A DNA stretch of 64,000 nt from the NCBI RefSeq assembly GCF_007970185.1, contig NZ_CP042431.1, positions 3,348,001 to 3,412,000 of the forward strand, in the 5' to 3' direction. The translations under genes were made by a program, and so were the position numbers. A model generated the notes under the pieces. The model was not told where the DNA came from, made no database searches, and saw only the letters and a list, made by a program, of their open reading frames with translations. Of this stretch, positions 1-64,000 are shown one piece after another. Numbering within the stretch: the first letter of the stretch is position 1; every line of letters starts with the position of its first letter. The DNA is from Pseudobacter ginsenosidimutans (GTDB lineage: Bacteria; Bacteroidota; Bacteroidia; Chitinophagales; Chitinophagaceae).

Positions 1-785
1 CTGAAGCCCATGGAAAAATAGAGCGTGTCTTTCACCACATTGAAGCGGCTGACTCCGAGCGCGGAGAGGTTCAGGTTGAGGAAGCCGTATTTGTTGACGG
101 GCATTACACGGCTGCCACTCTTGCGCCAGTTGTTGAGAAAGGGATTGGTATTGATGTCCTGTACAAATTTATCGAAGGTGGTGCAATAGGTTTCGATACT
201 GGCCTTCACACTGTCCAGCACATCTTTTGTCATATCGTTGTTCATGAGCGTTACCTCGCATTTGTCCAGCGGCTGGAGCTTGTCCAGCTTCGTAACGGTG
301 CTGATGGTATGATTGGGCAGGAGGTCCAGTTTGGAAGTGATGGCGATGTCAACCCTGCGGAGTGGTTCTCCGTTGAATCCGCAGCTGCCATTGACCCAGG
401 GCGATACCTGTTTGTCGAATGCGCAGATAGTGCGGCTTCCGGCGATCTGGTAATTGCCGCGGAAACTGATGATCACCCGATTGTTGATCACACTGAATGA
501 AAACGGAGAACGAACGAACCGGTATTTATATCTGAAATCACATCCGCTCTGTGTATAGTTCGGCCATTTATCGTTGGTGAATTCTTTGGCTGTGGAAGAA
601 TCCATTACCGATAATAAAGGTTTCATGTATACTTTTACAGGAACATTGATATAAGACATTGGCAATGCAGGTAAACTGCGTGCCGGCGCGGATGAAGTGG
701 TGGTGGTTGTTTTTTTACTGCTGCCGCATGACAAAAAGAATATCAGGGCGCTGCCCAAAAGGAGGACACGGGTTATTGACGTCAT
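1..785 (-). CDS. DUF4403-type lipoprotein, C-terminus cut by window edge
   Basis: From an ATG at 785 the minus-strand frame stays open to the left edge (261 codons), so the protein is partial. The N-terminus is a lipoprotein signal: hydrophobic VLLLGSALIFFL then Cys in FFLSCGSS, followed by a Ser/Lys/Thr-rich tether. After it comes a region opening ALPMSYINVPVKVYM, which resembles the start of DUF4403 (a family related to lipid-binding tubular proteins); the family assignment is from memory of its pattern. It is probably exported and lipid-anchored. It diverges from the YihY-family gene, the two starts being 84 bp apart. No function can be assigned. Confidence 0.7.
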   Translation of the reverse strand, partial: MTSITRVLLLGSALIFFLSCGSSKKTTTTTSSAPARSLPALPMSYINVPVKVYMKPLLSVMDSSTAKEFTNDKWPNYTQSGCDFRYKYRFVRSPFSFSVINNRVIISFRGNYQIAGSRTICAFDKQVSPWVNGSCGFNGEPLRRVDIAITSKLDLLPNHTISTVTKLDKLQPLDKCEVTLMNNDMTKDVLDSVKASIETYCTTFDKFVQDINTNPFLNNWRKSGSRVMPVNKYGFLNLNLSALGVSRFNVVKDTLYFSMGF

Positions 786-869
786 GCAGCAAATATCAAA
801 AATTCCGCGCTAATTTTCACTATCTTCAACTGTACCCCGGCCCACCGCAGGCGAAGAAAAAACAACAGT

Positions 870-1793
870 ATGAAAAAGCTGCCAAAACCGGCTACCATCC
901 TGCAATTACTCAAAAAAGCCTTCGGGGAGTTCCAGCAGAACGATCCTTTGCGGATGGCTGCGGCTACGGCCTTCTTTGCCACTTTTGCTCTTCCTGCCAT
1001 CATTCTCATCCTCATTGTTGTATTTGGTCTGGTGATGGACCGCAGATTTGTAGGACGCAGCCTGGTAGAGGCTTTGAGCGGAGTGCTGGGCCCCAACTCG
1101 GCTGAAGAGATCAGGAATACGCTCCGGAATGTGCGCACGCTTGCTTCAACATGGTATATCGCCACCGGCGGTTTTATCTTTTTGTTATTTGTGAGTACCA
1201 CGCTCTTCAAAGTGATCAAAGATTCCCTGAACCAGCTCTGGCGCATCCGTCAGTCGAATGGCAGGGGCGTGGTGAGGCAACTGAAACAAAGAGGCACTTC
1301 GTTCCTGGTCATTCTTTTTGCCGGCATTTTCTTTTTGGCTACCCTGATGGTGGAAGGCGGAGTTGCTTTGCTACGTCAGCAACTGCCGGACCTGCTGCCC
1401 GGTGAAGGATCTGTGATCTGGGCTATCACCAGTCAGGTAGTGTCTTTGTCAGTTGTTACCTGCTGGTTCTCCATCCTGTTCCGTTATCTGCCGGACGGAC
1501 ATACTACCTGGCGTATAACCATGGGCGGTGCCTTCTTCACAGCCTTGTTGTTTACGCTGGGTAAGTTCCTGCTCCGTTTCCTGTTGTCTTATTCCAATAT
1601 GAGTACGGTATACGGCACGTCCACTTCCTTTGTGCTGATGCTGCTCTTCATTTTCTATTGCGCCTTCATCTTTTATTATGGCGCCTGTTTCCTGAAAGTT
1701 TGGGCAAAACATAAGAACAAGCCCATTATCCCCCGGTACTATGCGGAAGCTTATACCTGGCAGCAGGTGAAAGAAGAATCGCTTGACCGGTAA
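870..1793 (+). CDS. YihY/BrkB-family inner membrane protein
   Basis: 307 residues with about six hydrophobic segments (roughly 31-55, 95-114, 143-166, 183-205, 218-240, 251-276), the layout of the YihY/virulence-factor-BrkB family. The N-terminal amphipathic stretch before RMAAATAFFATFALPA, where A-rich helix 1 begins, is typical of the family. The biochemical role is unsettled; the old label of ribonuclease BN was an error for E. coli YihY. The bestrophin-like gene starts only 25 bp downstream on the same strand, so the two may be co-transcribed. Length fits the family's usual 280-330 residues. Confidence 0.85.
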   Translation: MKKLPKPATILQLLKKAFGEFQQNDPLRMAAATAFFATFALPAIILILIVVFGLVMDRRFVGRSLVEALSGVLGPNSAEEIRNTLRNVRTLASTWYIATGGFIFLLFVSTTLFKVIKDSLNQLWRIRQSNGRGVVRQLKQRGTSFLVILFAGIFFLATLMVEGGVALLRQQLPDLLPGEGSVIWAITSQVVSLSVVTCWFSILFRYLPDGHTTWRITMGGAFFTALLFTLGKFLLRFLLSYSNMSTVYGTSTSFVLMLLFIFYCAFIFYYGACFLKVWAKHKNKPIIPRYYAEAYTWQQVKEESLDR

Positions 1794-1818
1794 TCACTGA
1801 GTATTATTTTTGTAAAAT

Positions 1819-2703
1819 ATGATCGCTTATAATCCTAAAGACTGGTTCACTTTTGTGTTCCGCTTCCATAAGGCGGACACCCTGAGAAAATTGGCGCCGC
1901 TGATCCTGGGTATCAGCGCCTATTGCGCTATCATCGCATACCTTGAACTGGAGATCTTTCAACTGTCGCAGAACAACCACCTGAAGAATATCTCCATGAT
2001 GAATAATCTCCTGAGTTTCGTGATCTCCATGCTATTGGTGTTCCGCACCAATACTGCGTATGACCGTTGGTGGGAGGGAAGGAAATTATGGGGCTCGCTG
2101 GTGAACAACAGCCGTAACCTTTCCATCAAGCTCAACGCTATCCTGGGACCAACAGAAGATGAAGAAAAGAAATTCTTCCGCCGCATCATTCCCATGTATG
2201 CTGCCGTGCTGAGCCGTCACCTGCAAACAGAACAAACGCGCCTGGCGCTGGATACTGCGGAACATCCTGAATGGGAACACCTGGACAAGAACAAGCATAT
2301 GCCGAATCAGATCGCTTCACTGATGTACAAACGCGTGACCCGGTTGTACGAGCAGGGAAGGATCAAGGGTGATCAGCTGATCGTGATCAACGCGGAGTTG
2401 CAGGCATTCACTGATGTATGCGGCGCCTGTGAGCGCATCAAGAATACGCCCATTCCATTTTCCTACAGTGTATTCCTGAAAAAATTCATCTTCTTCTACG
2501 TAATGACCCTTCCACTGAGTTTTGTGTTCAGTCTGGGTTATATCGCCATACCTGTTGTGGCATTCATCTTCTATGTACTGGCAAGTCTTGAAATGATCGC
2601 GGAAGAGATCGAGGATCCTTTCGGCGCTGATGAGAACGATCTTCCCACTGAAAAGATGTCGGACAATATCAAGAAACATGTAAGCGAGATCTTCGCTTCT
2701 TAA
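1819..2703 (+). CDS. Bestrophin-family ion channel protein
   Basis: 294 residues of the bacterial bestrophin (UPF0187/RFP-TM) family, pentameric anion or cation channels of the inner membrane. Visible hallmarks are the N-terminal segment YNPKDWFTFVFRFHKADT, a first membrane helix near 24-45, a second with SFVISMLLVFRTNTAYDRWWEGR (the family's highly conserved R-T-x-x-A-Y-x-R-x-x-E-G block, residues about 67-89), and the C-terminal membrane pair near 210-250 followed by EEIEDPFGADENDLP, the conserved acidic cytosolic segment. Its stop codon overlaps the convergent MtfA-like gene by 4 bp. Confidence 0.92.
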   Translation: MIAYNPKDWFTFVFRFHKADTLRKLAPLILGISAYCAIIAYLELEIFQLSQNNHLKNISMMNNLLSFVISMLLVFRTNTAYDRWWEGRKLWGSLVNNSRNLSIKLNAILGPTEDEEKKFFRRIIPMYAAVLSRHLQTEQTRLALDTAEHPEWEHLDKNKHMPNQIASLMYKRVTRLYEQGRIKGDQLIVINAELQAFTDVCGACERIKNTPIPFSYSVFLKKFIFFYVMTLPLSFVFSLGYIAIPVVAFIFYVLASLEMIAEEIEDPFGADENDLPTEKMSDNIKKHVSEIFAS

Positions 2704-3473
2704 TTGCTGGCGGGATCCTGTTTGAAGATCATCTCGAGGTATTCGTAGAGCTCGGGATGTTTTTCTTTCAGCAGGTCGGGCCGCTCGAAGAAGTATTCAG
2801 AGATAACGGCAAAGAATTCGCTTTTATCGGAAGCACCGTAAGGATTGATGTCTGAGCGGTTCTTCCTGATCTCTTCTATCTGTTGTTGCATGAGGTGCAT
2901 CCATGGTATGGAATATTGATGCGCAAGCAGGTTTTCGGGGATGCCATCTACTGCGCCATCTGATTTATCCAGGAGATGCACAAACTCGTGGATGGCGGTA
3001 TTGTTCTTATCGCTGGTGATCTCGAAACCCTGGCGGAGCGCATGTTGCGAGAGGATCATCTTTCCATTCATATAACCGCTGCCCACCATTCCCATGATGG
3101 CGCGGTCTTTTCCTTCGAATTTAAATTCTTCGTTGAACGTATCCGGATAGATGAGTACATCTGTGAGATTGCGGTACTCCCATTCCGGAAATCCGAAGAT
3201 GGGGATCACGGCGCTGCTGGCAACATAGATCCTGTCGCGCTCCTCAATTGTAGCGCCGATGCCTTCTATTCTAACATTGGCGAGGAAGGACCCGATCTTT
3301 TCACGGAAGCGCTGTTTGTCTTTTTCATCCAGTCGCTGGTAAAAACGGACATGCGTGCTGAGGATATCAACGTCTGCTTTGCTCAGGTCAACCGGTGGTT
3401 TTTGTTTTGGCTTCCATTTCCAGAGGATCACACAAACGGCGGCAATGCCCAGCAGGATGTAAACAGGTACCAT
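2700..3473 (-). CDS. MtfA-like zinc metallopeptidase (M90)
   Basis: 257 residues. A membrane anchor spans about residues 3-20 and a soluble domain follows. The catalytic zinc motif is HEFVH (His162, Glu163, His166) in the context NTAIHEFVHLLDKSDG, matching the MtfA/M90 family, relatives of the anthrax lethal factor protease. In E. coli MtfA is cytosolic and interacts with the repressor Mlc; this one carries an N-terminal helix and so is probably membrane-attached. The gene lies 10 bp downstream of the M48 peptidase gene on the same strand, suggesting a two-gene protease operon. The native substrate is unknown. Confidence 0.88.
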   Translation of the reverse strand: MVPVYILLGIAAVCVILWKWKPKQKPPVDLSKADVDILSTHVRFYQRLDEKDKQRFREKIGSFLANVRIEGIGATIEERDRIYVASSAVIPIFGFPEWEYRNLTDVLIYPDTFNEEFKFEGKDRAIMGMVGSGYMNGKMILSQHALRQGFEITSDKNNTAIHEFVHLLDKSDGAVDGIPENLLAHQYSIPWMHLMQQQIEEIRKNRSDINPYGASDKSEFFAVISEYFFERPDLLKEKHPELYEYLEMIFKQDPASN

Positions 3474-3483
3474 AGGTTATCGT

Positions 3484-4560
3484 TTAGAAATTTTCATAGA
3501 GTGCATGAAAGGTAGTCTGTAAAGTTGAATCGGCGGTTGGAGCGGAAGGGTAATTTTTCAGCTGCGCATTCACATTGGCCACTCTCTTATCAAAAACAGG
3601 GTGTGTGCTGAGAAAGTTCACTGCCTGTGAACCTCCTTTTGTTGCATCGTTGAGGAGGTTCATCAGTCGCACCATTCCTTCGGTATCCACCTTGTTCTCA
3701 TGCATCAGTTTCATGCCATTGTTATCGGCTTCGGTTTCCAGTTCACGGGAATATTCGAGACCTTTGAGCCTGTCCGCATTTTGCACCAGTATGGAAGTGA
3801 TACCGGCGTCACTGCCAAAGATCAGTGTCAGGAACATCTGCCTCGACAGGCTCTTGAACATATTGTTCAGCGAGTGACGGAGAGCAATATGCGAAGCTTC
3901 ATGTCCCAGTAATGCGGCCAGTTCTTCCGGTGTTTTCATGTTGTCGAGAATGGCGTCGAACACTACAATATGCCCACCCGGAACGGCAAAGGCGTTTACT
4001 TCAGGACTTTTCACCACCGTGATCTCGATAGGATAACCCGTTTGGTAGTGCAATTGTTTATAGAACTGGTTCAGCAATTTTGTTTTAACAGAATCCACTT
4101 CATAGGCCGCGATGGTGGCTTCATACATTTCCTGACCAAGACTGATCTCGGTTTCTTTTGAAAATGAGCCGGCCACTTTTCCGCCAAGCCAGGGAGCTAT
4201 CCAGATATAGCCGATGAGGATCAGTCCGCAAATGATGCCTGCAATCAACACCATTTTACTGAGTACAGAATTGAACGCGCGCGCTGGTGCATTACCGGTA
4301 AATTTCTGGTGACGGAAATTCTTTTTGATGGCCTGCAATAATTCCTGACCGCTGAACTGCAGATTTGAATTTTCACCTCCCGGACCTGCATAATGCAGTA
4401 TGTACCCGTTGGTAGTTTCTTCAAGTTGTTTGATATGCTCTCCCAGCCAGTGAATGTCCTGCTGCTGGTTGTTCTCGTCTTTATACCTGATAGTGAGTGT
4501 TACCGAAGAAAGGATAACGGTTACGGGCTGGTGGTTATACGTTGCAGAATAAGTAGTCAT
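3484..4560 (-). CDS. M48-family membrane metallopeptidase with N-terminal extension
   Basis: 358 residues. Residues 1-95 form a soluble region with many beta-type stretches that is not part of the peptidase; one hydrophobic helix lies at about 102-124; the M48 peptidase domain fills the rest. The zinc motif is HEASH (His220, Glu221, His224) followed by ALRHS, with a likely third ligand in YSRELETEADNNG (around 275-282), the classic M48 arrangement shared with HtpX, LoiP/BepA and Ste24. Preceding AFAVPGGHIVVF is also a conserved M48 block. It probably acts in envelope quality control. It begins the likely operon with the MtfA-like gene. Confidence 0.88.
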   Translation of the reverse strand: MTTYSATYNHQPVTVILSSVTLTIRYKDENNQQQDIHWLGEHIKQLEETTNGYILHYAGPGGENSNLQFSGQELLQAIKKNFRHQKFTGNAPARAFNSVLSKMVLIAGIICGLILIGYIWIAPWLGGKVAGSFSKETEISLGQEMYEATIAAYEVDSVKTKLLNQFYKQLHYQTGYPIEITVVKSPEVNAFAVPGGHIVVFDAILDNMKTPEELAALLGHEASHIALRHSLNNMFKSLSRQMFLTLIFGSDAGITSILVQNADRLKGLEYSRELETEADNNGMKLMHENKVDTEGMVRLMNLLNDATKGGSQAVNFLSTHPVFDKRVANVNAQLKNYPSAPTADSTLQTTFHALYENF

Positions 4561-5206
4561 TATTATGTTGGATCGGTGCTGATAATGCGCTAAAATACAA
4601 AAAACAAAACCTTGAAGACTGAACCGTTCGTAACCACCGGCGGCTCAATCAATTCAAGGTTTGTTACACCGAAAAAATCCATCCATATGCGATAAAGATT
4701 CCCCACCAGTAACAATCGCATACCGGAAGTCCCCGGAAGGATGGAAAAAGACCAGGTTTAATAGTCAATAGTGATGATCAATATGAGGGCAAGCTACAGA
4801 GAATCAATTGTCTTCCATTGCGTAGAACTACGGGAATGGGTGCGTGGTTCTCTGGAAAAATCTTTTGTTTTGCTGGCCGTGGGGGAGTGTGGCGGACGGC
4901 TGATGAAATGAACCGGCACGGGAGGATTTTTGTTAGGCAATTGTGATAGGGATGGGCGGTGGTAAGTCTGATGGGCTGCTTCGCTTACATTTCATAGGCC
5001 GCCCACTCACACTCCCTCCACGGCCCAACTCACCCTGATGGGGCATTTTTCCAGTGAACACGCTGGGGGGAATGGAATGGGGGTAAATGTGCAGCAGTGT
5101 TTGGGAATGGTAAATTTTATGGTTAGGGAAGAAGATGAACTGGAAAAATGGAATAGTATTTTCAGATATTGATAACAGTTAGTTTAATAATACAACATAG
5201 TATAAT
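4561..5206. other. Gene-free stretch of 646 bp
   Basis: No ORF here has convincing coding character. The stretch separates the divergent M48 and VOC genes. Its right half is dominated by the long imperfect inverted repeat described separately (about 4841-5075). The last 120 bp before the VOC gene are AT-rich and probably contain its promoter. Confidence 0.6.
4841..5075. repeat. Long imperfect inverted repeat (palindromic element)
   Basis: The two arms, about 70 and 88 bases long, are reverse complements apart from small gaps and are separated by about 77 bp. Perfect blocks occur in order: CTGGAAAAAT at 4852-4861 with its complement at 5045-5054; GGCCGTGG at 4875-4882 with 5018-5025; GGAGTGTG at 4884-4891 with 5008-5015; ATGAAATG at 4903-4910 with 4988-4995. 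It contains no ORF. It could be a non-autonomous mobile element, a REP-like element or a structured RNA. Confidence 0.75.
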
Positions 5207-5584
5207 ATGACATTCAGATATGCAAGACATACAACAGACTTGAAGAGAATTGAAAAATTTTATACGGAGATAGTGGGACTTCAAAAATTAGGCAGCTTTG
5301 AGGCACATGAGGAGTATGATGGGATTTTTCTTGGTATTCCGGGACTGGACTGGCACCTGGAATTCACCGTCTCTCCTGAAAAACCACATAGCAAATTTGA
5401 TGAAGATGATATTCTCGTTTTCTATAAAGACTCACCAGCAGAACTGGCTTCCATGAGAAGCATCATTGAACGCCATCATATTCCCTTCGAAACGCCCAAA
5501 AATCCCTACTGGTCCAGATACGGCCTCATGATCTCCGATCCCGATGGCTACAAAATAATGTTTGCACTCAAGCACCAATCATAA
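5207..5584 (+). CDS. VOC-family (glyoxalase/dioxygenase fold) protein
   Basis: 125 residues, one complete vicinal-oxygen-chelate unit: an opening beta strand with FRYARHTTDLKRIEKFY, then GLQKLGSF, the strand with WHLEFTVS, and the closing YGLMISDPDGYKIMFA, which is the usual second half-site ending. His9 or the downstream His/Glu residues could be metal ligands, but the substrate cannot be told from sequence. The first half of the gene is markedly AT-rich (many AGA, AAA, ATA codons) compared with the GC-richer neighbours, and inverted repeats lie on both sides, so recent acquisition is possible. Confidence 0.85.
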   Translation: MTFRYARHTTDLKRIEKFYTEIVGLQKLGSFEAHEEYDGIFLGIPGLDWHLEFTVSPEKPHSKFDEDDILVFYKDSPAELASMRSIIERHHIPFETPKNPYWSRYGLMISDPDGYKIMFALKHQS

Positions 5585-5740
5585 CGGCAATCTGTAGCCC
5601 CGATATCTGTTACCGGCGCCCAAAGCCATCAATAATAGGGAACAAGCCGTTCTCTAACATCTGCGCATAACCCATACAGGTAGTCAAGCTTTCCCTAATA
5701 ATAAACAATGATGCACAATTACCCCCATCACCACCCACCC

Positions 5741-5958
5741 GCATTATCCCTGTTGCACCTGAAGAGGGTGCGAGGTGACCGGAATGGGTCAGGGAAGAGA
5801 CGGTCTTAAAAACAGGCGTTACAAAAGCCCGGTTATGTTCTCCCGTCCACATCCCAACTACAGCTCATTCTTTATCCAATCGCGTAACCCTGTTTTTTCC
5901 ACCGCCGACCCCTGGCCCGACGGCCACCCAAAAAAACAGAGTACCACAGGGATAATGC
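5741..5958. repeat. Pair of perfect 13-bp inverted repeats
   Basis: GCATTATCCCTGT at 5741-5753 recurs as its exact reverse complement at 5946-5958. The neighbouring three bases also roughly match (CCC before the first copy, GGG after the inverted second). There is no ORF between the copies. They may be ends of a small degenerate element or two copies of a binding site. Confidence 0.5.
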
Positions 5959-5963
5959 ACCCA

Positions 5964-5996
5964 AACAAAAAAAGCCGCCCTGGAGCGGACGGCTTT
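5964..5996 (-). terminator. Rho-independent terminator of the aconitase gene
   Basis: On the minus strand an 8-bp GC-rich stem (AGCCGTCC with GGGCGGCT) and a short loop are followed by seven T residues, 22 bp past the aconitase stop codon. Confidence 0.85.
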
Positions 5997-6017
5997 CACA
6001 ACTAAAAATGATAAACA

Positions 6018-8285
6018 CTATTTTTTAGCGAACTGTGCACGGATTACATTGAGTGCGCCACCTGCTTTGAACCACTCGATCTGTTGATCATTATAAGTGT
6101 GGTTCAGGATTACATTGTCCTTGCTGCCGTCTTTGTGAGTCAGCACCATGGTGATCTGTGAGCCCGGAGCGAAAGTGGTAAGACCATTGAGATCGATCAC
6201 ATCGTCTTCCTGGATCTTATCGTAGTCGGCTTTGTCGTTGAAAGTAAGTGCGAGCATACCCTGTTTTTTCAGGTTGGTCTCGTGGATACGTGCGAAGCTG
6301 CGAACGATGATAGCGCGAACGCCGAGGTGGCGTGGCTCCATGGCTGCGTGCTCGCGGCTGCTGCCTTCACCGTAGTTTTCGTCGCCTACAACAACAGTTC
6401 CGATACCGGCTGCTTTATAAGCGCGTTGAGTGGCGGGAACAGGACCGTATTCTCCGGTGAGCTCGTTCTTTACAGTGTCTGTTTTATCGTTATAAAAATT
6501 CACTGCGCCGATGAGCATGTTGTTGGAGATATTGTCCAGGTGACCACGGAATTTCAACCAGGGACCTGCCATGGAGATATGGTCAGTGGTACATTTTCCT
6601 TTTGCCTTGATGAGGAGGCGGAGTCCTTTGAGGTCAGTTCCTTCCCAGGCAGCGAAAGGCGCCAGGAGTTGGAGACGCTGAGACTCGGGACTAACGATCA
6701 CCTGTACACTGCTACCGTCTGCAGCAGGGGCCTGGTAACCGGGATCGTCCACGGAGAAGCCTTTGGGAGGCAGTTCAACACCTGTGGGCTCATCCAGTTT
6801 CACATCTTTACCTTCTTCGTTCTTCAGGGTGTCTGTGAGCGGGTTGAAGGTGAGGTCACCGGCAATGGCAAAGGCAGTCACGATCTCTGGTGAAGCTACG
6901 AATGCATGGGTGGAAGCCAGACCGTCGTTACGCTTGGCGAAGTTCCTGTTGAAGGAAGTGATGATGGAGTTCTTGCGATTGGGATCGTCGATATGACGGG
7001 CCCATTGACCGATACAGGGACCGCAGGCATTAGCGAGTACCACACCGCCGATCTGGTCGAACGTTTTGAGGAATCCATCTTTTTCGATAGTATGCCTTAC
7101 CAGTTCGGAACCGGGGGTGATAGTGAATTCAGCTTTTGCTTTCAGTTTTTTTGCGATGGCTTGTTCGGCCAGTGACGCGGAGCGGCTGATATCTTCGTAG
7201 GAAGAGTTGGTGCAGGAACCGATGAGGGCCACTTCGAGGCGCTCGGGCCAGTTGTTGGCTCTTACAGCTTCAGCGAATTTGCTGATAGGCCATGCGAGAT
7301 CCGGAGTGAATGGTCCGTTCACGTGTGGTTCCAGTGTATTGAGGTCGATCTCGATCAGTTGATCGTAGTATTTTTCGGGATTTGCGTATACTGCTTCGTC
7401 CGGGCGGAGATGTTCGCGAACGCCGTTGGCCAGGTCAGCCACTTCGGAACGGCCTGTAGCGCGGAGGTAGTCGGCCATTTTCTCGTCATAAGCGAAGAGG
7501 GAGCAGGTTGCCCCGATCTCGGCGCCCATGTTACAGATGGTGCCTTTGCCGGTGGCAGAGAGGCTGTCTGCACCTTCGCCGAAGTATTCAACGATAGCGC
7601 CTGTTCCGCCTTTTACGGTGAGGATACCTGCCACTTTCAGGATCACATCTTTAGCGGAAGCCCATCCGGAGAGTTTACCGGTGAGTTTTACACCGATAAG
7701 CTTGGGCATTTTCAGTTCCCAGGCGAGGCCGGCCATAACGTCTACGGCGTCTGCGCCACCAACTCCGATGGCAACCATGCCGAGACCACCCGCATTGGGG
7801 GTATGGGAGTCAGTACCGATCATCATACCTCCGGGGAAGGCGTAGTTCTCGATCACCACCTGGTGGATGATACCGGCCCCGGCCTTCCAGAATCCGATCC
7901 CGTATTTATTGGAGATGGAAGACAGGAAGTCATATACTTCTTTATTTACATTTAATGCATTCTTAAGGTCCTCAACGGCGCCAGTTTTAGCCTGGATGAG
8001 GTGGTCACAGTGAACAGTTGACGGAACCGCAACCTGGTCGCGGCCGCAGGTCATGAATTGGAGCAGTGCCATCTGGGCAGTGGCGTCCTGCATCGCAACA
8101 CGATCCGGAGCGAAATCCACATAATCTTTTCCCCGGGTATAGGCTTTGGCGGCCGGTTCGTACAAATGCGCATATAATATTTTCTCTGCCAGCGTCAGCG
8201 GCGTGCCTGTCAATTTGCGCGCGGAGTCTACTTTAGCCGGCAGGCCCGCGTACAATTTCTTGATTAAGTCCAGATCAAAGACCAT
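6018..8285 (-). CDS. acn: Aconitate hydratase
   Basis: 755 residues, full length for the mitochondrial-type aconitase clade. It converts citrate to isocitrate in the TCA cycle using a [4Fe-4S] cluster. Cluster ligands are visible as Cys in [11 protein letters not shown] and the pair in [10 protein letters not shown]. The substrate region [11 protein letters not shown] and the C-terminal swivel-domain block [12 protein letters not shown] (with active-site Ser and Arg) are present. The N-terminus has [13 protein letters not shown], another family block. It is monocistronic: a terminator follows at 5964-5996 and a plausible promoter lies at 8317-8346. Isocitrate dehydrogenase, the next enzyme, sits at 36050-37285. 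Confidence 0.97.
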
Positions 8286-8316
8286 GATAAATAATTTAGA
8301 TTTACGGAAAGTGGTG

Positions 8317-8346
8317 CGAATTTACCTAAAAAATGGTTTATCAAAA
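8317..8346 (-). promoter_or_regulatory. Candidate promoter of the aconitase gene
   Basis: On the minus strand TTTG (8342-8345) and TAAATTCG (8317-8324) are 17 bp apart, close to the Bacteroidota primary-sigma pattern TTTG / TAnnTTTG. One mismatch and slightly short spacing make this tentative. Confidence 0.35.
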
Positions 8347-8451
8347 TAACACGGGGGCTATACAATGTGTTTTATATTTTATAATTTAGTGGTGTGAACC
8401 AAACCCCTGGGTCAGGTCTCAGGCATTTTACCCGTTAAAAATGATTATTCT

Positions 8452-8673
8452 GTGAATCGTTTGAGACAATTTATAGAGTGGCAAGCCTTTGGTGTATGCT
8501 CTGCTATGGGCGACCGATTAGGTATAGCTACGGCCCGTATCCGCACCTGGTTCGTTTACATATCATTTCTCACAATGGGTTCCCCATTGATCGTTTACTT
8601 TGTTTTAGCGTTCTGGATGAACATGAAACGTTACATCTTATCCGGTCGTCGTAACCCGCTGAAATACCAATAG
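8452..8673 (+). CDS. PspC-domain small membrane protein
   Basis: 73 residues from a GTG start; the nearby ATG at 8441 is out of frame and stops within a few codons. The sequence follows the PspC-domain pattern: FGVCSAMGDRLGI, then TARIRTWFVYISFLTMGSP, then a hydrophobic helix IVYFVLAFWM. PspC proteins sense or respond to envelope stress; short stand-alone versions are common in Bacteroidota. The divergent aconitase gene starts 166 bp away. The role here is inferred only from the domain. Confidence 0.75.
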   Translation: MNRLRQFIEWQAFGVCSAMGDRLGIATARIRTWFVYISFLTMGSPLIVYFVLAFWMNMKRYILSGRRNPLKYQ

Positions 8674-8710
8674 TCCTTTTGGTGTTTTTGTTTTAAGGCC
8701 ACACTGATAA

Positions 8711-9745
8711 TTGCCTGCACCGGTAGCGGCATCATTTAAAATTATTTCGGTGTTCCATCTAGACTACACTCATACCAATTATGAAGCGTTTGTGCACCAT
8801 GTTGGACAGCGCCTCAATGTGCCTGTGATCAATAATGAGATCCAGTTCCCACAGGATACTGCAACAGGCACTTTTACCTATGTGGTCCTGCCCAACGGGC
8901 TCGAGGCCACCCTCATCAATTGTGTGCTCAACGACGACTGGCTGATCCATCGGAAAAAGATAGCCGAAGAGTTCTATGTACTGCGGGTAGATATGCTCAC
9001 GGTGCCGGGTACCCTTGTTGTGACCATCGATGAGGACAAGGTGAAAGACATGAACACTTCCAAATCCATCGCCTACCTGACCAGTTCCCTGTTCGACTGG
9101 AGCTACTATAGTACCAAGGGCACCACCTATGTGGGGGTATCCATCCTGTTCAATAAGGAGTGGCTGGCCAGGTACCTTGACCTCGAGACGGCCGAGAATG
9201 TGCTCTCCACCTATATCTCACTGAAGGCGGAGAACATCAATATCGTTCCGCTCGATAACAAGTTCCGGCAATGGATGCAAACTGTTATGGAAGTGGAGCA
9301 GGATAATCCCCTCCGGCTAACCATCATCCAGAACCGAATCATGCTGATGATCGAAAGGTTTTTCGCCATCATATATGAGAAAATGCACAACCCCGCCTTC
9401 CGCGTACCACTCAGTCAGGAAGACATCAACAGGGTGATGCAGGTGGAAGCCATTCTCACCAGAGACATCTACCAGAGCCCTCCGCCAATTTCACAACTGG
9501 CCAAAATGGTCAGCATCAGTGAATCCAAACTGAAGAAGGATTTCAAAGTGATGTACGGTTCGCCTATCTATGAATATTACCAGAAGGCCCGCATGCAGGC
9601 TGCGCAGGATAAACTGCTAACAGGTAAATATTCTGTTAAAGAAGTGGCGATGGAACTGGGCTATGCCAACCTCAGCAATTTCACTATCGCCTTCAAGAAA
9701 GCGTTCGGGGTGCTTCCGAGCAGACTTTTGTCAAAACAGGTATAG
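8711..9745 (+). CDS. AraC-family transcriptional regulator
   Basis: 344 residues as drawn. The N-terminal two-thirds is a ligand- or effector-binding region without a clear family. The C-terminus has the double helix-turn-helix of AraC/XylS: first HTH around PPISQLAKMVSISESKLKKD, second around SVKEVAMELGYANLSNFTIA with the conserved AFKKAFGVLPS ending. The frame has a TAA immediately before the TTG at 8711 and no ATG for a long way, so the start is either that TTG or the GTG at 8750 (a 331-residue protein). It follows the PspC-like gene by 37 bp. Its target is not evident. Confidence 0.85.
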   Translation: MPAPVAASFKIISVFHLDYTHTNYEAFVHHVGQRLNVPVINNEIQFPQDTATGTFTYVVLPNGLEATLINCVLNDDWLIHRKKIAEEFYVLRVDMLTVPGTLVVTIDEDKVKDMNTSKSIAYLTSSLFDWSYYSTKGTTYVGVSILFNKEWLARYLDLETAENVLSTYISLKAENINIVPLDNKFRQWMQTVMEVEQDNPLRLTIIQNRIMLMIERFFAIIYEKMHNPAFRVPLSQEDINRVMQVEAILTRDIYQSPPPISQLAKMVSISESKLKKDFKVMYGSPIYEYYQKARMQAAQDKLLTGKYSVKEVAMELGYANLSNFTIAFKKAFGVLPSRLLSKQV

Positions 9746-9900
9746 ACATTAAAACAATTTTAACCGGCTGGTACACGTTGCGGGCATTCCTGTGACGCCT
9801 TCGGTTATACATTGCCCTGCGTGGGTGGTAGCTTTGCATCAGCAAACAAGAACCGAGAAAATCCAAAAGAAAAATCGAAAGGAAGTCCCGTTTTTGATCC

Positions 9901-9960
9901 ATGAACGCTAGAAAAGCCTTCACCCTGAATCCCACCCAAGAAAGCGCGAGATACCTTTGA
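9901..9960 (+). CDS. Candidate 19-residue peptide ORF
   Basis: ATG to TGA frame of 20 codons encoding a basic peptide starting MNARKAFTLNP and ending ESARYL. It lies about 65 bp after a good Bacteroidota -7 element (TAGCTTTG, 9829-9836) and 18 bp before a rho-independent terminator, so a transcript of roughly 160 nt would carry almost only this ORF. It resembles no family I recognise. The alternative is a small non-coding RNA in which this ORF is accidental. The region upstream of the ATG (TTTTTGATCC) has no Shine-Dalgarno, which is normal in Bacteroidota. Confidence 0.3.
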   Translation: MNARKAFTLNPTQESARYL

Positions 9961-9978
9961 AAACATTACATAAAATCA

Positions 9979-10003
9979 GCCTCTGCAAAGAGGCTTTTTT
10001 TAT
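9979..10003 (+). terminator. Rho-independent terminator
   Basis: AGCCTCT, loop GCAA, AGAGGCT and then seven T residues. It is 234 bp past the AraC stop, so it more likely ends a short separate transcript than the AraC message. Confidence 0.85.
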
Positions 10004-10373
10004 TGTATCCGCTGCCGGTAGCATACGGCAGATCAGGGAACAATGCTTCAACTCAGGGCGAGCCCTACGGAAGAAAGCATAAAGAGAAAACTGAAAGATC
10101 TTTTTAAAAAAGCGCTTAGCTATCTCCGCTGTAGTTTGACACAGGAGCGGCCTGGATCTCTTCACCCGCAACATGAAAGTCCGCTGAACATTCTTAAGGC
10201 CATATGTCGTGCTCAGGCAATATCCTCCCGCGCCGGTTTGTTTTCCAGCCGGCCTTCATACCTGATTTGCGAAACCCTGCCTTGCAAAAACAAAATTGCG
10301 GTTGTCCTTCACTTTACCTGACCGATATGGCACAGTTTTAGCCTTACACATTTTGTTACAAAACATCCACATT

Positions 10374-11168
10374 ATGAAAAAACTATGGTTTTTCGGGGCA
10401 GTGCTATGTTCCGTTTCAACCCTGATGCTGACCTCCTGTTCCGAAGACGATCCCGTTAATCAGACCGCACGCCTGGAAGTAAGACTCACAGACGATCCCG
10501 GCGACTACAAAGAAGTGAATATCGATATTGTGGATATTCAGATCAATATTACAGACAACGACAACAATGGCTGGCAAAGCCTGCCCAATGTCAGGAAAGG
10601 CATTTACAACCTGCTGGACCTGGTGAACGACAAAGACACGATGCTGGTGAATGCCGATATTCCGGCAGGCAGGGTACAACAGATCCGTCTGGTACTCGGG
10701 CCAAACAATACCATCAGATTGAATAATGGAACGGTTGAGCCTTTACAAACGCCCAGCGCGCAACAAAGCGGTCTCAAACTGAACATCCATCAAAATGTAC
10801 TGGGAGGTATCCTGTATACCCTGGTGATGGACTTTGATGCGGCCCGATCCATTGTTACAACAGGAGGCGGTAAATATATTCTGAAACCTGTGATCAGAAC
10901 AGTATTGAAAGAAGCCGGCGGCAGTATCGCAGGTGTGGTGGTGCCATATGATTTCCGTACAGCCGTTTTTGCTATTCAGGGAACGGATACTTTAGCCGGT
11001 ACCCTCACAGATACCCTGGGTAATTATCTTATTCGCGGATTGGATCCGGGAAGTTACACGGTAGGCTATGCGCCAGGCAATGCAGATTATGATACACAAA
11101 ACAAGGCTGGCGTTATTGTAACAACAGGACAAGTAACAAAGCTTGATACTGTGGTACTGGCGCATTAA
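10374..11168 (+). CDS. DUF4382-domain lipoprotein with C-terminal carboxypeptidase-regulatory-like fold
   Basis: 264 residues from the ATG at 10374, chosen because it begins a lipoprotein signal (FFGAVLCSVSTLMLTSC, Cys about residue 22). An upstream in-frame start at 10296 would bury the signal. Residues ~30-175 match the DUF4382 pattern: ARLEVRLTDDPGDYKEVNIDI, WQSLPN, YNLLDL, IPAGRVQQIRLVL. Residues ~180-264 form a small beta-sandwich repeat with VFAIQGTDTLAGTLTD and GSYTVGYAP, like carboxypeptidase-regulatory domains. It is surface- or periplasm-facing and lipid-anchored; ligand unknown. It has its own terminator at 11201-11236. Confidence 0.85.
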   Translation: MKKLWFFGAVLCSVSTLMLTSCSEDDPVNQTARLEVRLTDDPGDYKEVNIDIVDIQINITDNDNNGWQSLPNVRKGIYNLLDLVNDKDTMLVNADIPAGRVQQIRLVLGPNNTIRLNNGTVEPLQTPSAQQSGLKLNIHQNVLGGILYTLVMDFDAARSIVTTGGGKYILKPVIRTVLKEAGGSIAGVVVPYDFRTAVFAIQGTDTLAGTLTDTLGNYLIRGLDPGSYTVGYAPGNADYDTQNKAGVIVTTGQVTKLDTVVLAH

Positions 11169-11200
11169 TAAAAATTGTGATTCAGATTTAAATGAATCAG

Positions 11201-11236
11201 GGCCATACTTCAAAAGAGGTATGGCCTCTTTTTTGT
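11201..11236 (+). terminator. Rho-independent terminator after the DUF4382 gene
   Basis: An 11-bp stem GGCCATACTTC with GAGGTATGGCC (one G-T pair), loop AAAA, followed by TCTTTTTTG. Confidence 0.9.
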
Positions 11237-11268
11237 AGAGAATTTTTCCAGACCTGACTGCTACACGT

Positions 11269-11889
11269 ATGGAAAAGCAAACTGACCTTCTACTGCTCGC
11301 CCGGTTCCGCCAGGGCGATGAGCAGGCTTTCAAACAAATCTTTGAGCGGTTTCACAAAGAGCTTGTGAGCTTTGCAACTTTTATTACCGGTCAGCAAACA
11401 GCAGCGCAGGACATCGTAATCGACGTCTTTCTCAAGATCCTTCCCAGGTCTGGCCAGTTCGCTTCAATAGAAAAGATAAGGTCATACTTATATGTGCTGG
11501 TGCGGCACGCGGCTTACGCCTTCAATGAACAAGAGGGCCGTATGAGAAAAAAACAACAGGAGTATTTCTACCTGCAGCAATCGGCCTCTGTTGATCCGGA
11601 GTCGCCCATGGATCAGGAAGAAATGATGGCCCGTACACTTCAGCAACTCTATGAGTACGTACAGCAACTTCCTCCACAGGAGAAAAAAGTATTCATAAGA
11701 AAGATCATTCAACGGCAATCCGTTGAAGAGATCGCTGCTGAGCTCAATATCTCTGCCAAGACCGTTTATAATCTCGCAGGTTCTGCCATTTCCCGCCTCC
11801 GGCAGTGGCTTGGGAATATGCCATATCCCGGCGCTTTGATCCTCATCAGCGCTTTTGTAGAATTATTTTCAGAAAAAAAGGAATTCTGA
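11269..11889 (+). CDS. ECF RNA polymerase sigma factor
   Basis: 206 residues. Sigma-70 region 2 spans ~10-90 (RFRQGDEQAFKQIFERF, then SYLYVLVRHAAYAF) and region 4 ~130-185 (LPPQEKKVFIRKII, then HTH VEEIAAELNISAKTVYNLAG). This is the Bacteroidota ECF type paired with FecR anti-sigma factors. FecR starts 60 bp downstream, followed by the SusC/SusD genes, so it should direct transcription of this uptake locus when the substrate signal arrives. A strong terminator upstream isolates it from the DUF4382 gene. Confidence 0.94.
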   Translation: MEKQTDLLLLARFRQGDEQAFKQIFERFHKELVSFATFITGQQTAAQDIVIDVFLKILPRSGQFASIEKIRSYLYVLVRHAAYAFNEQEGRMRKKQQEYFYLQQSASVDPESPMDQEEMMARTLQQLYEYVQQLPPQEKKVFIRKIIQRQSVEEIAAELNISAKTVYNLAGSAISRLRQWLGNMPYPGALILISAFVELFSEKKEF

Positions 11890-11949
11890 CCGGGAATAAA
11901 TTCCTTTTCACCCTTCTATATCCGGAAGACCGGAAAAAAACGATTCCAC

Positions 11950-13119
11950 ATGCAGGATAATCAACAAAAACAGCGGCTCATAGCATTGATGGTGAAGAAA
12001 CTTTCCTCCACTATTACTGAAGAAGAACAGCTGGAATTACAGTATATGATGGATGAAGATCCTGCTGCCAGATCCTTTGCTGAGCAATTCGATCCGGCAT
12101 TCGTGGCGCGGGAACTGGCCAGGAAAGATCATATCGATACGGCAACGGAATGGGAGAAACTCAGGCAGCTGGTGTTATCCGGCAACAAACAAACGCCTGT
12201 CCGCCGGATACTGGTAAGGGCAGCCGTGGCAGCTTCATTGATCATACTGGTAGCATCGGCTTTGTACCTGATGTTGAAAAAGAAAGATGAGATGCCTGCA
12301 AAACAAATTGCGCATACTGATGCCAGTCATATCCTGCCGCCGGATGGCAAAGCGATGCTCACCCTGGATAACGGGGAATCCATTGTGCTGGATAGCCTGA
12401 ACAGTCAACACCTGGCACTGAAAGCACAGGGCGTGATTGCCATGAACGACCATGAACTGCAATACGGGGCAACAGGAGCGTCCGCCGTTGTATTCAATAC
12501 GATCTCAACACCTAAGGGTTCATCCTATAAACTATTGTTGCCAGATGGTACCCGTGTATGGCTCAATAACGCATCATCCGTAAGATTCCCAACGGCCTTT
12601 ACCGGGAAAAGCAGGGAGGTGACCACTTCAGGTGAGGCTTTTTTTGAAGTGGCGAAAGACAACAGCAAGCCCTTCATCGTTCAATCCAAAGAAGTAAAAA
12701 TATTGGTACTTGGCACCAGTTTCAACCTGGAAGCATGGCCTGAGAAAAATTCCGTGAATGCCACACTCCTGGAAGGCGCTGTGCGCGTGGAAAACAAATC
12801 AGGCGCGGCATTGCTGAAACCTGGTCAACAGGCAAAAGTGGAAAATAATATCGCCGTGATCAACAATACGGATATTGATAAAGTGATAGCCTGGAAAGAG
12901 AACAGGTTCGTGTTCCGCGCCAATACAATCCATGAAGTAATGGACCAGCTGGCAAGATACTATGATCTCGAGGTAGCATATTCGGGGAATACCACATCTT
13001 CCCTGTTTGTGGGCAGTTTCATGCGAAGTGCACCATTATCGGAGATTCTGGAATTCCTGGAAAAAACAGGAGCCGTCCATTTCAAAATTGAAAACAGGAA
13101 AATAACTGTATTGCCATGA
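11950..13119 (+). CDS. FecR-family anti-sigma regulator
   Basis: 389 residues: a cytoplasmic N-terminal part with a short helical region (1-85), one membrane helix (~88-109), then a periplasmic FecR domain with VVFNTISTPKGSSYKLLLPDGTRVWLNNAS-type sequence (residues ~180-205) and SGEAFFEVAKD. A C-terminal DUF4974-like part (~310-389) includes VAYSGNTTSSLFVGSFMRS and the ending SEILEFLEKTG. It should hold the upstream sigma factor inactive until contacted by the STN domain of the downstream SusC protein. Confidence 0.94.
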   Translation: MQDNQQKQRLIALMVKKLSSTITEEEQLELQYMMDEDPAARSFAEQFDPAFVARELARKDHIDTATEWEKLRQLVLSGNKQTPVRRILVRAAVAASLIILVASALYLMLKKKDEMPAKQIAHTDASHILPPDGKAMLTLDNGESIVLDSLNSQHLALKAQGVIAMNDHELQYGATGASAVVFNTISTPKGSSYKLLLPDGTRVWLNNASSVRFPTAFTGKSREVTTSGEAFFEVAKDNSKPFIVQSKEVKILVLGTSFNLEAWPEKNSVNATLLEGAVRVENKSGAALLKPGQQAKVENNIAVINNTDIDKVIAWKENRFVFRANTIHEVMDQLARYYDLEVAYSGNTTSSLFVGSFMRSAPLSEILEFLEKTGAVHFKIENRKITVLP

Positions 13120-13340
13120 AAAATACTCTCTGTGTTGAGCAGCTGATTGCTCCTTAACCCCAACAATTCCCGCGGAAATGCGGCTGGTCTGTGTGATGGT
13201 AGTTGCAGATTGCAACTGCCCGGAAAAATATTTCAATAAAGCAGCTGTTGCCATGGGGTAACAACAGAACACTATTGGATCCGGCAAAGTCCCCAAAAGG
13301 CCGGAATGGAAATGTATTGTCTGAACCTTAAATATAGTAT

Positions 13341-14726
13341 ATGCATTACCGTTATTTTGCTCTGAAATTTGCTTTTATGCTGCTCCCTGCTTTTACAGGA
13401 ACAGTATTGGCTCAAACCGCCGTATCCGCCAGGATCGGAACGGGCAACGATCAGGTTTACAGGATCGGCGACAAACTGCCCGACCTGCAATTCAAGAACC
13501 TCATCAATTACAGTGCTTCACAAACCAGTCTGAACGCGCACAAAGGAAAACTGGTCATCATTGACTTCTGGGAACAGGGTTGTTCCCTCTGCATGGAGAT
13601 CTTTCCAAAAGTGCAAAAGTTGCAGGAAAAATATAAAGACAAAATGCAGTTCATCACAGTGACCAAACTGACTGATAAAAAACAGTTTGCCAGGGGAATG
13701 GAGATCTTTCCCGCATTGAAGCATTTCAAACTGCCTACAGTGCTGCTGGATGATCAGCTGTTTAAGAATTTTCCATTTGAATCCATTTCCCATCTCGTTT
13801 GGATCAACGGTAATGGTGTGGTGAAAGCCATTACCAGCTCGGATTATGTTACCGAAGAGAATATTCAACTGGCGTTGAAAGGAGGCGATCTGCCCTGGCC
13901 GGTAAAAAACGATGTGTTGAATTTCGAGGCGGGCAGGCCATTGCTGCATTTCGAAGCAGACAGGGTAAAACCGCCCTCTGAACTTTTCTATTCCGCACTC
14001 ACTGCCCATATCGATGGAATAGATCCAATAGACCAAAACCTGGAGGATACTATTAACAATACATACACGTACATCAGGTACAATCATCCTGTTGGGTTGA
14101 TCTGCGATGTGTCTTTGACCGGATTCGGATCCGGCAGGATCGATCCCAAACTCCTGGTGGTTGAGGAAGGAGATAAGAACAGGTTCATTTTCACCAAAGG
14201 AAAAGGGTACAGGAATGTCTGGCAAATGAAGAATTCTTATTGCTACACCATAAGATTGCCACTTTCAATGACGCAGGAAGAAAGAGGGGAATTCATCAAA
14301 AACGATCTTACCCGCTGGCTGGGTGTAATAGGCATCACGGCAAAAATGGAAGAGAGGGAAATTCCCTGTTATGACCTTGTAAGAACTGCGGACGGTAAAC
14401 CCTTCCCATTGTCGAAAAAAGGAAAAGAAGAAAAAGCAAAAGCAGTATATCCATTCGATAGTTCCCATTTCACCAATATCCCACTGGCTTCCCTGTTTAA
14501 TGTTGACTATGGCTATTTCAATGAATTCCCTCATCTCATAATGAACAAAACCGGATACTCAGACAGCACCAGGGTAGATCTCAATTTCAGTGCGGATTAC
14601 CTAAGCAGTCCGGAACAATTCAAGAAAGAACTGCAGCAATATGGACTGGACCTTGTTCCCGCCACAACCAGAATGAAAGTGCATGTGATCTCAGACAAGG
14701 GGTACAGCAGAAATCTGAAACCATAA
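13341..14726 (+). CDS. Thioredoxin-like (TlpA/redoxin) protein fused to a DUF3738-like domain
   Basis: 461 residues with a signal peptide (~1-24). Residues ~43-180 are a thioredoxin fold: LVIIDFWEQGCSLCMEIFP gives the redox pair Cys81-x-x-Cys84. The second half matches the DUF3738/TIGR03435 pattern: CYDLVRTADGKPFPL, and near the C-terminus NKTGYSDSTRVDLNF followed by FKKELQQYGLDLVPA and a closing beta strand. The protein is periplasmic. It lies 221 bp after fecR and 13 bp before susC. It might handle disulfides in an imported peptide or protein; that is inference. Fusions of this sort recur next to SusC genes, but the function of DUF3738 is unknown. Confidence 0.85.
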   Translation: MHYRYFALKFAFMLLPAFTGTVLAQTAVSARIGTGNDQVYRIGDKLPDLQFKNLINYSASQTSLNAHKGKLVIIDFWEQGCSLCMEIFPKVQKLQEKYKDKMQFITVTKLTDKKQFARGMEIFPALKHFKLPTVLLDDQLFKNFPFESISHLVWINGNGVVKAITSSDYVTEENIQLALKGGDLPWPVKNDVLNFEAGRPLLHFEADRVKPPSELFYSALTAHIDGIDPIDQNLEDTINNTYTYIRYNHPVGLICDVSLTGFGSGRIDPKLLVVEEGDKNRFIFTKGKGYRNVWQMKNSYCYTIRLPLSMTQEERGEFIKNDLTRWLGVIGITAKMEEREIPCYDLVRTADGKPFPLSKKGKEEKAKAVYPFDSSHFTNIPLASLFNVDYGYFNEFPHLIMNKTGYSDSTRVDLNFSADYLSSPEQFKKELQQYGLDLVPATTRMKVHVISDKGYSRNLKP

Positions 14727-14739
14727 CAAACTAACTGCT

Positions 14740-17700
14740 ATGAAGAAATTTTTAGCACTGACAATTCCGGGAATGCTGCTGATGCTGACCACTGCGGCAC
14801 AGTACATTTCACTATCGGTAAAAGAACAACCGATCAGCATTGTATTCCGGGAGATCGAAAAACAAACCGATTATCGCTTCGTGTATGTGATGGATGCGCT
14901 GGAAGGGGCGCAGCCTGTATCGCTTAAAACAGATAGAATGCCGATCCTGGATCTGTTGAAAAAACTGTTCGGGCCACAACCGCTTCGCTATGAAGTGTCA
15001 GGCAAAACTATTATTGTGAACAAAAGGAAAACAGAAAACGATACAAATCCTGCCGGCAGCAATGATCTGCTGGACCTGAAAGGAAAAGTGCTGAATGAAA
15101 AAGGCGATCCTGTGATTGGGGCCACCGTTGCCGTAAAAGGGTCGGAACGATCCACCGCTACTACGCTCGATGGCAGCTTCACACTGAGGGGTGTGCAAAA
15201 GAGAGCAGTGATCATTGTATCGAATATCGGGTTTGAAAGCCGCAGCATCAAACTGTCAGGCGATGCCGAGATCACGGTGGTATTGAAACTGTCGCCCACG
15301 GAAATGAAGGAAGTTGTAGTGATGAACACGGGATACCAGCAACTGCCGAAGGAGCGTGCTACCGGCTCGTTCGAGCAGATCAGTGAGAAGAAATTCAATC
15401 AGCGTTTCAGCACGGGTATACTCAATCGCCTGGAAGGTTTGAGCAGCACCATCCTGATGGACAGAAGATTCCTTTCTCCCGGTTCCTACAAACTGGAAAA
15501 AGGGAATATCAGTATACGCGGGCTCAGCACTATCACGGAAACCATCAAGTCGCCACTGATCATCGTGAATAATTTCCCCTACGAAGGCGACCTTGAAAGC
15601 ATCAATCCCAATGATGTGGAAAGCATTACCGTGCTGAGGGATGCTGCCGCAGCCTCCATCTGGGGCGCGAGAGCGGGCAATGGTGTAATTGTGATCACAA
15701 CAAAAAAGGGGAATTATAAACAGGCTGCGCGGGTTACCGTCAACTCCAATCTGATGGTGATGAACAAGCCGGATCTTTTTTACATGCCCTATATGTCTTC
15801 CCGGGACTTCATCGATGTGGAGAGAATGCTATTTGCTAATGGTAAATACGATAATGATATCAATCCCGGCAACCAGATGAGGCCGGCCATTAGTCCTGTT
15901 ATCGAGATCCTTGCCTCACAAAAGAATGGATCGATAACGGAAGAAAGAGCCAACCAGATGATCGATAGCCTCAGCCATTTTGATGTGCGCAATGATTTCA
16001 GTAAATATGTGTACAGGTCTGCTGTGACGCAGCAATATGCAGTGAATCTGTCCGGCGGTTCACAGAATATGAAGTATGCCCTGTCTGCCGGGTTCGATAA
16101 AGAACTGCTCACCCTTATTGGTAATGATACCAGGCGGATCACGCTGAGATCGGATAATGCCTATATGCCAGCCAAAAACCTGGAGATACACCTGGCGGTG
16201 AATGTTGCATCAGCTTTGTACAATAACAATGCGATCGGTGAATTCGGAAGCGGTGCATGGAATTATTTCAATCAGTATCCTTCCAAATTGCTTTACCCTT
16301 ATGCTTCACTGGCAGATGAAGAAGGACGCCCACGCAGTATCCCAAGAAATTACAGGATGAGTTATATCAATTCGCTGCAGGTGCCAGGTTTGCTGAACTG
16401 GGAGTACAAGCCTTTGGATGAGATCAGGCTGGCAGATAATGCAACAAAAAAACTGGACCTGTTACTGGAAGCAGGCATCAACTATAAGATCATCGATGGC
16501 CTGCAACTCAACGTTAACTTTCAACATCAGGTTGCCAATGTAAATATGGACAGGCATCACAGCCTCGAAACTTATTATGCAAGAAATCAGATCAATCTTT
16601 TCTCGCGGTGGGAAGGAGATAAGCTGGTGAACCGTATTCCAAGGGGGGGCATTTTTTTCCAGTCCGAGGGGCGTGTACAATCAACTGTAGGAAGAGCACA
16701 AATCAATTTTCAACGAACATTCAAAGAAAAGCATCAGCTTGTAATGCTGGCTGCCTCAGAAATAAAGGATGCCAAAGAGGAGTCCACCAGCTGGACCACA
16801 TATGGGTACAACAAACAAACCTACTCTTCAGCTCTGGTGAATTATGATACCTTGTACTCTTTGTTCGATGGTTTGGAATATGGAATGGGCAGGATATTGG
16901 CCAATCAGGGCTTTACCGGATTCACCAATCGCTTCATTTCATTTCTCATGAATGCTTCCTATATATTCGATAATCGCATAACCATCACTGGCAGTGCCAG
17001 AAGGGATGCTTCCAACCTTTTTGGCGTTGAAACCAATAACCGCTGGCAACCGTTATGGTCCGTTGGAGCCAGCTGGGAATTATCGCGCGAAGGATTCTAT
17101 CGTTCCGATCTGATCCCTTTTCTGAAGCTCAGGGCAACTTATGGTACCAGGGGTAATGTGAACAATCAGCTGAGCAAAATAGTTACCATCGTGCGAGAAC
17201 CTGCCATGTTCAGTCCGCTGAATATTCCGTTTGCAACCATCGTTTCTCCCTCTGATCCCAGTCTTCGCTGGGAAACGGCAGCCGATCTCAACCTCGGACT
17301 GGATTTCAAATTAAAGAATAACAGGCTGACGGGAACGTTGGAATATTTTCACCGGAAAGCAATTGACCTGGTTTATCATGCGCTGGTAGACCCCTCAACC
17401 GGATTGAGCTCTGTGCAGAAGAACAGTGCCAGTCTTTCTACCAAAGGCTGGCAGGTTGAACTGGGCAGTGTTGTGCTTAACGGACCATTCCAGTGGACCT
17501 CCAGTCTGGCGTTGAATTACACTTCATCCAAAATTACAGACTACCAGATCGATGATAAAGGAAGAACAGCCAGTGGCGTGATTAGAAGTGGCGTTGGTCT
17601 TTTGATGTTGAGAGGGAAGGATCCCTATGGACTTTTCAGTTTTCCATTTGCCGGCCTGGATCCTGAGAACGGTGATCCGAGAGGATATATCGGCGATAAG

Positions 17701-18267
17701 ATCAGTAAAGATTATTATGCCTTACTTCAACAGGCCGCAGATACTACCAGGCTGGTATATCATGGTTCCGCCATTCCCAGGTATTATGGAAATTTTCTGA
17801 ATACATTTTCCTGGAAAGGATTCAGTCTGGCGGTGAATGTGCTGTATAAGCTCGGTTTTTTTGTGAGGAAAAATGGTGTGACTTATGAAACTCTTTTCGA
17901 TAACGGCATCATACAACCGGAAATGGAAAAAAGATGGCGTCAGAAGGGAGATGAATTGTTCACCAATGTGCCTTCCATGATCTATCCCATTCAGGATAGT
18001 TACCGGGACCAATTCTATAATAACTCAGAAGCCAATGTGATCAGGGGCGATAATATCCGGCTGCAGTATGTGCGGCTGTCTTACCAGGTAAATAAACCGG
18101 TGTTCGGTGCAAAATTCATCCAGTCGCTCGAGCTTTCCTGCAGCGCCAATGATCTTGGTTTTATCTGGCGTGCATCCAAAGACAGATTGGACCCGGAGTT
18201 CTTCGGTAGCGAAGGGCGTTACTTGCTCCCAAAGAATTACACCGTTGGTTGCAGGATTACATTTTGA
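14740..18267 (+). CDS. SusC/RagA TonB-dependent outer-membrane transporter with STN domain
   Basis: 1175 residues. Order: signal peptide (~1-20); secretin/TonB short N-terminal (STN) domain (~24-95, ISIVFREIEKQTDYRFVY); carboxypeptidase-regulatory-like domain (~110-195, GKVLNEKGDPVIGATVAVKG); the SusC signature around EVVVMNTGYQQ; plug domain ending NPNDVESITVLRDAAAASIW followed by GARAGNGVIVITTKKG; then a ~22-strand beta barrel ending YTVGCRITF with the terminal aromatic residue expected for outer-membrane insertion. The STN domain is the part that signals to FecR. Imported substrate unknown. It is followed by susD after 18 bp. Confidence 0.97.
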   Translation: MKKFLALTIPGMLLMLTTAAQYISLSVKEQPISIVFREIEKQTDYRFVYVMDALEGAQPVSLKTDRMPILDLLKKLFGPQPLRYEVSGKTIIVNKRKTENDTNPAGSNDLLDLKGKVLNEKGDPVIGATVAVKGSERSTATTLDGSFTLRGVQKRAVIIVSNIGFESRSIKLSGDAEITVVLKLSPTEMKEVVVMNTGYQQLPKERATGSFEQISEKKFNQRFSTGILNRLEGLSSTILMDRRFLSPGSYKLEKGNISIRGLSTITETIKSPLIIVNNFPYEGDLESINPNDVESITVLRDAAAASIWGARAGNGVIVITTKKGNYKQAARVTVNSNLMVMNKPDLFYMPYMSSRDFIDVERMLFANGKYDNDINPGNQMRPAISPVIEILASQKNGSITEERANQMIDSLSHFDVRNDFSKYVYRSAVTQQYAVNLSGGSQNMKYALSAGFDKELLTLIGNDTRRITLRSDNAYMPAKNLEIHLAVNVASALYNNNAIGEFGSGAWNYFNQYPSKLLYPYASLADEEGRPRSIPRNYRMSYINSLQVPGLLNWEYKPLDEIRLADNATKKLDLLLEAGINYKIIDGLQLNVNFQHQVANVNMDRHHSLETYYARNQINLFSRWEGDKLVNRIPRGGIFFQSEGRVQSTVGRAQINFQRTFKEKHQLVMLAASEIKDAKEESTSWTTYGYNKQTYSSALVNYDTLYSLFDGLEYGMGRILANQGFTGFTNRFISFLMNASYIFDNRITITGSARRDASNLFGVETNNRWQPLWSVGASWELSREGFYRSDLIPFLKLRATYGTRGNVNNQLSKIVTIVREPAMFSPLNIPFATIVSPSDPSLRWETAADLNLGLDFKLKNNRLTGTLEYFHRKAIDLVYHALVDPSTGLSSVQKNSASLSTKGWQVELGSVVLNGPFQWTSSLALNYTSSKITDYQIDDKGRTASGVIRSGVGLLMLRGKDPYGLFSFPFAGLDPENGDPRGYIGDKISKDYYALLQQAADTTRLVYHGSAIPRYYGNFLNTFSWKGFSLAVNVLYKLGFFVRKNGVTYETLFDNGIIQPEMEKRWRQKGDELFTNVPSMIYPIQDSYRDQFYNNSEANVIRGDNIRLQYVRLSYQVNKPVFGAKFIQSLELSCSANDLGFIWRASKDRLDPEFFGSEGRYLLPKNYTVGCRITF

Positions 18268-18285
18268 TCTAATAAAATCCAGAAC

Positions 18286-19623
18286 ATGAAAAAGTGTAAA
18301 TTAATTTTGGTGATGGCGGTTTGTTTCTCGCTCACTGCCTGCAATAAATTCCTCGATGAGAAAGCTGACCGGCGACAATCTGTTCCGGATAACCTGGAAG
18401 ATCTTGAACTGATGCTGGACAATGCATTCGATCTGAATGCCGGCTCGGGTGTAGTGAATAGCTCCACTGATGAGTTCTACCTGAGATCGGATGATGTTGA
18501 AGGGCTGCCGCAGATCTATCGCGATCCTTATACCTGGGCGCCACAAACGGAAGCAATATTCGACTGGCAGAAATTTTACAAAGCGATATTCATTGCCAAT
18601 ACAGTGCTGGAACAATTGGAAAAAGTGGACAGGGCTTCTGATCCTGTAAGATGGGATTATTGTAAAGGTGCGGCGCTTTATTTCAGGGGCTATAATTTAT
18701 TCCAGCTTAGTCAGCAATATGCGCCTCATTATCCCGGCAATGAAAACTCTCCGCTGGGATTACCGTTGAGGTCAAGCTCGGATTTCAACAAAGTGGTTAC
18801 AAGGTCAACGCTGAAAGAAACCTATGATCAGATGATGCTGGATATACGAGCCTCCATGCCGTTGCTGCCTTCAAAGACCTATCCTCCCATCAGGCCCTCC
18901 CGATGGGCTGCTTACGCTATGCTGGCCAGACTGCACCTGCTGTTGGAGAATTACACTCAGGCATTTGATTATGCTGATTCCACTCTTGCTGTTTCAGATG
19001 ATCTGATGGATTACAATACCATCGATCCCAGCCCTGAATTTCCCATCCAACGTTTCAATCCGGAAGTGATCTATCATATAATGGACGATGGAGCGCTCAC
19101 AGCCGGCTACACACTGGTGCGGATCGACAGCGTATTGTACCGTTCATTTGAAGAAGGAGACCTGCGGAAGAAACTCTTTTTCATCGATAATCACGATGGC
19201 TCATTTTCTTTCAGGGGAAATTATACTTTCAGTTATTATTTGTTCCATGGGCTGGCAACAGATGAGATCTATCTTATCAAAGCCGAAGCAGCAGTGAGAA
19301 CAGGAAAAGTGGACGAGGCATTGGCCAGCCTGAATACATTATTGCAACATCGCTGGGCCCCTTCTAAATTCCAGCCTGTGAACATAAGGGACCAGGATGC
19401 GCTGCTGGTGAAGATCCTCGATGAAAGGAAAAAGGAAATGATCTTCCGTGGTCAGCGTTGGAGCGATCTCCGGAGACTGAACCGGGATCCGCGTTTCCAA
19501 ATTACCCTCCGCAGAGTGATTAACGGTCAGGAGTATACGCTTCCGCCAAATGATCTCCGGTATACTTTTTTGATTCCACCGCAGTCTATCAATATCAGCG
19601 GAATTCCCCAGAACCCACGCTAA
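18286..19623 (+). CDS. SusD/RagB-family surface lipoprotein
   Basis: 445 residues. Lipoprotein signal with Cys in MAVCFSLTACNKFLDEK, the standard SusD opening. The TPR-rich N-terminal half includes KAIFIANTVLEQLEKV and ALYFRGYNLFQLSQQY (residues ~105-145); the C-terminus includes EIYLIKAEAAVRTGKVDEAL and the family block ILDERKKEMIFRGQRWSDLRR. It forms the lid of the SusC barrel and captures the ligand. It is the last gene of the locus; a terminator follows 27 bp downstream. Length is shorter than many SusD proteins (500-600) but within range. Confidence 0.95.
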   Translation: MKKCKLILVMAVCFSLTACNKFLDEKADRRQSVPDNLEDLELMLDNAFDLNAGSGVVNSSTDEFYLRSDDVEGLPQIYRDPYTWAPQTEAIFDWQKFYKAIFIANTVLEQLEKVDRASDPVRWDYCKGAALYFRGYNLFQLSQQYAPHYPGNENSPLGLPLRSSSDFNKVVTRSTLKETYDQMMLDIRASMPLLPSKTYPPIRPSRWAAYAMLARLHLLLENYTQAFDYADSTLAVSDDLMDYNTIDPSPEFPIQRFNPEVIYHIMDDGALTAGYTLVRIDSVLYRSFEEGDLRKKLFFIDNHDGSFSFRGNYTFSYYLFHGLATDEIYLIKAEAAVRTGKVDEALASLNTLLQHRWAPSKFQPVNIRDQDALLVKILDERKKEMIFRGQRWSDLRRLNRDPRFQITLRRVINGQEYTLPPNDLRYTFLIPPQSINISGIPQNPR

Positions 19624-19650
19624 CATATTGCTGAAGGACGGTGCCCAATA

Positions 19651-19680
19651 AAAATCCCGGCTTTATGGCCGGGATTTGTT
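19651..19680. terminator. Bidirectional terminator between susD and kdsA
   Basis: AAATCCCGGC, loop TTTAT, GCCGGGATTT; T-rich sequence follows on the plus strand (TGTTTATT) and on the minus strand (TTTTTATT), so it can serve both convergent genes. Confidence 0.8.
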
Positions 19681-19702
19681 TATTCTGAAACAATGATGTT
19701 GA

Positions 19703-20524
19703 TTACACTACTGCTTTCCTCAGCTTCACCAGTTGCTGCAGCAATGGCTCCAGCTGGTCCAGTTTCAGCATATTGGCGCCATCAGATTTGGCAACTGCAG
19801 GATTGGGATGTGTTTCAATGAACAAACCATCCGCTCCGGTAGCGATAGCGGCTTTGGCAATAGTACCGATCAGTTGGGGATTACCACCGGTAACGCCGCT
19901 GGTCTGATTCGGTTGTTGGAGGCTGTGAGTACAGTCCATCACCACTGGTGCGCCATGCTCTTTCATCCAGGGAATATTGCGATAGTCCACTATCAGGTCC
20001 TGATAACCGAAAGTATTGCCACGGTCTGTTAGGATCACTTTGTCGTTTCCGGCATTGCGGATCTTTTCGGCAGCGAACTTCATGGAAGGACCGCTGAGGA
20101 ATTGTCCTTTTTTCACGTTAACGATCTTGCCGGTTTGTGCAGCTGCTTCCAGCAGATCTGTCTGACGGCAGAGGAATGCAGGGATCTGCAGCACATCGAT
20201 GTATTGGGCGGCAATGGCCGCTTCTTCGTGTGCGTGGATATCTGAAGTAACAGGGAGTTTGTATTTGTCTCCTGTCTTCTTCAATAATTGCATCGCCACT
20301 TCATCACCGAGTCCGGTGAAAGAGCTTCCGCTGGTGCGGTTGGCTTTGCGGTAAGAGGCTTTGAAAATATAAGGGATGCCAAGGTTTTTGCAGATGCCTG
20401 AAACTTTATCGGCCACTTCCATCAACAACTCTTCACTTTCCACTACACAGGGGCCGGCGATCAGGAAGAAATTATTCTCGTCATACTGCTGATTGGCGAA
20501 CAGGTCTTTTAGCATTTTTTCCAT
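19703..20524 (-). CDS. kdsA: 3-deoxy-8-phosphooctulonate synthase
   Basis: 273 residues. Condenses phosphoenolpyruvate with arabinose 5-phosphate, the committed step to Kdo for lipopolysaccharide. Family blocks: FLIAGPCVVES, FKASYRKANRTS, VTSDIHA, IPAFLCRQTDLL, VNVKKGQFLSGP, LTDRGNTFGYQDLIVD, CTHSLQ, ETHPNP and KSDGANML. Cys in the AGPC motif together with His (CTHS), Glu (ETHP) and Asp (KSDGANML) is the metal-ligand set of the metal-dependent class, unlike the Asn-containing E. coli enzyme. It is convergent with susD and separated by the shared terminator. Confidence 0.96.
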   Translation of the reverse strand: MEKMLKDLFANQQYDENNFFLIAGPCVVESEELLMEVADKVSGICKNLGIPYIFKASYRKANRTSGSSFTGLGDEVAMQLLKKTGDKYKLPVTSDIHAHEEAAIAAQYIDVLQIPAFLCRQTDLLEAAAQTGKIVNVKKGQFLSGPSMKFAAEKIRNAGNDKVILTDRGNTFGYQDLIVDYRNIPWMKEHGAPVVMDCTHSLQQPNQTSGVTGGNPQLIGTIAKAAIATGADGLFIETHPNPAVAKSDGANMLKLDQLEPLLQQLVKLRKAVV

Positions 20525-20596
20525 GGCCGCAAAGATAAGACAGATTATCCATTGGGCATAAATGAGTGGCTGACAGTCAAATGTTAAATAATTTGG

Positions 20597-21346
20597 CTAT
20601 TTGTTGGCCAGCATCCGCTGCAGGAATTCTTCTTTTTTCCTTCTCGCCACATCCACATAATTCCCGTTTTGCATTTCTATTTGTCCACCATCGCCCTTGA
20701 TGTATCTTTTCAGGTAGGTGAGATTGATCAGGTGAGAATGATGGGGCCGGAAGAACTTATCATTCGGCAATAATTCTTCAAATTCCTTCAGCGTTCTGCT
20801 GGCGGTGAGCTTTGCATGATTGGTGAAATGGATCACGGTATAATTGCTGTGCGCTTCCAGGTGAATGATATCGTCCACATTGAAAAACAACAATCCTTCC
20901 AAAGTGGGTATAGCTATTTTATTAAGTGCTGCATTGCGTTGCAGGTTATCCGCCAGTACTTCCAGCTTACGGCCGGTTTCCGGCTTCCCATGTGATTGAA
21001 GGATCTTACTGATGGTATTGCGCAGTTCTTCGATGTCTACCGGTTTGAGCAAATAATCGAAAGCTGCAAAACGGATAGCGCGGATGGCATATTGATCATA
21101 AGCAGTAGTGAAAACGAGATGGAATTTCTTCTCAGACAATTGCTGCAGCATGGCAAAGCCATCCATTCGCGGCATTTCAATATCCAGGAAAACGATCTGT
21201 GGCTGCAACTGGCTGATCAGTGCAATGCCCTGCAGGCCGTCCGCGGCTTCGCCGGTTACGGTCACTTCCGGACAATAATCCTGCAGTTTCTTTTTGAGGG
21301 CGATGCGGCCCTTCACTTCGTCGTCGATAATGATGGCAGATAGCAT
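20597..21346 (-). CDS. LytTR-family response regulator
   Basis: 249 residues. Receiver domain ~1-120 with phospho-acceptor Asp55 in IVFLDIEMPRMDG, acidic pocket IIDDE at the N-terminus and the conserved Lys in YLLKPVD. C-terminal LytTR DNA-binding domain ~145-247 (VDDIIHLEAHSNYTVIHF, FFRPHHSHLINLTYLKRY). It starts at the base directly after the last base of the sensor kinase gene, so the two are translationally linked partners. Targets are not visible. Confidence 0.95.
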   Translation of the reverse strand: MLSAIIIDDEVKGRIALKKKLQDYCPEVTVTGEAADGLQGIALISQLQPQIVFLDIEMPRMDGFAMLQQLSEKKFHLVFTTAYDQYAIRAIRFAAFDYLLKPVDIEELRNTISKILQSHGKPETGRKLEVLADNLQRNAALNKIAIPTLEGLLFFNVDDIIHLEAHSNYTVIHFTNHAKLTASRTLKEFEELLPNDKFFRPHHSHLINLTYLKRYIKGDGGQIEMQNGNYVDVARRKKEEFLQRMLANK

Positions 21347-24300
21347 TTATTGAATTTTAAGTCGTACTTCAATGCGGGTGCCTGCGGGCTGATCATGTTC
21401 ATGAAGGTCTGTGATCAGAACAGAGGCATCGGTTTCCTTATTGAACAATTTTACACGGTCGCGGGTCATGGCCATTCCGTAAGAAATATTTTCTTTCCGG
21501 ATATTGGTCTTGGTGGCGGAGCGGCCCACACCATTGTCTTCAATCAGGTACAAAAGATAATCGTCTTTCCTGGAAACGGAGATGATTAGTCTGCCATCAT
21601 TACCCGGCCTGTTGCGCAATCCATGCAGGATGGCATTCTCCACATAAGGCTGGATGATGAGTGGTGGAACTTTCAGATCGTCCTGCAAAATATCTTCCGG
21701 CACATTGAAACTGACGGTGAATTTATTTTCGTTGCGCAGCTGTTCCAGTTCGATATACAGTTTCAGTGTGTTCAGATCCCTGCTGAGCGGAATGGCTGGT
21801 TGGTTGGAACTGTCCAGGATATTGCGGATCAGCTTCGCGAATTTGTTCAGGTATACGGTGGCGTTATATTTGTCGTTGCTCTGGATCAGTGCGTCGATGC
21901 TGTTGATGCAGTTGAAGATGAAGTGAGGATTCATCTGTGCGCGGAGCGCCATCATTTCAGTTGTGCTGATCTTTTGCTGCAGCGCTGCTTCGTGCCTGAT
22001 CTGTTTGATCCTTCTGCGCAGCAGCCACCAGGTGAGCGCAATGGCCAGCAGGATCAGCAGCGCCAGGAACCAGGAGGTCTGCCAGAACTCAGGCAGGATG
22101 GTGATCTGCAGCCGGGTGATGGCTTTGTTCCAATTGCCCTGGTTATTGGCCGATCTCACTTCGAATGTATAATCCCCTGGTGATAACTTGGTATAGTTTG
22201 CAGTACGCTTATTTCCGCAGTACACCCAGTCTGCATCCACGCCGGATAGTTTGTACGCATATACAGTTCTGTTAGTATGCGAAAAATTGAGTGAGGAGAA
22301 TTCGATGTTGAAAAAATTCTGATTGGGCTGCAACCTGATATGCTGTTGCAATTGCAGGGAAGAATCCGATTGATAAGGATGGTTCATCACATGAAAGCCG
22401 GTGATCACAGGAGGCGGATTGAATTTGTCTGCCGGTACATTGCCGGGATGAAACCAGGTGAGGCCTTCTATGCCGCCGAAATACATCATGCCGCGTGCAT
22501 CGCGGTAGCAACAATTGGTGTTGAACTCGGTTCCCTGTAATCCGTAACTGACATCATAGTTGAGGAATTTTTTGGCCTCGGGATCGAAACAGCTGAGGCC
22601 GTTATTGGTGCTGAGCCACAGGCGTTGCTGCTGGTCCTGCAGGATGCCGTAGACCACATTATTGGCAAGGCCATCTTCAGTTTGCCAGATCTTTATCACA
22701 GCTTTCTTTTGCGGATCATATTGCACCAGGCCATTGTCTGAGCCGATCCAGAGCTGACCGGTCCTGTCCTGGTAAAGACTACGCACATTCCTTGTATTGA
22801 GCTGAGGGAGATCGATGGAGCTGATGGAATTGTTTGCGGGGTCCAGCAATAGCAATCCCATGCCTTCAGTACCCATCCAGATGCGTTGCCGGTCATCTTC
22901 ATAAAAACATCTCACCACGGGCTTATTGTACAAGAGCATACTGTCTTTATCGATCCAGTTCGTCCATTTTTCCATTTCCGGATCGAACTGATATAATCCG
23001 TTCATACCGCTGACCAGCAGTGTATTTCCCTGTGAGGGTCTGAATACGGAGTAGAGCCAGGTCTTGCTGATATCTTTCCCGGTGGAGTAGGGAGTGAAAG
23101 CATTGGATGGGTGAGCATTGAGGTCAAGTTTGCAGAGTCCTCCCCAGGTGGCGAGCCAGAGCTGACCGGCTTTGCCGGGCGCGATACCATAAACGGTATT
23201 GTGCGTAACGCCGGATGGACTGATGTCTTTATAACTGGTAAAGCTATTGTTGTTGGTATTCCATTTAACCACGCCGCCATTTTGTGCGCCGATGAAAAGT
23301 TGCCCGTCTCCGTTACTGTAAAGGGAGAAAAGCATATTGTCGTTCAGCTGTGTGTTGTTGCGGTAATTCTTTCGAATGGTGTGAAAGATGGAATTATAAA
23401 TATCGTATTTGGCAACGCCGCCTCCGCTGAGGCCGATCCAGATGATGCCCTGCCTGTCTTCAAAAAGCGAGAGCACGAAATCTTTGCGCAGCGAACCGGG
23501 CTGATCTTCGCGGTAGCGGCATCTGGTGAATTGTGCAGTGAAAGGATTGTATCGATAGAGCCCTTCATTGCGGGTGCCGATCCAGAGCTGTTGTTCTGAA
23601 TCGGCCATCATGCAGTTAACGGCGTGTAATGTGCCTTCGATGAGTGGAGGCGTAAAAGCATGGGTGAGTCCGGTTACAGGATCGTAGATCAGGATACCAT
23701 GCTCTGCAGTACCGATCCAGAGCTCATTGTTGAACCAGCAGAGGGTGCGGAATTTCATGCCTTTGCTGATCGAGTGGTTCATGGGAACCAGGTTGAACCG
23801 GTCTCTTACAGCATCGTACCAGTAGAGATTGTTGAGATCGCATATCCATATCCGGTTGTGGTTGTCTGCTGTGATGTCTATCAGACGGTCGTTCTGCCCT
23901 TCTCCTGAGAAGTAATGCTGGTAGTGGCCATTACCGTCCACTTTGAAGAGTCCGTTGTAGCGGGTGAGTATCCAGGTATTGAGCTGATGGTCTTCGAATA
24001 GTTTCAGGATGCTGACGCTGTCTGGAGTGGAAGCAGGCTGACGGAAGAATTTGCTGAAGGTCTCAAATTGTCCGCTCTGAGGGTTGAGCAGGAAGAGGCC
24101 ATCCTGCGTTCCTGCCCATAAGCGGCCTGAATGGCCGGCCAGCAGGGCATCTACCTGGTTGGATGTGGAAGCGGATCCGGCAAAAGGCTTACGATAGGAA
24201 ATGAACTCATAGCCATCGAAACGGTTGAGCCCTTCCTGTGTGCCCATCCAGATAAACCCGTGATGGTCCTGTGTGATGGAATAACCGCTGTTTTGTGAAA

Positions 24301-24409
24301 GCCCGTTGAGCGAAGTATAGTTTTCAAAATACAGGTCCTGTTGCCGGGCAGCAAGCTGCTGACAGCAAAGCAGGAAGCAGGCAGCCAGAAAATATCTGAT
24401 GGCAATCAA
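21347..24409 (-). CDS. Hybrid-propeller sensor histidine kinase (LytS-type)
   Basis: 1020 residues. Signal peptide ~1-22; a long beta-propeller region (~25-670) of two-component regulator propeller repeats, seen as recurrent ITQDHHGFIWMGTQEGLNRF and LWIGSDNGLVQYDPQ-like units; a Y_Y_Y domain (~690-765) ending with GDYTFEVRSANNQGNW; one membrane helix (~779-797); then a LytS-type kinase with the phosphorylated His829 in MNPHFIFNCINSID and an ATP site with PYVENAILHGL and DNGVG. The periplasmic propeller probably reads a glycan or peptide; architecture is like the SusCD-linked hybrid sensors but here the regulator is a separate LytTR protein. Confidence 0.95.
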   Translation of the reverse strand: MIAIRYFLAACFLLCCQQLAARQQDLYFENYTSLNGLSQNSGYSITQDHHGFIWMGTQEGLNRFDGYEFISYRKPFAGSASTSNQVDALLAGHSGRLWAGTQDGLFLLNPQSGQFETFSKFFRQPASTPDSVSILKLFEDHQLNTWILTRYNGLFKVDGNGHYQHYFSGEGQNDRLIDITADNHNRIWICDLNNLYWYDAVRDRFNLVPMNHSISKGMKFRTLCWFNNELWIGTAEHGILIYDPVTGLTHAFTPPLIEGTLHAVNCMMADSEQQLWIGTRNEGLYRYNPFTAQFTRCRYREDQPGSLRKDFVLSLFEDRQGIIWIGLSGGGVAKYDIYNSIFHTIRKNYRNNTQLNDNMLFSLYSNGDGQLFIGAQNGGVVKWNTNNNSFTSYKDISPSGVTHNTVYGIAPGKAGQLWLATWGGLCKLDLNAHPSNAFTPYSTGKDISKTWLYSVFRPSQGNTLLVSGMNGLYQFDPEMEKWTNWIDKDSMLLYNKPVVRCFYEDDRQRIWMGTEGMGLLLLDPANNSISSIDLPQLNTRNVRSLYQDRTGQLWIGSDNGLVQYDPQKKAVIKIWQTEDGLANNVVYGILQDQQQRLWLSTNNGLSCFDPEAKKFLNYDVSYGLQGTEFNTNCCYRDARGMMYFGGIEGLTWFHPGNVPADKFNPPPVITGFHVMNHPYQSDSSLQLQQHIRLQPNQNFFNIEFSSLNFSHTNRTVYAYKLSGVDADWVYCGNKRTANYTKLSPGDYTFEVRSANNQGNWNKAITRLQITILPEFWQTSWFLALLILLAIALTWWLLRRRIKQIRHEAALQQKISTTEMMALRAQMNPHFIFNCINSIDALIQSNDKYNATVYLNKFAKLIRNILDSSNQPAIPLSRDLNTLKLYIELEQLRNENKFTVSFNVPEDILQDDLKVPPLIIQPYVENAILHGLRNRPGNDGRLIISVSRKDDYLLYLIEDNGVGRSATKTNIRKENISYGMAMTRDRVKLFNKETDASVLITDLHEHDQPAGTRIEVRLKIQ

Positions 24410-24483
24410 GAGAACAGGTTTACATGCAAGTTAGAATTTATCGGCAGCCTGAGGAAGCTACCGTTATATTTTATTCAGGTTTG

Positions 24484-24975
24484 TCAGGGAAGGTTATAAT
24501 ATGCCCGCATGGCTTCATAATTGGATACATCAGGCCCTGCAATGGCTTTGTTGCCGGGAAGCAGTCCCAGGTTTATCTGTTTGTTGTTGTAGATACGGAT
24601 CACCCGGACCTTTGAATAGGCTTCACCGGCTCCTGACTTATCGATAAAAATGTTCACCTTGTTGTTTTCATAGCCGATACTCACCCTGTAATTGGTTGCA
24701 CCTCCAACACCTGAGCCAGGCAATGCATACCACCTTTTAATAGTTCCATGATAAATGTAAACATGCCAGGAAGAATTGTTCATGGTATCTTCGGTAGTAT
24801 TGATCTGAAGGATACCGAAAAAATTTGCAGCCAGGTCCAGGGGCCCGAAATTGTATTGAACGGCATTGGCATTGCCATCCAGTCCGGGATCGCCTTTATC
24901 GCCCTGGTCGCCTTTCTTGCAGGAGAAGATAGCCAGCATGCAAATGGCTGAAGCAATAACAAGTGTTGATCTCAT
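24484..24975 (-). CDS. Lipoprotein with short collagen-like stretch
   Basis: 163 residues. Lipoprotein signal ending LAIFSC, then a short Gly-x-y run (KKGDQGDKGDPGLDG, residues ~20-34) resembling a collagen-like segment, as often seen right after the lipid anchor in Bacteroidota lipoproteins. The remainder is beta-rich with no family I recognise. It lies in the same direction as, and 74 bp upstream of, the propeller kinase gene, and 46 bp downstream of the next lipoprotein gene. Co-expression with either is possible. Confidence 0.7.
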   Translation of the reverse strand: MRSTLVIASAICMLAIFSCKKGDQGDKGDPGLDGNANAVQYNFGPLDLAANFFGILQINTTEDTMNNSSWHVYIYHGTIKRWYALPGSGVGGATNYRVSIGYENNKVNIFIDKSGAGEAYSKVRVIRIYNNKQINLGLLPGNKAIAGPDVSNYEAMRAYYNLP

Positions 24976-25021
24976 TCTTAAGCATTAATAATTTGAAGAA
25001 TAGATTTCCATTGGTTGAATA

Positions 25022-25540
25022 TTATTTTCCTGCCTGGATATTCCTTACAGCCACCTTGCTGAAATAGCCGCGTATGGTATAGGTATTCCCCTGCTGGTCT
25101 TTCAATGAACCGGAGAAGCTGCCGCTGCAACTCTTTCCGTTCATGGCGATGAGGGAAAACTGTCCTTCCGTTGGCGTCAGGCTGGCCGGGATCCCGCTGC
25201 CATCGTGATAGATACTGATACTTGCTTTGCCACGCTGTTGCCGCTGGTCCAGTACATACTTTCCCGAGCGTGAACCGCCGATATAGCCCATCATGGAAAA
25301 CTTGCTGTCAGGGCTGTTCATTTCGATCATCAGCACATCGGAATCCAGCACTGCATTGGCGGTACGGCTCTCGTAACTGGCTATCTTATTACCATCACGA
25401 ATGATGGTGATACTGGCCGTTGCGCTGTCAACCGGCGCTGGTGCTGATTTTCCCTGTATGATGCTGTCTTCCGAAGTTTGTCCGCATGACGGTCCGAACA
25501 ATAATAAACAACACAGATAATAGAAGCGCTTAACCATCAT
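25022..25540 (-). CDS. Small predicted lipoprotein, unknown function
   Basis: 172 residues from the second in-frame ATG (25540), chosen because MVKRFYYLCCLLLFGPSC makes a proper lipoprotein signal; starting at 25564 adds eight residues. The mature part has an N-terminal Ser/Ala/Pro-rich tether, a beta strand with ITIIRDGNKIASYESR, and the ending RGYFSKVAVRNIQAGK. The internal layout (small beta sandwich) resembles many uncharacterised Bacteroidota lipoproteins. Divergent from the tdh promoter. Confidence 0.6.
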   Translation of the reverse strand: MMVKRFYYLCCLLLFGPSCGQTSEDSIIQGKSAPAPVDSATASITIIRDGNKIASYESRTANAVLDSDVLMIEMNSPDSKFSMMGYIGGSRSGKYVLDQRQQRGKASISIYHDGSGIPASLTPTEGQFSLIAMNGKSCSGSFSGSLKDQQGNTYTIRGYFSKVAVRNIQAGK

Positions 25541-25678
25541 TGTTGTATAGTTGATATTTCTCATGCCGGGTAGTGAAACAGGGTGCAGTCCGGCAAAGTT
25601 TGGCGGAAGGGGCTGCGTAATGAAGACATATTTAGCGGATTACGGGATCGGGTGAGCAAACGGTAGTTAGTAAATTTT

Positions 25679-25709
25679 TTTGAGGATGACCGCATACGGT
25701 TTACTTTTA
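25679..25709 (+). promoter_or_regulatory. Candidate promoter of the tdh locus
   Basis: TTTG at 25679-25682 and TACTTTTA at 25702-25709, 19 bp apart, one base short of the TTTG / TAnnTTTG Bacteroidota consensus, 27 bp upstream of the first ATG. Confidence 0.4.
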
Positions 25710-25735
25710 CGCCCCATAAAGGAAATTGTATCCAT

Positions 25736-26685
25736 ATGATGAAAGAAAAGATCCTCGTTATTGGTGCATCCGGTCAGATCGGAGTGGAGCTGACGCTTGC
25801 TCTCCGCAATATCTACGGAAACAACAATGTTATAGCATCCGACCTCAGGGAAGAAAATGAGCTGCTGAAAGGCACCGGCCCTATGTGAGCATGGACGTGA
25901 TGAATAAGGAAATGCTGCACGTGCAGGTGATCCGTCAGAACATCACGCAGATCTATCTGCTGGCAGCGATCCTCTCCGCCACCGGCGAGAAGAATCCCAA
26001 CCTGGCCTGGCACCTCAATATGCAAAGCCTGCTGAACGTGCTGGACATTGCTCGTGAAGAGAAACTCAATAAAGTGTACTGGCCAAGCAGTATTGCCGTA
26101 TTCGGTCCTACTTCTCCGAAAGAGAATTGTCCGCAGCAGACCATCATCGAGCCTACTACCGTGTATGGTATTTCAAAATATGCGGGAGAGTTCTGGTGCA
26201 ACTATTATCATCAGCGTTATGGAGTGGATGTGCGCAGCATCCGTTACCCGGGCCTGATCAGCTTTAAATCCCCTCCCGGCGGGGGAACTACGGATTATGC
26301 TGTAGAAATCTTCCACGAAGCACTGGAAGAGAAAAAATACACCTGCTTCCTCAAAGAAGATACTTATCTTCCAATGATGTATATGCCTGATGCCATCCGT
26401 GGCACCATCGAACTGATGGAAGCTCCGGCCAGCAAGATCAACGTGCGTCATTCCTACAATCTTTCAGGGATGAGTTTCTCTCCCAAAGAGATCGGCGCAG
26501 AGATCAAAAAGCATATACCGGATTTCACGATCGATTATAAACCCGACTACCGCCAGGCCATTGCCGACAGCTGGCCTGCAAGTATCGATGATTCCGTGGC
26601 GAGAAATGACTGGGGATGGAAGCATGAGTTCGATCTGGCAAAAATGACCAAAGACATGCTGGTGAACCTTGAAAAAAAAGGATAG
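25736..26685 (+). pseudogene. tdh: L-threonine 3-dehydrogenase (SDR type), broken by a -1 frameshift
   Basis: Two abutting frames together encode a full-length (~316 residues) SDR-type threonine dehydrogenase. Frame one (25736-25888) gives the Rossmann start MKEKILVIGASGQIGVEL and stops with TGA at 25886; frame two runs from 25885 to 26685 and carries LLAAILSATGEKNP, the catalytic YGISK (Tyr-x-x-x-Lys) and PPGGGTTDYAVEIFHEAL. One missing base in GGCCCTATG (about 25877-25885) explains the break: inserting one C restores GGC-CCC-TAT-GTG. The rest of the gene is perfectly conserved and the promoter is intact, so a sequencing error, a very recent mutation or recoding are all possible. The enzyme oxidises threonine to 2-amino-3-ketobutyrate. 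Confidence 0.85.
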
Positions 26686-26718
26686 AAAGGGAAAATAGAC
26701 AGGGATCAGGGGTTACAA

Positions 26719-26749
26719 TTTGATCATGCAGATCACATAGATATGATTG
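26719..26749 (+). promoter_or_regulatory. Candidate promoter of the GH20 gene
   Basis: TTTG at 26719-26722 and TATGATTG at 26742-26749, 19 bp apart, one mismatch to TTTG / TAnnTTTG, 45 bp upstream of the chosen start. Confidence 0.4.
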
Positions 26750-26794
26750 TGTTGCTTGCATATTTCAAAAACCCAACAAACCTTTCGCACGCCT

Positions 26795-29362
26795 ATGCTA
26801 CGAATTGTGTATCCCGTTGTTGTTCTCTGTATCATGACCATCTCAGCAATAGCCCAGAAGAAGACGAAGCTGCATCCTGTTCAGCATATCAAAGTGGAAT
26901 GGGAGATCGTCGAAAATCATTACCAGGGCAAATCAGGATTTCAAAGTGCATTCACTTTCACCAATAATGGAAAAAGCGACCTTCCTGCCAAAGGATGGTC
27001 GCTTTATTTCAATATAGCCCGCGCTATCCGGCCGGAGACGGTGGAAGGCGGAATGGCCATCGCCAATATCAATGGCGATCTCTTCAAACTTACGCCTGCT
27101 GCAGGTTTCAAAGGACTTAAGCCCGGCCAGTCCGTTCGTGTGCCTTTTGTGGCGAGCGACTGGGTGATCAATTACACCGATGCGCCCCTTGGCTTGTTCT
27201 GGGTATTGGATGATCAGCCGGAAAAAGGACTGAAAGTGGAAAACTATCGTATTATTCCCGCCACGCAATTGAAGCAGATCAAACGGGCGCCGGATGATAA
27301 ATACGGATTCACTACTCCCGCCGATCTCTACCTGCAGAACAGTAAGATCGAAGAGCTGCCGGTAGAAGGGCTTACCAAAATATTCCCAACACCCGCTTAT
27401 TACAAGGAAGGGCAGGGCGTTTTCCTGCTCGATCAGATCAACGTGATAGCTGCGGCAGACCCCATGTTTACGAAAGAAGCAGGCTACCTGGCTATCGAAA
27501 TTGGCGCAGTGCTGGGAAAAGATATACTGATATCAATCAATGGCAGTACCGGGCCTGTTGTGATTACCAAAGAAGACATGCCTGCTGAAGCATATGAGTT
27601 ATCTATAGAGCCAGACCGCATTCGTATCAAAGCCAGCGACAGAGCCGGCGCTTTCTATGCCATTCAATCAATCCGTTCGCTCCTGCCTGCTAAAGCATTT
27701 GCCGGAAAAGCAGCGGGTGCAAGCATTCCGGTATTACAGGTGAAAGATGCACCGCGCTTCGGTTTCAGGGCCTTCATGCTGGATGTGGGCCGCAACTTCC
27801 ATTCAAAGCAACAGGTGTTGCGTGTGCTGGATCTGATGGCTTTGTATAAACTCAATGTATTCCATTTCCATTTCAGTGAAGACGAAGGCTGGCGCATCGA
27901 AATGCCCTCTCTTCCTGAGCTCACGCAGATTGGCGCACGCAGGGGATTCCCGGTAGATGAAAGCAAACAGCTGATGCCGAGCTTCGGTTCCGGTCCGGAT
28001 AACAAATCTTCCGGCACTGGTCATTATACAAAAGAAGAATTCATAGAGATCCTGAAATATGCGCAAAAGCGTCATATCCGTGTGATACCGGAAATTGAAT
28101 CTCCTGGTCATGCGCGTGCAGCTGTTGTAAGTATGAAAGCCCGCTATGAGCGTTTGATGAAAGAAGGGAAGAAAGAAGCGGCAGAAGAATTCATGTTGCA
28201 TGATCCCAATGATCAATCAGAATACAAATCAGTACAGGGCTGGCGCGATAATGCTATGAATGTGGCGCAGGCCGGAGTGTATCGTTTTCTTGCGCGTGTA
28301 TTTGATGATTTCATCGCAATGTATAAAGAAGCAGGCGTTCCGCTGGATATGATCCATGTGGGCGGAGATGAGCTTCCCGCGGGTGTTTGGGAGAAATCGC
28401 CGGTGGCGCAGGAACTGATCGCAAAGGATCCGAACCTGCATACCACTTTCGATCTCTGGTATTACTATTATGAAAAAGTGAACAACCTGCTGAAGGAAAG
28501 AGGGCTTGCTGCATATGGATGGGAAGAAGCAGGCATGCGTAAAACGCAGCTCGATGGCAAGTCCCATTATATTCCCAATCCTGATTTCGCACGCGGTGTT
28601 TTTCAGCTTGATGTCTGGAACAATATGCTGGGCTGGGGTGCGGAAGACCTTGCTTACCGTTTGGCGAATGCAGGTTATGAGATCGTGCTGTCGCCCGTGA
28701 GCAATGTGTATTTCGATATGTGCTATTACAAGAACTTCGATGAGCCGGGCTATTACTGGGGTGGCTTCATCGATCTGGATAAACCATGGCAGTTCATTCC
28801 TTACGACTACTACCGCAATGCAAGGAAAGATAAATTCAATACAGATCTTCCAGCATCTTTCTTCGAGCATAAAGAGCGGCTCACGGATTATGGAAAACAG
28901 CATATCACCGGCATGCAGGGATTACTCTGGAGTGAAACACTGGTAACGCCGCAGATGATGGAATACATGTTGCTGCCGAAATTGCTGGGACTTTCTGAAA
29001 GGGCCTGGAGTGTTGATCCGGACTGGACTTCAGAGCCTGAGCCGATGGCAGGCGCTGCTTACTGGAAAGACTGGAGCCGGTTTGTGAACCGCGTGGGTAA
29101 GAGAGAACTGCCGAAACTGGATTATTTGTCGGGAGGATTTGCTTATCGTATTCCAACTCCCGGATTGGTGGTAGAAAATGGAATAGTGAAAGCAAATATT
29201 CAATTGCCGGGATTGACACTTCGTTATACCACCGATGGTAAAGATCCCGATCTGAACAGCAAATTGTATACAGGCCCGGTTTCAGAGAAAGGCATGATCA
29301 AAATGAAAGCATTCAGCTCAAATGGCAGAAGCGGAAGAGTGGCGGAAGTGAAGAACGAGTAG
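26795..29362 (+). CDS. Beta-N-acetylhexosaminidase (GH20, chitobiase-like)
   Basis: 855 residues from ATG 26795, which starts a signal peptide (VYPVVVLCIMTISAIAQ); an earlier in-frame start at 26747 would hide it. Order: chitobiase-type carbohydrate-binding N-terminal domain (~30-160, VEWEIVENHYQGKSGF), GH20b alpha/beta domain (~190-315), catalytic TIM barrel (~318-760) with FRAFMLDVGRNFHS and the catalytic pair Asp525-Glu526 in HVGGDELPAG, then a C-terminal beta domain with GLTLRYTTDGKDPDLNS. It removes terminal N-acetylglucosamine from chito-oligosaccharides or glycans by substrate-assisted catalysis. Probably periplasmic or outer-membrane. A terminator follows. Confidence 0.95.
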   Translation: MLRIVYPVVVLCIMTISAIAQKKTKLHPVQHIKVEWEIVENHYQGKSGFQSAFTFTNNGKSDLPAKGWSLYFNIARAIRPETVEGGMAIANINGDLFKLTPAAGFKGLKPGQSVRVPFVASDWVINYTDAPLGLFWVLDDQPEKGLKVENYRIIPATQLKQIKRAPDDKYGFTTPADLYLQNSKIEELPVEGLTKIFPTPAYYKEGQGVFLLDQINVIAAADPMFTKEAGYLAIEIGAVLGKDILISINGSTGPVVITKEDMPAEAYELSIEPDRIRIKASDRAGAFYAIQSIRSLLPAKAFAGKAAGASIPVLQVKDAPRFGFRAFMLDVGRNFHSKQQVLRVLDLMALYKLNVFHFHFSEDEGWRIEMPSLPELTQIGARRGFPVDESKQLMPSFGSGPDNKSSGTGHYTKEEFIEILKYAQKRHIRVIPEIESPGHARAAVVSMKARYERLMKEGKKEAAEEFMLHDPNDQSEYKSVQGWRDNAMNVAQAGVYRFLARVFDDFIAMYKEAGVPLDMIHVGGDELPAGVWEKSPVAQELIAKDPNLHTTFDLWYYYYEKVNNLLKERGLAAYGWEEAGMRKTQLDGKSHYIPNPDFARGVFQLDVWNNMLGWGAEDLAYRLANAGYEIVLSPVSNVYFDMCYYKNFDEPGYYWGGFIDLDKPWQFIPYDYYRNARKDKFNTDLPASFFEHKERLTDYGKQHITGMQGLLWSETLVTPQMMEYMLLPKLLGLSERAWSVDPDWTSEPEPMAGAAYWKDWSRFVNRVGKRELPKLDYLSGGFAYRIPTPGLVVENGIVKANIQLPGLTLRYTTDGKDPDLNSKLYTGPVSEKGMIKMKAFSSNGRSGRVAEVKNE

Positions 29363-29399
29363 ATCAGTAAGGATAATTATTCAAACACTTCATACTTCT

Positions 29400-29432
29400 G
29401 AAAGGATCGCCGGGCGGTCCTTTCGTTTTTTA
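29400..29432 (+). terminator. Terminator after the GH20 gene
   Basis: GAAAGGA with TCCTTTC closing a GC-rich inner hairpin (CGCCGGGCGG), followed by GTTTTTT. Confidence 0.8.
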
Positions 29433-29556
29433 CAGAGATCAGACGGATAATTTCGCACAATATCAGGTAAAGGGTGTGTCCCCGAAGCCCCCGCCTGTAC
29501 TACGACCCGGGCGGGTGGCGAAGGGACTTTTTCTAACTCTGTTAATCATTGTGCGT

Positions 29557-32532
29557 ATGAAAATTATTTTTACCATCACCTTCGTTTTCTGTTTTCTTTT
29601 CAATATTGATGTGTCAGGGCAGATCAGGTATGCGAATCTTGTACCTGCCTGGAGTTCCCAGTATTCATCCGGAAGCTATAGTGCCCAGCAGGCAATTGGT
29701 GAGCCAAATACAACGCTTTGCTCGGATGCTGGAACGGCCTGGTGCCCTTCAACCAGTGCAGGCTTCAGGGAATGGCTGGAACTGGAGTATAATAATCCAG
29801 CTCCGGTCAACCGGATCTTCGTATATGAAACCCTTAGTCCCGGAGCAGTTGATACCGTTTATGTGATGAATCCCAATACACAGCAATGGGAAAAAGTGTA
29901 TGAAGCTACTGCAGCCAACCTTCCGGCATGCTCCCGTATTCTGTCAGTAGTATTTCCTACAACCAGCTTTCCTGTAAGTAAGGTACGTATTGCACTGAAT
30001 ACAACCCTTGTGGACGGCTGGAATGAGATAGACGCAGTGGGGATTGCTAATTTCAGTGACGGAGGCGTAATTGGGTCGGATCAAACAATTTGCGGAACTG
30101 CTCAGCCAGTAGCTTTTACCAATATTGATGCTGCTTATAACGGTAATCCCGCAGTAGTTTATCAATGGCAGGATTCAACTGAAAATGGAAGTTGGCAATC
30201 TGTGACTGGCGCTAATGCTGTCACATATCAGGCGCCACCTATATCTAATACCACCTGGTACAGGAGAGCTGCTACACTGAATGGTGTTACAGCATATAGT
30301 AATTCAGTGAAATTATCACTTATTCAGGCAGGCGATGCATCTGAGTTTCCATTGAACAAATGGAATTTCTATGCTTATCAAACAAATAATATTGATCTTA
30401 TTGGAGCTGATTACAGAGGTTTCTATAGCAGGGAAGTGTTGGATTTTAATACAATAAATGATTGGCATTATCTCGCTTCTCCAGCTTCTGCCACAGGTTA
30501 TCAGGGATGTGCGGTACCTGTGGATCACTTTGCAACGGTTGCGCGCCGTAAAGGTTTCATTGCAGGGAATTATGTTTTGAATATTCCAAACTTTACAAAC
30601 AAATTGCGCATATACATTAATGGGGTATTGATCAGCAACCTGACTTGTTGTGCTGCATCGGTATCGCTGGGAAGCCTTGATGAAAATTCGGAAGTGGAGC
30701 TCCGTTTACTTGATGAAGGTGGACATTCTTACATGAATGCTGAGTTCCGGATGTCTGGTCTCAACGGTGGGGATATAGGTGAGCCGCAGGCATTGTGTAT
30801 GAGCGAGACACCTGCATTATTGGTGAGCAACAAAGATGCCTTTGGTGGATCTGCTCCTGCCAGTATCACCTATCAATGGCAAGATTCTGTTGCGAATGGC
30901 AGCTGGACAAATATTGCCAATGCAGTAAATAAAACTTATCAGGCCGGCGTGCTTTCCGTTACAACATGGTTCAGAAGGAAAGCCTCAGATAATTCCGGCG
31001 CCATTGCTTACAGTGATGAAATTAAGATCTCAGTAAATTCCCTGCAGGGAGACACAGCTGTGTACGGAAATCAAAGCTGGAACGTATATGCATTCAATGG
31101 CAGCGATATAACGTTAACCACCAATTCATATCGTGGGTTTTATACGAATGCGGGATTAGCAGTCAATACCAACAACTCATTCCCTCCTCATTTATCTCCT
31201 TCAGCGGCGGCTAATTACAACGGTTGCCCTGTAAATAATGATAATTTCGTGATCAGTGCGAGAAGACAAGGATTCCCGGCAGGAAAATATAAACTGAATA
31301 TTGGTAATGTAGATGATGAAATGATGTTGTTGATAAATGGGGTTGTGGTATTCAGCGCTCAGGCATCAAATATTACCATCGGTGAGCTGGATGAAAACAG
31401 TAAAGTTGAATTACGATTACGGGAAACCAATAACGCTGCATCCATGGATGTAACGTTTGTCAGGATTGAGAATAGTGTAGCTGATTATACCAATATCAAT
31501 TGCAATTTTTACTACCTGCATTTCGTCAACCAAAATATATGGTATGATTTCACTGATGCTTCAGGAAACCTGGTGCTTTCCTTACATCCTAATGGTAATA
31601 ACCTTGGCACCATGGAATTGTATACAAAACATTTTGGAACAGGTGCTGCTAGTATACCCGGTACCAGCACCAGGAAATTCCTTCCCAGGAATTTCAAATT
31701 GAGTTCCGTAACACATCCCAACAGTTTCCCAACGCCGGTTAAGATCCGGTTGTATTACAAAAACAGTGAATTTGCAGATTATAAAACAGCCATCAATAAG
31801 CCGGTACTTACACTGAATGATCTGGCCCTTGTGCATTATAAAGGAGTGAGCGAAGATTGCGAGTTTGGTAATAACCAGGGGCTGGGTGTTGAGCTGGCAT
31901 CCCCTGTGCTCGGAAATATTGCGGGCACCGGTTTTTACCTGGAGGCATCCACTACCAGCTTCTCCGAGTTCAGCGTATCGCAATCCAATGCATCGCTTCC
32001 GGTAAGCCTCACTTCTTTCAACGCCAAACTGGTGATGGATAAGGTTGTGCTGAACTGGTCAACCGCTCAGGAACTGGAGAATAAAGGGTTTGAAATAGAA
32101 CGTAGCACAGATGGCCGCAATTTCGTTAAGATCGGCTGGGTAGATGGAAACGGTAACAGCCATTCAACTATAAGATACGATTTCACTGATGCATCCCCGC
32201 TGGCAGGAAGGAATTTTTATCGCCTCCGTCAAGTGGATATCGATGGTAATTTCAGTTACAGTGAGATCATTGCAGTCAGTACTGTAAATGCCACCAGGCT
32301 GAGTGTTAGCCCGAACCCCGTCAGCAATATGCTCTACATCGAATATGATGTGAAGAATAATGCCAGTCTCGCTATCATGGATTTGCAGGGACGTGTTCTA
32401 TGGAAATATCAGGGGCAGGGAACATCTTCGCTGATCAGTGTGCCGGTGCAGCAACTCGCAAATGGAGTGTACTTCCTGGAGAGCAGGGATAAGCAGGGCA
32501 GGAGACAAACACAGAAATTTGTGAAGCAATAA
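29557..32532 (+). CDS. T9SS-sorted multidomain secreted protein, paralog A
   Basis: 991 residues from ATG 29557, where a signal peptide starts (KIIFTITFVFCFLFNIDVSG); the frame extends 81 bp upstream without such a signal. Residues ~22-165 look like a discoidin (F5/8-like) domain. Two repeat units follow, each with an Ig-like block (YQWQDSTENGSWQSVTG; YQWQDSVANGSWTNIAN) and a second block opening WNFYAYQ or WNVYAFNG with the shared YRGFY. After SLTSFNAKLVMDKVVLNW comes an Fn3-like region, then a type A T9SS sorting tail with LSVSPNPVSNMLYIEYD and NGVYFLE. Exported and surface-attached or released; ligand unknown. About 55-60% identical by eye to the paralog at 32988-35978. Confidence 0.85.
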   Translation: MKIIFTITFVFCFLFNIDVSGQIRYANLVPAWSSQYSSGSYSAQQAIGEPNTTLCSDAGTAWCPSTSAGFREWLELEYNNPAPVNRIFVYETLSPGAVDTVYVMNPNTQQWEKVYEATAANLPACSRILSVVFPTTSFPVSKVRIALNTTLVDGWNEIDAVGIANFSDGGVIGSDQTICGTAQPVAFTNIDAAYNGNPAVVYQWQDSTENGSWQSVTGANAVTYQAPPISNTTWYRRAATLNGVTAYSNSVKLSLIQAGDASEFPLNKWNFYAYQTNNIDLIGADYRGFYSREVLDFNTINDWHYLASPASATGYQGCAVPVDHFATVARRKGFIAGNYVLNIPNFTNKLRIYINGVLISNLTCCAASVSLGSLDENSEVELRLLDEGGHSYMNAEFRMSGLNGGDIGEPQALCMSETPALLVSNKDAFGGSAPASITYQWQDSVANGSWTNIANAVNKTYQAGVLSVTTWFRRKASDNSGAIAYSDEIKISVNSLQGDTAVYGNQSWNVYAFNGSDITLTTNSYRGFYTNAGLAVNTNNSFPPHLSPSAAANYNGCPVNNDNFVISARRQGFPAGKYKLNIGNVDDEMMLLINGVVVFSAQASNITIGELDENSKVELRLRETNNAASMDVTFVRIENSVADYTNINCNFYYLHFVNQNIWYDFTDASGNLVLSLHPNGNNLGTMELYTKHFGTGAASIPGTSTRKFLPRNFKLSSVTHPNSFPTPVKIRLYYKNSEFADYKTAINKPVLTLNDLALVHYKGVSEDCEFGNNQGLGVELASPVLGNIAGTGFYLEASTTSFSEFSVSQSNASLPVSLTSFNAKLVMDKVVLNWSTAQELENKGFEIERSTDGRNFVKIGWVDGNGNSHSTIRYDFTDASPLAGRNFYRLRQVDIDGNFSYSEIIAVSTVNATRLSVSPNPVSNMLYIEYDVKNNASLAIMDLQGRVLWKYQGQGTSSLISVPVQQLANGVYFLESRDKQGRRQTQKFVKQ

Positions 32533-32561
32533 CGGATGGTCTTTTTACTTATGATAGATGT

Positions 32562-32592
32562 AAAAGGGATTGCACAGGCAGTCCCTTTTCTT
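32562..32592. terminator. Bidirectional terminator between paralog A and acylphosphatase
   Basis: AAAAGGGATTGC, loop ACAG, GCAGTCCCTTTT, followed by CTTTTACC on plus; the minus reading ends in TTTTACATC. Serves the convergent pair. Confidence 0.75.
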
Positions 32593-32865
32593 TTACCGTT
32601 CAATTCTGAATCCCATAAAAACAGCTGGTGGCATCGTCTCTACATTTACTTCCTCTACAATAGCCCGAACCGGCCCCTGCTTGCACCAAAGCACCAGTTG
32701 CAGCAGCTGATCCGTTGTTCCCGATGCCATGATCTGTACACTGCCATCCGGATTGTTTTTCACATAACCTGTTATGCCCAGCGTTGTGGCTTTTTCCTTT
32801 GTGCTTTGCCGGTAGTAAACACCCTGCACCTTTCCGGTTACTTTGATGGAATAGGTCTGTAACAT
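32593..32865 (-). CDS. acyP: Acylphosphatase
   Basis: 90 residues. Hydrolyses acyl phosphates. Motif GKVQGVYYRQ contains the catalytic Arg19, and GYVKNNPDGSVQI contains the catalytic Asn37, matching human Arg23/Asn41. The ending GFRIER is typical. It is inserted, in opposite orientation, between two paralogous T9SS genes, whose duplication it therefore interrupts or predates. Start at ATG 32865 gives normal family length. Confidence 0.93.
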   Translation of the reverse strand: MLQTYSIKVTGKVQGVYYRQSTKEKATTLGITGYVKNNPDGSVQIMASGTTDQLLQLVLWCKQGPVRAIVEEVNVETMPPAVFMGFRIER

Positions 32866-32902
32866 GGTATTAAGGTAACATCATTTTCACATATTCATGC
32901 TG

Positions 32903-32933
32903 TTGTGTGCAGCCTGCTGCTGAAATAGTTTTG
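32903..32933 (+). promoter_or_regulatory. Promoter of T9SS paralog B
   Basis: TTG at 32903-32905 and TAGTTTTG at 32926-32933, 20 bp apart; the second matches TAnnTTTG exactly. Expected start of transcription about 32939, 49 bp before the ATG. Confidence 0.55.
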
Positions 32934-32987
32934 CAGCATATCCTGCAAATCCGCTTATTCATTCATCATTCTTATCAATTTGTCTGC

Positions 32988-35978
32988 ATGAAGCAATTGT
33001 ATTCATTAGGTGTTTTGTTGTTGTGTCTGCAATGGTCATATAGTGCAAAAGCACAAATAAAATATGCTGCCAGGGTCACAGCCTGGAGTTCGCAATATTA
33101 TGCATCGGGAAGCTGGACGGCCCAGCAGGCTGCTGGACTGCCGAATGTAGCTGGTTGTGGTGATTACGGGAATGCCTGGGCTTCCAAAACCCAGGATGAT
33201 CAGCGAGAGTGGCTCGAATTTGAATTCGATGATCCCGCGCCCATCAGCCGCGTGTTCATTCATGAAACCTATAATGCAGGGGCGGTGGACACTGTATATG
33301 TATTCAATCCCAATACGCAATTGTTCGAGAAAGTATATGAGGGCAGTGCCGCTGCGGGAGCGCCTTGTCCACGTGCATTCAGTGTTGCCTTTCCTGCAAC
33401 CGTTTTCCCGGTGAGCAGGATCCGTATCGCCATCAATTCACCTGCCGTGCGTGGCTACAATGAGATAGACGCGGTTGGCGTTGCATTATACTCAGATGGC
33501 GGCGCTATCGGATCCAGCCAGGATGTTTGCGCTTCCGCAGCGGCTGCGCTATTGACGAATGCTGAATCTGCATTCGGAGGAAATGCCGCAGCAGCGTACC
33601 AGTGGCAGGATTCTGCAGAGAACGGATCCTGGAAAAATATTTCCGGCGCAGTGTCCGTAACTTATCAACCAACAGTGATCACAGAAACTACCTGGTACAG
33701 GAGGACGGCTGCATTGGGCGGTGTAAAAGAATATAGCAACGTGATCAAACTGAATTTCCTTGAATCAGGCGATCCATCTTTCTTTCCCTCCAATGCCTGG
33801 AATTTTTACACTTATCAATCAAAGGTGATCGATCTTGGTACATCGGTGTACAAAGGATTCTATTCAAGACCGGTATTGAACTTCAATACGCGTAACGACT
33901 GGGCCATGTCTGGCTCACCTTCCGTGGCCAACGCTTACCAGGGCTGTGTGGTGAACAATAATGATTTTGTATTGGCCGCGCGCCGAAAAGGGTTTCCTGC
34001 AGGAAATTATGTATTACATGTACTGGATTTCAGGGGAACAATCCGGGCATATGTGAATGGCGCAGCATTGCCAGCAATCAGTTGTTGTGCGGGCACCATT
34101 TCACTCGGCGCACTCGATAATGATTCCGAAGTGGAGATCAGGCTCCTGGATGTCAGCAGCGATGCATTCATGAACCTGGAATTCAGGACCGGTGTATTGA
34201 ATGGCGGCGATATTGGCGAACATCAATCGCTCTGTCTGAATGATGCGCCTGCGGCCTTTGTGAACAATATCGCAGCATTCGGTGGCGCTGCTCCGTCCAG
34301 CATCACCTACCAGTGGCAGGACTCTGTAGTGAATGGTGTCTGGACGAATATTCCCGCCGCTACTGCAGCAATATACCAGGCCGCTGCATTGCCGCAGACC
34401 ACCTGGTTTAGAAGAAAGGCTTCCGACAATACAGGCGCCATTGCTTACAGCGATATCGTAAAAGTGAATATAGCTGCTGTACAGGGCGATACTGCCGTGT
34501 ATGGAAATCAGAGCTGGAATATCTATGCATTCAATGGGAATGATATTCATCTTACCACCAATCAGTACCGTGGTTATTATACGGCCACAGGTTTGTCTAT
34601 CATCACTACCAATCATTGGTCGTACTGGGAGTCTCCTTCTTCTGCCGTAAATTATGTGGGTTGTCCTGTTGGCTTCGAGAACTTTCTCATGAGCGCCAGG
34701 AGACAGGGATTCCCCGCCGGGAATTATACGCTCAATCTTTCCAACGTAGATGATCAGGTGATGGTGATCGTGAATGGGGTGGTGCTGCACACAGGAGGAG
34801 CAGCTAACCTGGTGCTCGGCTTGCTGGACGCTCAATCGACAGTGGAATTGCGGTTGAAAGAGGGAACATATACCAGCAGGATGTCTGCAGAATTCATCCG
34901 GGTGGATTACAGCATCTCTGAATATGTGAACACCAGTTGCCGCAGCTATTCCCTCAACAATGTGAAAGGGAATGAATGGTTCGATATCACCGATGGATCA
35001 GGCAAGCTGATCGCGAGCATCCATCCCAACGGAAATGATCTGGGAACAGTTTCGCTGAATGCAAAGCATTTCGGGACAGGGGGTGCTGCTATTCCAACCA
35101 ATGCTATCAATAAGAAGAAATACATGCCCCGTTATTTCAATTTCTCTTCTTCACTTTATCCATCTTCCAATTTCCCTTCACCTGTTAAGATCAGGTTGTA
35201 TTACAAGAACAGTGAACTGGAAGATTATAAGACGGCTGTTTCAAAACCTGCGCTCACGCGCGCAGAGCTGGGCATTGCACATTACAATGGCAGCAGGGAA
35301 GATTGCGAAATGGGCAATAATACCAGTGGAGGGGATTTGTTACCGATACCGGCAACAGCAGATTTTACTTCCATGGGATTTTACCTGGAAACTGTCACCA
35401 ACAGTTTCTCTGAATTCGGAACGCTGGAAGGTTCGCCGGCATTGCCCGTGAAATTTACACAGTTCCAGGCGATAGTGGTAAATAAGGAAGTGCAATTACG
35501 CTGGACCACAGCCCAGGAGTTGAACAACAAAGGATTTGAAGTATCGCGCAGTACAGACGGAAAAAGCTTTATGAAAACAGGATGGGTGGACGGTAATGGA
35601 ACTACCTATACTACACAGCAATATGTTTTCACCGATGCGTCTCCGTTAGCAGGAAAGAATTTCTACCGTCTGCGCCAGGTGGATATCGATGGGAACGATG
35701 AATACAGTGATATTGTAGCAGTCAGTATGAGCAAGACACTGGCGTTACGTTTGTTGCCCAACCCTGTGCAGGATATATTGTATGTAGAATATGATCACAG
35801 GAATACTGTCGGCCTGCGGATCCTGGACCTGCAGGGAATTGTACAGTGGAGGAACGATGGTATGCGTCCGTCTTCAGTAATCGCTGTTCCGGTGCAGCAA
35901 CTGGCAAAAGGAATTTATTTGCTGGAGCTGACTGATAAAAATGGACAAAGGCAATCGAAAAGGTTCATCAAACAATAG
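32988..35978 (+). CDS. T9SS-sorted multidomain secreted protein, paralog B
   Basis: 996 residues from ATG 32988, which begins the signal peptide (MKQLYSLGVLLLCLQWSYS); the open frame extends to 32907 upstream. Same order of parts as paralog A: discoidin-like N-terminus (ARVTAWSSQYYASGSWTAQQ), two Ig-like/WNxYxY repeat pairs (YQWQDSAENGSWKNISG; YQWQDSVVNGVWTNIPA), Fn3-like region and type A T9SS tail (LRLLPNPVQDILYVEYD, GIYLLE). Both copies carry conserved CCA motifs inside repeats (ISCCAGTISLG). Function unknown; adhesion or binding of an external polymer is plausible from discoidin and Ig folds. Confidence 0.85.
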   Translation: MKQLYSLGVLLLCLQWSYSAKAQIKYAARVTAWSSQYYASGSWTAQQAAGLPNVAGCGDYGNAWASKTQDDQREWLEFEFDDPAPISRVFIHETYNAGAVDTVYVFNPNTQLFEKVYEGSAAAGAPCPRAFSVAFPATVFPVSRIRIAINSPAVRGYNEIDAVGVALYSDGGAIGSSQDVCASAAAALLTNAESAFGGNAAAAYQWQDSAENGSWKNISGAVSVTYQPTVITETTWYRRTAALGGVKEYSNVIKLNFLESGDPSFFPSNAWNFYTYQSKVIDLGTSVYKGFYSRPVLNFNTRNDWAMSGSPSVANAYQGCVVNNNDFVLAARRKGFPAGNYVLHVLDFRGTIRAYVNGAALPAISCCAGTISLGALDNDSEVEIRLLDVSSDAFMNLEFRTGVLNGGDIGEHQSLCLNDAPAAFVNNIAAFGGAAPSSITYQWQDSVVNGVWTNIPAATAAIYQAAALPQTTWFRRKASDNTGAIAYSDIVKVNIAAVQGDTAVYGNQSWNIYAFNGNDIHLTTNQYRGYYTATGLSIITTNHWSYWESPSSAVNYVGCPVGFENFLMSARRQGFPAGNYTLNLSNVDDQVMVIVNGVVLHTGGAANLVLGLLDAQSTVELRLKEGTYTSRMSAEFIRVDYSISEYVNTSCRSYSLNNVKGNEWFDITDGSGKLIASIHPNGNDLGTVSLNAKHFGTGGAAIPTNAINKKKYMPRYFNFSSSLYPSSNFPSPVKIRLYYKNSELEDYKTAVSKPALTRAELGIAHYNGSREDCEMGNNTSGGDLLPIPATADFTSMGFYLETVTNSFSEFGTLEGSPALPVKFTQFQAIVVNKEVQLRWTTAQELNNKGFEVSRSTDGKSFMKTGWVDGNGTTYTTQQYVFTDASPLAGKNFYRLRQVDIDGNDEYSDIVAVSMSKTLALRLLPNPVQDILYVEYDHRNTVGLRILDLQGIVQWRNDGMRPSSVIAVPVQQLAKGIYLLELTDKNGQRQSKRFIKQ

Positions 35979-35996
35979 GGTACGGATTCAAAACAA

Positions 35997-36028
35997 GAAA
36001 GCCCGGAGCGATCCGGGGCTTTTCTTTG
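35997..36028 (+). terminator. Terminator after T9SS paralog B
   Basis: AAAGCCCCGGATC-type hairpin (AAGCCCGGA with TCCGGGGCTT) followed by TTCTTTG; a weaker T tract on the minus strand could also serve icd. Confidence 0.75.
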
Positions 36029-36049
36029 TATGAGCTAAGAAAGGGAAGA

Positions 36050-37285
36050 TTACATTCCCATCTTTTGTTTCAGCTTGCTGTCGATAGCGTCCAGGAACTC
36101 TTCAGTGTACAGGTAGTGTTCACCGTGGTTCACTTTGTTGCCATGGATACATACTGCGAGGTCCTTGGTCATCTTACCTTCTTCCACTACTTCGATACAA
36201 ACGGCTTCAAGCGCGTTGGCGAAATCGATCAGCTCCTGGTTGTTATCCAGTTTGCCGCGGAAGGCCAGACCTCTTGTCCATGCGAAGATACTCGCAATGG
36301 GGTTGGTGCTGGTTGGTTTTCCTGCCTGGTGATCGCGGTAGTGACGGGTAACGGTACCGTGTGCAGCTTCAGCTTCCATGGTCTTTCCATCGGGAGTGAC
36401 CAGTACGGAAGTCATGAGACCGAGGGAGCCGAAGCCCTGTGCCACGCTGTCTGACTGTACGTCGCCATCATAGTTCTTACAGGCCCAAACGAAGTTACCA
36501 TTCCATTTGAGGGCAGAAGCAACCATATCGTCGATGAGGCGGTGTTCGTACACGATGCCTGCATCCTGGAATGCCTGTTTGAATTCGTTCTGATAGATGT
36601 CTTCAAAAATATCTTTGAAACGGCCATCGTATTTTTTGAGGATGGTGTTCTTGGTGCTGAGGTAGAGAGGCCATTTTTTGCTGAGCGCCATATTGAAGCA
36701 GCTGCGTGCAAAACCTTTGATGCTCTCGTCTGTGTTGTACATGGAAAGAGCAACGCCATCGCCTTTGAAATTGTACACTTCGAAGGTCTGTGGCTCGCCG
36801 CCATCTTCAGGAGTAAAGGTCATGGTGAGTTTACCCTTTCCTTTGATCACGGTATCGGTAGCGCGGTACTGGTCGCCGAAAGCATGACGGCCTACAATGA
36901 TGGGGGCAGTCCAGTTGCTAACCAGTCTCGGAATATTTTTGATCACGATGGGCTCACGGAATACGGTTCCGTCGAGGATATTGCGGATGGTGCCGTTGGG
37001 GCTCTTCCACATTTGTTTCAGGTTGAATTCTTTCACCCTTGCTTCGTCCGGGGTGATGGTGGCACATTTGATACCCACGCCGAATTCCCTGATGGCATTC
37101 GCTGCGTCGATGGTCACCTGGTCATTGGTCTGGTCCCTGTACTCGACGCCGAGGTCATAGTACCTGATATCAACATCGATATAGGGAAGGATCAGTTTCT
37201 CCTTGATGAACTTCCAGATGATCCGGGTCATTTCGTCACCATCCAATTCTACAACCGGATTAGCTACTTTGATTTTTTTGGCCAT
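36050..37285 (-). CDS. icd: NADP-dependent isocitrate dehydrogenase (eukaryote-like class)
   Basis: 411 residues. Oxidative decarboxylation of isocitrate to 2-oxoglutarate, supplying NADPH. The protein follows the IDH1/IDH2 class rather than the E. coli type: start [16 protein letters not shown], then [36 protein letters not shown], a cofactor stretch [11 protein letters not shown], and [14 protein letters not shown]. Metal-binding Asp lies in NYDGDVQSD. Stand-alone gene, convergent with T9SS paralog B. Confidence 0.97.
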
Positions 37286-37485
37286 GTCTTGTGATTTTAA
37301 GCTCAGTTAAGTTTGCGAATCTACGCCAAATGAGCTAATTGAGCAAAGCCAGTCCCATATTCAAAAAATTAATCTGTTGAGGGCAGGTACGCGGGATTGA
37401 AATACACGTTTTTTTTGCTGATGAGTAGTACAAAGGACTATATGAATGGTTTCTATTAGAAACAGAACTATTTTTACTTCTGGAT

Positions 37486-38124
37486 ATGGAGCATACTACG
37501 GAAGATAAAATGACCATATTGCTGGCATATGCAGACCGGATACAGGAGTATACCGGCCGCTCACTCCAGCTCAGTTCAGGGGATATCGCTTCTCTGGCCA
37601 ATATCATGGTGCTGCGTCAATACAGGCGCAGAGCGGATCTGGTGAAGGCGGGCGACAGAGAGCAATACCTGCATTTCATCGTGAAAGGACTGGTGCGTCA
37701 GTACTTCCGCGATCCCATAAGGGATGTAACCATTCACTTCGCCCGGGAAGGTGAAGCCGTCAGTTCATTCGTATCCTTTTTTTCAGGAAACCCTTCCCTC
37801 TGCCAACTCGAAACACTGGAACCTACCGTTACCCTGGCGTTGCCAAAAAACAAACTCGAGCAACTATTCCCCTATTCAAACCGCATAAACCGTATGGCCC
37901 GACTCATCCTTTCTGAACAGGTCCTGCAACAGGAACACTGGGAGCTCAATCACCTGCGCTACTCCATCCGCGAAAGGTTCCTGATGTTCATCAAGAACAA
38001 TCCGGAACTGTTTCTCAGGGTACCACATAAATACCAGGCATCTTACCTCGACATTGAACCTGAAACTTACAGCCGCCTTAAAACGCAACTGGAAAGAAAA
38101 GTGAATGCTATTCACGGAAAATAA
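37486..38124 (+). CDS. Crp/Fnr-family regulator, first of a tandem pair
   Basis: 212 residues. An effector-binding cyclic-nucleotide-like beta barrel fills ~20-135 (LVKAGDREQYLHFIVKGLVRQYF, VTIHFAREGEAVSSFVSFF) and a C-terminal winged helix ~145-210 includes SYLDIEPETYSRLKTQLERK. No Cys cluster for a [4Fe-4S] Fnr type and no clear cAMP Arg-Ser pair, so the ligand is unknown. The next gene, a paralog, starts 11 bp after this stop or overlaps it by 20 bp. Confidence 0.9.
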   Translation: MEHTTEDKMTILLAYADRIQEYTGRSLQLSSGDIASLANIMVLRQYRRRADLVKAGDREQYLHFIVKGLVRQYFRDPIRDVTIHFAREGEAVSSFVSFFSGNPSLCQLETLEPTVTLALPKNKLEQLFPYSNRINRMARLILSEQVLQQEHWELNHLRYSIRERFLMFIKNNPELFLRVPHKYQASYLDIEPETYSRLKTQLERKVNAIHGK

Positions 38125-38134
38125 TGTCGTTCCT

Positions 38135-38746
38135 ATGTCCCGATCCATCGATGTAAGAAATTATTTAGACCCCCTGTTCACTTACGTGCATCGCTATACG
38201 CAATTGCGCAAGGATGAACTATTGCAGCTCCTGCCATTCCTGGAGATAAAACTGTATGAGAAAAAAGAGATGATCCTGACCGCAGGAGAGGTAGACAATT
38301 ATCTCAATATCGTGGTGAAAGGAATGGCCCGCAAATACATCTCGCTTCCCAAGAAAAGGGAAGTGACGCTGCAACTGGCCACAGAAGGGCATTTCATTCA
38401 GTCCGAAGTGAGCTTCAATACAAGGCGGCCATCAGAGCTGAGCGTGCAGGCTGTAGAGCAGACCATCCTGATCCGCATCGAGCACCGCAAACTTGAAACC
38501 ATCATGCTGAGCTTCCCCTGGGCTGAAACGATCGGCAGGTTGCTGGTGGTAGAACTGGCAGCCGCCAGGGAGAAAAGACAATACAATGTGAGAATGAAAT
38601 CTGCCCGCCAGCGATTCCTCGATTATACAGCCAACCATCCGCAGATGATGCGGCGCGTGCCGATGAATGTACTGGCATCTTATCTCAATATGAAGCCTGA
38701 AACCCTGAGCAGGCTCAAGCGGTCAGTGAAAGACAAATTCAGTTAG
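38135..38746 (+). CDS. Crp/Fnr-family regulator, second of a tandem pair
   Basis: 203 residues from ATG 38135 (MSRSIDVRNYLDP); the frame also has an ATG at 38105 that overlaps the upstream gene by 20 bp and adds ten residues without family match. Beta barrel ~25-130 with EKKEMILTAGEVDNYLNIVVKG and VTLQLATEGHFIQSEVSF; winged helix ~140-200 with SYLNMKPETLSRLKR. It shares the domain plan and motif spacing of the first gene, consistent with duplication. The stop overlaps the convergent Nramp gene by 4 bp. Confidence 0.88.
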   Translation: MSRSIDVRNYLDPLFTYVHRYTQLRKDELLQLLPFLEIKLYEKKEMILTAGEVDNYLNIVVKGMARKYISLPKKREVTLQLATEGHFIQSEVSFNTRRPSELSVQAVEQTILIRIEHRKLETIMLSFPWAETIGRLLVVELAAAREKRQYNVRMKSARQRFLDYTANHPQMMRRVPMNVLASYLNMKPETLSRLKRSVKDKFS

Positions 38747-40632
38747 TTCCCCACATTCACCACCAGCACAGGGATATTGATCTCATGCCTTACCGAGTTG
38801 ATGGTTTCGCCATACAACCAGTCTTTCAATCCTCGGTGCCGGTGTGCGCCGATCACCAGCAGGTCAGCCTGCTGGTCCTTCACCAGCCTCGCGATCTCCT
38901 TGCTCCGGTTGCGGAAGCCGAGATGCCCGGATGCATTGAATCCTTTTTCCTGCATTTGCTGAACGTAAAAGTGTAAACGCTGTTCATCATTGCGCGTTTC
39001 AAAATCATCGCTTTCCAGACCGAGCATATGTGCGGAAGGACTTTCCACTACGTGTATGAGGATATATTCTGAATCTGTTTTGCCCTGCCCGATCGCATGG
39101 GATATCAACTGGCTGTCGTGCTCCCCGAATTCCATCGCCACGGCAATTCTTTTGTACGATGGTGTTTCCAGTTGCTGCAGTCCTGTAAGTTCCGGGTGCA
39201 TATCGATAGAGCCCGCGGCCTTTCTTCTCGCAAACAATGGATAGAAAGTGATATACACGAGCAGCGCCAGGAAGAAGAACCCGCCTGCAATGATCACAGA
39301 CTTCCAGAAGATACTGCCGGATTCATCGAAGAAGCCAGTGGTTTGACTGAGCACCATCTTGATATTGAGGTATACCAGTACGGAGGCGATCAGCCATGCG
39401 GACACTTTTACGATCGGCTTGATAGCAAATTCCCCCATCGTTTTCTTATCGCTCACAAAATGTATCAGGGGGATAACGGCAAAGCCCAGTTGCATACTGA
39501 GTACCACCTGGCTGAAGATGAGGAGGCTGTCCACTTCCTTATCGCCGAACAATCCGATCACGATGATGGCCGGGATGATGGCCAGCAGTCGCGTGAGCAG
39601 CCTGCGCATCCAGGGATTGATCCGCAAGCGCAGGTAACCTTCCATTACGATCTGCCCCGCGAGCGTGCCCGTAATGGTGGAGCTTTGTCCGGCTGCGATC
39701 AATGCCACAGCAAACAATATGGGAGCCAGTTTGGAACCGAGCATACCTTCCAGCAACTGGTGGGCTTCTCCGATCTCGGCAACGCCCAGACCATTCTTGA
39801 AGAAGACGGCAGCAGCGAGGATCAGGATAGCGGCATTCACCAGGAAAGCCACATTCAGCGCCACGGCGGAATCCACGAAACTCCATTTCAGTGCCTGTTT
39901 GATACCCGGAGAAGTTTTGCTGATCTTACGGGTTTGCACAAGCGCAGAGTGGAGGTAAAGGTTATGCGGCATCACGGTGGCACCGATGATACCGATGGCG
40001 ATGTACAGCGCTTCATCATTCGGGAAGGTTGGAACGAATCCTTTCACTACTTCAGAAGCTACCGGCTCCGCCATGATGATCTGCACAAGAAAAGACACTG
40101 CCACAACGGCCACCAGGCCGATGATGAAGGCTTCCATCTTGCGGATGCCCAGTCTTTGCAGCAACAACAACAATAAAGTATCGAAAACAGTAATGGCCAC
40201 ACCCCAGATCAGGGGAAGACCGGTGAGGAGATGTATACCGATGGCCATACCCAGCACTTCGGCCAGGTCTGTGGCGGCAATGGCGATTTCTGCGAGGATG
40301 TAAAGAACGAAGTTGACGCCCTTCGGGTAGGTCTCCCGGTTAGCCTGGGCCAGGTCCCGGCCACGGACGATTCCGAGGCGGGCGGAGAGGCTCTGCAACA
40401 GCAATGCCATGATATTGCTCATCAGCAGTACCCACAGCAGGGCATAACCGAATTTGGAGCCGCCTGCAAGATCGGTGGCCCAGTTGCCCGGGTCCATATA
40501 GCCAACGCTTACGAGATAGGCCGGACCGAAAAAGGAAAGAACTCTTTTCCAGCGGTTGGTATGTTTTGATACATCTACGGAAGCATGTACTTCACTGAGC
40601 GACCTGTCTGGCGGATGGTGCTTATTCATCAT
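38743..40632 (-). CDS. mntH: Nramp divalent-metal transporter fused to a universal stress protein domain
   Basis: 629 residues. Residues ~35-470 are the Nramp core of about eleven helices with metal-binding motifs GYMDPGNWATD in helix 1 and TVMPHNLYLHS in helix 6. Residues ~492-629 are a UspA domain (YKRIAVAMEFGEHDSQ ... DLLVIGAHRHRGLKDWLYGE). The Usp ATP motif is degenerate: GAHRHRG lacks the first Gly spacing and the final Ser/Thr is a GET, so nucleotide binding may be lost. It imports Mn2+ (or Fe2+) with protons. Its start overlaps the DtxR-type repressor gene by 11 bp, so the two form one operon. Confidence 0.95.
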   Translation of the reverse strand: MMNKHHPPDRSLSEVHASVDVSKHTNRWKRVLSFFGPAYLVSVGYMDPGNWATDLAGGSKFGYALLWVLLMSNIMALLLQSLSARLGIVRGRDLAQANRETYPKGVNFVLYILAEIAIAATDLAEVLGMAIGIHLLTGLPLIWGVAITVFDTLLLLLLQRLGIRKMEAFIIGLVAVVAVSFLVQIIMAEPVASEVVKGFVPTFPNDEALYIAIGIIGATVMPHNLYLHSALVQTRKISKTSPGIKQALKWSFVDSAVALNVAFLVNAAILILAAAVFFKNGLGVAEIGEAHQLLEGMLGSKLAPILFAVALIAAGQSSTITGTLAGQIVMEGYLRLRINPWMRRLLTRLLAIIPAIIVIGLFGDKEVDSLLIFSQVVLSMQLGFAVIPLIHFVSDKKTMGEFAIKPIVKVSAWLIASVLVYLNIKMVLSQTTGFFDESGSIFWKSVIIAGGFFFLALLVYITFYPLFARRKAAGSIDMHPELTGLQQLETPSYKRIAVAMEFGEHDSQLISHAIGQGKTDSEYILIHVVESPSAHMLGLESDDFETRNDEQRLHFYVQQMQEKGFNASGHLGFRNRSKEIARLVKDQQADLLVIGAHRHRGLKDWLYGETINSVRHEINIPVLVVNVGN

Positions 40633-41311
40633 ATTTCACAAATACGTTTTTGGCCACGTGCTCACTCACGGTGACGATGGTCTGATTTCTGATTTTCAAT
40701 TCCAGTGAATTGTCGAAGGCGAACACCTTCTTCACTTCTATCCTTGTGCCGAGGCCGATCTGTTTGTGTTTGAGGAGCTCCAGCATTTCCGGGCTCTGAT
40801 CACCGATGCCGCTCACTTCACCGGTCTTGTTCACGGGAAGATGCAGCAGGTCTACCTGCCTGATGAGGGTGAACCTTCCCTGGCTATCGGGGATAGGATC
40901 TCCATGCGGATCTGTTTTGGGGAAACCGAGGAATTCATCCAGGCGGTCTATCAGTTGCTTGCTGCTGATATGTTCCAGCTCTTCTGCAATCTCATGCACT
41001 TCATCCCAGCCGAAATTCAGTTTCTCCACCAGGAAATATTCCCAGAGGCGATGCTTGCGGATGATCTGCAGCGCCACTTTCCTGCCTTCCTGGCTTAACT
41101 TGAAACCCTTGTAGCGTTCATAGATGAGGAGCTTCTGCGCTTTCAGCTTTTTGAGCATATCTGTAACCGAAGCCGGACGGGTCTGCAGTTCATTGGCAAC
41201 ATCATTGGTAGTAACCACACCATCACTTTTCTGGAGATGGAAAATGGCCTTGAGATAATTTTCTTTGCTGCTGGAAAACTTCTGCATCGATTCCCTTTTC
41301 GCTTCACTCAT
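40622..41311 (-). CDS. DtxR/MntR-type metal-dependent repressor
   Basis: 229 residues. N-terminal winged HTH (~12-75: NYLKAIFHLQKSDGVVTTND, ASVTDMLKKLKAQKLL), metal-binding dimerisation region (~75-150: HRLWEYFLVEKLNFGWDEVHEIAEELEHI with the His/Glu/Cys-poor ligand set), and a C-terminal FeoA/SH3 domain (~160-225: IGLGTRIEVKKVFAFDNSLEL). It probably represses its own operon when Mn2+ or Fe2+ is ample. The overlap with mntH makes Mn-responsive control of the transporter the simplest reading. Confidence 0.94.
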   Translation of the reverse strand: MSEAKRESMQKFSSSKENYLKAIFHLQKSDGVVTTNDVANELQTRPASVTDMLKKLKAQKLLIYERYKGFKLSQEGRKVALQIIRKHRLWEYFLVEKLNFGWDEVHEIAEELEHISSKQLIDRLDEFLGFPKTDPHGDPIPDSQGRFTLIRQVDLLHLPVNKTGEVSGIGDQSPEMLELLKHKQIGLGTRIEVKKVFAFDNSLELKIRNQTIVTVSEHVAKNVFVKYDE

Positions 41312-41419
41312 CTAAAATTAAATTTAGACAAATCTAAAAAGAATTCGTAACAATCAAATAACTTTTCCGGGAGTGCTGCTGAATGCCTACTTTTAACGCA
41401 TCAACACCAATACCGGTAT

Positions 41420-42388
41420 ATGAAAAAATTTCTCTTCTTTTTGCCTGTATTGCTGCTGCTTGCAGTGGCGTGCAAAAACAAAAAGACCTCTCTGAAAGAT
41501 GGTGATAAAGTGGAAATAGGGGATTTCATCGAGTTCTTCCCTGAAATCTCACTGCCTTTCAGAATGGATGACACCTCACTGGTAAAAAAATCCAAAGACT
41601 CCTTTCTCATCGGAATGAAAATCTTTCAACAGTTCATTCCAGACAGTATCCTCAAAAAAGATTTCAATAATCTTTCCACGCTCAAACTCTATTCGGAAGC
41701 AAGGGTGAAAGAAAAAGGGAAAGAGACCTACCTCTTCGTGAAGGCAGTAGGAGGCAGCAAACGGGCCTGCTACCTGGTATGCTTCAGCGACGATAATAAA
41801 TACCTCAATGCCATGCCGCTGGTGAAAGATGGCTTCGATAATTCCACCAGCGCTTACGGATTGCTGGATAAGAAATACCAGATCATCACTTACAGGGAAC
41901 GCAGGCAGGGTGGAATGATCTCTACCTTCAAGCGCAATGTTTATTTCTACAACAACGCCGCCAATGAATTCACGCTGCTGATGACTGAGCCCAATGAAGA
42001 GATCATCGAGAATGTGATCAATCCCATCGATACTTTCAGCACCAAACATAAGCTCACCGGCGATTATGTGCAGAACAAGAAGAATTTCATTTCCTTCCGC
42101 GACAGCAAGCGGGCGAATGAACTAAGCTTCTTCGTTCACTTCGAAAAAAGTAATGGTGAGTGCAAGGGTGAGCTGAAAGGCGTGGCCAAACTCGTGAATA
42201 ATACACTCGCGGTATACCAGGAAAGCGGCAATCCCTGCGAACTGCAGTTCAGTTTCAAAGGAAATACAGTTACCATGAAAGAAACAGGTGGCTGCGGCTC
42301 CTGGCGGGATATCAAATGCTTCTTTGAAGGCAGCTACACCAGAAAGAAAGCCCCCAAATCCTCAGAGGCCGCCGGAAAGAAAAAATAG
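41420..42388 (+). CDS. Predicted lipoprotein, unknown family
   Basis: 322 residues. Lipoprotein signal KKFLFFLPVLLLLAVAC (Cys about residue 18). No family I recognise. The first two-thirds resembles a general beta-rich structural protein with PEISLPFRMDDTSL near 40-53 and RRQGGMISTFKRNVYFY; the last ~110 residues include GDYVQNKKNFISF and a possible disulfide stretch ETGGCGSWRDIKC. C-terminal tail is Lys-rich (KKAPKSSEAAGKKK). It is divergent from the DtxR-type gene by 108 bp and precedes the GT35-like gene by 98 bp. Confidence 0.65.
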   Translation: MKKFLFFLPVLLLLAVACKNKKTSLKDGDKVEIGDFIEFFPEISLPFRMDDTSLVKKSKDSFLIGMKIFQQFIPDSILKKDFNNLSTLKLYSEARVKEKGKETYLFVKAVGGSKRACYLVCFSDDNKYLNAMPLVKDGFDNSTSAYGLLDKKYQIITYRERRQGGMISTFKRNVYFYNNAANEFTLLMTEPNEEIIENVINPIDTFSTKHKLTGDYVQNKKNFISFRDSKRANELSFFVHFEKSNGECKGELKGVAKLVNNTLAVYQESGNPCELQFSFKGNTVTMKETGGCGSWRDIKCFFEGSYTRKKAPKSSEAAGKKK

Positions 42389-42486
42389 AATAAGCCCCGC
42401 GGTATTATGATTTTATAGAATAAGCAGTATATTGCAACCGTTTGTGTATTTAGTACACATATTGAATTCACCAAGCAAACGAAACT

Positions 42487-44139
42487 ATGAGCTTTACCAA
42501 CTATAATGTTCCGTACCCCATCAACGAGTCTTACAAAACCAAAGTGGCTTACTTCTCCATGGAGTTTGCTGTTCATCAGCCACTGAAGATCTACAGCGGT
42601 GGGCTGGGATTTTTGAGTGGATCGCATCTCAGGAGTGCCTATGAGCTCCGTCAGAATATGATCGGGATCGGCATTCTCTGGAAATATGGTTACTATGATC
42701 AGGCGCGCAACCAGGATGAAACTTTGCAGGTGACCTGGATGGAAAAACATTACAGTTTCCTGGAAGATACCGGTATCCAGTTCCAGATCATCATTCACGA
42801 TCACCCGGTATGGGTAAAGGTCTGGTACCTCAATCCCGAAACATTCGGTACTGCTCCGCTCTTTCTGCTCAGCACCGATGTGCCCGAGAATGATTATGTT
42901 TCCCAGACCATCACGCATCGTTTATATGATGCCAATGTGGCTACCAAGGTAGCCCAGTTCATCTTACTGGGAGTGGGCGGCGCCAAACTGGTGGACGAAC
43001 TCAATTTCAATCCGGACAGGTACCACCTGAATGAAGCGCATGGCGTTTCTTCCGTATTCTATCTCTATAAGAAATTCGGTAATGTGGAAGACATCAAAAA
43101 ACGTTTGGTGTTCACCACACATACGCCTGAAGAAGCCGGTAACGAAAAGCATGATATCTATCTCTGTCAGAAGATGAGTTATTTCTGCGGACTGGGACTG
43201 GATGAAGTGCGCAAGCTCACGGGCATCGAAGATGATCAGTTCAATCACTCGCTGGTGGCGCTGCGCTTTGCACATCTCGCCAATGGTGTATCGCAATTGC
43301 ATGGCGTGGTGAGCAGGCTGATGTGGGGCAAGTATCCCGGTGTTTGCCCGATCATCTCCATCACCAACGCGCAGAACTGGCGCTACTGGGCCGATAAGCA
43401 GTTGTATCGCTTCATGGAAGAGAACAATGATGCCGGCTGGGATGATCGTAAACGTTATCTCAAACGCAGGTCTTTCGAGATCGTGGCAGACCAGACCGGA
43501 AAACTTTTCAAACCCGATGTGTTCACCATTGTATGGGCCAGGAGGTTTGCAGGTTACAAACGCGCTGATTTCCTCACACGCAATAAGGAAAGGTTCGAGA
43601 AATTATTATCGAACAAGCAATATCCCGTTCAGATCATCTGGGCCGGAAAGCCTTATCCGATGGACTATCCCGCTATCAACGAGTTCAACAGCCTGGTGAA
43701 CCTCAGCAAGAAATACAATAATGTAGCGGTTCTGACGGGTTATGAACTGACATTATCGAAGAGGTTGAAACAGGCAGCGGACTGCTGGCTGAATAATCCC
43801 CGTGTGCCCCGCGAAGCGTCCGGCACCAGTGGCATGACGGCTGCCATGAACGGCGCCGTGAATTTCTCTACTGATGATGGCTGGATCCCGGAGTTCATCA
43901 ACAATGCCAATAATGGTTTTGTGGTGCCGAAAGGAGATTATGCCCGCATGAACACGCAGGAGCAGGATGATTATGATCTGAACAAGATCTATGATATGCT
44001 GGAACAGGAGATCCTTCCCTTATACTATAATCAATACGATACCTGGAGGTCTGTTGCCATCAATGGTATGCGCGATGTACGTTTCCGTTTTGAATCGGGC
44101 AGGATGGCCAACGAATATTACCAGGAGCTCTATAAATAA
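42487..44139 (+). CDS. GT35 alpha-glucan phosphorylase-like protein lacking the PLP lysine
   Basis: 550 residues, short relative to the 800-850 of E. coli/rabbit phosphorylases but like the TIGR02094-type short form. Recognisable blocks: KVAYFSMEFAVHQPLKIYSGGLG (N-terminus), FTTHTPEEAGNEKHD, VWARRFAGYKRADF (phosphate-binding Arg/Lys), and EASGTSGMTAAMNGAVNF. In classical enzymes the last motif has the Lys that anchors pyridoxal phosphate (TGNMKF or TSGMK); here it is Thr451, codon ACG at 43837-43839. Activity as a PLP-dependent phosphorylase is therefore doubtful unless PLP is held otherwise. Operon partner unclear. Confidence 0.85.
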   Translation: MSFTNYNVPYPINESYKTKVAYFSMEFAVHQPLKIYSGGLGFLSGSHLRSAYELRQNMIGIGILWKYGYYDQARNQDETLQVTWMEKHYSFLEDTGIQFQIIIHDHPVWVKVWYLNPETFGTAPLFLLSTDVPENDYVSQTITHRLYDANVATKVAQFILLGVGGAKLVDELNFNPDRYHLNEAHGVSSVFYLYKKFGNVEDIKKRLVFTTHTPEEAGNEKHDIYLCQKMSYFCGLGLDEVRKLTGIEDDQFNHSLVALRFAHLANGVSQLHGVVSRLMWGKYPGVCPIISITNAQNWRYWADKQLYRFMEENNDAGWDDRKRYLKRRSFEIVADQTGKLFKPDVFTIVWARRFAGYKRADFLTRNKERFEKLLSNKQYPVQIIWAGKPYPMDYPAINEFNSLVNLSKKYNNVAVLTGYELTLSKRLKQAADCWLNNPRVPREASGTSGMTAAMNGAVNFSTDDGWIPEFINNANNGFVVPKGDYARMNTQEQDDYDLNKIYDMLEQEILPLYYNQYDTWRSVAINGMRDVRFRFESGRMANEYYQELYK

Positions 44140-44205
44140 TTCTGGCGGATTGTGTAATTGCAGAGAACTGCGCATCCATTAGCTGTATTCACCAAAATCG
44201 ATTGT

Positions 44206-46014
44206 ATGAAGCAGCTAATTGTTGTCGCAGTTTTTTCATTATTCCATTTTTCTTCCGCGTTGGCAAAGCCCGGCCCCGGAAAGAATGCAGCATCCTCCAC
44301 TTTGAAGTCGGCCATCGTATACAGAACAGGCGCTGAGCTGTTCCATACGGCCAGGATAACGCTGGTGCAGGGCAACAATGAATTTGTGATCGAAGGGCTC
44401 AGCAACCAGATAGAGCTCAACAGTGTGCGGGTGACTTCAGATAACAGCGGGCTTGCGATCATGTCTGTTGAATTCGGAAAACAATTCCTGGAGAAAGAAA
44501 ATACTTCCCCAGAGGTGAAACGATTGAAGGATTCTGTTGAAAAAGCAGAGCGGGAGCTGGCGGTTGTGCAATCGGATATCGTTACTGTCAAAGATCTGCA
44601 GGCGGTACTGTCTGCCAACAGATCCATTGCAGGATCACAGACCGGAGTGAGCGTGGCGGAGCTGACAAAGCTGATGGATTACTACCGGGCAAAGGCAACC
44701 GAATTACAGAAAGAGTCGCTGCAGCTGTCCGATAAGGAAATCAAACTACTGAAGCAGATCGCGCGACTGCAAAACCAGGTAAAGGAAGAAGAGAAAAAGA
44801 ATACGGTCACTTCCGGTCAGCTTGCCTTTCAGGCTTTCTCCCCGATGGCCGGAACATACACACTCAATATTTCGTATATCACTCCCTATGCAGGCTGGAA
44901 CCCGGCCTATGATCTCCGTGTGGAAAGCATCAGCAAGCCGGTGAGTATCGGTTTCAAAGCAAAGGTGAGCCAGACAACGGGCCTCGACTGGAAAGGCATA
45001 AAGCTGGTGCTGGCTACTTCCATGCCCAATATGAATGCCACTGCGCCTGAATTACAAAGCTGGTTGCTGAGCTATCGCAGTATGCACGATCAGCTTTCAG
45101 GAAAAGTGGCGGGTGTGCATATCCGTGGTGTTAATTCAATAGTCGAGAATAAATCGCTCAGTGAAGTGGTGGTAATGGGATATGGAGGCGCCAGGCAGGA
45201 GAGGGAAACTCCTGAGCCGGTATATGTAGTGAACGGAGATGTGGTATCGAAAGAAAAATTCAGCCAGATCAACAAGAATGCTATCAAATCCATCAATATC
45301 CTGAAGGGTGATAATGCCGCTGCCATCTATGGCTCCCGCGCAGCAGGTGGTGCAACAGTGGTAACACTCAAGGAGGGATTGCAGGATTATGTGGCGGAGA
45401 ACGATAATCAGCTCAATGTAACCTATGAGATCGATCTGCCTTATGACGTGCCTACTAACGGAAAGGAACAGGTGGTAGCATTGAAAGACCGTACAACTCC
45501 TGCCATCTACAAATATTTTGCAGCGCCGGTGAAAGACAAGGATGCATATTTGCTCGGATGTATTGCTGACTGGGAAGGTCTTCAATTGCTGCCGGGTGAA
45601 GCCAATATCATTTTTGAAGGTACTTATGTGGGCAAGACCCAGCTTAATCCCGGTTCTACCAGCGATACGCTGAACCTCACGCTGGGCAAGGACCGCCGCG
45701 TGGTGATCACCCGCGAGAAGCTCAAGGATTTCAGCAGCGTGAAATTCCTTGGCAGCAAGAAACTACAAACTTTCACTTATGAGATCACGGTGAAGAACAA
45801 TAAGAAAGAAGCCATCCAGATGCAGGTGAAAGATCTGTTCCCGATCCCCACAGACAAGGAGATCGAAGTGGAACTGCTCGAATTCAGCGGTGCTGAGGTG
45901 GACAAGGAGAAATCCTTCCTCACCTGGAATCTCGATATCAAGCCGGGGGAATCACGCAAACTGCGCATGAGCTACAGCGTTAAATATCCGAAGGATAAAT
46001 TACTTCCTTTATAA
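44206..46014 (+). CDS. DUF4139 protein with a TonB-plug-like insert
   Basis: 602 residues from ATG 44206, which begins a signal peptide (LIVVAVFSLFHFSSALA); the frame extends to 44158 without signal. The first region (~30-100) and coiled-coil segment (~105-200) belong to the mucoidy-inhibitor MuiA/DUF4139 layout, and the later part has the DUF4139 pattern (YAGWNPAYDLRV, and VKDLFPIPTDKEIEVELLE). Between ~296 and 392 sits an inserted stretch with VAGVHIRGVNS, LSEVVVMGYG, PVYVVNGDVVS and NAAAIYGSRAAGGATVVTLK, which mirrors the plug domain of SusC proteins. No beta barrel follows. Exported; function unknown. A terminator follows. Confidence 0.85.
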   Translation: MKQLIVVAVFSLFHFSSALAKPGPGKNAASSTLKSAIVYRTGAELFHTARITLVQGNNEFVIEGLSNQIELNSVRVTSDNSGLAIMSVEFGKQFLEKENTSPEVKRLKDSVEKAERELAVVQSDIVTVKDLQAVLSANRSIAGSQTGVSVAELTKLMDYYRAKATELQKESLQLSDKEIKLLKQIARLQNQVKEEEKKNTVTSGQLAFQAFSPMAGTYTLNISYITPYAGWNPAYDLRVESISKPVSIGFKAKVSQTTGLDWKGIKLVLATSMPNMNATAPELQSWLLSYRSMHDQLSGKVAGVHIRGVNSIVENKSLSEVVVMGYGGARQERETPEPVYVVNGDVVSKEKFSQINKNAIKSINILKGDNAAAIYGSRAAGGATVVTLKEGLQDYVAENDNQLNVTYEIDLPYDVPTNGKEQVVALKDRTTPAIYKYFAAPVKDKDAYLLGCIADWEGLQLLPGEANIIFEGTYVGKTQLNPGSTSDTLNLTLGKDRRVVITREKLKDFSSVKFLGSKKLQTFTYEITVKNNKKEAIQMQVKDLFPIPTDKEIEVELLEFSGAEVDKEKSFLTWNLDIKPGESRKLRMSYSVKYPKDKLLPL

Positions 46015-46039
46015 CCTGAATAGAGTTCCGCTATACTTT

Positions 46040-46075
46040 GAGCGTTTCCGGTTACGGCCGGGGCGCTCTTTTTTG
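46040..46075 (+). terminator. Terminator after the DUF4139 gene
   Basis: GAGCG with CGCTC around a GC-rich inner stem (TTCCGG ... CCGGGG), followed by TTTTTTG. Confidence 0.8.
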
Positions 46076-46091
46076 TTGGGGATTGTACAAC

Positions 46092-46127
46092 AAAAAAATG
46101 TCCTCCTGTTCGGGAGGACATTTTTTA
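46092..46127. terminator. Bidirectional terminator, mainly for the FKBP gene
   Basis: A perfect stem TGTCCTCC / GGAGGACA with loop TGTTC, flanked by A runs and T runs, so it works in both directions; on the minus strand it ends the FKBP gene, whose stop is 16 bp away. Confidence 0.85.
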
Positions 46128-46142
46128 TTCAGTTGTTGAAAC

Positions 46143-46907
46143 TTACTTCTTGATCACTTCCAGCAGGCTCACTTCAAAGATCAGTGCAGATCCCGGTTTG
46201 ATGTCCGGACCTGCGCCGCTATCGCCATAAGCGAGTTCGGAAGGAATGTACAATTTCCATTTGCTGCCCTGTGGCATCATCAGGAGAGCTTCAGTCCAGC
46301 CGCGGATCACGCCGGTAACGGGGAAAGTGATGGGCTGACCTCTTTTGATGGAGCTGTCGAATTCTTTTCCATCGATGAGGGTGCCTGCATAATGAACGCG
46401 TACTTCGTCGGCAGTGGTAGCGATGGGGCCGGTGCCTTCGTCGATGATCTCATATTGCAGACCGCTGGCTGTGGTTTTCACGCCTGCTCTTTTTTTGTTC
46501 TCAGCCAGGAAAGCATCGCTGGCTTTCTTATTGGGGCCGGCAGATTTTGCTTTGATGGCTGACATATGATTCATGATGCACATCTGCACCTGCATATCGT
46601 CCAGTGCGGCTTTGCCGGCTTTCTGATCTGACAGTGCCTTTGTTACGAGTGCATTGTTGATATCGGTTATGCCTTGTTGTTTGTAGAAGCTGGCGAGGCT
46701 GAGGCCGATGGCATAGCTGAAGGAATCGGCAGCGTTCTTCAGTACTACAGTTCCGGCAGGTTTGGCTGCGGTTTTAGCAATAGGTTTTGCAACAGGTTTG
46801 GATGCAGGTTTAGCGGCGGGCTTTGCAGCAGCAACTGGTTTCTTCGTTTGCGCAACAGCTCCGAGGGCCACACAGCAGATTGCTGTAAAGAGAATCGATC
46901 TTTTCAT
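46143..46907 (-). CDS. FKBP-type peptidyl-prolyl isomerase with Lys/Pro/Ala-rich linker
   Basis: 254 residues. Signal peptide ~1-19 (LFTAICCVALGAVAQ), then a low-complexity K-P-A-V linker (~21-50), a helical N-terminal domain (~55-145: SYAIGLSLASFYKQQG) and a C-terminal FKBP catalytic domain (~150-252) with VRVHYAGTLIDGKEFDSS, VIRGWTEAL, KLYIPSELAYGD. This is the Mip/FkpA layout. Periplasmic folding catalyst. The linker is a simple-repeat stretch that would vary in length between strains. Confidence 0.94.
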   Translation of the reverse strand: MKRSILFTAICCVALGAVAQTKKPVAAAKPAAKPASKPVAKPIAKTAAKPAGTVVLKNAADSFSYAIGLSLASFYKQQGITDINNALVTKALSDQKAGKAALDDMQVQMCIMNHMSAIKAKSAGPNKKASDAFLAENKKRAGVKTTASGLQYEIIDEGTGPIATTADEVRVHYAGTLIDGKEFDSSIKRGQPITFPVTGVIRGWTEALLMMPQGSKWKLYIPSELAYGDSGAGPDIKPGSALIFEVSLLEVIKK

Positions 46908-46945
46908 TCAAAGTTGATTTTAAGGATTCAAATATAATGGAAAGT

Positions 46946-47824
46946 TTATTGCCGGGCATACCGCTCTGCCTTTTCCAGGTAATGATTGGCTGCCACGGTG
47001 TCGCCCTTACGCAGTAAGGCTTTCGAGAAGCTCCTGAGCGCAAGGGGTTCCTCCGGAAAGAGCATAAGATTCAGCTTTAGGGTGAAGAGTGCTTTGTTAA
47101 TTTCCTGCAAACTTAACTGAACTTTTCCCAGTCCATCCAGTTCGCTGCGGTTCAAAACCAGTTTTTTGAGATCGCCAGCGAGGATGGTACTATCATGTTC
47201 ATGTTGTTGCCAGTCGGCATGACTATGCCATTGCAGCATCCAGGCGGCGCCCAGGTATTTGGGCACATAGGCTTCGCGATGAAGGATGCTGAGCAGGTCT
47301 TTTTCCAAAGACTGCACGGGAGATTCAACAATCCGGTTGATCTCTTTTCCATTTTGATAAACGATAAAAGTGGGAACGCGGTGAATGTTCTTTCCTCTTT
47401 CTTCATGTGTTGGACTCTGCTTGTAATCATGATCGCCGCGGCCTGTGTTGATGATCCCGATGGCAGTGGGCGGAACGCCGCAAAGATGCAGCAGTTTGAG
47501 CATGCGCGGCACTTCCCGCTTGCTGTCGCCACACCAGGTAGCCATGAAGATCTGCATCGTTTTGTTGCGCAGTTCAGGACGAAGTGCTGCCAATACTGAG
47601 CTATCCGGCGTATATGAATTGTATTGAGGCAAATACCAGTTGCTGAATGGAGCCTGTTGCAGGCCTTCTTCCGTGGTTTGTCCATAGAGATCGGGATTTC
47701 CTTGTGCATCGCGGATGATCTGGTTAACATAGTTGGATACAGATGAGGCAGGAACTATTTTAGGTTGACAGGAATCTGAAATTACAGCGATGCTGAGTAT
47801 ACACAATAAGATATTCGTTCTCAT
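46946..47824 (-). CDS. Thioredoxin-family lipoprotein
   Basis: 292 residues from the ATG at 47824, which starts a lipoprotein signal (LLCILSIAVISDSC); an in-frame ATG at 47920 would place the signal internally. Thioredoxin-fold core with QIFMATWCGDSKREVPRML, where only one Cys remains (WCGDSK instead of WCxxC), so disulfide exchange as in classic thioredoxin is not expected. Later VPTFIVYQNGKEI is a thioredoxin cis-Pro block. The C-terminal ~75 residues look like a TPR-like tail (NKALFTLKLNLMLFPEEPLALRSF). Two strong hairpins lie upstream. Confidence 0.8.
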   Translation of the reverse strand: MRTNILLCILSIAVISDSCQPKIVPASSVSNYVNQIIRDAQGNPDLYGQTTEEGLQQAPFSNWYLPQYNSYTPDSSVLAALRPELRNKTMQIFMATWCGDSKREVPRMLKLLHLCGVPPTAIGIINTGRGDHDYKQSPTHEERGKNIHRVPTFIVYQNGKEINRIVESPVQSLEKDLLSILHREAYVPKYLGAAWMLQWHSHADWQQHEHDSTILAGDLKKLVLNRSELDGLGKVQLSLQEINKALFTLKLNLMLFPEEPLALRSFSKALLRKGDTVAANHYLEKAERYARQ

Positions 47825-47872
47825 AAAATGAGTTTGATTGGTAAGTAGAATGGATGGAATAGAAAAGTGGAA

Positions 47873-47946
47873 TTGTGCAATAAATGGTTTATTGCAATTA
47901 CTTCGGGTACCGGCAGTCATTCGCCTCCCGGCGAGTGACTGGGTAC
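47873..47946. other. Two adjacent hairpins between the thioredoxin gene and the small Cys-rich gene
   Basis: Hairpin one: 47873-47897, TTG-tg-CAATAAA / TTTATTG-CAA with loop TGG. Hairpin two: 47907-47946, a 17-bp imperfect stem (GTACC, CAGTCA, CGCC with complements) closed by a four-base loop. They lie 49 to 122 bp upstream of the thioredoxin start, so they could form its 5' leader or the end of the gene at 47980-48309. No riboswitch family recognised. Confidence 0.55.
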
Positions 47947-47979
47947 ACTCTGAGTAAAATCAATTAGTTCCTATGGAAA

Positions 47980-48309
47980 TCAGCATCGCGGTGGCTGGAA
48001 GATGCCTTTGACATCGGCATCTGTGAGCGGGGAAGACTGCGTGTAAATAATTTTGCTGGCCGGAGCTATTGCCAGCAGACCGGGCAAACTGCAACAGGCG
48101 TGATCATACACTTCTTCCGAAATCCCTTTTACGGGAAAGGAAGCGGCGAAATGACCTTTCTTTTCATCCGCCTGCGCCATGATCTTTTCGCAATCGCATT
48201 TTGCTGCGGCCGTTGCTGCCATCAGGCGGCATTCCCAATAGCTCATGATCCTGCCATACTGGATGGCAAAGAAGCAGATCAATAACAGGAGTGCTGTAAG
48301 GCGTTGCAT
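47980..48309 (-). CDS. Small secreted/membrane Cys-containing protein, unknown
   Basis: 109 residues from the ATG at 48309 (MQRLTALLLLICFFAIQYG, signal or membrane helix); the frame extends upstream to 48375 without reason to start there. Mature part contains seven Cys-containing positions: CRLMA, CDCEKI, ACCSLPG and the ending FQPPRC. Such short Cys/Met-containing exported proteins with a PPRC-type ending occur near metal and TonB genes in Bacteroidota, but no metal gene adjoins here. The start is divergent from the thioesterase gene by 56 bp. Function unknown. Confidence 0.55.
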   Translation of the reverse strand: MQRLTALLLLICFFAIQYGRIMSYWECRLMAATAAAKCDCEKIMAQADEKKGHFAASFPVKGISEEVYDHACCSLPGLLAIAPASKIIYTQSSPLTDADVKGIFQPPRC

Positions 48310-48365
48310 GCAATAAAGTTTGCTATTCGAAAAATAACCATATTTGTTGAACAAAAAAAGCAGAC

Positions 48366-48806
48366 ATGAGTGCATTCCTCAAACCGGTGGAAGTCCGTTG
48401 GTCGGACCTCGATCCAAATTTTCATCTCCGTCATTCCGTATACTATGATTATGGCGCCTTTGCGCGTATCAGTTTCCTGGAAGAACATGGTCTGACTGCT
48501 GCAGTGATGGCAGCCAACCAGATCGGGCCCATTCTCTTCCGTGAAGAATGCGTATTCAAACGTGAGATCAGACTGGGCGATACCATCACCATCGATGTTG
48601 AATTGCTGTCGGCCCGTGAAGACCAGAGCCGCTGGAGCATCCGTCATAATATCTGGAAAAACGGAGATACACTCTCAGCGGTGCTCACCGTGGACGGAGC
48701 CTGGATCGATGTTGCCAAAAGAAAACTCACCGTACCTCCTGATAATGTGTTGCATGTGTTCAATAATATGCCGAGGGCAGCTGAGTTTTCGTGGATAAAT
48801 AAATGA
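48366..48806 (+). CDS. Acyl-CoA thioesterase (hot-dog fold)
   Basis: 146 residues. The hot-dog motif VRWSDLDPNFHLRHSVYYDYG with its Asp and His, then FEEH-like FLEEHGL, LFREECVFKREIRLGD and a middle beta strand. This matches the 4HBT/YbgC-like family that hydrolyses acyl-CoA or acyl-carrier thioesters. The gene lies just before an exported DUF4197 protein; no obvious pathway partner. Start ATG 48366 fits family length. Confidence 0.85.
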   Translation: MSAFLKPVEVRWSDLDPNFHLRHSVYYDYGAFARISFLEEHGLTAAVMAANQIGPILFREECVFKREIRLGDTITIDVELLSAREDQSRWSIRHNIWKNGDTLSAVLTVDGAWIDVAKRKLTVPPDNVLHVFNNMPRAAEFSWINK

Positions 48807-48865
48807 TCCTTTAACAACTTTTTGTGGTGGGCAACGTTACTTTAGCCTTACACAAAAGATATCGT

Positions 48866-49576
48866 ATGAAACGCATCTTCTTACCCCTCCTGTTATTAGC
48901 TTCCCTTGGCGGTTTTGCACAAGGCGGACTGTTGAAAAAAGCCAGCGGGCTCCTGAATAAAACCAGCGGAAGCGGATTGAGCAATGATGATATCGTTGCC
49001 GGTCTGAAAGAAGCGCTGAGCCTTGGTGCTACCAATGGCGCCAATAAGCTTTCTGCAGTGGATGGTTTCTTTGCCAATGCTGCTATTAAAGTACTGATGC
49101 CTCCCGAAGCACAGAAAGTGGAATCCACTTTACGCAGTATGGGAATGGGTAAACTGGTGGACGATGCGATCCTCAGCATGAACCGTGCTGCAGAAGAAGC
49201 AGCGAAATCCGCTGCGCCTATTTTCCTGGATGCAGTGAAAGGCATGAGCTTCCAGGATGCACTCGGGATCCTCCGCGGTCCGGATACTGCAGCTACCAGC
49301 TATCTGAAAGGCAAGACACTCGCTTCACTCACCAGCGCTTTCAGCCCAACCATTGATAGCGCCCTGGAAAAGACCGGCGCCACCAAACACTGGAAAACGG
49401 TTTTCGAAACTTACAATAAAGTTCCCCTGGTGAAAAAAGTGAACACCAATCTCTCCGGATATGTTACTGAGCGCGCGCTCAATGGTCTCTTCTTCCAGGT
49501 TGCCCAGGAAGAGCAGAAGATCAGGAAAGATCCTGCTGCCCGTGTAACCGAAACATTGAAAAAAGTATTTGGATAA
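48866..49576 (+). CDS. DUF4197-family secreted protein
   Basis: 236 residues from ATG 48866 (MKRIFLPLLLLASLGGFAQ signal), preferred over the in-frame ATG at 48824. The mature protein has the DUF4197 pattern: GLSNDDIVAGLKEALSLGATNGANKLS, DDAILSMNRAAEEAA, then GMSFQDALGILRG and FSPTIDSALEKTGATKHW. Role unknown; found across Gram-negative bacteria. The next gene (methyltransferase) starts 20 bp after the stop, so the two may be co-transcribed. Confidence 0.88.
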   Translation: MKRIFLPLLLLASLGGFAQGGLLKKASGLLNKTSGSGLSNDDIVAGLKEALSLGATNGANKLSAVDGFFANAAIKVLMPPEAQKVESTLRSMGMGKLVDDAILSMNRAAEEAAKSAAPIFLDAVKGMSFQDALGILRGPDTAATSYLKGKTLASLTSAFSPTIDSALEKTGATKHWKTVFETYNKVPLVKKVNTNLSGYVTERALNGLFFQVAQEEQKIRKDPAARVTETLKKVFG

Positions 49577-49596
49577 GCTTTCCCTACTTTTGCGGC

Positions 49597-50544
49597 ATGA
49601 ACACGGAAAAGTTCCACATGTTCCGCAACAGGCTGGTGAAAGTGTACAAGCATATTCACAAACAGGCACGTCGTCAGAACATCACCTGCTACAGGGTGTA
49701 TGATCACGACCTGCCTGAATTCCCTTTCTGCATAGAGATCTACGAAGATCATATCTATCTCGCGGAATACAAGCGCAGGCATAGCCTCACAGAAGAAGAG
49801 CATGAACAATGGCTGGAAGACTGCATCGTGATCATCAGTGAGATCCTGGAACTGCCATCAGACAATGTGTTCATCAAGCAGCGCCAGCGCAAAGCAGGCA
49901 GGCTTGGCCAGTACCAACGGGTAGATACAACCGATGCTTTCTTCGATGTGAAAGAAGCAGGGCTCAACTTCAAAGTAAACCTTTCCGATTACCTGGATAC
50001 CGGCCTCTTCCTGGATCATCGCATCACCCGAGGCATGGTGCGTGATGCCGCCGCCGGCAAAAGAGTACTCAACCTTTTCTGCTATACCGGCTCTTTCTCC
50101 GTATACGCCGCTGCCGGCAATGCCGCTTCCGTTACATCCGTTGACCTTTCAAAAACTTATCTCAAATGGGCGGAAGACAATATGCAGCTCAATAATTTCT
50201 ACGATCCGCGTAAACATCATTTCCTTCATGCAGACGTACTGCAATACCTGGATACACTGGAACCTGATTCCTTCGACCTGGTGATACTTGATCCACCTAC
50301 CTTCAGCAACAGCAAACGCATGAAGGATTTCCTGGATATCCAGGCCGACCATGTAAGCCTGCTAAACAAAACCCTGAAAGCGCTCTCTCCGGACGGCGTG
50401 ATCTACTTCAGCACCAACTACAGGAAGTTTGAGCTCGACAGGGAACGTATCCATACGCCATCTGTCCGCGACATCACCAATGCTACCACTCCCTTTGATT
50501 TCCAGGGAAAACTGTTCCGCTGGTGTTACCGGCTGGAGGCATAA
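49597..50544 (+). CDS. Class I SAM methyltransferase, RlmK-like
   Basis: 315 residues. N-terminal beta domain (~25-105: CYRVYDHDLPEFPFCIEIYEDH) then SAM Rossmann fold: motif I LNLFCYTGSFSVYAAAGNA (~157-176), VDLSKTYLKWAEDN, and catalytic-type DPPTFSNSKRMKDF. This layout is that of the C-terminal half of RlmKL, the m7G methyltransferase for 23S rRNA, in a stand-alone form. The RlmL (m2G) half is not visible next to it. Confidence 0.85.
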   Translation: MNTEKFHMFRNRLVKVYKHIHKQARRQNITCYRVYDHDLPEFPFCIEIYEDHIYLAEYKRRHSLTEEEHEQWLEDCIVIISEILELPSDNVFIKQRQRKAGRLGQYQRVDTTDAFFDVKEAGLNFKVNLSDYLDTGLFLDHRITRGMVRDAAAGKRVLNLFCYTGSFSVYAAAGNAASVTSVDLSKTYLKWAEDNMQLNNFYDPRKHHFLHADVLQYLDTLEPDSFDLVILDPPTFSNSKRMKDFLDIQADHVSLLNKTLKALSPDGVIYFSTNYRKFELDRERIHTPSVRDITNATTPFDFQGKLFRWCYRLEA

Positions 50545-50622
50545 TCTGGCAGGTCAGATAATTCCGGTAAATTATCCGGGAGAGTTTTGTTATTTTATCG
50601 GGTAGATCCATCAATCTTTTTT

Positions 50623-51333
50623 ATGAAACAGAAAATTTTATTCCTGCTGGTCTTCTGTGGGTTTGTACAAACGGCATCAGCCCAGATTATTAAGCAATCC
50701 ACGATCTATTTACCCGCTACTGTTTTCCTTACAGATATTCAGGGGCAACGTCCATCTGAAGAATGGAACAGGGTAGAGGTCAAAGGCAGTCCATTCCTGC
50801 CGGGGGAGTGGGCAAAAGCAGTTGTAACGCTGAAGGACAACCGAACTTTCTCGGGCATTTCCATGCGGCTTAACTGCGTGAACAATTCCATACATTACCT
50901 GACTTCACAAAAAAACGAGTTGGTGGCTCCGGATGGAATGATCAAAGAAATATTGATGATTGATTCAACCGGCGCCAGCCCCACCGAATACAGACTCGCA
51001 AGCGGTTTTCCTGAGACCGGCAAAAACACTGCTGCTACTTTTTACGAACGGCTGGTGAACGGAAAAGCCCAGTTGCTGAAGTATACAAAAAGGAAACTGA
51101 AAGAATATAAAGCCTATGCCGGCGCTACTGAGAAAGAATATGTGAGCAATGAAGACTATTATTTGTTTAACAATGGCACCATCAAAGAATGGGGAAAAGG
51201 GAAAGAATTCCTGCTGGAAATTCTGGCAGATAAAAAAGAAAAGGTGCAGGAATACATCGACAAGCAAAAACTGAAATGTAAAAGCATCGATGATGTGAAA
51301 CTGGTGTTGAACTATTACAACGGCCTTCCCTGA
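50623..51333 (+). CDS. Secreted protein of unknown function
   Basis: 236 residues from ATG 50623 (signal peptide KQKILFLLVFCGFVQTASA), preferred to the ATG at 50587. The mature sequence has beta-type strands with PATVFLTDIQGQRPSEEWN, VVTLKDNRTFSGISMRLN, and a long Lys/Glu-rich helix KLKEYKAYAGATEKEYVSNEDYY. Resembles no family I know. Convergent with the next gene by a 19-bp overlap. Confidence 0.6.
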   Translation: MKQKILFLLVFCGFVQTASAQIIKQSTIYLPATVFLTDIQGQRPSEEWNRVEVKGSPFLPGEWAKAVVTLKDNRTFSGISMRLNCVNNSIHYLTSQKNELVAPDGMIKEILMIDSTGASPTEYRLASGFPETGKNTAATFYERLVNGKAQLLKYTKRKLKEYKAYAGATEKEYVSNEDYYLFNNGTIKEWGKGKEFLLEILADKKEKVQEYIDKQKLKCKSIDDVKLVLNYYNGLP

Positions 51334-51932
51334 CCTGTACTGTTTTTGTTTCGTTTCAAAAAAGGGATCAGCATCGGAACTTGCTGCTGATACAAAATAT
51401 AGGCTTCGCCGAAAGTACGGCGGAGCTTTTTTTCTTCGAAGAGGGTTCCGATAATGGTATATAACGTGATCATGCCGGCACTGATCAGATTGCCGCCGGT
51501 AGGGAACAGCAGGAACAGGCACCAAACCAGCAGCAGGGTACCGGAATAAAGCGGATGCCGTACAAAGCGGTTCAGCCCGCCGGTCTCCAGCTTACCGGAC
51601 GACTGCCTGCCGGGGAACAGCACATCAATGACACTGAGATGGTAGAAATATTTCCGGATGCAGATGCTCATAATGATCATGGCGGGCAGGAGCAGGATTG
51701 CTGCTGCAACACTAACGTAAACGGGCCTTCGAAATAATGACCTGTCCGGATGCGAATACTGGAACCATATGATCCAGCCCAGCAGTAAAAATGAAAAAAT
51801 GGAATAGTACAATCTGTAGTACCTGGAATGTGCGCCCATGAAGGAACTGACAACAGCTTTCACCCGTTCTGCCGCCAGCAGGCTGTGCGTAAGACCGAAT
51901 ACCACCCAATATGCCATCAGTTCTCCATACAT
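51315..51932 (-). CDS. Isoprenylcysteine carboxyl methyltransferase-like membrane protein
   Basis: 205 residues, about five or six membrane helices (e.g. 7-25, 40-58, 73-90, 135-160). The C-terminus has GGLNRFVRHPLYSGTLLLVW (the ICMT/NnrU-type SAM-binding stretch, RHPxY) and EEKKLRRTFGEAYILYQQQ (the conserved EE...Y region). Such proteins methylate small molecules or membrane lipids; the substrate is not known. The gene overlaps the secreted protein gene at its 3' end and starts 9 bp before the sensor kinase stop, so it is likely co-transcribed after it. Confidence 0.8.
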   Translation of the reverse strand: MYGELMAYWVVFGLTHSLLAAERVKAVVSSFMGAHSRYYRLYYSIFSFLLLGWIIWFQYSHPDRSLFRRPVYVSVAAAILLLPAMIIMSICIRKYFYHLSVIDVLFPGRQSSGKLETGGLNRFVRHPLYSGTLLLVWCLFLLFPTGGNLISAGMITLYTIIGTLFEEKKLRRTFGEAYILYQQQVPMLIPFLKRNKNSTGQGRPL

Positions 51933-51941
51933 AGTTATTGT

Positions 51942-52835
51942 TTAGAGATGGAAAGACACGGCCAGTGTGCAGCCGTTATCCGGCGCTGCATGCAACAGCA
52001 TCGTGCCATGTACCTGCTCCAGCCTGCTTCTGATATTCATCAGTCCCATACCGGAGATCACTGTATCCGGATCAAATCCTTTGCCATTATCCGTAATGCT
52101 GAGGTGAACGGTTTTGTTCTTTTGTTCCAATTGTATTTTCACCTGGTCAGCCTCTGCATGTTTCAGAATATTGTTGAGCTGTTCCTGAATGATGCGGTAA
52201 AGCATCAGCTGTACCTGTTCAGGGAGATCGCTTTCCTTTATGCCGTCATTCTTCAGATCGATATGGAGGGTATTCACCACCGCGATGGCCGCTACCAGCT
52301 GATCGATACTCCTGAGCAATCCGTTTTCATGAAGGGCAGGAGGCAGGAGGGATCGTGATAATTGTCTGATCTCTTCGATCACCTGTTTGATGTATTCGGA
52401 GCATTTTTCCAGCAGCTCCTGCTGCATGCCCTTGTTCACCTGCGCATGCTGCACATATAATTTCACAACACCCAGGAGCTGGTTGATATTATCATGCAGC
52501 TCTTCGCCCAGTTTTTTCCTTTCCGCTTCCTGTGCCTGCAATATGGCTTTGGCCATTTCCTGGTTCTGTTTTTCTTTTTCTTCTTCCAGTCTTTGCTGCA
52601 GCCATTTATCCCTTGCAAATTCAATGTCCGTGAAGATCCTCCTGCTTCCGAAATAGATCAGTATGGCGGCCAGGATCATGAACAGTACTCCTTTTGAATG
52701 TTGTATCATGCTGTACAGCTCCAGGTCATTGCGGGTCAGTTGCCGGGAGATGATGTCCGAAGCGAAGATCCAGGTGATGCCGAAAACAAGAAAAATAACA
52801 GCGAGTTTAATAGAGGAAGTGTACGGGTTTCTCAT
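51942..52835 (-). CDS. Orphan NarL-type sensor histidine kinase
   Basis: 297 residues from ATG 52835 (MRNPYTSSIKLAV). Two membrane helices (~9-28 and ~50-66) bracket a short periplasmic loop; then a coiled coil; a HisKA_3 dimerisation domain with the phospho-His in EERKKLGEELHDNINQLLG; and an HATPase with DNGKGFD and GMGLMNIRSR. No response regulator gene is adjacent, so the partner is elsewhere. The in-frame upstream ATG at 52940 would add a hydrophobic leader that does not fit. Confidence 0.88.
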   Translation of the reverse strand: MRNPYTSSIKLAVIFLVFGITWIFASDIISRQLTRNDLELYSMIQHSKGVLFMILAAILIYFGSRRIFTDIEFARDKWLQQRLEEEKEKQNQEMAKAILQAQEAERKKLGEELHDNINQLLGVVKLYVQHAQVNKGMQQELLEKCSEYIKQVIEEIRQLSRSLLPPALHENGLLRSIDQLVAAIAVVNTLHIDLKNDGIKESDLPEQVQLMLYRIIQEQLNNILKHAEADQVKIQLEQKNKTVHLSITDNGKGFDPDTVISGMGLMNIRSRLEQVHGTMLLHAAPDNGCTLAVSFHL

Positions 52836-52938
52836 AAAGGGTGTAATGGAACACAATAATAAGGCATTGCGGTAAAAGTTGAAGGGCAGAAAGTAAAAAA
52901 GGAGAATGAAGCACCTAAAATAGGAATATCTTTGCGCC

Positions 52939-54813
52939 ATGCATTATGTTTCAGTAGAAGGGCTTACCAAATCTTACGGTATCAAGCCTTTGTTCGAGAA
53001 TATTTCCTTTCATATCGAAGAGGGCGACAAGATCGCGCTGGTGGCGCGCAATGGCAGTGGAAAATCAACCCTGCTGCGTATCCTTAGTGGCGTTGAGACC
53101 GCTGACGAAGGCTCTGTCTGGATCAGCAAGGAAGTGACCGTTGCCCTGTTTGAACAGGAACCTGAATTCAATGAAGGATGGAGTGTGCTGGATAATATCT
53201 TTCATCACAATCACCCCGTGATCAATGCCATCAAGGAATATGAAGCCCTCAGCGAAGAGGAAGACCCTGAGAAACTGAGTGCCGCCATCGTGAAGATGGA
53301 TGAAATGGGCGCCTGGGACTTTGATGCAAAAGTGAAACAGATCCTCGGTAAACTCAATATACATCACCTCAATCAACCTGTGGGTACGCTCAGCGGCGGC
53401 CAGCGCAAAAGAGTGGCGCTCGCCAAAACGCTGATCGATATCGGCTTCGAGCACAAGCATGTGCTGCTGATCATGGATGAACCTACCAACCACCTTGACG
53501 TGGAAATGGTGGAATGGCTGGAACATTATCTCAGCCAGCAGCATATCACACTCCTGCTAGTGACGCACGACCGCTACTTCCTCGATGCCGTTTGTGAAGA
53601 GATCTGGGAACTGGACCGCAGCGATCTCTTCGTGTACAAAGGAGATTACGAGAATTATCTCGAGAAGAAAGCTGCCCGCCAGGAAAGCGAAGCCGCCAGT
53701 ATCGACAAGGCTCGCAATACCTACCGCAAAGAGCTGGAATGGATGCGCAAACAGCCCAAGGCCCGCACCACCAAATCCAAAAGCAGGCAGGATAATTTCT
53801 ATGAAGTGGAAGCAAAGGCCAAACAGCGCATCGAAGAGCAGCAGCTCCAGTTGCAGATGAAGATGAACCGGCTCGGTGGCAAAGTGATCGAATTGAAAAA
53901 AGTATACAAGAGCTACGGCGATAAAGTGATCCTCAAAGGATTCGATTATACTTTCAAAAAAGGAGAACGCGCAGGCGTGGTGGGAAAGAACGGTGTTGGT
54001 AAATCCACCTTCATCAATATCCTCCAGGGCCTCGAAGAAGCAGACAGCGGCAAAGTGAATATCGGGGAAACCGTGATCTTCGGCAACTATTCGCAGGGAG
54101 GTCTGCTGATCAAGGAAGATATGCGCGTGATCGAATTTGTGAAGAATATCGCAGAGAGTTTTCCGCTGGCCAGCGGCGGCTCCCTCAGTGCTGCACAGTT
54201 CCTGCAACTCTTCCTGTTCCCTCCGGAACAGCAATACACTTATATCTCAAGTTTGAGCGGAGGTGAGAAAAGAAGGCTGCACCTGTTGAGCATCCTTTTT
54301 CGCAATCCTAACTTCCTCATACTGGATGAACCTACCAACGACCTGGATCTGCCCACACTGGCAGTGCTGGAGAATTTTCTCAGCGAGTTCCAGGGTTGCC
54401 TGCTCATCGTTTCCCACGACCGTTATTTCATGGACAGACTGGTGGACCATCTCTTCGTATTCGATGGAGATGGCGTGGTGCGCGACTTCCCCGGCAATTA
54501 CACACAGTATCGCCTGAACAAAAAAGAAGAAGAACAGAAAGAAACAGCCGCTCCGAAAGCAGAACAAAAACAGGAAAAAGCTACAAAGCCTGAAGAGAAA
54601 AAGCGACTCTCTTTCAAGGAAAAAAGAGAATTCGAGCTGCTGGAAAAAGAGATAGCGGCGCTTACCAAAGAAAAAGAACTTGTTACCGAAAAGCTCAATA
54701 GCGGCAGCACGCCATTTGATGAGCTGCAGGCATTGAGTCTTCGTATAGGCGAGATCGGGGATTTACTGGACGAGAAAGAGCTGCGATGGCTGGAGCTGAG
54801 TGAATTCGAGTAA
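52939..54813 (+). CDS. ABC-F ATPase (Uup-like)
   Basis: 624 residues, two nucleotide-binding domains without membrane segments. First Walker A ARNGSGKST (~35-43), signature LSGGQRKRVALAKTL, Walker B VLLIMDEPTNHLD. The inter-domain linker is ~245-320. Second Walker A GKNGVGKST (~353), second signature LSGGEKRRLH, second Walker B FLILDEPTNDLD. The C-terminal 80 residues are a Lys/Glu-rich coiled coil (LLEKEIAALTKEKELVTE), like the DNA/RNA-binding tail of Uup. ABC-F proteins act on ribosomes. The start is 103 bp from the divergent kinase. Confidence 0.95.
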   Translation: MHYVSVEGLTKSYGIKPLFENISFHIEEGDKIALVARNGSGKSTLLRILSGVETADEGSVWISKEVTVALFEQEPEFNEGWSVLDNIFHHNHPVINAIKEYEALSEEEDPEKLSAAIVKMDEMGAWDFDAKVKQILGKLNIHHLNQPVGTLSGGQRKRVALAKTLIDIGFEHKHVLLIMDEPTNHLDVEMVEWLEHYLSQQHITLLLVTHDRYFLDAVCEEIWELDRSDLFVYKGDYENYLEKKAARQESEAASIDKARNTYRKELEWMRKQPKARTTKSKSRQDNFYEVEAKAKQRIEEQQLQLQMKMNRLGGKVIELKKVYKSYGDKVILKGFDYTFKKGERAGVVGKNGVGKSTFINILQGLEEADSGKVNIGETVIFGNYSQGGLLIKEDMRVIEFVKNIAESFPLASGGSLSAAQFLQLFLFPPEQQYTYISSLSGGEKRRLHLLSILFRNPNFLILDEPTNDLDLPTLAVLENFLSEFQGCLLIVSHDRYFMDRLVDHLFVFDGDGVVRDFPGNYTQYRLNKKEEEQKETAAPKAEQKQEKATKPEEKKRLSFKEKREFELLEKEIAALTKEKELVTEKLNSGSTPFDELQALSLRIGEIGDLLDEKELRWLELSEFE

Positions 54814-54901
54814 CCACTCAACGCTCTCAATTAGCCATTCAGCCTAACTATTGTTAGTATTCCGGTGCTCGTTTATATTTTACCATCAGAAATTGGGAAT
54901 A

Positions 54902-56404
54902 ATGAAATCATACTTACTACTTGCTTTCACGGGCATGTCGTTGGCTGCGGTTGCTCAAAAGCCCGCCAACCCGAAGCCCTATGCAGCTACAATCACTGCT
55001 GCTGAACTCAAAACGCATCTCTACATTGTAGCCTCCAAAGAAATGGAAGGACGGGAAACCGCCACGGAAGGGCAACGCAAAGCCGCTGCCTATATCCAGG
55101 ACCATTTCCAAAAACTGGGCCTGGCGCCTGGTAATGGAAGCAGCTACCAGCAGGCATTTCCGGTTTTCCGTGATAAGGATGGAAAAACATCCATCGAAGT
55201 GAATGGAAAAGATTTTACAGATATCATGGGATATGGCAGCGCCAATGAAGCCACTTATTACCTCAGTGAAGTGGTATTTGTAGGCGATGGTCTTACAGAC
55301 AGTACGCACGACAGTTACAAAGGACTGGACGTGGCAGGCAAAGCTGTGCTGGTGATGCCCGGCAAACCGAATACAAATTACCGTCGCCGTATAACCGATC
55401 CCGGCTCCAACTTCGTGGAGAATGCCCGCCTGCATGGTGCGGCTGTTGTGTTCTATGTTTCCGCTTCTACCAGGGGCGGCAGAAGCTTTGGTGGCAATAT
55501 GTATACCAACGCTTTCAAGCCAACTGCAGGGCCGAACATATTCTTCGTTTCCGATGCAGTTAGCAAGGCCATTATGGGAGCCGATAACTACAAATCCGAC
55601 AGCGCTGCCGTGAAAAACGGTAATGCACAAGCGAAAACCTACAAAGCTGAAGTGATCCTGCAAAACAAAAAAACGATCGAGCGCCTGGAAAGCACCAACG
55701 TGCTGGGGGTGCTGGAAGGAACTGATAAGAAAGATGAATACCTCTTCATCACTGCCCACTACGATCATATCGGCAAACATGGCGATGAGATCAACTATGG
55801 CGCGGATGATGATGGCTCCGGTACCGTGGCCATCCTGGAAATGGCTGAAGCTTTTGTGAAAGCGAAAAAAGAAGGGAAGGGCCCGCGCAGGACCATCGTG
55901 TTCATGTGTGTGTCCGGTGAAGAGAAAGGCCTCTGGGGCTCCGAATACTACAGCGAGAATCCCATCTTTCCTTTGGATAAAACAACTGCCGACCTCAATA
56001 TCGATATGATCGGAAGGATCGATCCCAGCCGCAAACATGGGGACAGCACCAATTACGTGTATGTGGTAGGCGATGATAAGCTCAGCTCAGACCTGCGCCC
56101 CATCAGCGAATCCGTGAACAAGAAGTACACGAAGCTGGAGCTGGATTACAAATACAATGATCCGAACGACAAGGAACGTATCTATTATCGCAGTGACCAC
56201 TACAATTTCGCACGTAAAGGTGTTCCTGTGATCTTCTATTTCAATGGTGTGCATGCAGACTATCACAGGCCAACCGATACGCCTGATAAGATCGGATATG
56301 AAATGCTGGCAAAAAGAGCACAGCTGGTATTTTACACGGCCTGGGAAATGGCCAACAGGAATGAAATGCTGAAGCGTGATATTCCTTTACCGGTAATGAA
56401 TTGA
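54902..56404 (+). CDS. M28-family secreted aminopeptidase-like protein
   Basis: 500 residues from ATG 54902 (signal MKSYLLLAFTGMSLAAVAQ), preferred to the ATG at 54851. PA-like domain (~110-230) inserted between the N-terminus and the peptidase. Zinc ligands of M28: His287 and Asp289 in ITAHYDHIGKH, Asp302-304 in YGADDDGSGTVA, Glu340/341 in CVSGEEKGLWGSEYY, and a later Asp/His (NLNIDMIGRID; DHYNFARKG). Periplasmic metallo-aminopeptidase or glutaminyl-cyclase-like. Stop adjoins the convergent DnaJ gene with no gap. Confidence 0.92.
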   Translation: MKSYLLLAFTGMSLAAVAQKPANPKPYAATITAAELKTHLYIVASKEMEGRETATEGQRKAAAYIQDHFQKLGLAPGNGSSYQQAFPVFRDKDGKTSIEVNGKDFTDIMGYGSANEATYYLSEVVFVGDGLTDSTHDSYKGLDVAGKAVLVMPGKPNTNYRRRITDPGSNFVENARLHGAAVVFYVSASTRGGRSFGGNMYTNAFKPTAGPNIFFVSDAVSKAIMGADNYKSDSAAVKNGNAQAKTYKAEVILQNKKTIERLESTNVLGVLEGTDKKDEYLFITAHYDHIGKHGDEINYGADDDGSGTVAILEMAEAFVKAKKEGKGPRRTIVFMCVSGEEKGLWGSEYYSENPIFPLDKTTADLNIDMIGRIDPSRKHGDSTNYVYVVGDDKLSSDLRPISESVNKKYTKLELDYKYNDPNDKERIYYRSDHYNFARKGVPVIFYFNGVHADYHRPTDTPDKIGYEMLAKRAQLVFYTAWEMANRNEMLKRDIPLPVMN

Positions 56405-57058
56405 TCAGGTGTCTGATACTGCCACCATCAGCCAGCAAATGAAAGCGATGATCAGTATCACCACCAGCCATTTATAGCGGTCCCACTGATCGCGTTGTTT
56501 TTTGGTACGAAGGGCCTGCTGCAAAAGCTGTTTCATTTCCTCATCGTCGCCCGCCAGTTGCATCAGTGATGCATGCACCGGCAGATGTTCTTTCAGAGGC
56601 AATGGGGCTGCGGCCTGCAGCAGGTTCTTTATTATGCTTTGGTTGGTATTTATGCGATTGAACTGGTGGAGGATATTGATATTGGTTTCGCTCAGTAACT
56701 GTTGGATATGATTGGAGAGCGAATGAAAATCCACCTGGAAGAAATTCATGGAGGCGATAGCGTTTTTCACTTTATCAGCGGATGCCAGTATCTCTTCAGG
56801 CGTGAGTGGTTTTTCCGTGTAACCGGCGCCTGTTCTGCGTGTGTACCATCTGTTGTAATTGTACTCTTCCCTTTTTTGCGGATCGCTCAATACTTCCCAT
56901 GCTTCCTGGATCTCAACGAAACGCGCGGCGGCCAGATGGTCGCCATTGTTTTTGTCGGGATGGTATTTGATGGCCAGCCTGCGGAATGATTTCTTGATCT
57001 CCTGCAAACTGGCTACAGGCGTTACCTCCAGGACCTTATAATAATCTTTTACAATCAT
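56405..57058 (-). CDS. DnaJ-domain membrane protein
   Basis: 217 residues. J-domain at ~4-70 with the HPD motif in [10 protein letters not shown], followed by a central helical region ([20 protein letters not shown]) and a C-terminal membrane helix ~193-214 ([20 protein letters not shown]). This is a type III J-protein: it would stimulate DnaK at the membrane. No zinc finger. Divergent from the polysaccharide deacetylase gene by 72 bp. Confidence 0.9.
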
Positions 57059-57130
57059 GAATGGAATCGCAACAAAACTATACCTTGCACCGTTTCTAAA
57101 AAAGTTTGATTCTTATTACTGTCAATAACT

Positions 57131-58057
57131 ATGAAAACCCTGCTCCAACAACCCATTGCGAGGATTCGCACCGTAGCCCTTGTATTGTTTTTCGGAAGTG
57201 TAATGCAAGCCTGCAACCTGAGTACGGAAGCCAAAGCCGGCGAACCAGCCAGCAATGCTGTTCCTGCAAAGGATTCTACAGTTGCGGAAAATACAAGTGC
57301 ATCAAGTTCCGGTGAAAGCATTACCGATCCTTCAAAGATCAAAGTGGCCGATGCCGCTACCATCCTGGCCAGACCGGAAGTGCCCATTCTTTGTTATCAC
57401 CAGGTGCGCGACTGGAAGCCCACTGACTCTAAATCCGCCCGTGATTATATCGTTCCCGAAGCTGCATTTGCTGCGCAGATGAAAATGCTGGCAGACAGCG
57501 GTTATCATACCATCCTGCCAGACCAGCTCTACGAATACCTGAACACCGGCAAGGCCCTGCCTTCCAAACCGGTAATGCTGACCTTTGATGATACTGACCT
57601 GGATCAGTACACTTTTGCCAGGCCGGAAATGGACAAGTACGGATTCAAAGGTGTATTTTTTGTGATGACCGTTTCCCTGGGAAGACCCCGTTATATGAGC
57701 AAAGAACAGGTGAAAGCGCTGTCCGATGCCGGTCATGCCATCGGCTCCCATACCTGGGACCATCACAATGTGAAAAAATATCAGGGGGACGACTGGAAGA
57801 TCCAGATAGAAAAGCCGTCAAAACAACTGGAAGAAATTACCGGCAAACGCATTCAGTATTTTGCTTATCCGTTCGGTCTCTGGAATCCCCAGGCTATTCC
57901 GGAGCTGAAAAAGCGGGGTATGCTGGCGGCATTTCAGTTGTACGCACCCCGGGACCAGCAGGATCCCCTGTTTACCATCAGGAGGATCATAGTTCCCGGC
58001 ACCTGGAGCGGCCCCGCACTGGCAACCCGGATGAGAACCAGTTTTGGGAGTAAATAA
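57131..58057 (+). CDS. Polysaccharide deacetylase-family lipoprotein
   Basis: 308 residues. Lipoprotein signal (VALVLFFGSVMQAC), Ser/Ala/Glu tether, then a NodB homology domain (~80-300). Metal-site motif one is TFDDTDLDQY (the family usually has TFDDG), motif two is GSHTWDHHNV, and the later AYPFGLWNP corresponds to motif three. It may remove N-acetyl groups from a peptidoglycan or biofilm polymer, resembling the PgaB-type domain. Located between a J-protein and a DUF4397 gene; no obvious operon. Function as an enzyme likely but not certain. Confidence 0.88.
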   Translation: MKTLLQQPIARIRTVALVLFFGSVMQACNLSTEAKAGEPASNAVPAKDSTVAENTSASSSGESITDPSKIKVADAATILARPEVPILCYHQVRDWKPTDSKSARDYIVPEAAFAAQMKMLADSGYHTILPDQLYEYLNTGKALPSKPVMLTFDDTDLDQYTFARPEMDKYGFKGVFFVMTVSLGRPRYMSKEQVKALSDAGHAIGSHTWDHHNVKKYQGDDWKIQIEKPSKQLEEITGKRIQYFAYPFGLWNPQAIPELKKRGMLAAFQLYAPRDQQDPLFTIRRIIVPGTWSGPALATRMRTSFGSK

Positions 58058-58100
58058 GGGATGCAACGGTAATCTTTCTAAAGTTGTCTAAATGCTTTAG

Positions 58101-58133
58101 TAGAATATTTTTCCGGTTTTAAAGAATATTCTA
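58101..58133. promoter_or_regulatory. Perfect 9-bp inverted repeat upstream of the DUF4397 gene
   Basis: TAGAATATT at 58101-58109 and AATATTCTA at 58125-58133 with 15 bp between, 45 bp before the ATG at 58179. It could be an operator or the base of a hairpin in the 5' leader. Confidence 0.4.
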
Positions 58134-58178
58134 AATTGTTACCCTCTTTTACTCAACTAAAGTTTAAATGTGCAAAGT

Positions 58179-58886
58179 ATGCAAAGATTAATGACATGGG
58201 GATTGGTATTGATACTGAGTACCACCTTTTTAAGCAGTTGTTTGAAATCAAGTACCTCACAGCCTGAAAAGCTGACCTACCTTTATCTTATGCATATGGC
58301 AACCACTGCCCCTTCTGTAGACCTTTACTTCGGTACACAGAAAGCGAGCAGCAATTCCATCAGTTTCAATACAATTTCCGGTTCCTATACCGGTATCAGA
58401 CCGGCTACATTTGATGTTACCTATAAAAAAGGCGGTGGGGACAGCCTGGTGGCTACCATTCCAACGGCAGTGTACGACACACTGATGCCTTACACGCTGC
58501 TGTTGTTTTCAGATGCAGATGGGGAGGGACATGCTACCAGGATCTTCGATAATACAGAAGGACTGAGCACGGAAAAAGTGAACTATCGTTTCTGGCATCT
58601 GGCGCATGATATTGGCCCTGTAGATATCACTATCGGCACCAGCCTGGTTGATGCAGGCCGTTCCCTGGCTGATAACGTTGGCGGAAACGCTTATAATCGT
58701 TTCAATAACCAGATCGATGCAGGAACTTATACCATCACTGTGAAAGAAGCTGGTACAGAGAATGTGGTGGCAAAACAGGAAGATGTTAACCTTGTGAAAG
58801 GCGCTTCTTATACGATATTCCTCAAGGGATCAGCAACAGGTACCGGTGTTAAGGAAAAAGCCGTTGGCATTCTGAGAAACTTCTGA
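58179..58886 (+). CDS. DUF4397-domain lipoprotein
   Basis: 235 residues from ATG 58179; a GTG at 58170 would add three residues. Lipoprotein signal with Cys in TTFLSSCLKSS. Two DUF4397-type beta units follow: MHMATTAPSVDLYFGTQ (start of the first), then YRFWHLAHDIGPVDITIG (start of the second) and the ending GASYTIFLKGS. Surface-exposed lipoprotein, role unknown. Terminator follows. The upstream inverted repeat could control it. Confidence 0.85.
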   Translation: MQRLMTWGLVLILSTTFLSSCLKSSTSQPEKLTYLYLMHMATTAPSVDLYFGTQKASSNSISFNTISGSYTGIRPATFDVTYKKGGGDSLVATIPTAVYDTLMPYTLLLFSDADGEGHATRIFDNTEGLSTEKVNYRFWHLAHDIGPVDITIGTSLVDAGRSLADNVGGNAYNRFNNQIDAGTYTITVKEAGTENVVAKQEDVNLVKGASYTIFLKGSATGTGVKEKAVGILRNF

Positions 58887-58927
58887 GTTTTTGTATTTTC
58901 TATAGTACCGTATCTATGATATCATTG

Positions 58928-58960
58928 AACCGCCATCCTTCGGGATGGCGGTTTTTTTTA
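58928..58960 (+). terminator. Rho-independent terminator
   Basis: ACCGCCATCC / GGATGGCGGT with a TTCG tetraloop followed by eight T residues: a very strong terminator for the DUF4397 gene. Confidence 0.95.
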
Positions 58961-58964
58961 TGTC

Positions 58965-59597
58965 TTACACTTCAAACTTCCTGATGGCCGGATCTTCCAG
59001 CAGGGCTTCCACCAGTTTTTCCTGGTTTGATTTGGAGCCCTGAACTCTCCAGCTGCATTGTATGTCATCATCCAGCTTGATCCTTTTTTCCAGTTCGAAT
59101 TTCAAATGGAAGCTTTTCATGAGCGTTTCATATTTCAGTAGAATGCCGGGCTCATACCGGCGGGTGATGGTATAAACTCTTTCCTTGTTGATGCGTTCAA
59201 TCCATTGCTCGATCCTGATGAAAAGGGCCAGCACGATGAGGATGAGTGCGCAGGCGCCCAGTGCGGCCAGGTAAAGCCCGCCGCCAACGGCCATTCCAAC
59301 GGCGGCTGTAGCCCAGATGGTGGCCGCTGTTGTAATGCCATTGATGCCCTTATCGCTTTTGAAAATTACCCCTGCACCGATAAATCCGATACCTGTTACA
59401 ATATTGGAGGCAATCCTGTAAGTATTGCCGGCATCAATGATCATCGATACCAGCATGAACATGCAGGAGCCCATGCTGATGAGGGTGATGGTGCGGAGAC
59501 CAGCGGATTTATCGCGATGCTCCCTTTCGATGCCTAATAACATACCGATGGCCATGGCCACCAGCAATCGTTCCATGATCTCTTCTAAGGACAGCAT
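58965..59597 (-). CDS. MgtC/SapB-family membrane protein
   Basis: 210 residues. N-terminal membrane domain (~1-130) with MLLGIEREHRDKSAGLRTITLI, the conserved Asp/Arg region, and VTGIGFIGAGVIF; the C-terminal ~70 residues are an ACT-like soluble domain. MgtC proteins act on magnesium homeostasis or ATP synthase regulation in intracellular survival and at low Mg2+. It is the third gene of a minus-strand operon with the acidic protein 5 bp upstream. Confidence 0.92.
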   Translation of the reverse strand: MLSLEEIMERLLVAMAIGMLLGIEREHRDKSAGLRTITLISMGSCMFMLVSMIIDAGNTYRIASNIVTGIGFIGAGVIFKSDKGINGITTAATIWATAAVGMAVGGGLYLAALGACALILIVLALFIRIEQWIERINKERVYTITRRYEPGILLKYETLMKSFHLKFELEKRIKLDDDIQCSWRVQGSKSNQEKLVEALLEDPAIRKFEV

Positions 59598-59602
59598 GCA
59601 GG

Positions 59603-60133
59603 TCAGATATTAGAATTGGCGTTTGGATCTTCTTCTTCGTTCTCTTTGTCTACACTGTAAGGATTGTTGGCTTCATCTTCTTCTCCGATGGCTTCGTCTG
59701 CGTCATCATCTTCCGCACCGGGCACATCCAGGTCATCGCCGCCGAGATCGGATTCTTCGTTGAGAGGATCGCCGTCATCGTCCACTTCGTCGAGGCGGGC
59801 GTTGCGGATCCGTTCATCATCGGGGTCGTCATCTCCGGCGGTATCCAGGAGCTCCAGTTCTTCGGGACTGATATTGCTGTCTTCATCCAGCAGTTCTTCG
59901 TCGTCATTGAAAATATCATCACCTTCTTCATCGGAGGAAGAGATGGTGGTATCGCGGAACTCTTTCATTTTTGGAGGGCGGATATGTTCCTGGCCGGGGA
60001 TGTCTTTTACATCCGGCAGATCGATGGTGTCCGGATCTTCGGCAGCATCCCTGGACTTATCTTCCTCCGCGGCGTTTCCTTTCTTTTTGTTGGGAGTATT
60101 TTCTTTACCCTCGTTTTGCGTATTCTTTTTCAT
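59603..60133 (-). CDS. Very acidic low-complexity protein
   Basis: 176 residues from ATG 60133 (MKKNTQNEGKENTPNKKK); the upstream in-frame ATG at 60205 lies inside the preceding gene. After a basic Lys-rich head (1-22), more than a third of the sequence is Asp or Glu (DDEELLDEDSN, GDDDPDDERI, DVPGAEDDDADEA). It has no Cys and no fold prediction I trust. It could be an intrinsically disordered Ca2+/Mg2+-buffering or charge-shielding protein; its link to MgtC (5 bp downstream) would fit cation handling, but that is inference. Confidence 0.65.
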   Translation of the reverse strand: MKKNTQNEGKENTPNKKKGNAAEEDKSRDAAEDPDTIDLPDVKDIPGQEHIRPPKMKEFRDTTISSSDEEGDDIFNDDEELLDEDSNISPEELELLDTAGDDDPDDERIRNARLDEVDDDGDPLNEESDLGGDDLDVPGAEDDDADEAIGEEDEANNPYSVDKENEEEDPNANSNI

Positions 60134-60164
60134 GATCCTGTATTTTAAATGAGTTGAAAAAAAT

Positions 60165-60758
60165 TTATGCCTGCGGTGTGGGAGTGGTTGCCTGCATTTT
60201 GGCATGCAGGATATGATCGTTGAAAGCTTTCAGGTGTTTGTGGATAAGCCGGATAGTGGGCTCGTCTGTGAGCCGGAGCTCTGCATCGAATTTATCTTTT
60301 GCCCTGGCCACCAGTATTTCGGGACGGAAGAGCGGTTTCATGTTGAGAAACTGGAAAACCGGGTGGAAGGCCAGATGCATACGGACGGTTCCCCAAAGTC
60401 CCTGTGTAGCCCCCATTACGGCCACAGGTTTCCCCAGCAATGGGGAGTCCTCTCCACGGGAGGCCCAATCGATCGCATTCTTCAGCCCACCGGGTATGGA
60501 GTAATTGTATTCAGGTGAAACGATCAGCACTGCATCCACCTGTGCCAGGCCTTCCCGGAAGCGTGCAACAGGCGCAGGTCTTTCAGCAGCGGCCGGTAAG
60601 TCGAAGTCTGCATTATAAAGCGGGATGTCTGCAATGGAAAGAATGTTCATCTTCATATTTCCTGGCAGCAAACTCTCCACTGCGTGGAGCAGGGCGGTAT
60701 TGAAAGAGCCTTTCCGTAAACTTCCTGAAATGCCGGCCAGTTGTATGGAGTGGGCCAT
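60165..60758 (-). CDS. NAD(P)H-dependent FMN reductase
   Basis: 197 residues from ATG 60758 (MAHSIQLAGISGSLRKGSFN), preferred to the ATG at 60803. Flavodoxin-like: FMN phosphate-binding ISGSLRKGSFNTALL, then SPEYNYSIPGGLKNAIDWAS, the signature of the NADPH-dependent FMN reductase family. Reduces FMN or quinones in the cytosol. First gene of a three-gene minus-strand unit (FMN reductase, acidic protein 31 bp on, MgtC). Confidence 0.93.
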   Translation of the reverse strand: MAHSIQLAGISGSLRKGSFNTALLHAVESLLPGNMKMNILSIADIPLYNADFDLPAAAERPAPVARFREGLAQVDAVLIVSPEYNYSIPGGLKNAIDWASRGEDSPLLGKPVAVMGATQGLWGTVRMHLAFHPVFQFLNMKPLFRPEILVARAKDKFDAELRLTDEPTIRLIHKHLKAFNDHILHAKMQATTPTPQA

Positions 60759-61069
60759 AGCTAGATTTTTAATGTGTGAAGAATACAAGGCAGGGGAGTA
60801 CAAAGATCAGGAATTGTTGGTTTTAAAATTGCATGTGCGCGTTATGCATGGCAATTATTTTTTTTACGTAAAATTTTATCGGACACGCGTTGGGCACTCA
60901 GGTTTTACAGTATCTTTATGGTGTTACAATTTCAGCAACTCCCGCGATTTTGTGTAATACTCCTGTACCTGCCTAGAGCTCAACATAAGATTCTTGCTAT
61001 ATGTCCGATTGTATGCTTGTGAGAAAAATGAAGGAAAATTAATCCGTTCATCGTTAAATCTTATGGGTC
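60759..61069. other. 311-bp AT-rich intergenic region
   Basis: Divergent promoter region for the FMN reductase and the small ORF. Contains AT-rich blocks (TTTTTTTTACGTAAAATTTT) and a weak -7 like TATCTTTA near 60911. No gene seen. Confidence 0.45.
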
Positions 61070-61303
61070 ATGAAAAAGAACAAAGCAAACAGCCTGGCAG
61101 CAACGATCAACAGAACCCCGTTGAGAAGAGTTCCGAGAAGTGCGAGACAGTTATCCGGTACATTACAGGTGCAACAGTCAGGATTAACCGAAGTGAGGAG
61201 TGTACCGCCACCGAGTGAAGAGATCGTGGACAGGCTCAACGCATTGGGTAGGGAGTACCCCTTCTGTGTGATCAACAAAGGCGGAAATCATCTTATTTTG
61301 TAA
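61070..61303 (+). CDS. Small basic protein, 77 residues, unknown
   Basis: ATG AAA AAG start and a plausible length; sequence begins MKKNKANSLAATINRTPLRR, is basic at the N-terminus, and ends YPFCVINKGGNHLIL. A competing frame (60994-61218) overlaps it and starts less convincingly. No domain recognised. It sits alone between the AT-rich gap and a terminator that belongs to the convergent AAA+ gene. Confidence is modest because there is no homology to lean on. Confidence 0.45.
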   Translation: MKKNKANSLAATINRTPLRRVPRSARQLSGTLQVQQSGLTEVRSVPPPSEEIVDRLNALGREYPFCVINKGGNHLIL

Positions 61304-61326
61304 AGCAACTTTTGTAAGGCTTACCC

Positions 61327-61361
61327 GAAAAAAAGAGGCCATCTCATCAGGAGGTGGCCTT
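61327..61361 (-). terminator. Rho-independent terminator of the AAA+ gene
   Basis: On the minus strand AAGGCCACCTC, loop, GAGATGGCCTC followed by seven T residues, 27 bp past the AAA+ stop. Confidence 0.85.
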
Positions 61362-61387
61362 CGTATTGATGATCGGTTCAAATGGAT

Positions 61388-63148
61388 TTATCGCTTAAAA
61401 CCAATCCGCCTGTCGTCATCATTTCCTGCATTGTCTGTCAATTCAAATTCTTTCACATCTTCAAAGAGAATAGTAGTCATCAATTCCTGACTGCGTTCCT
61501 CTTTTTTCATGGCTGCCAAACGCAGGTGTTGATTCTTTATGCATTCGCCCACCACCTGCCTGACCGTGCGGGCATTGCCGAAATGTTTATCCCTCCTGGC
61601 ATGTATGAACTGGAAGTATTGCTGCAGATGTGCGGCTGCTTTGCTTTCCGGAACCACTTCTTCTCTGGCAAAGATGCTCTGTGCTATGGCAAACATTTCA
61701 TGCGGATGATAATCATGAAACCCGAAGAACTTATCGAAGCGGCTGCGCAAGCCAGGATTACTGTTGATGAACTCGTGCATATTGCCTGTATAACCTGCCA
61801 CGATCACGCCGAACTTTCCCCGCTGGTCTTCCATGAATTTCAGAATGGTGGAAATGGCTTCCGATCCGAAATCATTGTGGCCGAGATGCGTACCACCCAG
61901 TGAATAAGCCTCGTCTATGAAGAGAATGCCGCCCAGTGCCTGTTGCAGTTTCTCTTTGGTTTTGATGGCTGTTTGTCCAACATATCCTGCTACCAGCGCT
62001 TCCCGGTCCACTTCTACAAGATGACCTTTTGATAAGATACCAAGGCCCTTGTATATTTTCGACAACAACCTGGCAACAGTTGTTTTACCGGTTCCGGGAT
62101 TACCGGTGAATACCGTGTGCAATGAAAACTTGTTCAGAAAATCCCTGCCTGTTTCCTGGTAGAACCGCACCAGTTGTACCATTTCGTTCACATCCGTTTT
62201 GATATTGTCAAGTCCTGTGAGTGCATTGAGCTCTGCGAGACTTTCATGCAGCAGATCATCTGAATTCGTTTTTTCTGCCGGGGTTGTAATGCGTACTGTT
62301 GCAGGCGTATTGATGGATTCTGTGATCAGGTCGGGATCGCCTTCTTCCCAGGTTTCGCCTACTTTGAATGGAATGGTGGCTATGATCCTGTCCAGGAAAA
62401 CGATCTCGATTGAATAGGCGTCCTCTTTGTAAGAACCTGCATGAGGAGAGCCCCAGCCTCCGATGATGGTATGTACATCTCCCACAACGCCTGATTTCAA
62501 AAATTGCATTTGTGCAGAAGAGCCTTTCAGTAATCCTGCACTATTGTAAAAGTTGAAGAAGAGTTCCGTGTGATAAGCCTTTTCGCTTTTGTTCCTGATC
62601 TTTAATTCTGTGCAGACATAGCGTGTTTCATTTCGGTTGAATTGTTTGTAGTATTGCTTGGGAGTATTGGCATCAACGCTTACATCGTCTTCAAATAATT
62701 TGATGGATTCGATATCGAAATAATGGTTCTCCCTGGCTGCATCCGGACCGAGATCCTCCACATGGAATTTTGTTTCAGACACCAGTACTCCACCGATCCA
62801 TGCCTCCCAGCGGAAATCGCCCATCAGCCAGTGTTTGCCCAGTTCCGGATTGCCCCATGATTCACGGACATAAACGATATTTTCCTCTTTCGATATTTTT
62901 CTTTTCTGTGTGAGTTTACATAAGTTGATCGGCTTTGTTGTATTCACGATACATTCGAGGGTGATCTCGGCTTCCCAGTCTTCCTCATCGAATAATTTAT
63001 TGTAAAAAGAGAATTCTACATAGATGTACCGTAGTTCATAGCGGTCGAATACACGGCGGTATTTCTTACTGCTATCGGCCATCCATTCATCGCTGCCGTG
63101 TACTTTCAGGGCTTTGGGCCTGAATTTCATTTCCATTTGTGAGCTCAT
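61388..63148 (-). CDS. CbxX/SpoVK-type AAA+ ATPase with duplicated N-terminal domain
   Basis: 586 residues. Two similar beta-rich units lead the protein: ~29-135 (RRVFDRYELRYIYVEF ... GDFRWEAWIGGVLVSETKFHV) and ~166-266 (KQFNRNETRYVCTELK ... DAYSIEIVFLDRIIATIPF). A linker with ALTGLDNIKTDV leads into a CbxX/SpoVK/EccA-type AAA+ module (~315-565): Walker A TGNPGTGKTT (~348-357), pore-like VAGYVGQTA, Walker B ILFIDEAYSL (~408-417), sensor region PGLRSRFDK (Arg finger). It likely remodels a bound protein. Cytosolic. Its partner gene starts 162 bp away on the opposite strand. Confidence 0.92.
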   Translation of the reverse strand: MSSQMEMKFRPKALKVHGSDEWMADSSKKYRRVFDRYELRYIYVEFSFYNKLFDEEDWEAEITLECIVNTTKPINLCKLTQKRKISKEENIVYVRESWGNPELGKHWLMGDFRWEAWIGGVLVSETKFHVEDLGPDAARENHYFDIESIKLFEDDVSVDANTPKQYYKQFNRNETRYVCTELKIRNKSEKAYHTELFFNFYNSAGLLKGSSAQMQFLKSGVVGDVHTIIGGWGSPHAGSYKEDAYSIEIVFLDRIIATIPFKVGETWEEGDPDLITESINTPATVRITTPAEKTNSDDLLHESLAELNALTGLDNIKTDVNEMVQLVRFYQETGRDFLNKFSLHTVFTGNPGTGKTTVARLLSKIYKGLGILSKGHLVEVDREALVAGYVGQTAIKTKEKLQQALGGILFIDEAYSLGGTHLGHNDFGSEAISTILKFMEDQRGKFGVIVAGYTGNMHEFINSNPGLRSRFDKFFGFHDYHPHEMFAIAQSIFAREEVVPESKAAAHLQQYFQFIHARRDKHFGNARTVRQVVGECIKNQHLRLAAMKKEERSQELMTTILFEDVKEFELTDNAGNDDDRRIGFKR

Positions 63149-63310
63149 ATGATAACTGTTGATGAATTGCTGTAGCCCGGTAAATTAATGGTTCCCTGAT
63201 ATGCTACAAATGCAATTGAAGAAACGGCGGTTCTGATCTGGCGAACGGCGGGATGTATTTTATTACTGTATCTTCAGGTATGAATTTCTGTTTCAATTAA
63301 AAATGCGGCA

Positions 63311-64000
63311 ATGGTGCAGTCAACCAAAGGAATCAGGGAACTTATTTATCACCGGGAGAAGGTTGCTGATCCCCATCAGTATCCCTTTACCATTCCTGCG
63401 CTCAGGCATTTGAAATCGCTCAAATTTCATCCCAGGGTAACTTATCTGTCCGGAGAGAATGGCATGGGGAAATCCACGCTGATTGAAGCTATTGCTGTTG
63501 CGTACGGGTTCAATCCGGAAGGTGGTTCCAGGAATTTCAATTTTGCCACGCGTGCTTCTCATTCGGCATTGCACAATTATTTCACGCTGGCGAGGGGGCC
63601 AAAACACCGGGATGGTTTTTTTCTGCGCAGTGAGAGTTTCTTCAATCTTGCCACCAATATCGAAGACCTGGATAAAGAAGAAGGGGGAGCGAAACTGATC
63701 CGTAGTTATGGAGGTGTATCATTGCATGAGCAATCCCATGGTGAATCTTTCTGGGCGCTTTTCATGAACCGGTTCACAGGCGATGGGCTTTACATTTTGG
63801 ATGAGCCTGAAGCGGCCTTATCGCCCACACGGCAGATGGCCCTGCTGACGAGGATGCATGAGCTGATTGGCGCTGGCGCGCAATTCATCATTGCAACGCA
63901 TTCTCCTATCATACTGGCCTATCCCCATGCGATCATCTATGAATTGTCTGCCAACGGGATCAGCAAAACCTCTTATACGGATACTGAGAACTTCAAGATC
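63311..64000 (+). CDS. SMC/ABC-like AAA ATPase, truncated by window edge
   Basis: 230 codons to the right edge, no stop. Walker A YLSGENGMGKSTLIEA (~50-65), an ABC-like SYGGVSLHEQSHGE, Walker B GLYILDEPEAALSP (~160), and a D-loop/switch with QFIIATHSPII. The pattern fits the small stand-alone AAA_15/AAA_23 predicted-ATPase family. The ATG at 63311 is used; an ATG at 63303 is in another frame and short. The family includes members of defence modules, but this family also has housekeeping-like members. Confidence 0.9.
   Translation, partial: MVQSTKGIRELIYHREKVADPHQYPFTIPALRHLKSLKFHPRVTYLSGENGMGKSTLIEAIAVAYGFNPEGGSRNFNFATRASHSALHNYFTLARGPKHRDGFFLRSESFFNLATNIEDLDKEEGGAKLIRSYGGVSLHEQSHGESFWALFMNRFTGDGLYILDEPEAALSPTRQMALLTRMHELIGAGAQFIIATHSPIILAYPHAIIYELSANGISKTSYTDTENFKI

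Follow-up and report, generated by a model that had tools for sequence, protein, structure and literature searches.

The window, the whole stretch of 64,000 nucleotides of Pseudobacter ginsenosidimutans DNA analysed here, encodes a DUF4140/DUF4139 protein of the MuiA family in which a linker of DUF4139 holds an insert that, judged by its sequence, is of SusC-type transporter origin. In Bacteroidota, glycans are imported by SusC proteins. The insert consists of a disordered string with the Ton-box-like motif LSEVVVMGYG and a subsequent half-plug of about 52 residues that is modelled with confidence. Across Bacteroidota, inserts recur in the same DUF4139 linker. As a possibility that falls somewhat short of being probable, we tentatively propose that the window protein is a periplasmic client docked to TonB via its Ton box, with TonB binding deduced from the motif.

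Host protein and insert

The gene (44206..46014, plus strand; ORF list, Pfam, NCBIfam and AlphaFold2 model) encodes 602 amino acids. In an earlier sequence-only reading of the window a TonB-plug-like segment had been described inside this protein; the strings it quoted and the reading frame were located as claimed, with residue 296 of 602 at 45091. The DUF4140 N-terminal domain (PF13600, 59.4 bits) covers residues 37-130 (44314..44595, +), and the AlphaFold2 model contains a helical hairpin of residues 102-137 and 150-197 (44509..44796, +). DUF4139 (PF13598, 192.2 bits) extends over residues 220-596 and surrounds the Plug segment; its first part runs from residue 220 up to the insertion site (44863..45075, +; PF13598 and alignment), and its second part, ending at residue 596, lies at 45373..45993 (+). 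Both domains are present and the MuiA family profile TIGR02231 scores 250.5 bits against its cut-off of 112.6 in NCBIfam, so that the protein belongs to this family. It gave the single DUF4139 match in a profile search of its own genome, which is one contig of 7.8 Mb. The model shows an N-terminal hydrophobic signal-like helix (residues 2-18), no cysteine lipobox was seen in the first residues, and a lipobox-like pattern occurs in just 5 of the 156 homologues described below. The window protein is probably an exported envelope protein, presumably located in the periplasm.

The insert starts with residues 291-332 (45076..45201, +), which have pLDDT values below 50 and are probably disordered. 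This part includes GKVAGVHIRG (45100..45129, +), a string typical of SusC plugs that was read in the sequence, and LSEVVVMGYG (residues 318-327; 45157..45186, +), which scores 23.8 with a Ton-box PSSM (shuffle p 0.002). The half-plug mini-domain of residues 338-389 (45217..45372, +) corresponds to the C-terminal half of the SusC plug according to Pfam Plug, pLDDT and PDB profile matches. Searched with the whole protein, Pfam Plug (PF07715) matches residues 291-383 with profile positions 23-107 of 107 at 28.9 bits (cut-off 23.9); the isolated segment scores 31.4 bits. In the AlphaFold2 model (68-sequence alignment, mean pLDDT 85) residues 341-390 have pLDDT block means of 91-95, with strands at 339-342, 345-347, 360-366 and 383-388 and helices at 349-353 and 368-375, while the first half of the plug forms no confident folded unit. 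The sequence-only reading had taken the segment, including LSEVVVMGYG, for the plug signature of SusC transporters. A plug was indeed recognized by Pfam above the cut-off, but only its C-terminal half (about 338-389) is modelled as folded; LSEVVVMGYG is a SusC-type string, but on the basis of its sequence it is a Ton-box-like motif and not plug core, and it sits after GKVAGVHIRG. The absence of a barrel and the DUF4139 flanks, both part of the same reading, were confirmed: among the Pfam matches no barrel family follows the plug segment, and DUF4139 follows instead. The NTE (PF13715) is absent from the Pfam matches of the window protein as well, and FecR-like partners, suggested at the time, find no support, with no STN domain among these matches.

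The SusC origin is seen in profile comparisons. A profile of 31 half-plugs matched RagA and SusC chains in the PDB with a best E of 1.5e-16, and all 11 PDB sequences matched at E 0.01 were TonB-dependent transporters, namely eight named RagA/SusC, one TonB-linked outer membrane protein and two siderophore/heme receptors. In NCBIfam, residues 291-410 scored 66.6 bits with SusC/RagA TIGR04056, far under the full-length cut-off of 368, and the SusC/RagA signature scored 32.3 bits against a cut-off of 46.2. In a Foldseek search with the window model no PDB entry matched at E 0.001 or better, and no transporter was among the 50 matches listed; the DUF4139 part weakly resembles adaptor mu2 and AcrA/MacA. 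The plug fold is therefore supported by sequence profile and model and not by fold search. Compared with SusC/RagA transporters (PF07715, PF13715, Ton box), the DUF4139 proteins share the half-plug, the Ton-box-like motif and, in relatives, the NTE, whereas the window protein has no barrel, contains the C-terminal plug half as the only confidently folded plug part, shows a changed motif order and has its insert set inside DUF4139.

Due to its SusC/RagA type, evident from the names of most matched PDB sequences, and to the wealth of plug genes in its own genome, the half-plug could be thought to mimic a plug and, by binding SusC barrels or the machinery that assembles them, to act as a chaperone, as a competitor or in quality control. 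We regard this as quite unlikely, since a barrel mimic would not explain the many relatives with an NTE or a Ton box but no half-plug, and the missing confident fold of the first plug half in the window model argues in the same direction.

Inserts in the DUF4139 linker across the phylum

DUF4139 proteins were collected from 147 genomes of the bacterial family (77 with a match), from 296 genomes across the phylum (matches in 108, above the cut-off in 92) and from seven named contigs. The family HMM gave 168 ORFs in 162 loci, and 156 proteins of at least 440 aa were retained and aligned; L037, L095, L195 and broken or short rows were left out, and the fragment places G044:C31, G095:C706 and G107:C163 of family genomes lie outside the sample. 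Places of the phylum search were taken to E 2.3e-36, with weaker ones only in G147 and G352. Two rows are duplicates (L031 of L016, L032 of L004), so that 154 linkers are distinct.

All inserts lie in one linker of DUF4139, which in the window protein is bordered by 'LATSMPNMNATAPEL' and 'QLNVTYEIDLP'. A half-plug is present there in 43 of the 156 rows (41 distinct half-plug sequences) and a SusC-type NTE domain in 36; 77 rows have one or the other, two have both (L183 and L187), and 79 have neither, with 56 rows also lacking the Ton box. Among the 90 rows from the family and the named contigs 40 have the half-plug and 14 the NTE, compared with 3 and 22 among the 66 rows of the phylum search. 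The closest named relative found is Pseudoflavitalea rhizosphaerae, at 90% identity. Since 43 of the 156 rows, among them a 90% identical protein, have a half-plug in this position, chance and an assembly join are ruled out; with 41 distinct sequences under coding constraint, the probability of an assembly or gene-fusion artefact is negligible. The structure model contains a small folded unit, the half-plug, and the search for further DUF4139 proteins with a plug insert was successful, and on both counts the plug segment of the sequence-only reading holds. Like other members of the MuiA/DUF4140-DUF4139 family (TIGR02231, PF13598, PF13600), the window protein has both domains and reaches the family cut-off, but its linker is enlarged by the transporter-derived insert, in contrast to the 79 homologues with neither inserted domain.

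In L183 and L187 the NTE, Ton box and plug are ordered as in the N-terminus of SusC, and PF13715 and PF07715 are above the cut-off in both. The model of L183 shows a confident NTE (residues 311-380, pLDDT block means 85-93) and a confident half-plug (441-490, 86-93), and its Ton box at residues 389-398 lies in a stretch with pLDDT below 50; in the window model, too, the box lies in a low-confidence stretch and the half-plug is confident. The L183 NTE has 39% identity to the SusC NTE structure 9hfj (rmsd 1.2 over 76 columns, TM 0.87 by target) and 39% to 6ytc, and the E-values of both were better than that of human carboxypeptidase D (16%). The nine DUF4139 proteins scanned with Pfam have inserts made up of TonB-facing parts only (NTE, Ton box, plug half), with barrel fragments absent from the matches listed.

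Ton-box-like motif and history of the insert

A simple pattern served to pick 20 boxes in own-genome transporters, from which the Ton-box PSSM was built; a threshold score of 12 was applied. The boxes came from 20 of 30 fetched own-genome plug loci; in the other 10 the scripts used found either no frame or no box of this kind, and consequently even known transporters do not all show the motif. At this threshold the motif was found in 74 of 156 linkers, 18 of them without half-plug or NTE, and not once in the 75,911 residues outside the linkers of the same proteins, where five weaker matches of at least 9 reached at best 11.2. It occurs in linkers with half-plug (27/43), with NTE (31/36) and with neither domain (18/79), and is therefore common to the linker types; it also recurs alone in short linkers. 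With 16 of 43 half-plug rows lacking the box at score 12, and with the many state changes on the flank tree given below, the motif is not essential to the family. In the window, it was found twice in 27,485 residues of stop-to-stop frames of at least 150 aa. The second match (LSEVVFVGDG, score 16.3) looks like chance and lies in an ORF at 54848-56401 (+) that by eye reads like an M28 peptidase.

In the SusC protein Bt1763 the Ton box is DEVVVTG and is preceded by the NTE, and when VDEVVV was removed or changed to alanines, growth on levan was impaired as in a SusD deletion (PMC7782687). The end of the NTE fold may account for part of the motif, because weaker L-x-EVV-like strings follow NTE-like domains elsewhere (L204, L205, L209, L214 and L217 in G257 and G052, scores 2.9-11.4). 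Among 14 NTE-matching stretches of these two small genomes a box score of at least 12 was reached in one only, L216 (G052:C31:448500-453500), a frame of 1093 aa with an NTE-like domain and LKEVVVTAAG (score 19.1), for which the genome search gave no Plug match.

The order of the motifs in the insert differs from that in transporters. As a control, 19 own-genome transporters with both box and plug end found were used, with 60 residues before the box included: a GKVAG-type string follows the box, ahead of the plug end, in 11 of 19, and none has one in the 60 residues preceding the box. Of the 46 plug-labelled DUF4139 rows, 18 have the string ahead of the box, with the order classes KTDY (9), KITDY (3), IKTDY (2), KTIDY (2), KTDIY (1) and KT (1), whereby the patterns are loose and the I pattern also matches NTEs, for which reason rows with NTE alone were left out.

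The pooled dN/dS of 10 chosen pairs of relatives, with several dS values saturated, was lowest in the flanks (0.08), higher in the half-plug (0.16) and highest in the disordered string (0.27); half-plug values of single pairs, where computable, spanned 0.04 to 0.68. These values indicate that the insert is constrained and not decaying. Nine positions of the half-plug are invariant across 31 sequences. Between the window protein and L016 the box is kept largely via synonymous changes, and the residues before it differ. Across 25 pairs the six core codons of the box show 54 synonymous and 37 non-synonymous changes, whereas the eight codons before and after it give 27:142 and 20:141, a comparison that is biased towards the box because the pairs were selected for both having it and the neighbouring codons were taken ungapped. 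In the pair L057/L061 the flanks are nearly equal (branches 0.026 and 0.028), yet the box is present in only one of the two, and in L041/L092 the flanks are again nearly equal and the string is different.

The main rival to docking at TonB is that a permissive linker collects susC fragments by illegitimate recombination, which would be folded and tolerated but functionless. The sharp differences of the insert in just these two close pairs, its faster evolution relative to the flanks and the plentiful plug genes of the own genome, with at least 150 Plug matches (150 of 262 candidates scored, all matched), most of them in long frames, speak for such a process. Only 3 TonB_C matches stand against these Plug matches in the own genome. 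Two of the plug matches in short frames, L199 and L200, read by eye like split or ordinary transporters. A half-plug dN/dS well below 1 and the invariant positions, the restriction to TonB-facing parts without any listed barrel fragment in the nine scanned proteins, and a box that recurs by itself in short linkers speak against a functionless insert. We consider this explanation rather unlikely.

On a FastTree of the flanks, parsimony demands at least 8 changes (gains or losses) for the NTE, at least 9 for the plug and at least 27 for the Ton box, the plug labels of L006, L015 and L172 in this count being pre-plug strings only. In the half-plug tree, where most forks are unresolved, 31 of 43 DUF4139 rows stand together apart from the transporters (SH-aLRT 90), and the other 12 are placed elsewhere, several of them among transporters; a single half-plug clade, and with it one origin, was not rejected (AU p 0.246, 58 columns). 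Several independent captures of the half-plug are likely, short of proof, and an old complete insert of NTE, box and plug with repeated loss is conceivable as well.

Recent gene conversion from susC found no support for the window insert: the best other DNA match in the own genome has 80% identity over 64 bases (best of 40 scored of 66 candidates). The gene at the best outside DNA match, L197, looks by eye like a usual SusC-type gene. For L041, compared with G133/G044, and for L061, compared with G009/G109, the search gave no long donor; the Ton-box stretch of L061 matches another place in G009 with 94% over 32 bases, which is too short for a decision. The domain transfer from a SusC gene postulated in the sequence-only reading is thus upheld with respect to the origin and not with respect to a single recent event; the window insert is an old feature of the lineage, recurrent and partly re-ordered.

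Possible docking to TonB and further carriers

TonB binding by the window insert is plausible because a Ton-box-like motif is present. For the proposed docking, an exposed DUF4139 linker would have acquired from a SusC-type transporter the N-terminal end that faces TonB, that is a flexible string with a Ton-box-like motif and then a half-plug domain. As happens in transporters, the C-terminal domain of TonB would pair with the Ton-box strand and would thereby tether or pull the non-transporter DUF4139 protein. The half-plug might serve as a second contact or as a folded stop beside the box.

Similar arrangements are described for other proteins. PorE, an envelope protein that is not a transporter, carries an NTE-like carboxypeptidase domain; force use of the TonB/TolA kind was proposed for it, and an NTE-like domain is implicated in the interaction of TBDTs with TonB in Bacteroides thetaiotaomicron (PMC12204202). 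Unlike the DUF4139 proteins, PorE has a different host fold; the passages of the paper on which we draw mention no half-plug, and the term ‘TonB box’ is absent from its main text (PMC12204202). TonB-dependent colicins are likewise non-transporters with a Ton box in an unstructured stretch, but they are imported toxins with the box near the N-terminus in the case described, and no plug is mentioned in the account of that case (PMC11658791).

The third comparison is an M56 (BlaR1-like) protein of G052, a genome of the same bacterial family, which resembles the window protein in bearing a half-plug on a non-transporter and differs in having an M56 peptidase domain and no DUF4139. This protein, L196 (G052:C19:18200-22400; 1569-3671, minus strand), joins M56, a borderline half-plug (22.1 bits in hmmscan with a cut-off of 23.9, 24.8 bits in the genome search) and TonB_C (29.3 bits, above the cut-off) in one chain, and hence both sides of the transporter/TonB interface would be found on one sensor-type protease. 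The own genome has two M56 matches (PF05569). At L198 (G000:C1:3306300-3309400, plus strand) an M56 gene is overlapped by a second frame (645-1706 and 1604-2599) that has DEVVVVGYG and a half-plug (30.1 bits); the two are either separate genes or the product of a frame break. A signalling relay, in which the plug half of the DUF4139 insert meets the TonB-type domain of M56 sensors bearing TonB_C and plug, could build on the union of these domains in L196 and on the overlap of the own-genome ORF with an M56 gene. These are just two cases, and no M56 gene was recognized by eye beside the DUF4139 gene in the window at 40-50 kb, so that such a relay appears improbable.

If the window protein does dock to TonB, some non-transporter proteins may also be plugged into the TonB machine, and the MuiA/DUF4139 family would gain a testable link to the envelope energy machinery. 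We speculate further, with considerable doubt, that Bacteroidota have TonB-powered or TonB-tethered non-transporter envelope proteins, in that DUF4139 proteins, some M56 sensors and perhaps PorE repeatedly took up SusC modules (NTE, Ton box, half-plug), and that the Ton motor pulls on processes other than uptake. A full-text literature search, with most subscription journals outside its coverage, returned no paper treating such DUF4139 inserts by title or abstract start. The function of the SusC NTE has been called unknown (PMC7782687). A non-transporter family with TonB-facing modules would offer a simple, probably soluble system for questions of binding by NTE, Ton box and half-plug, and the same system could show whether the Ton motor drives anything besides uptake.

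Elsewhere in the window, translations read by eye indicate an Nramp-type metal transporter with a universal-stress-like tail at 38743-41311 (-), beside an ORF for a DtxR/MntR-like regulator.
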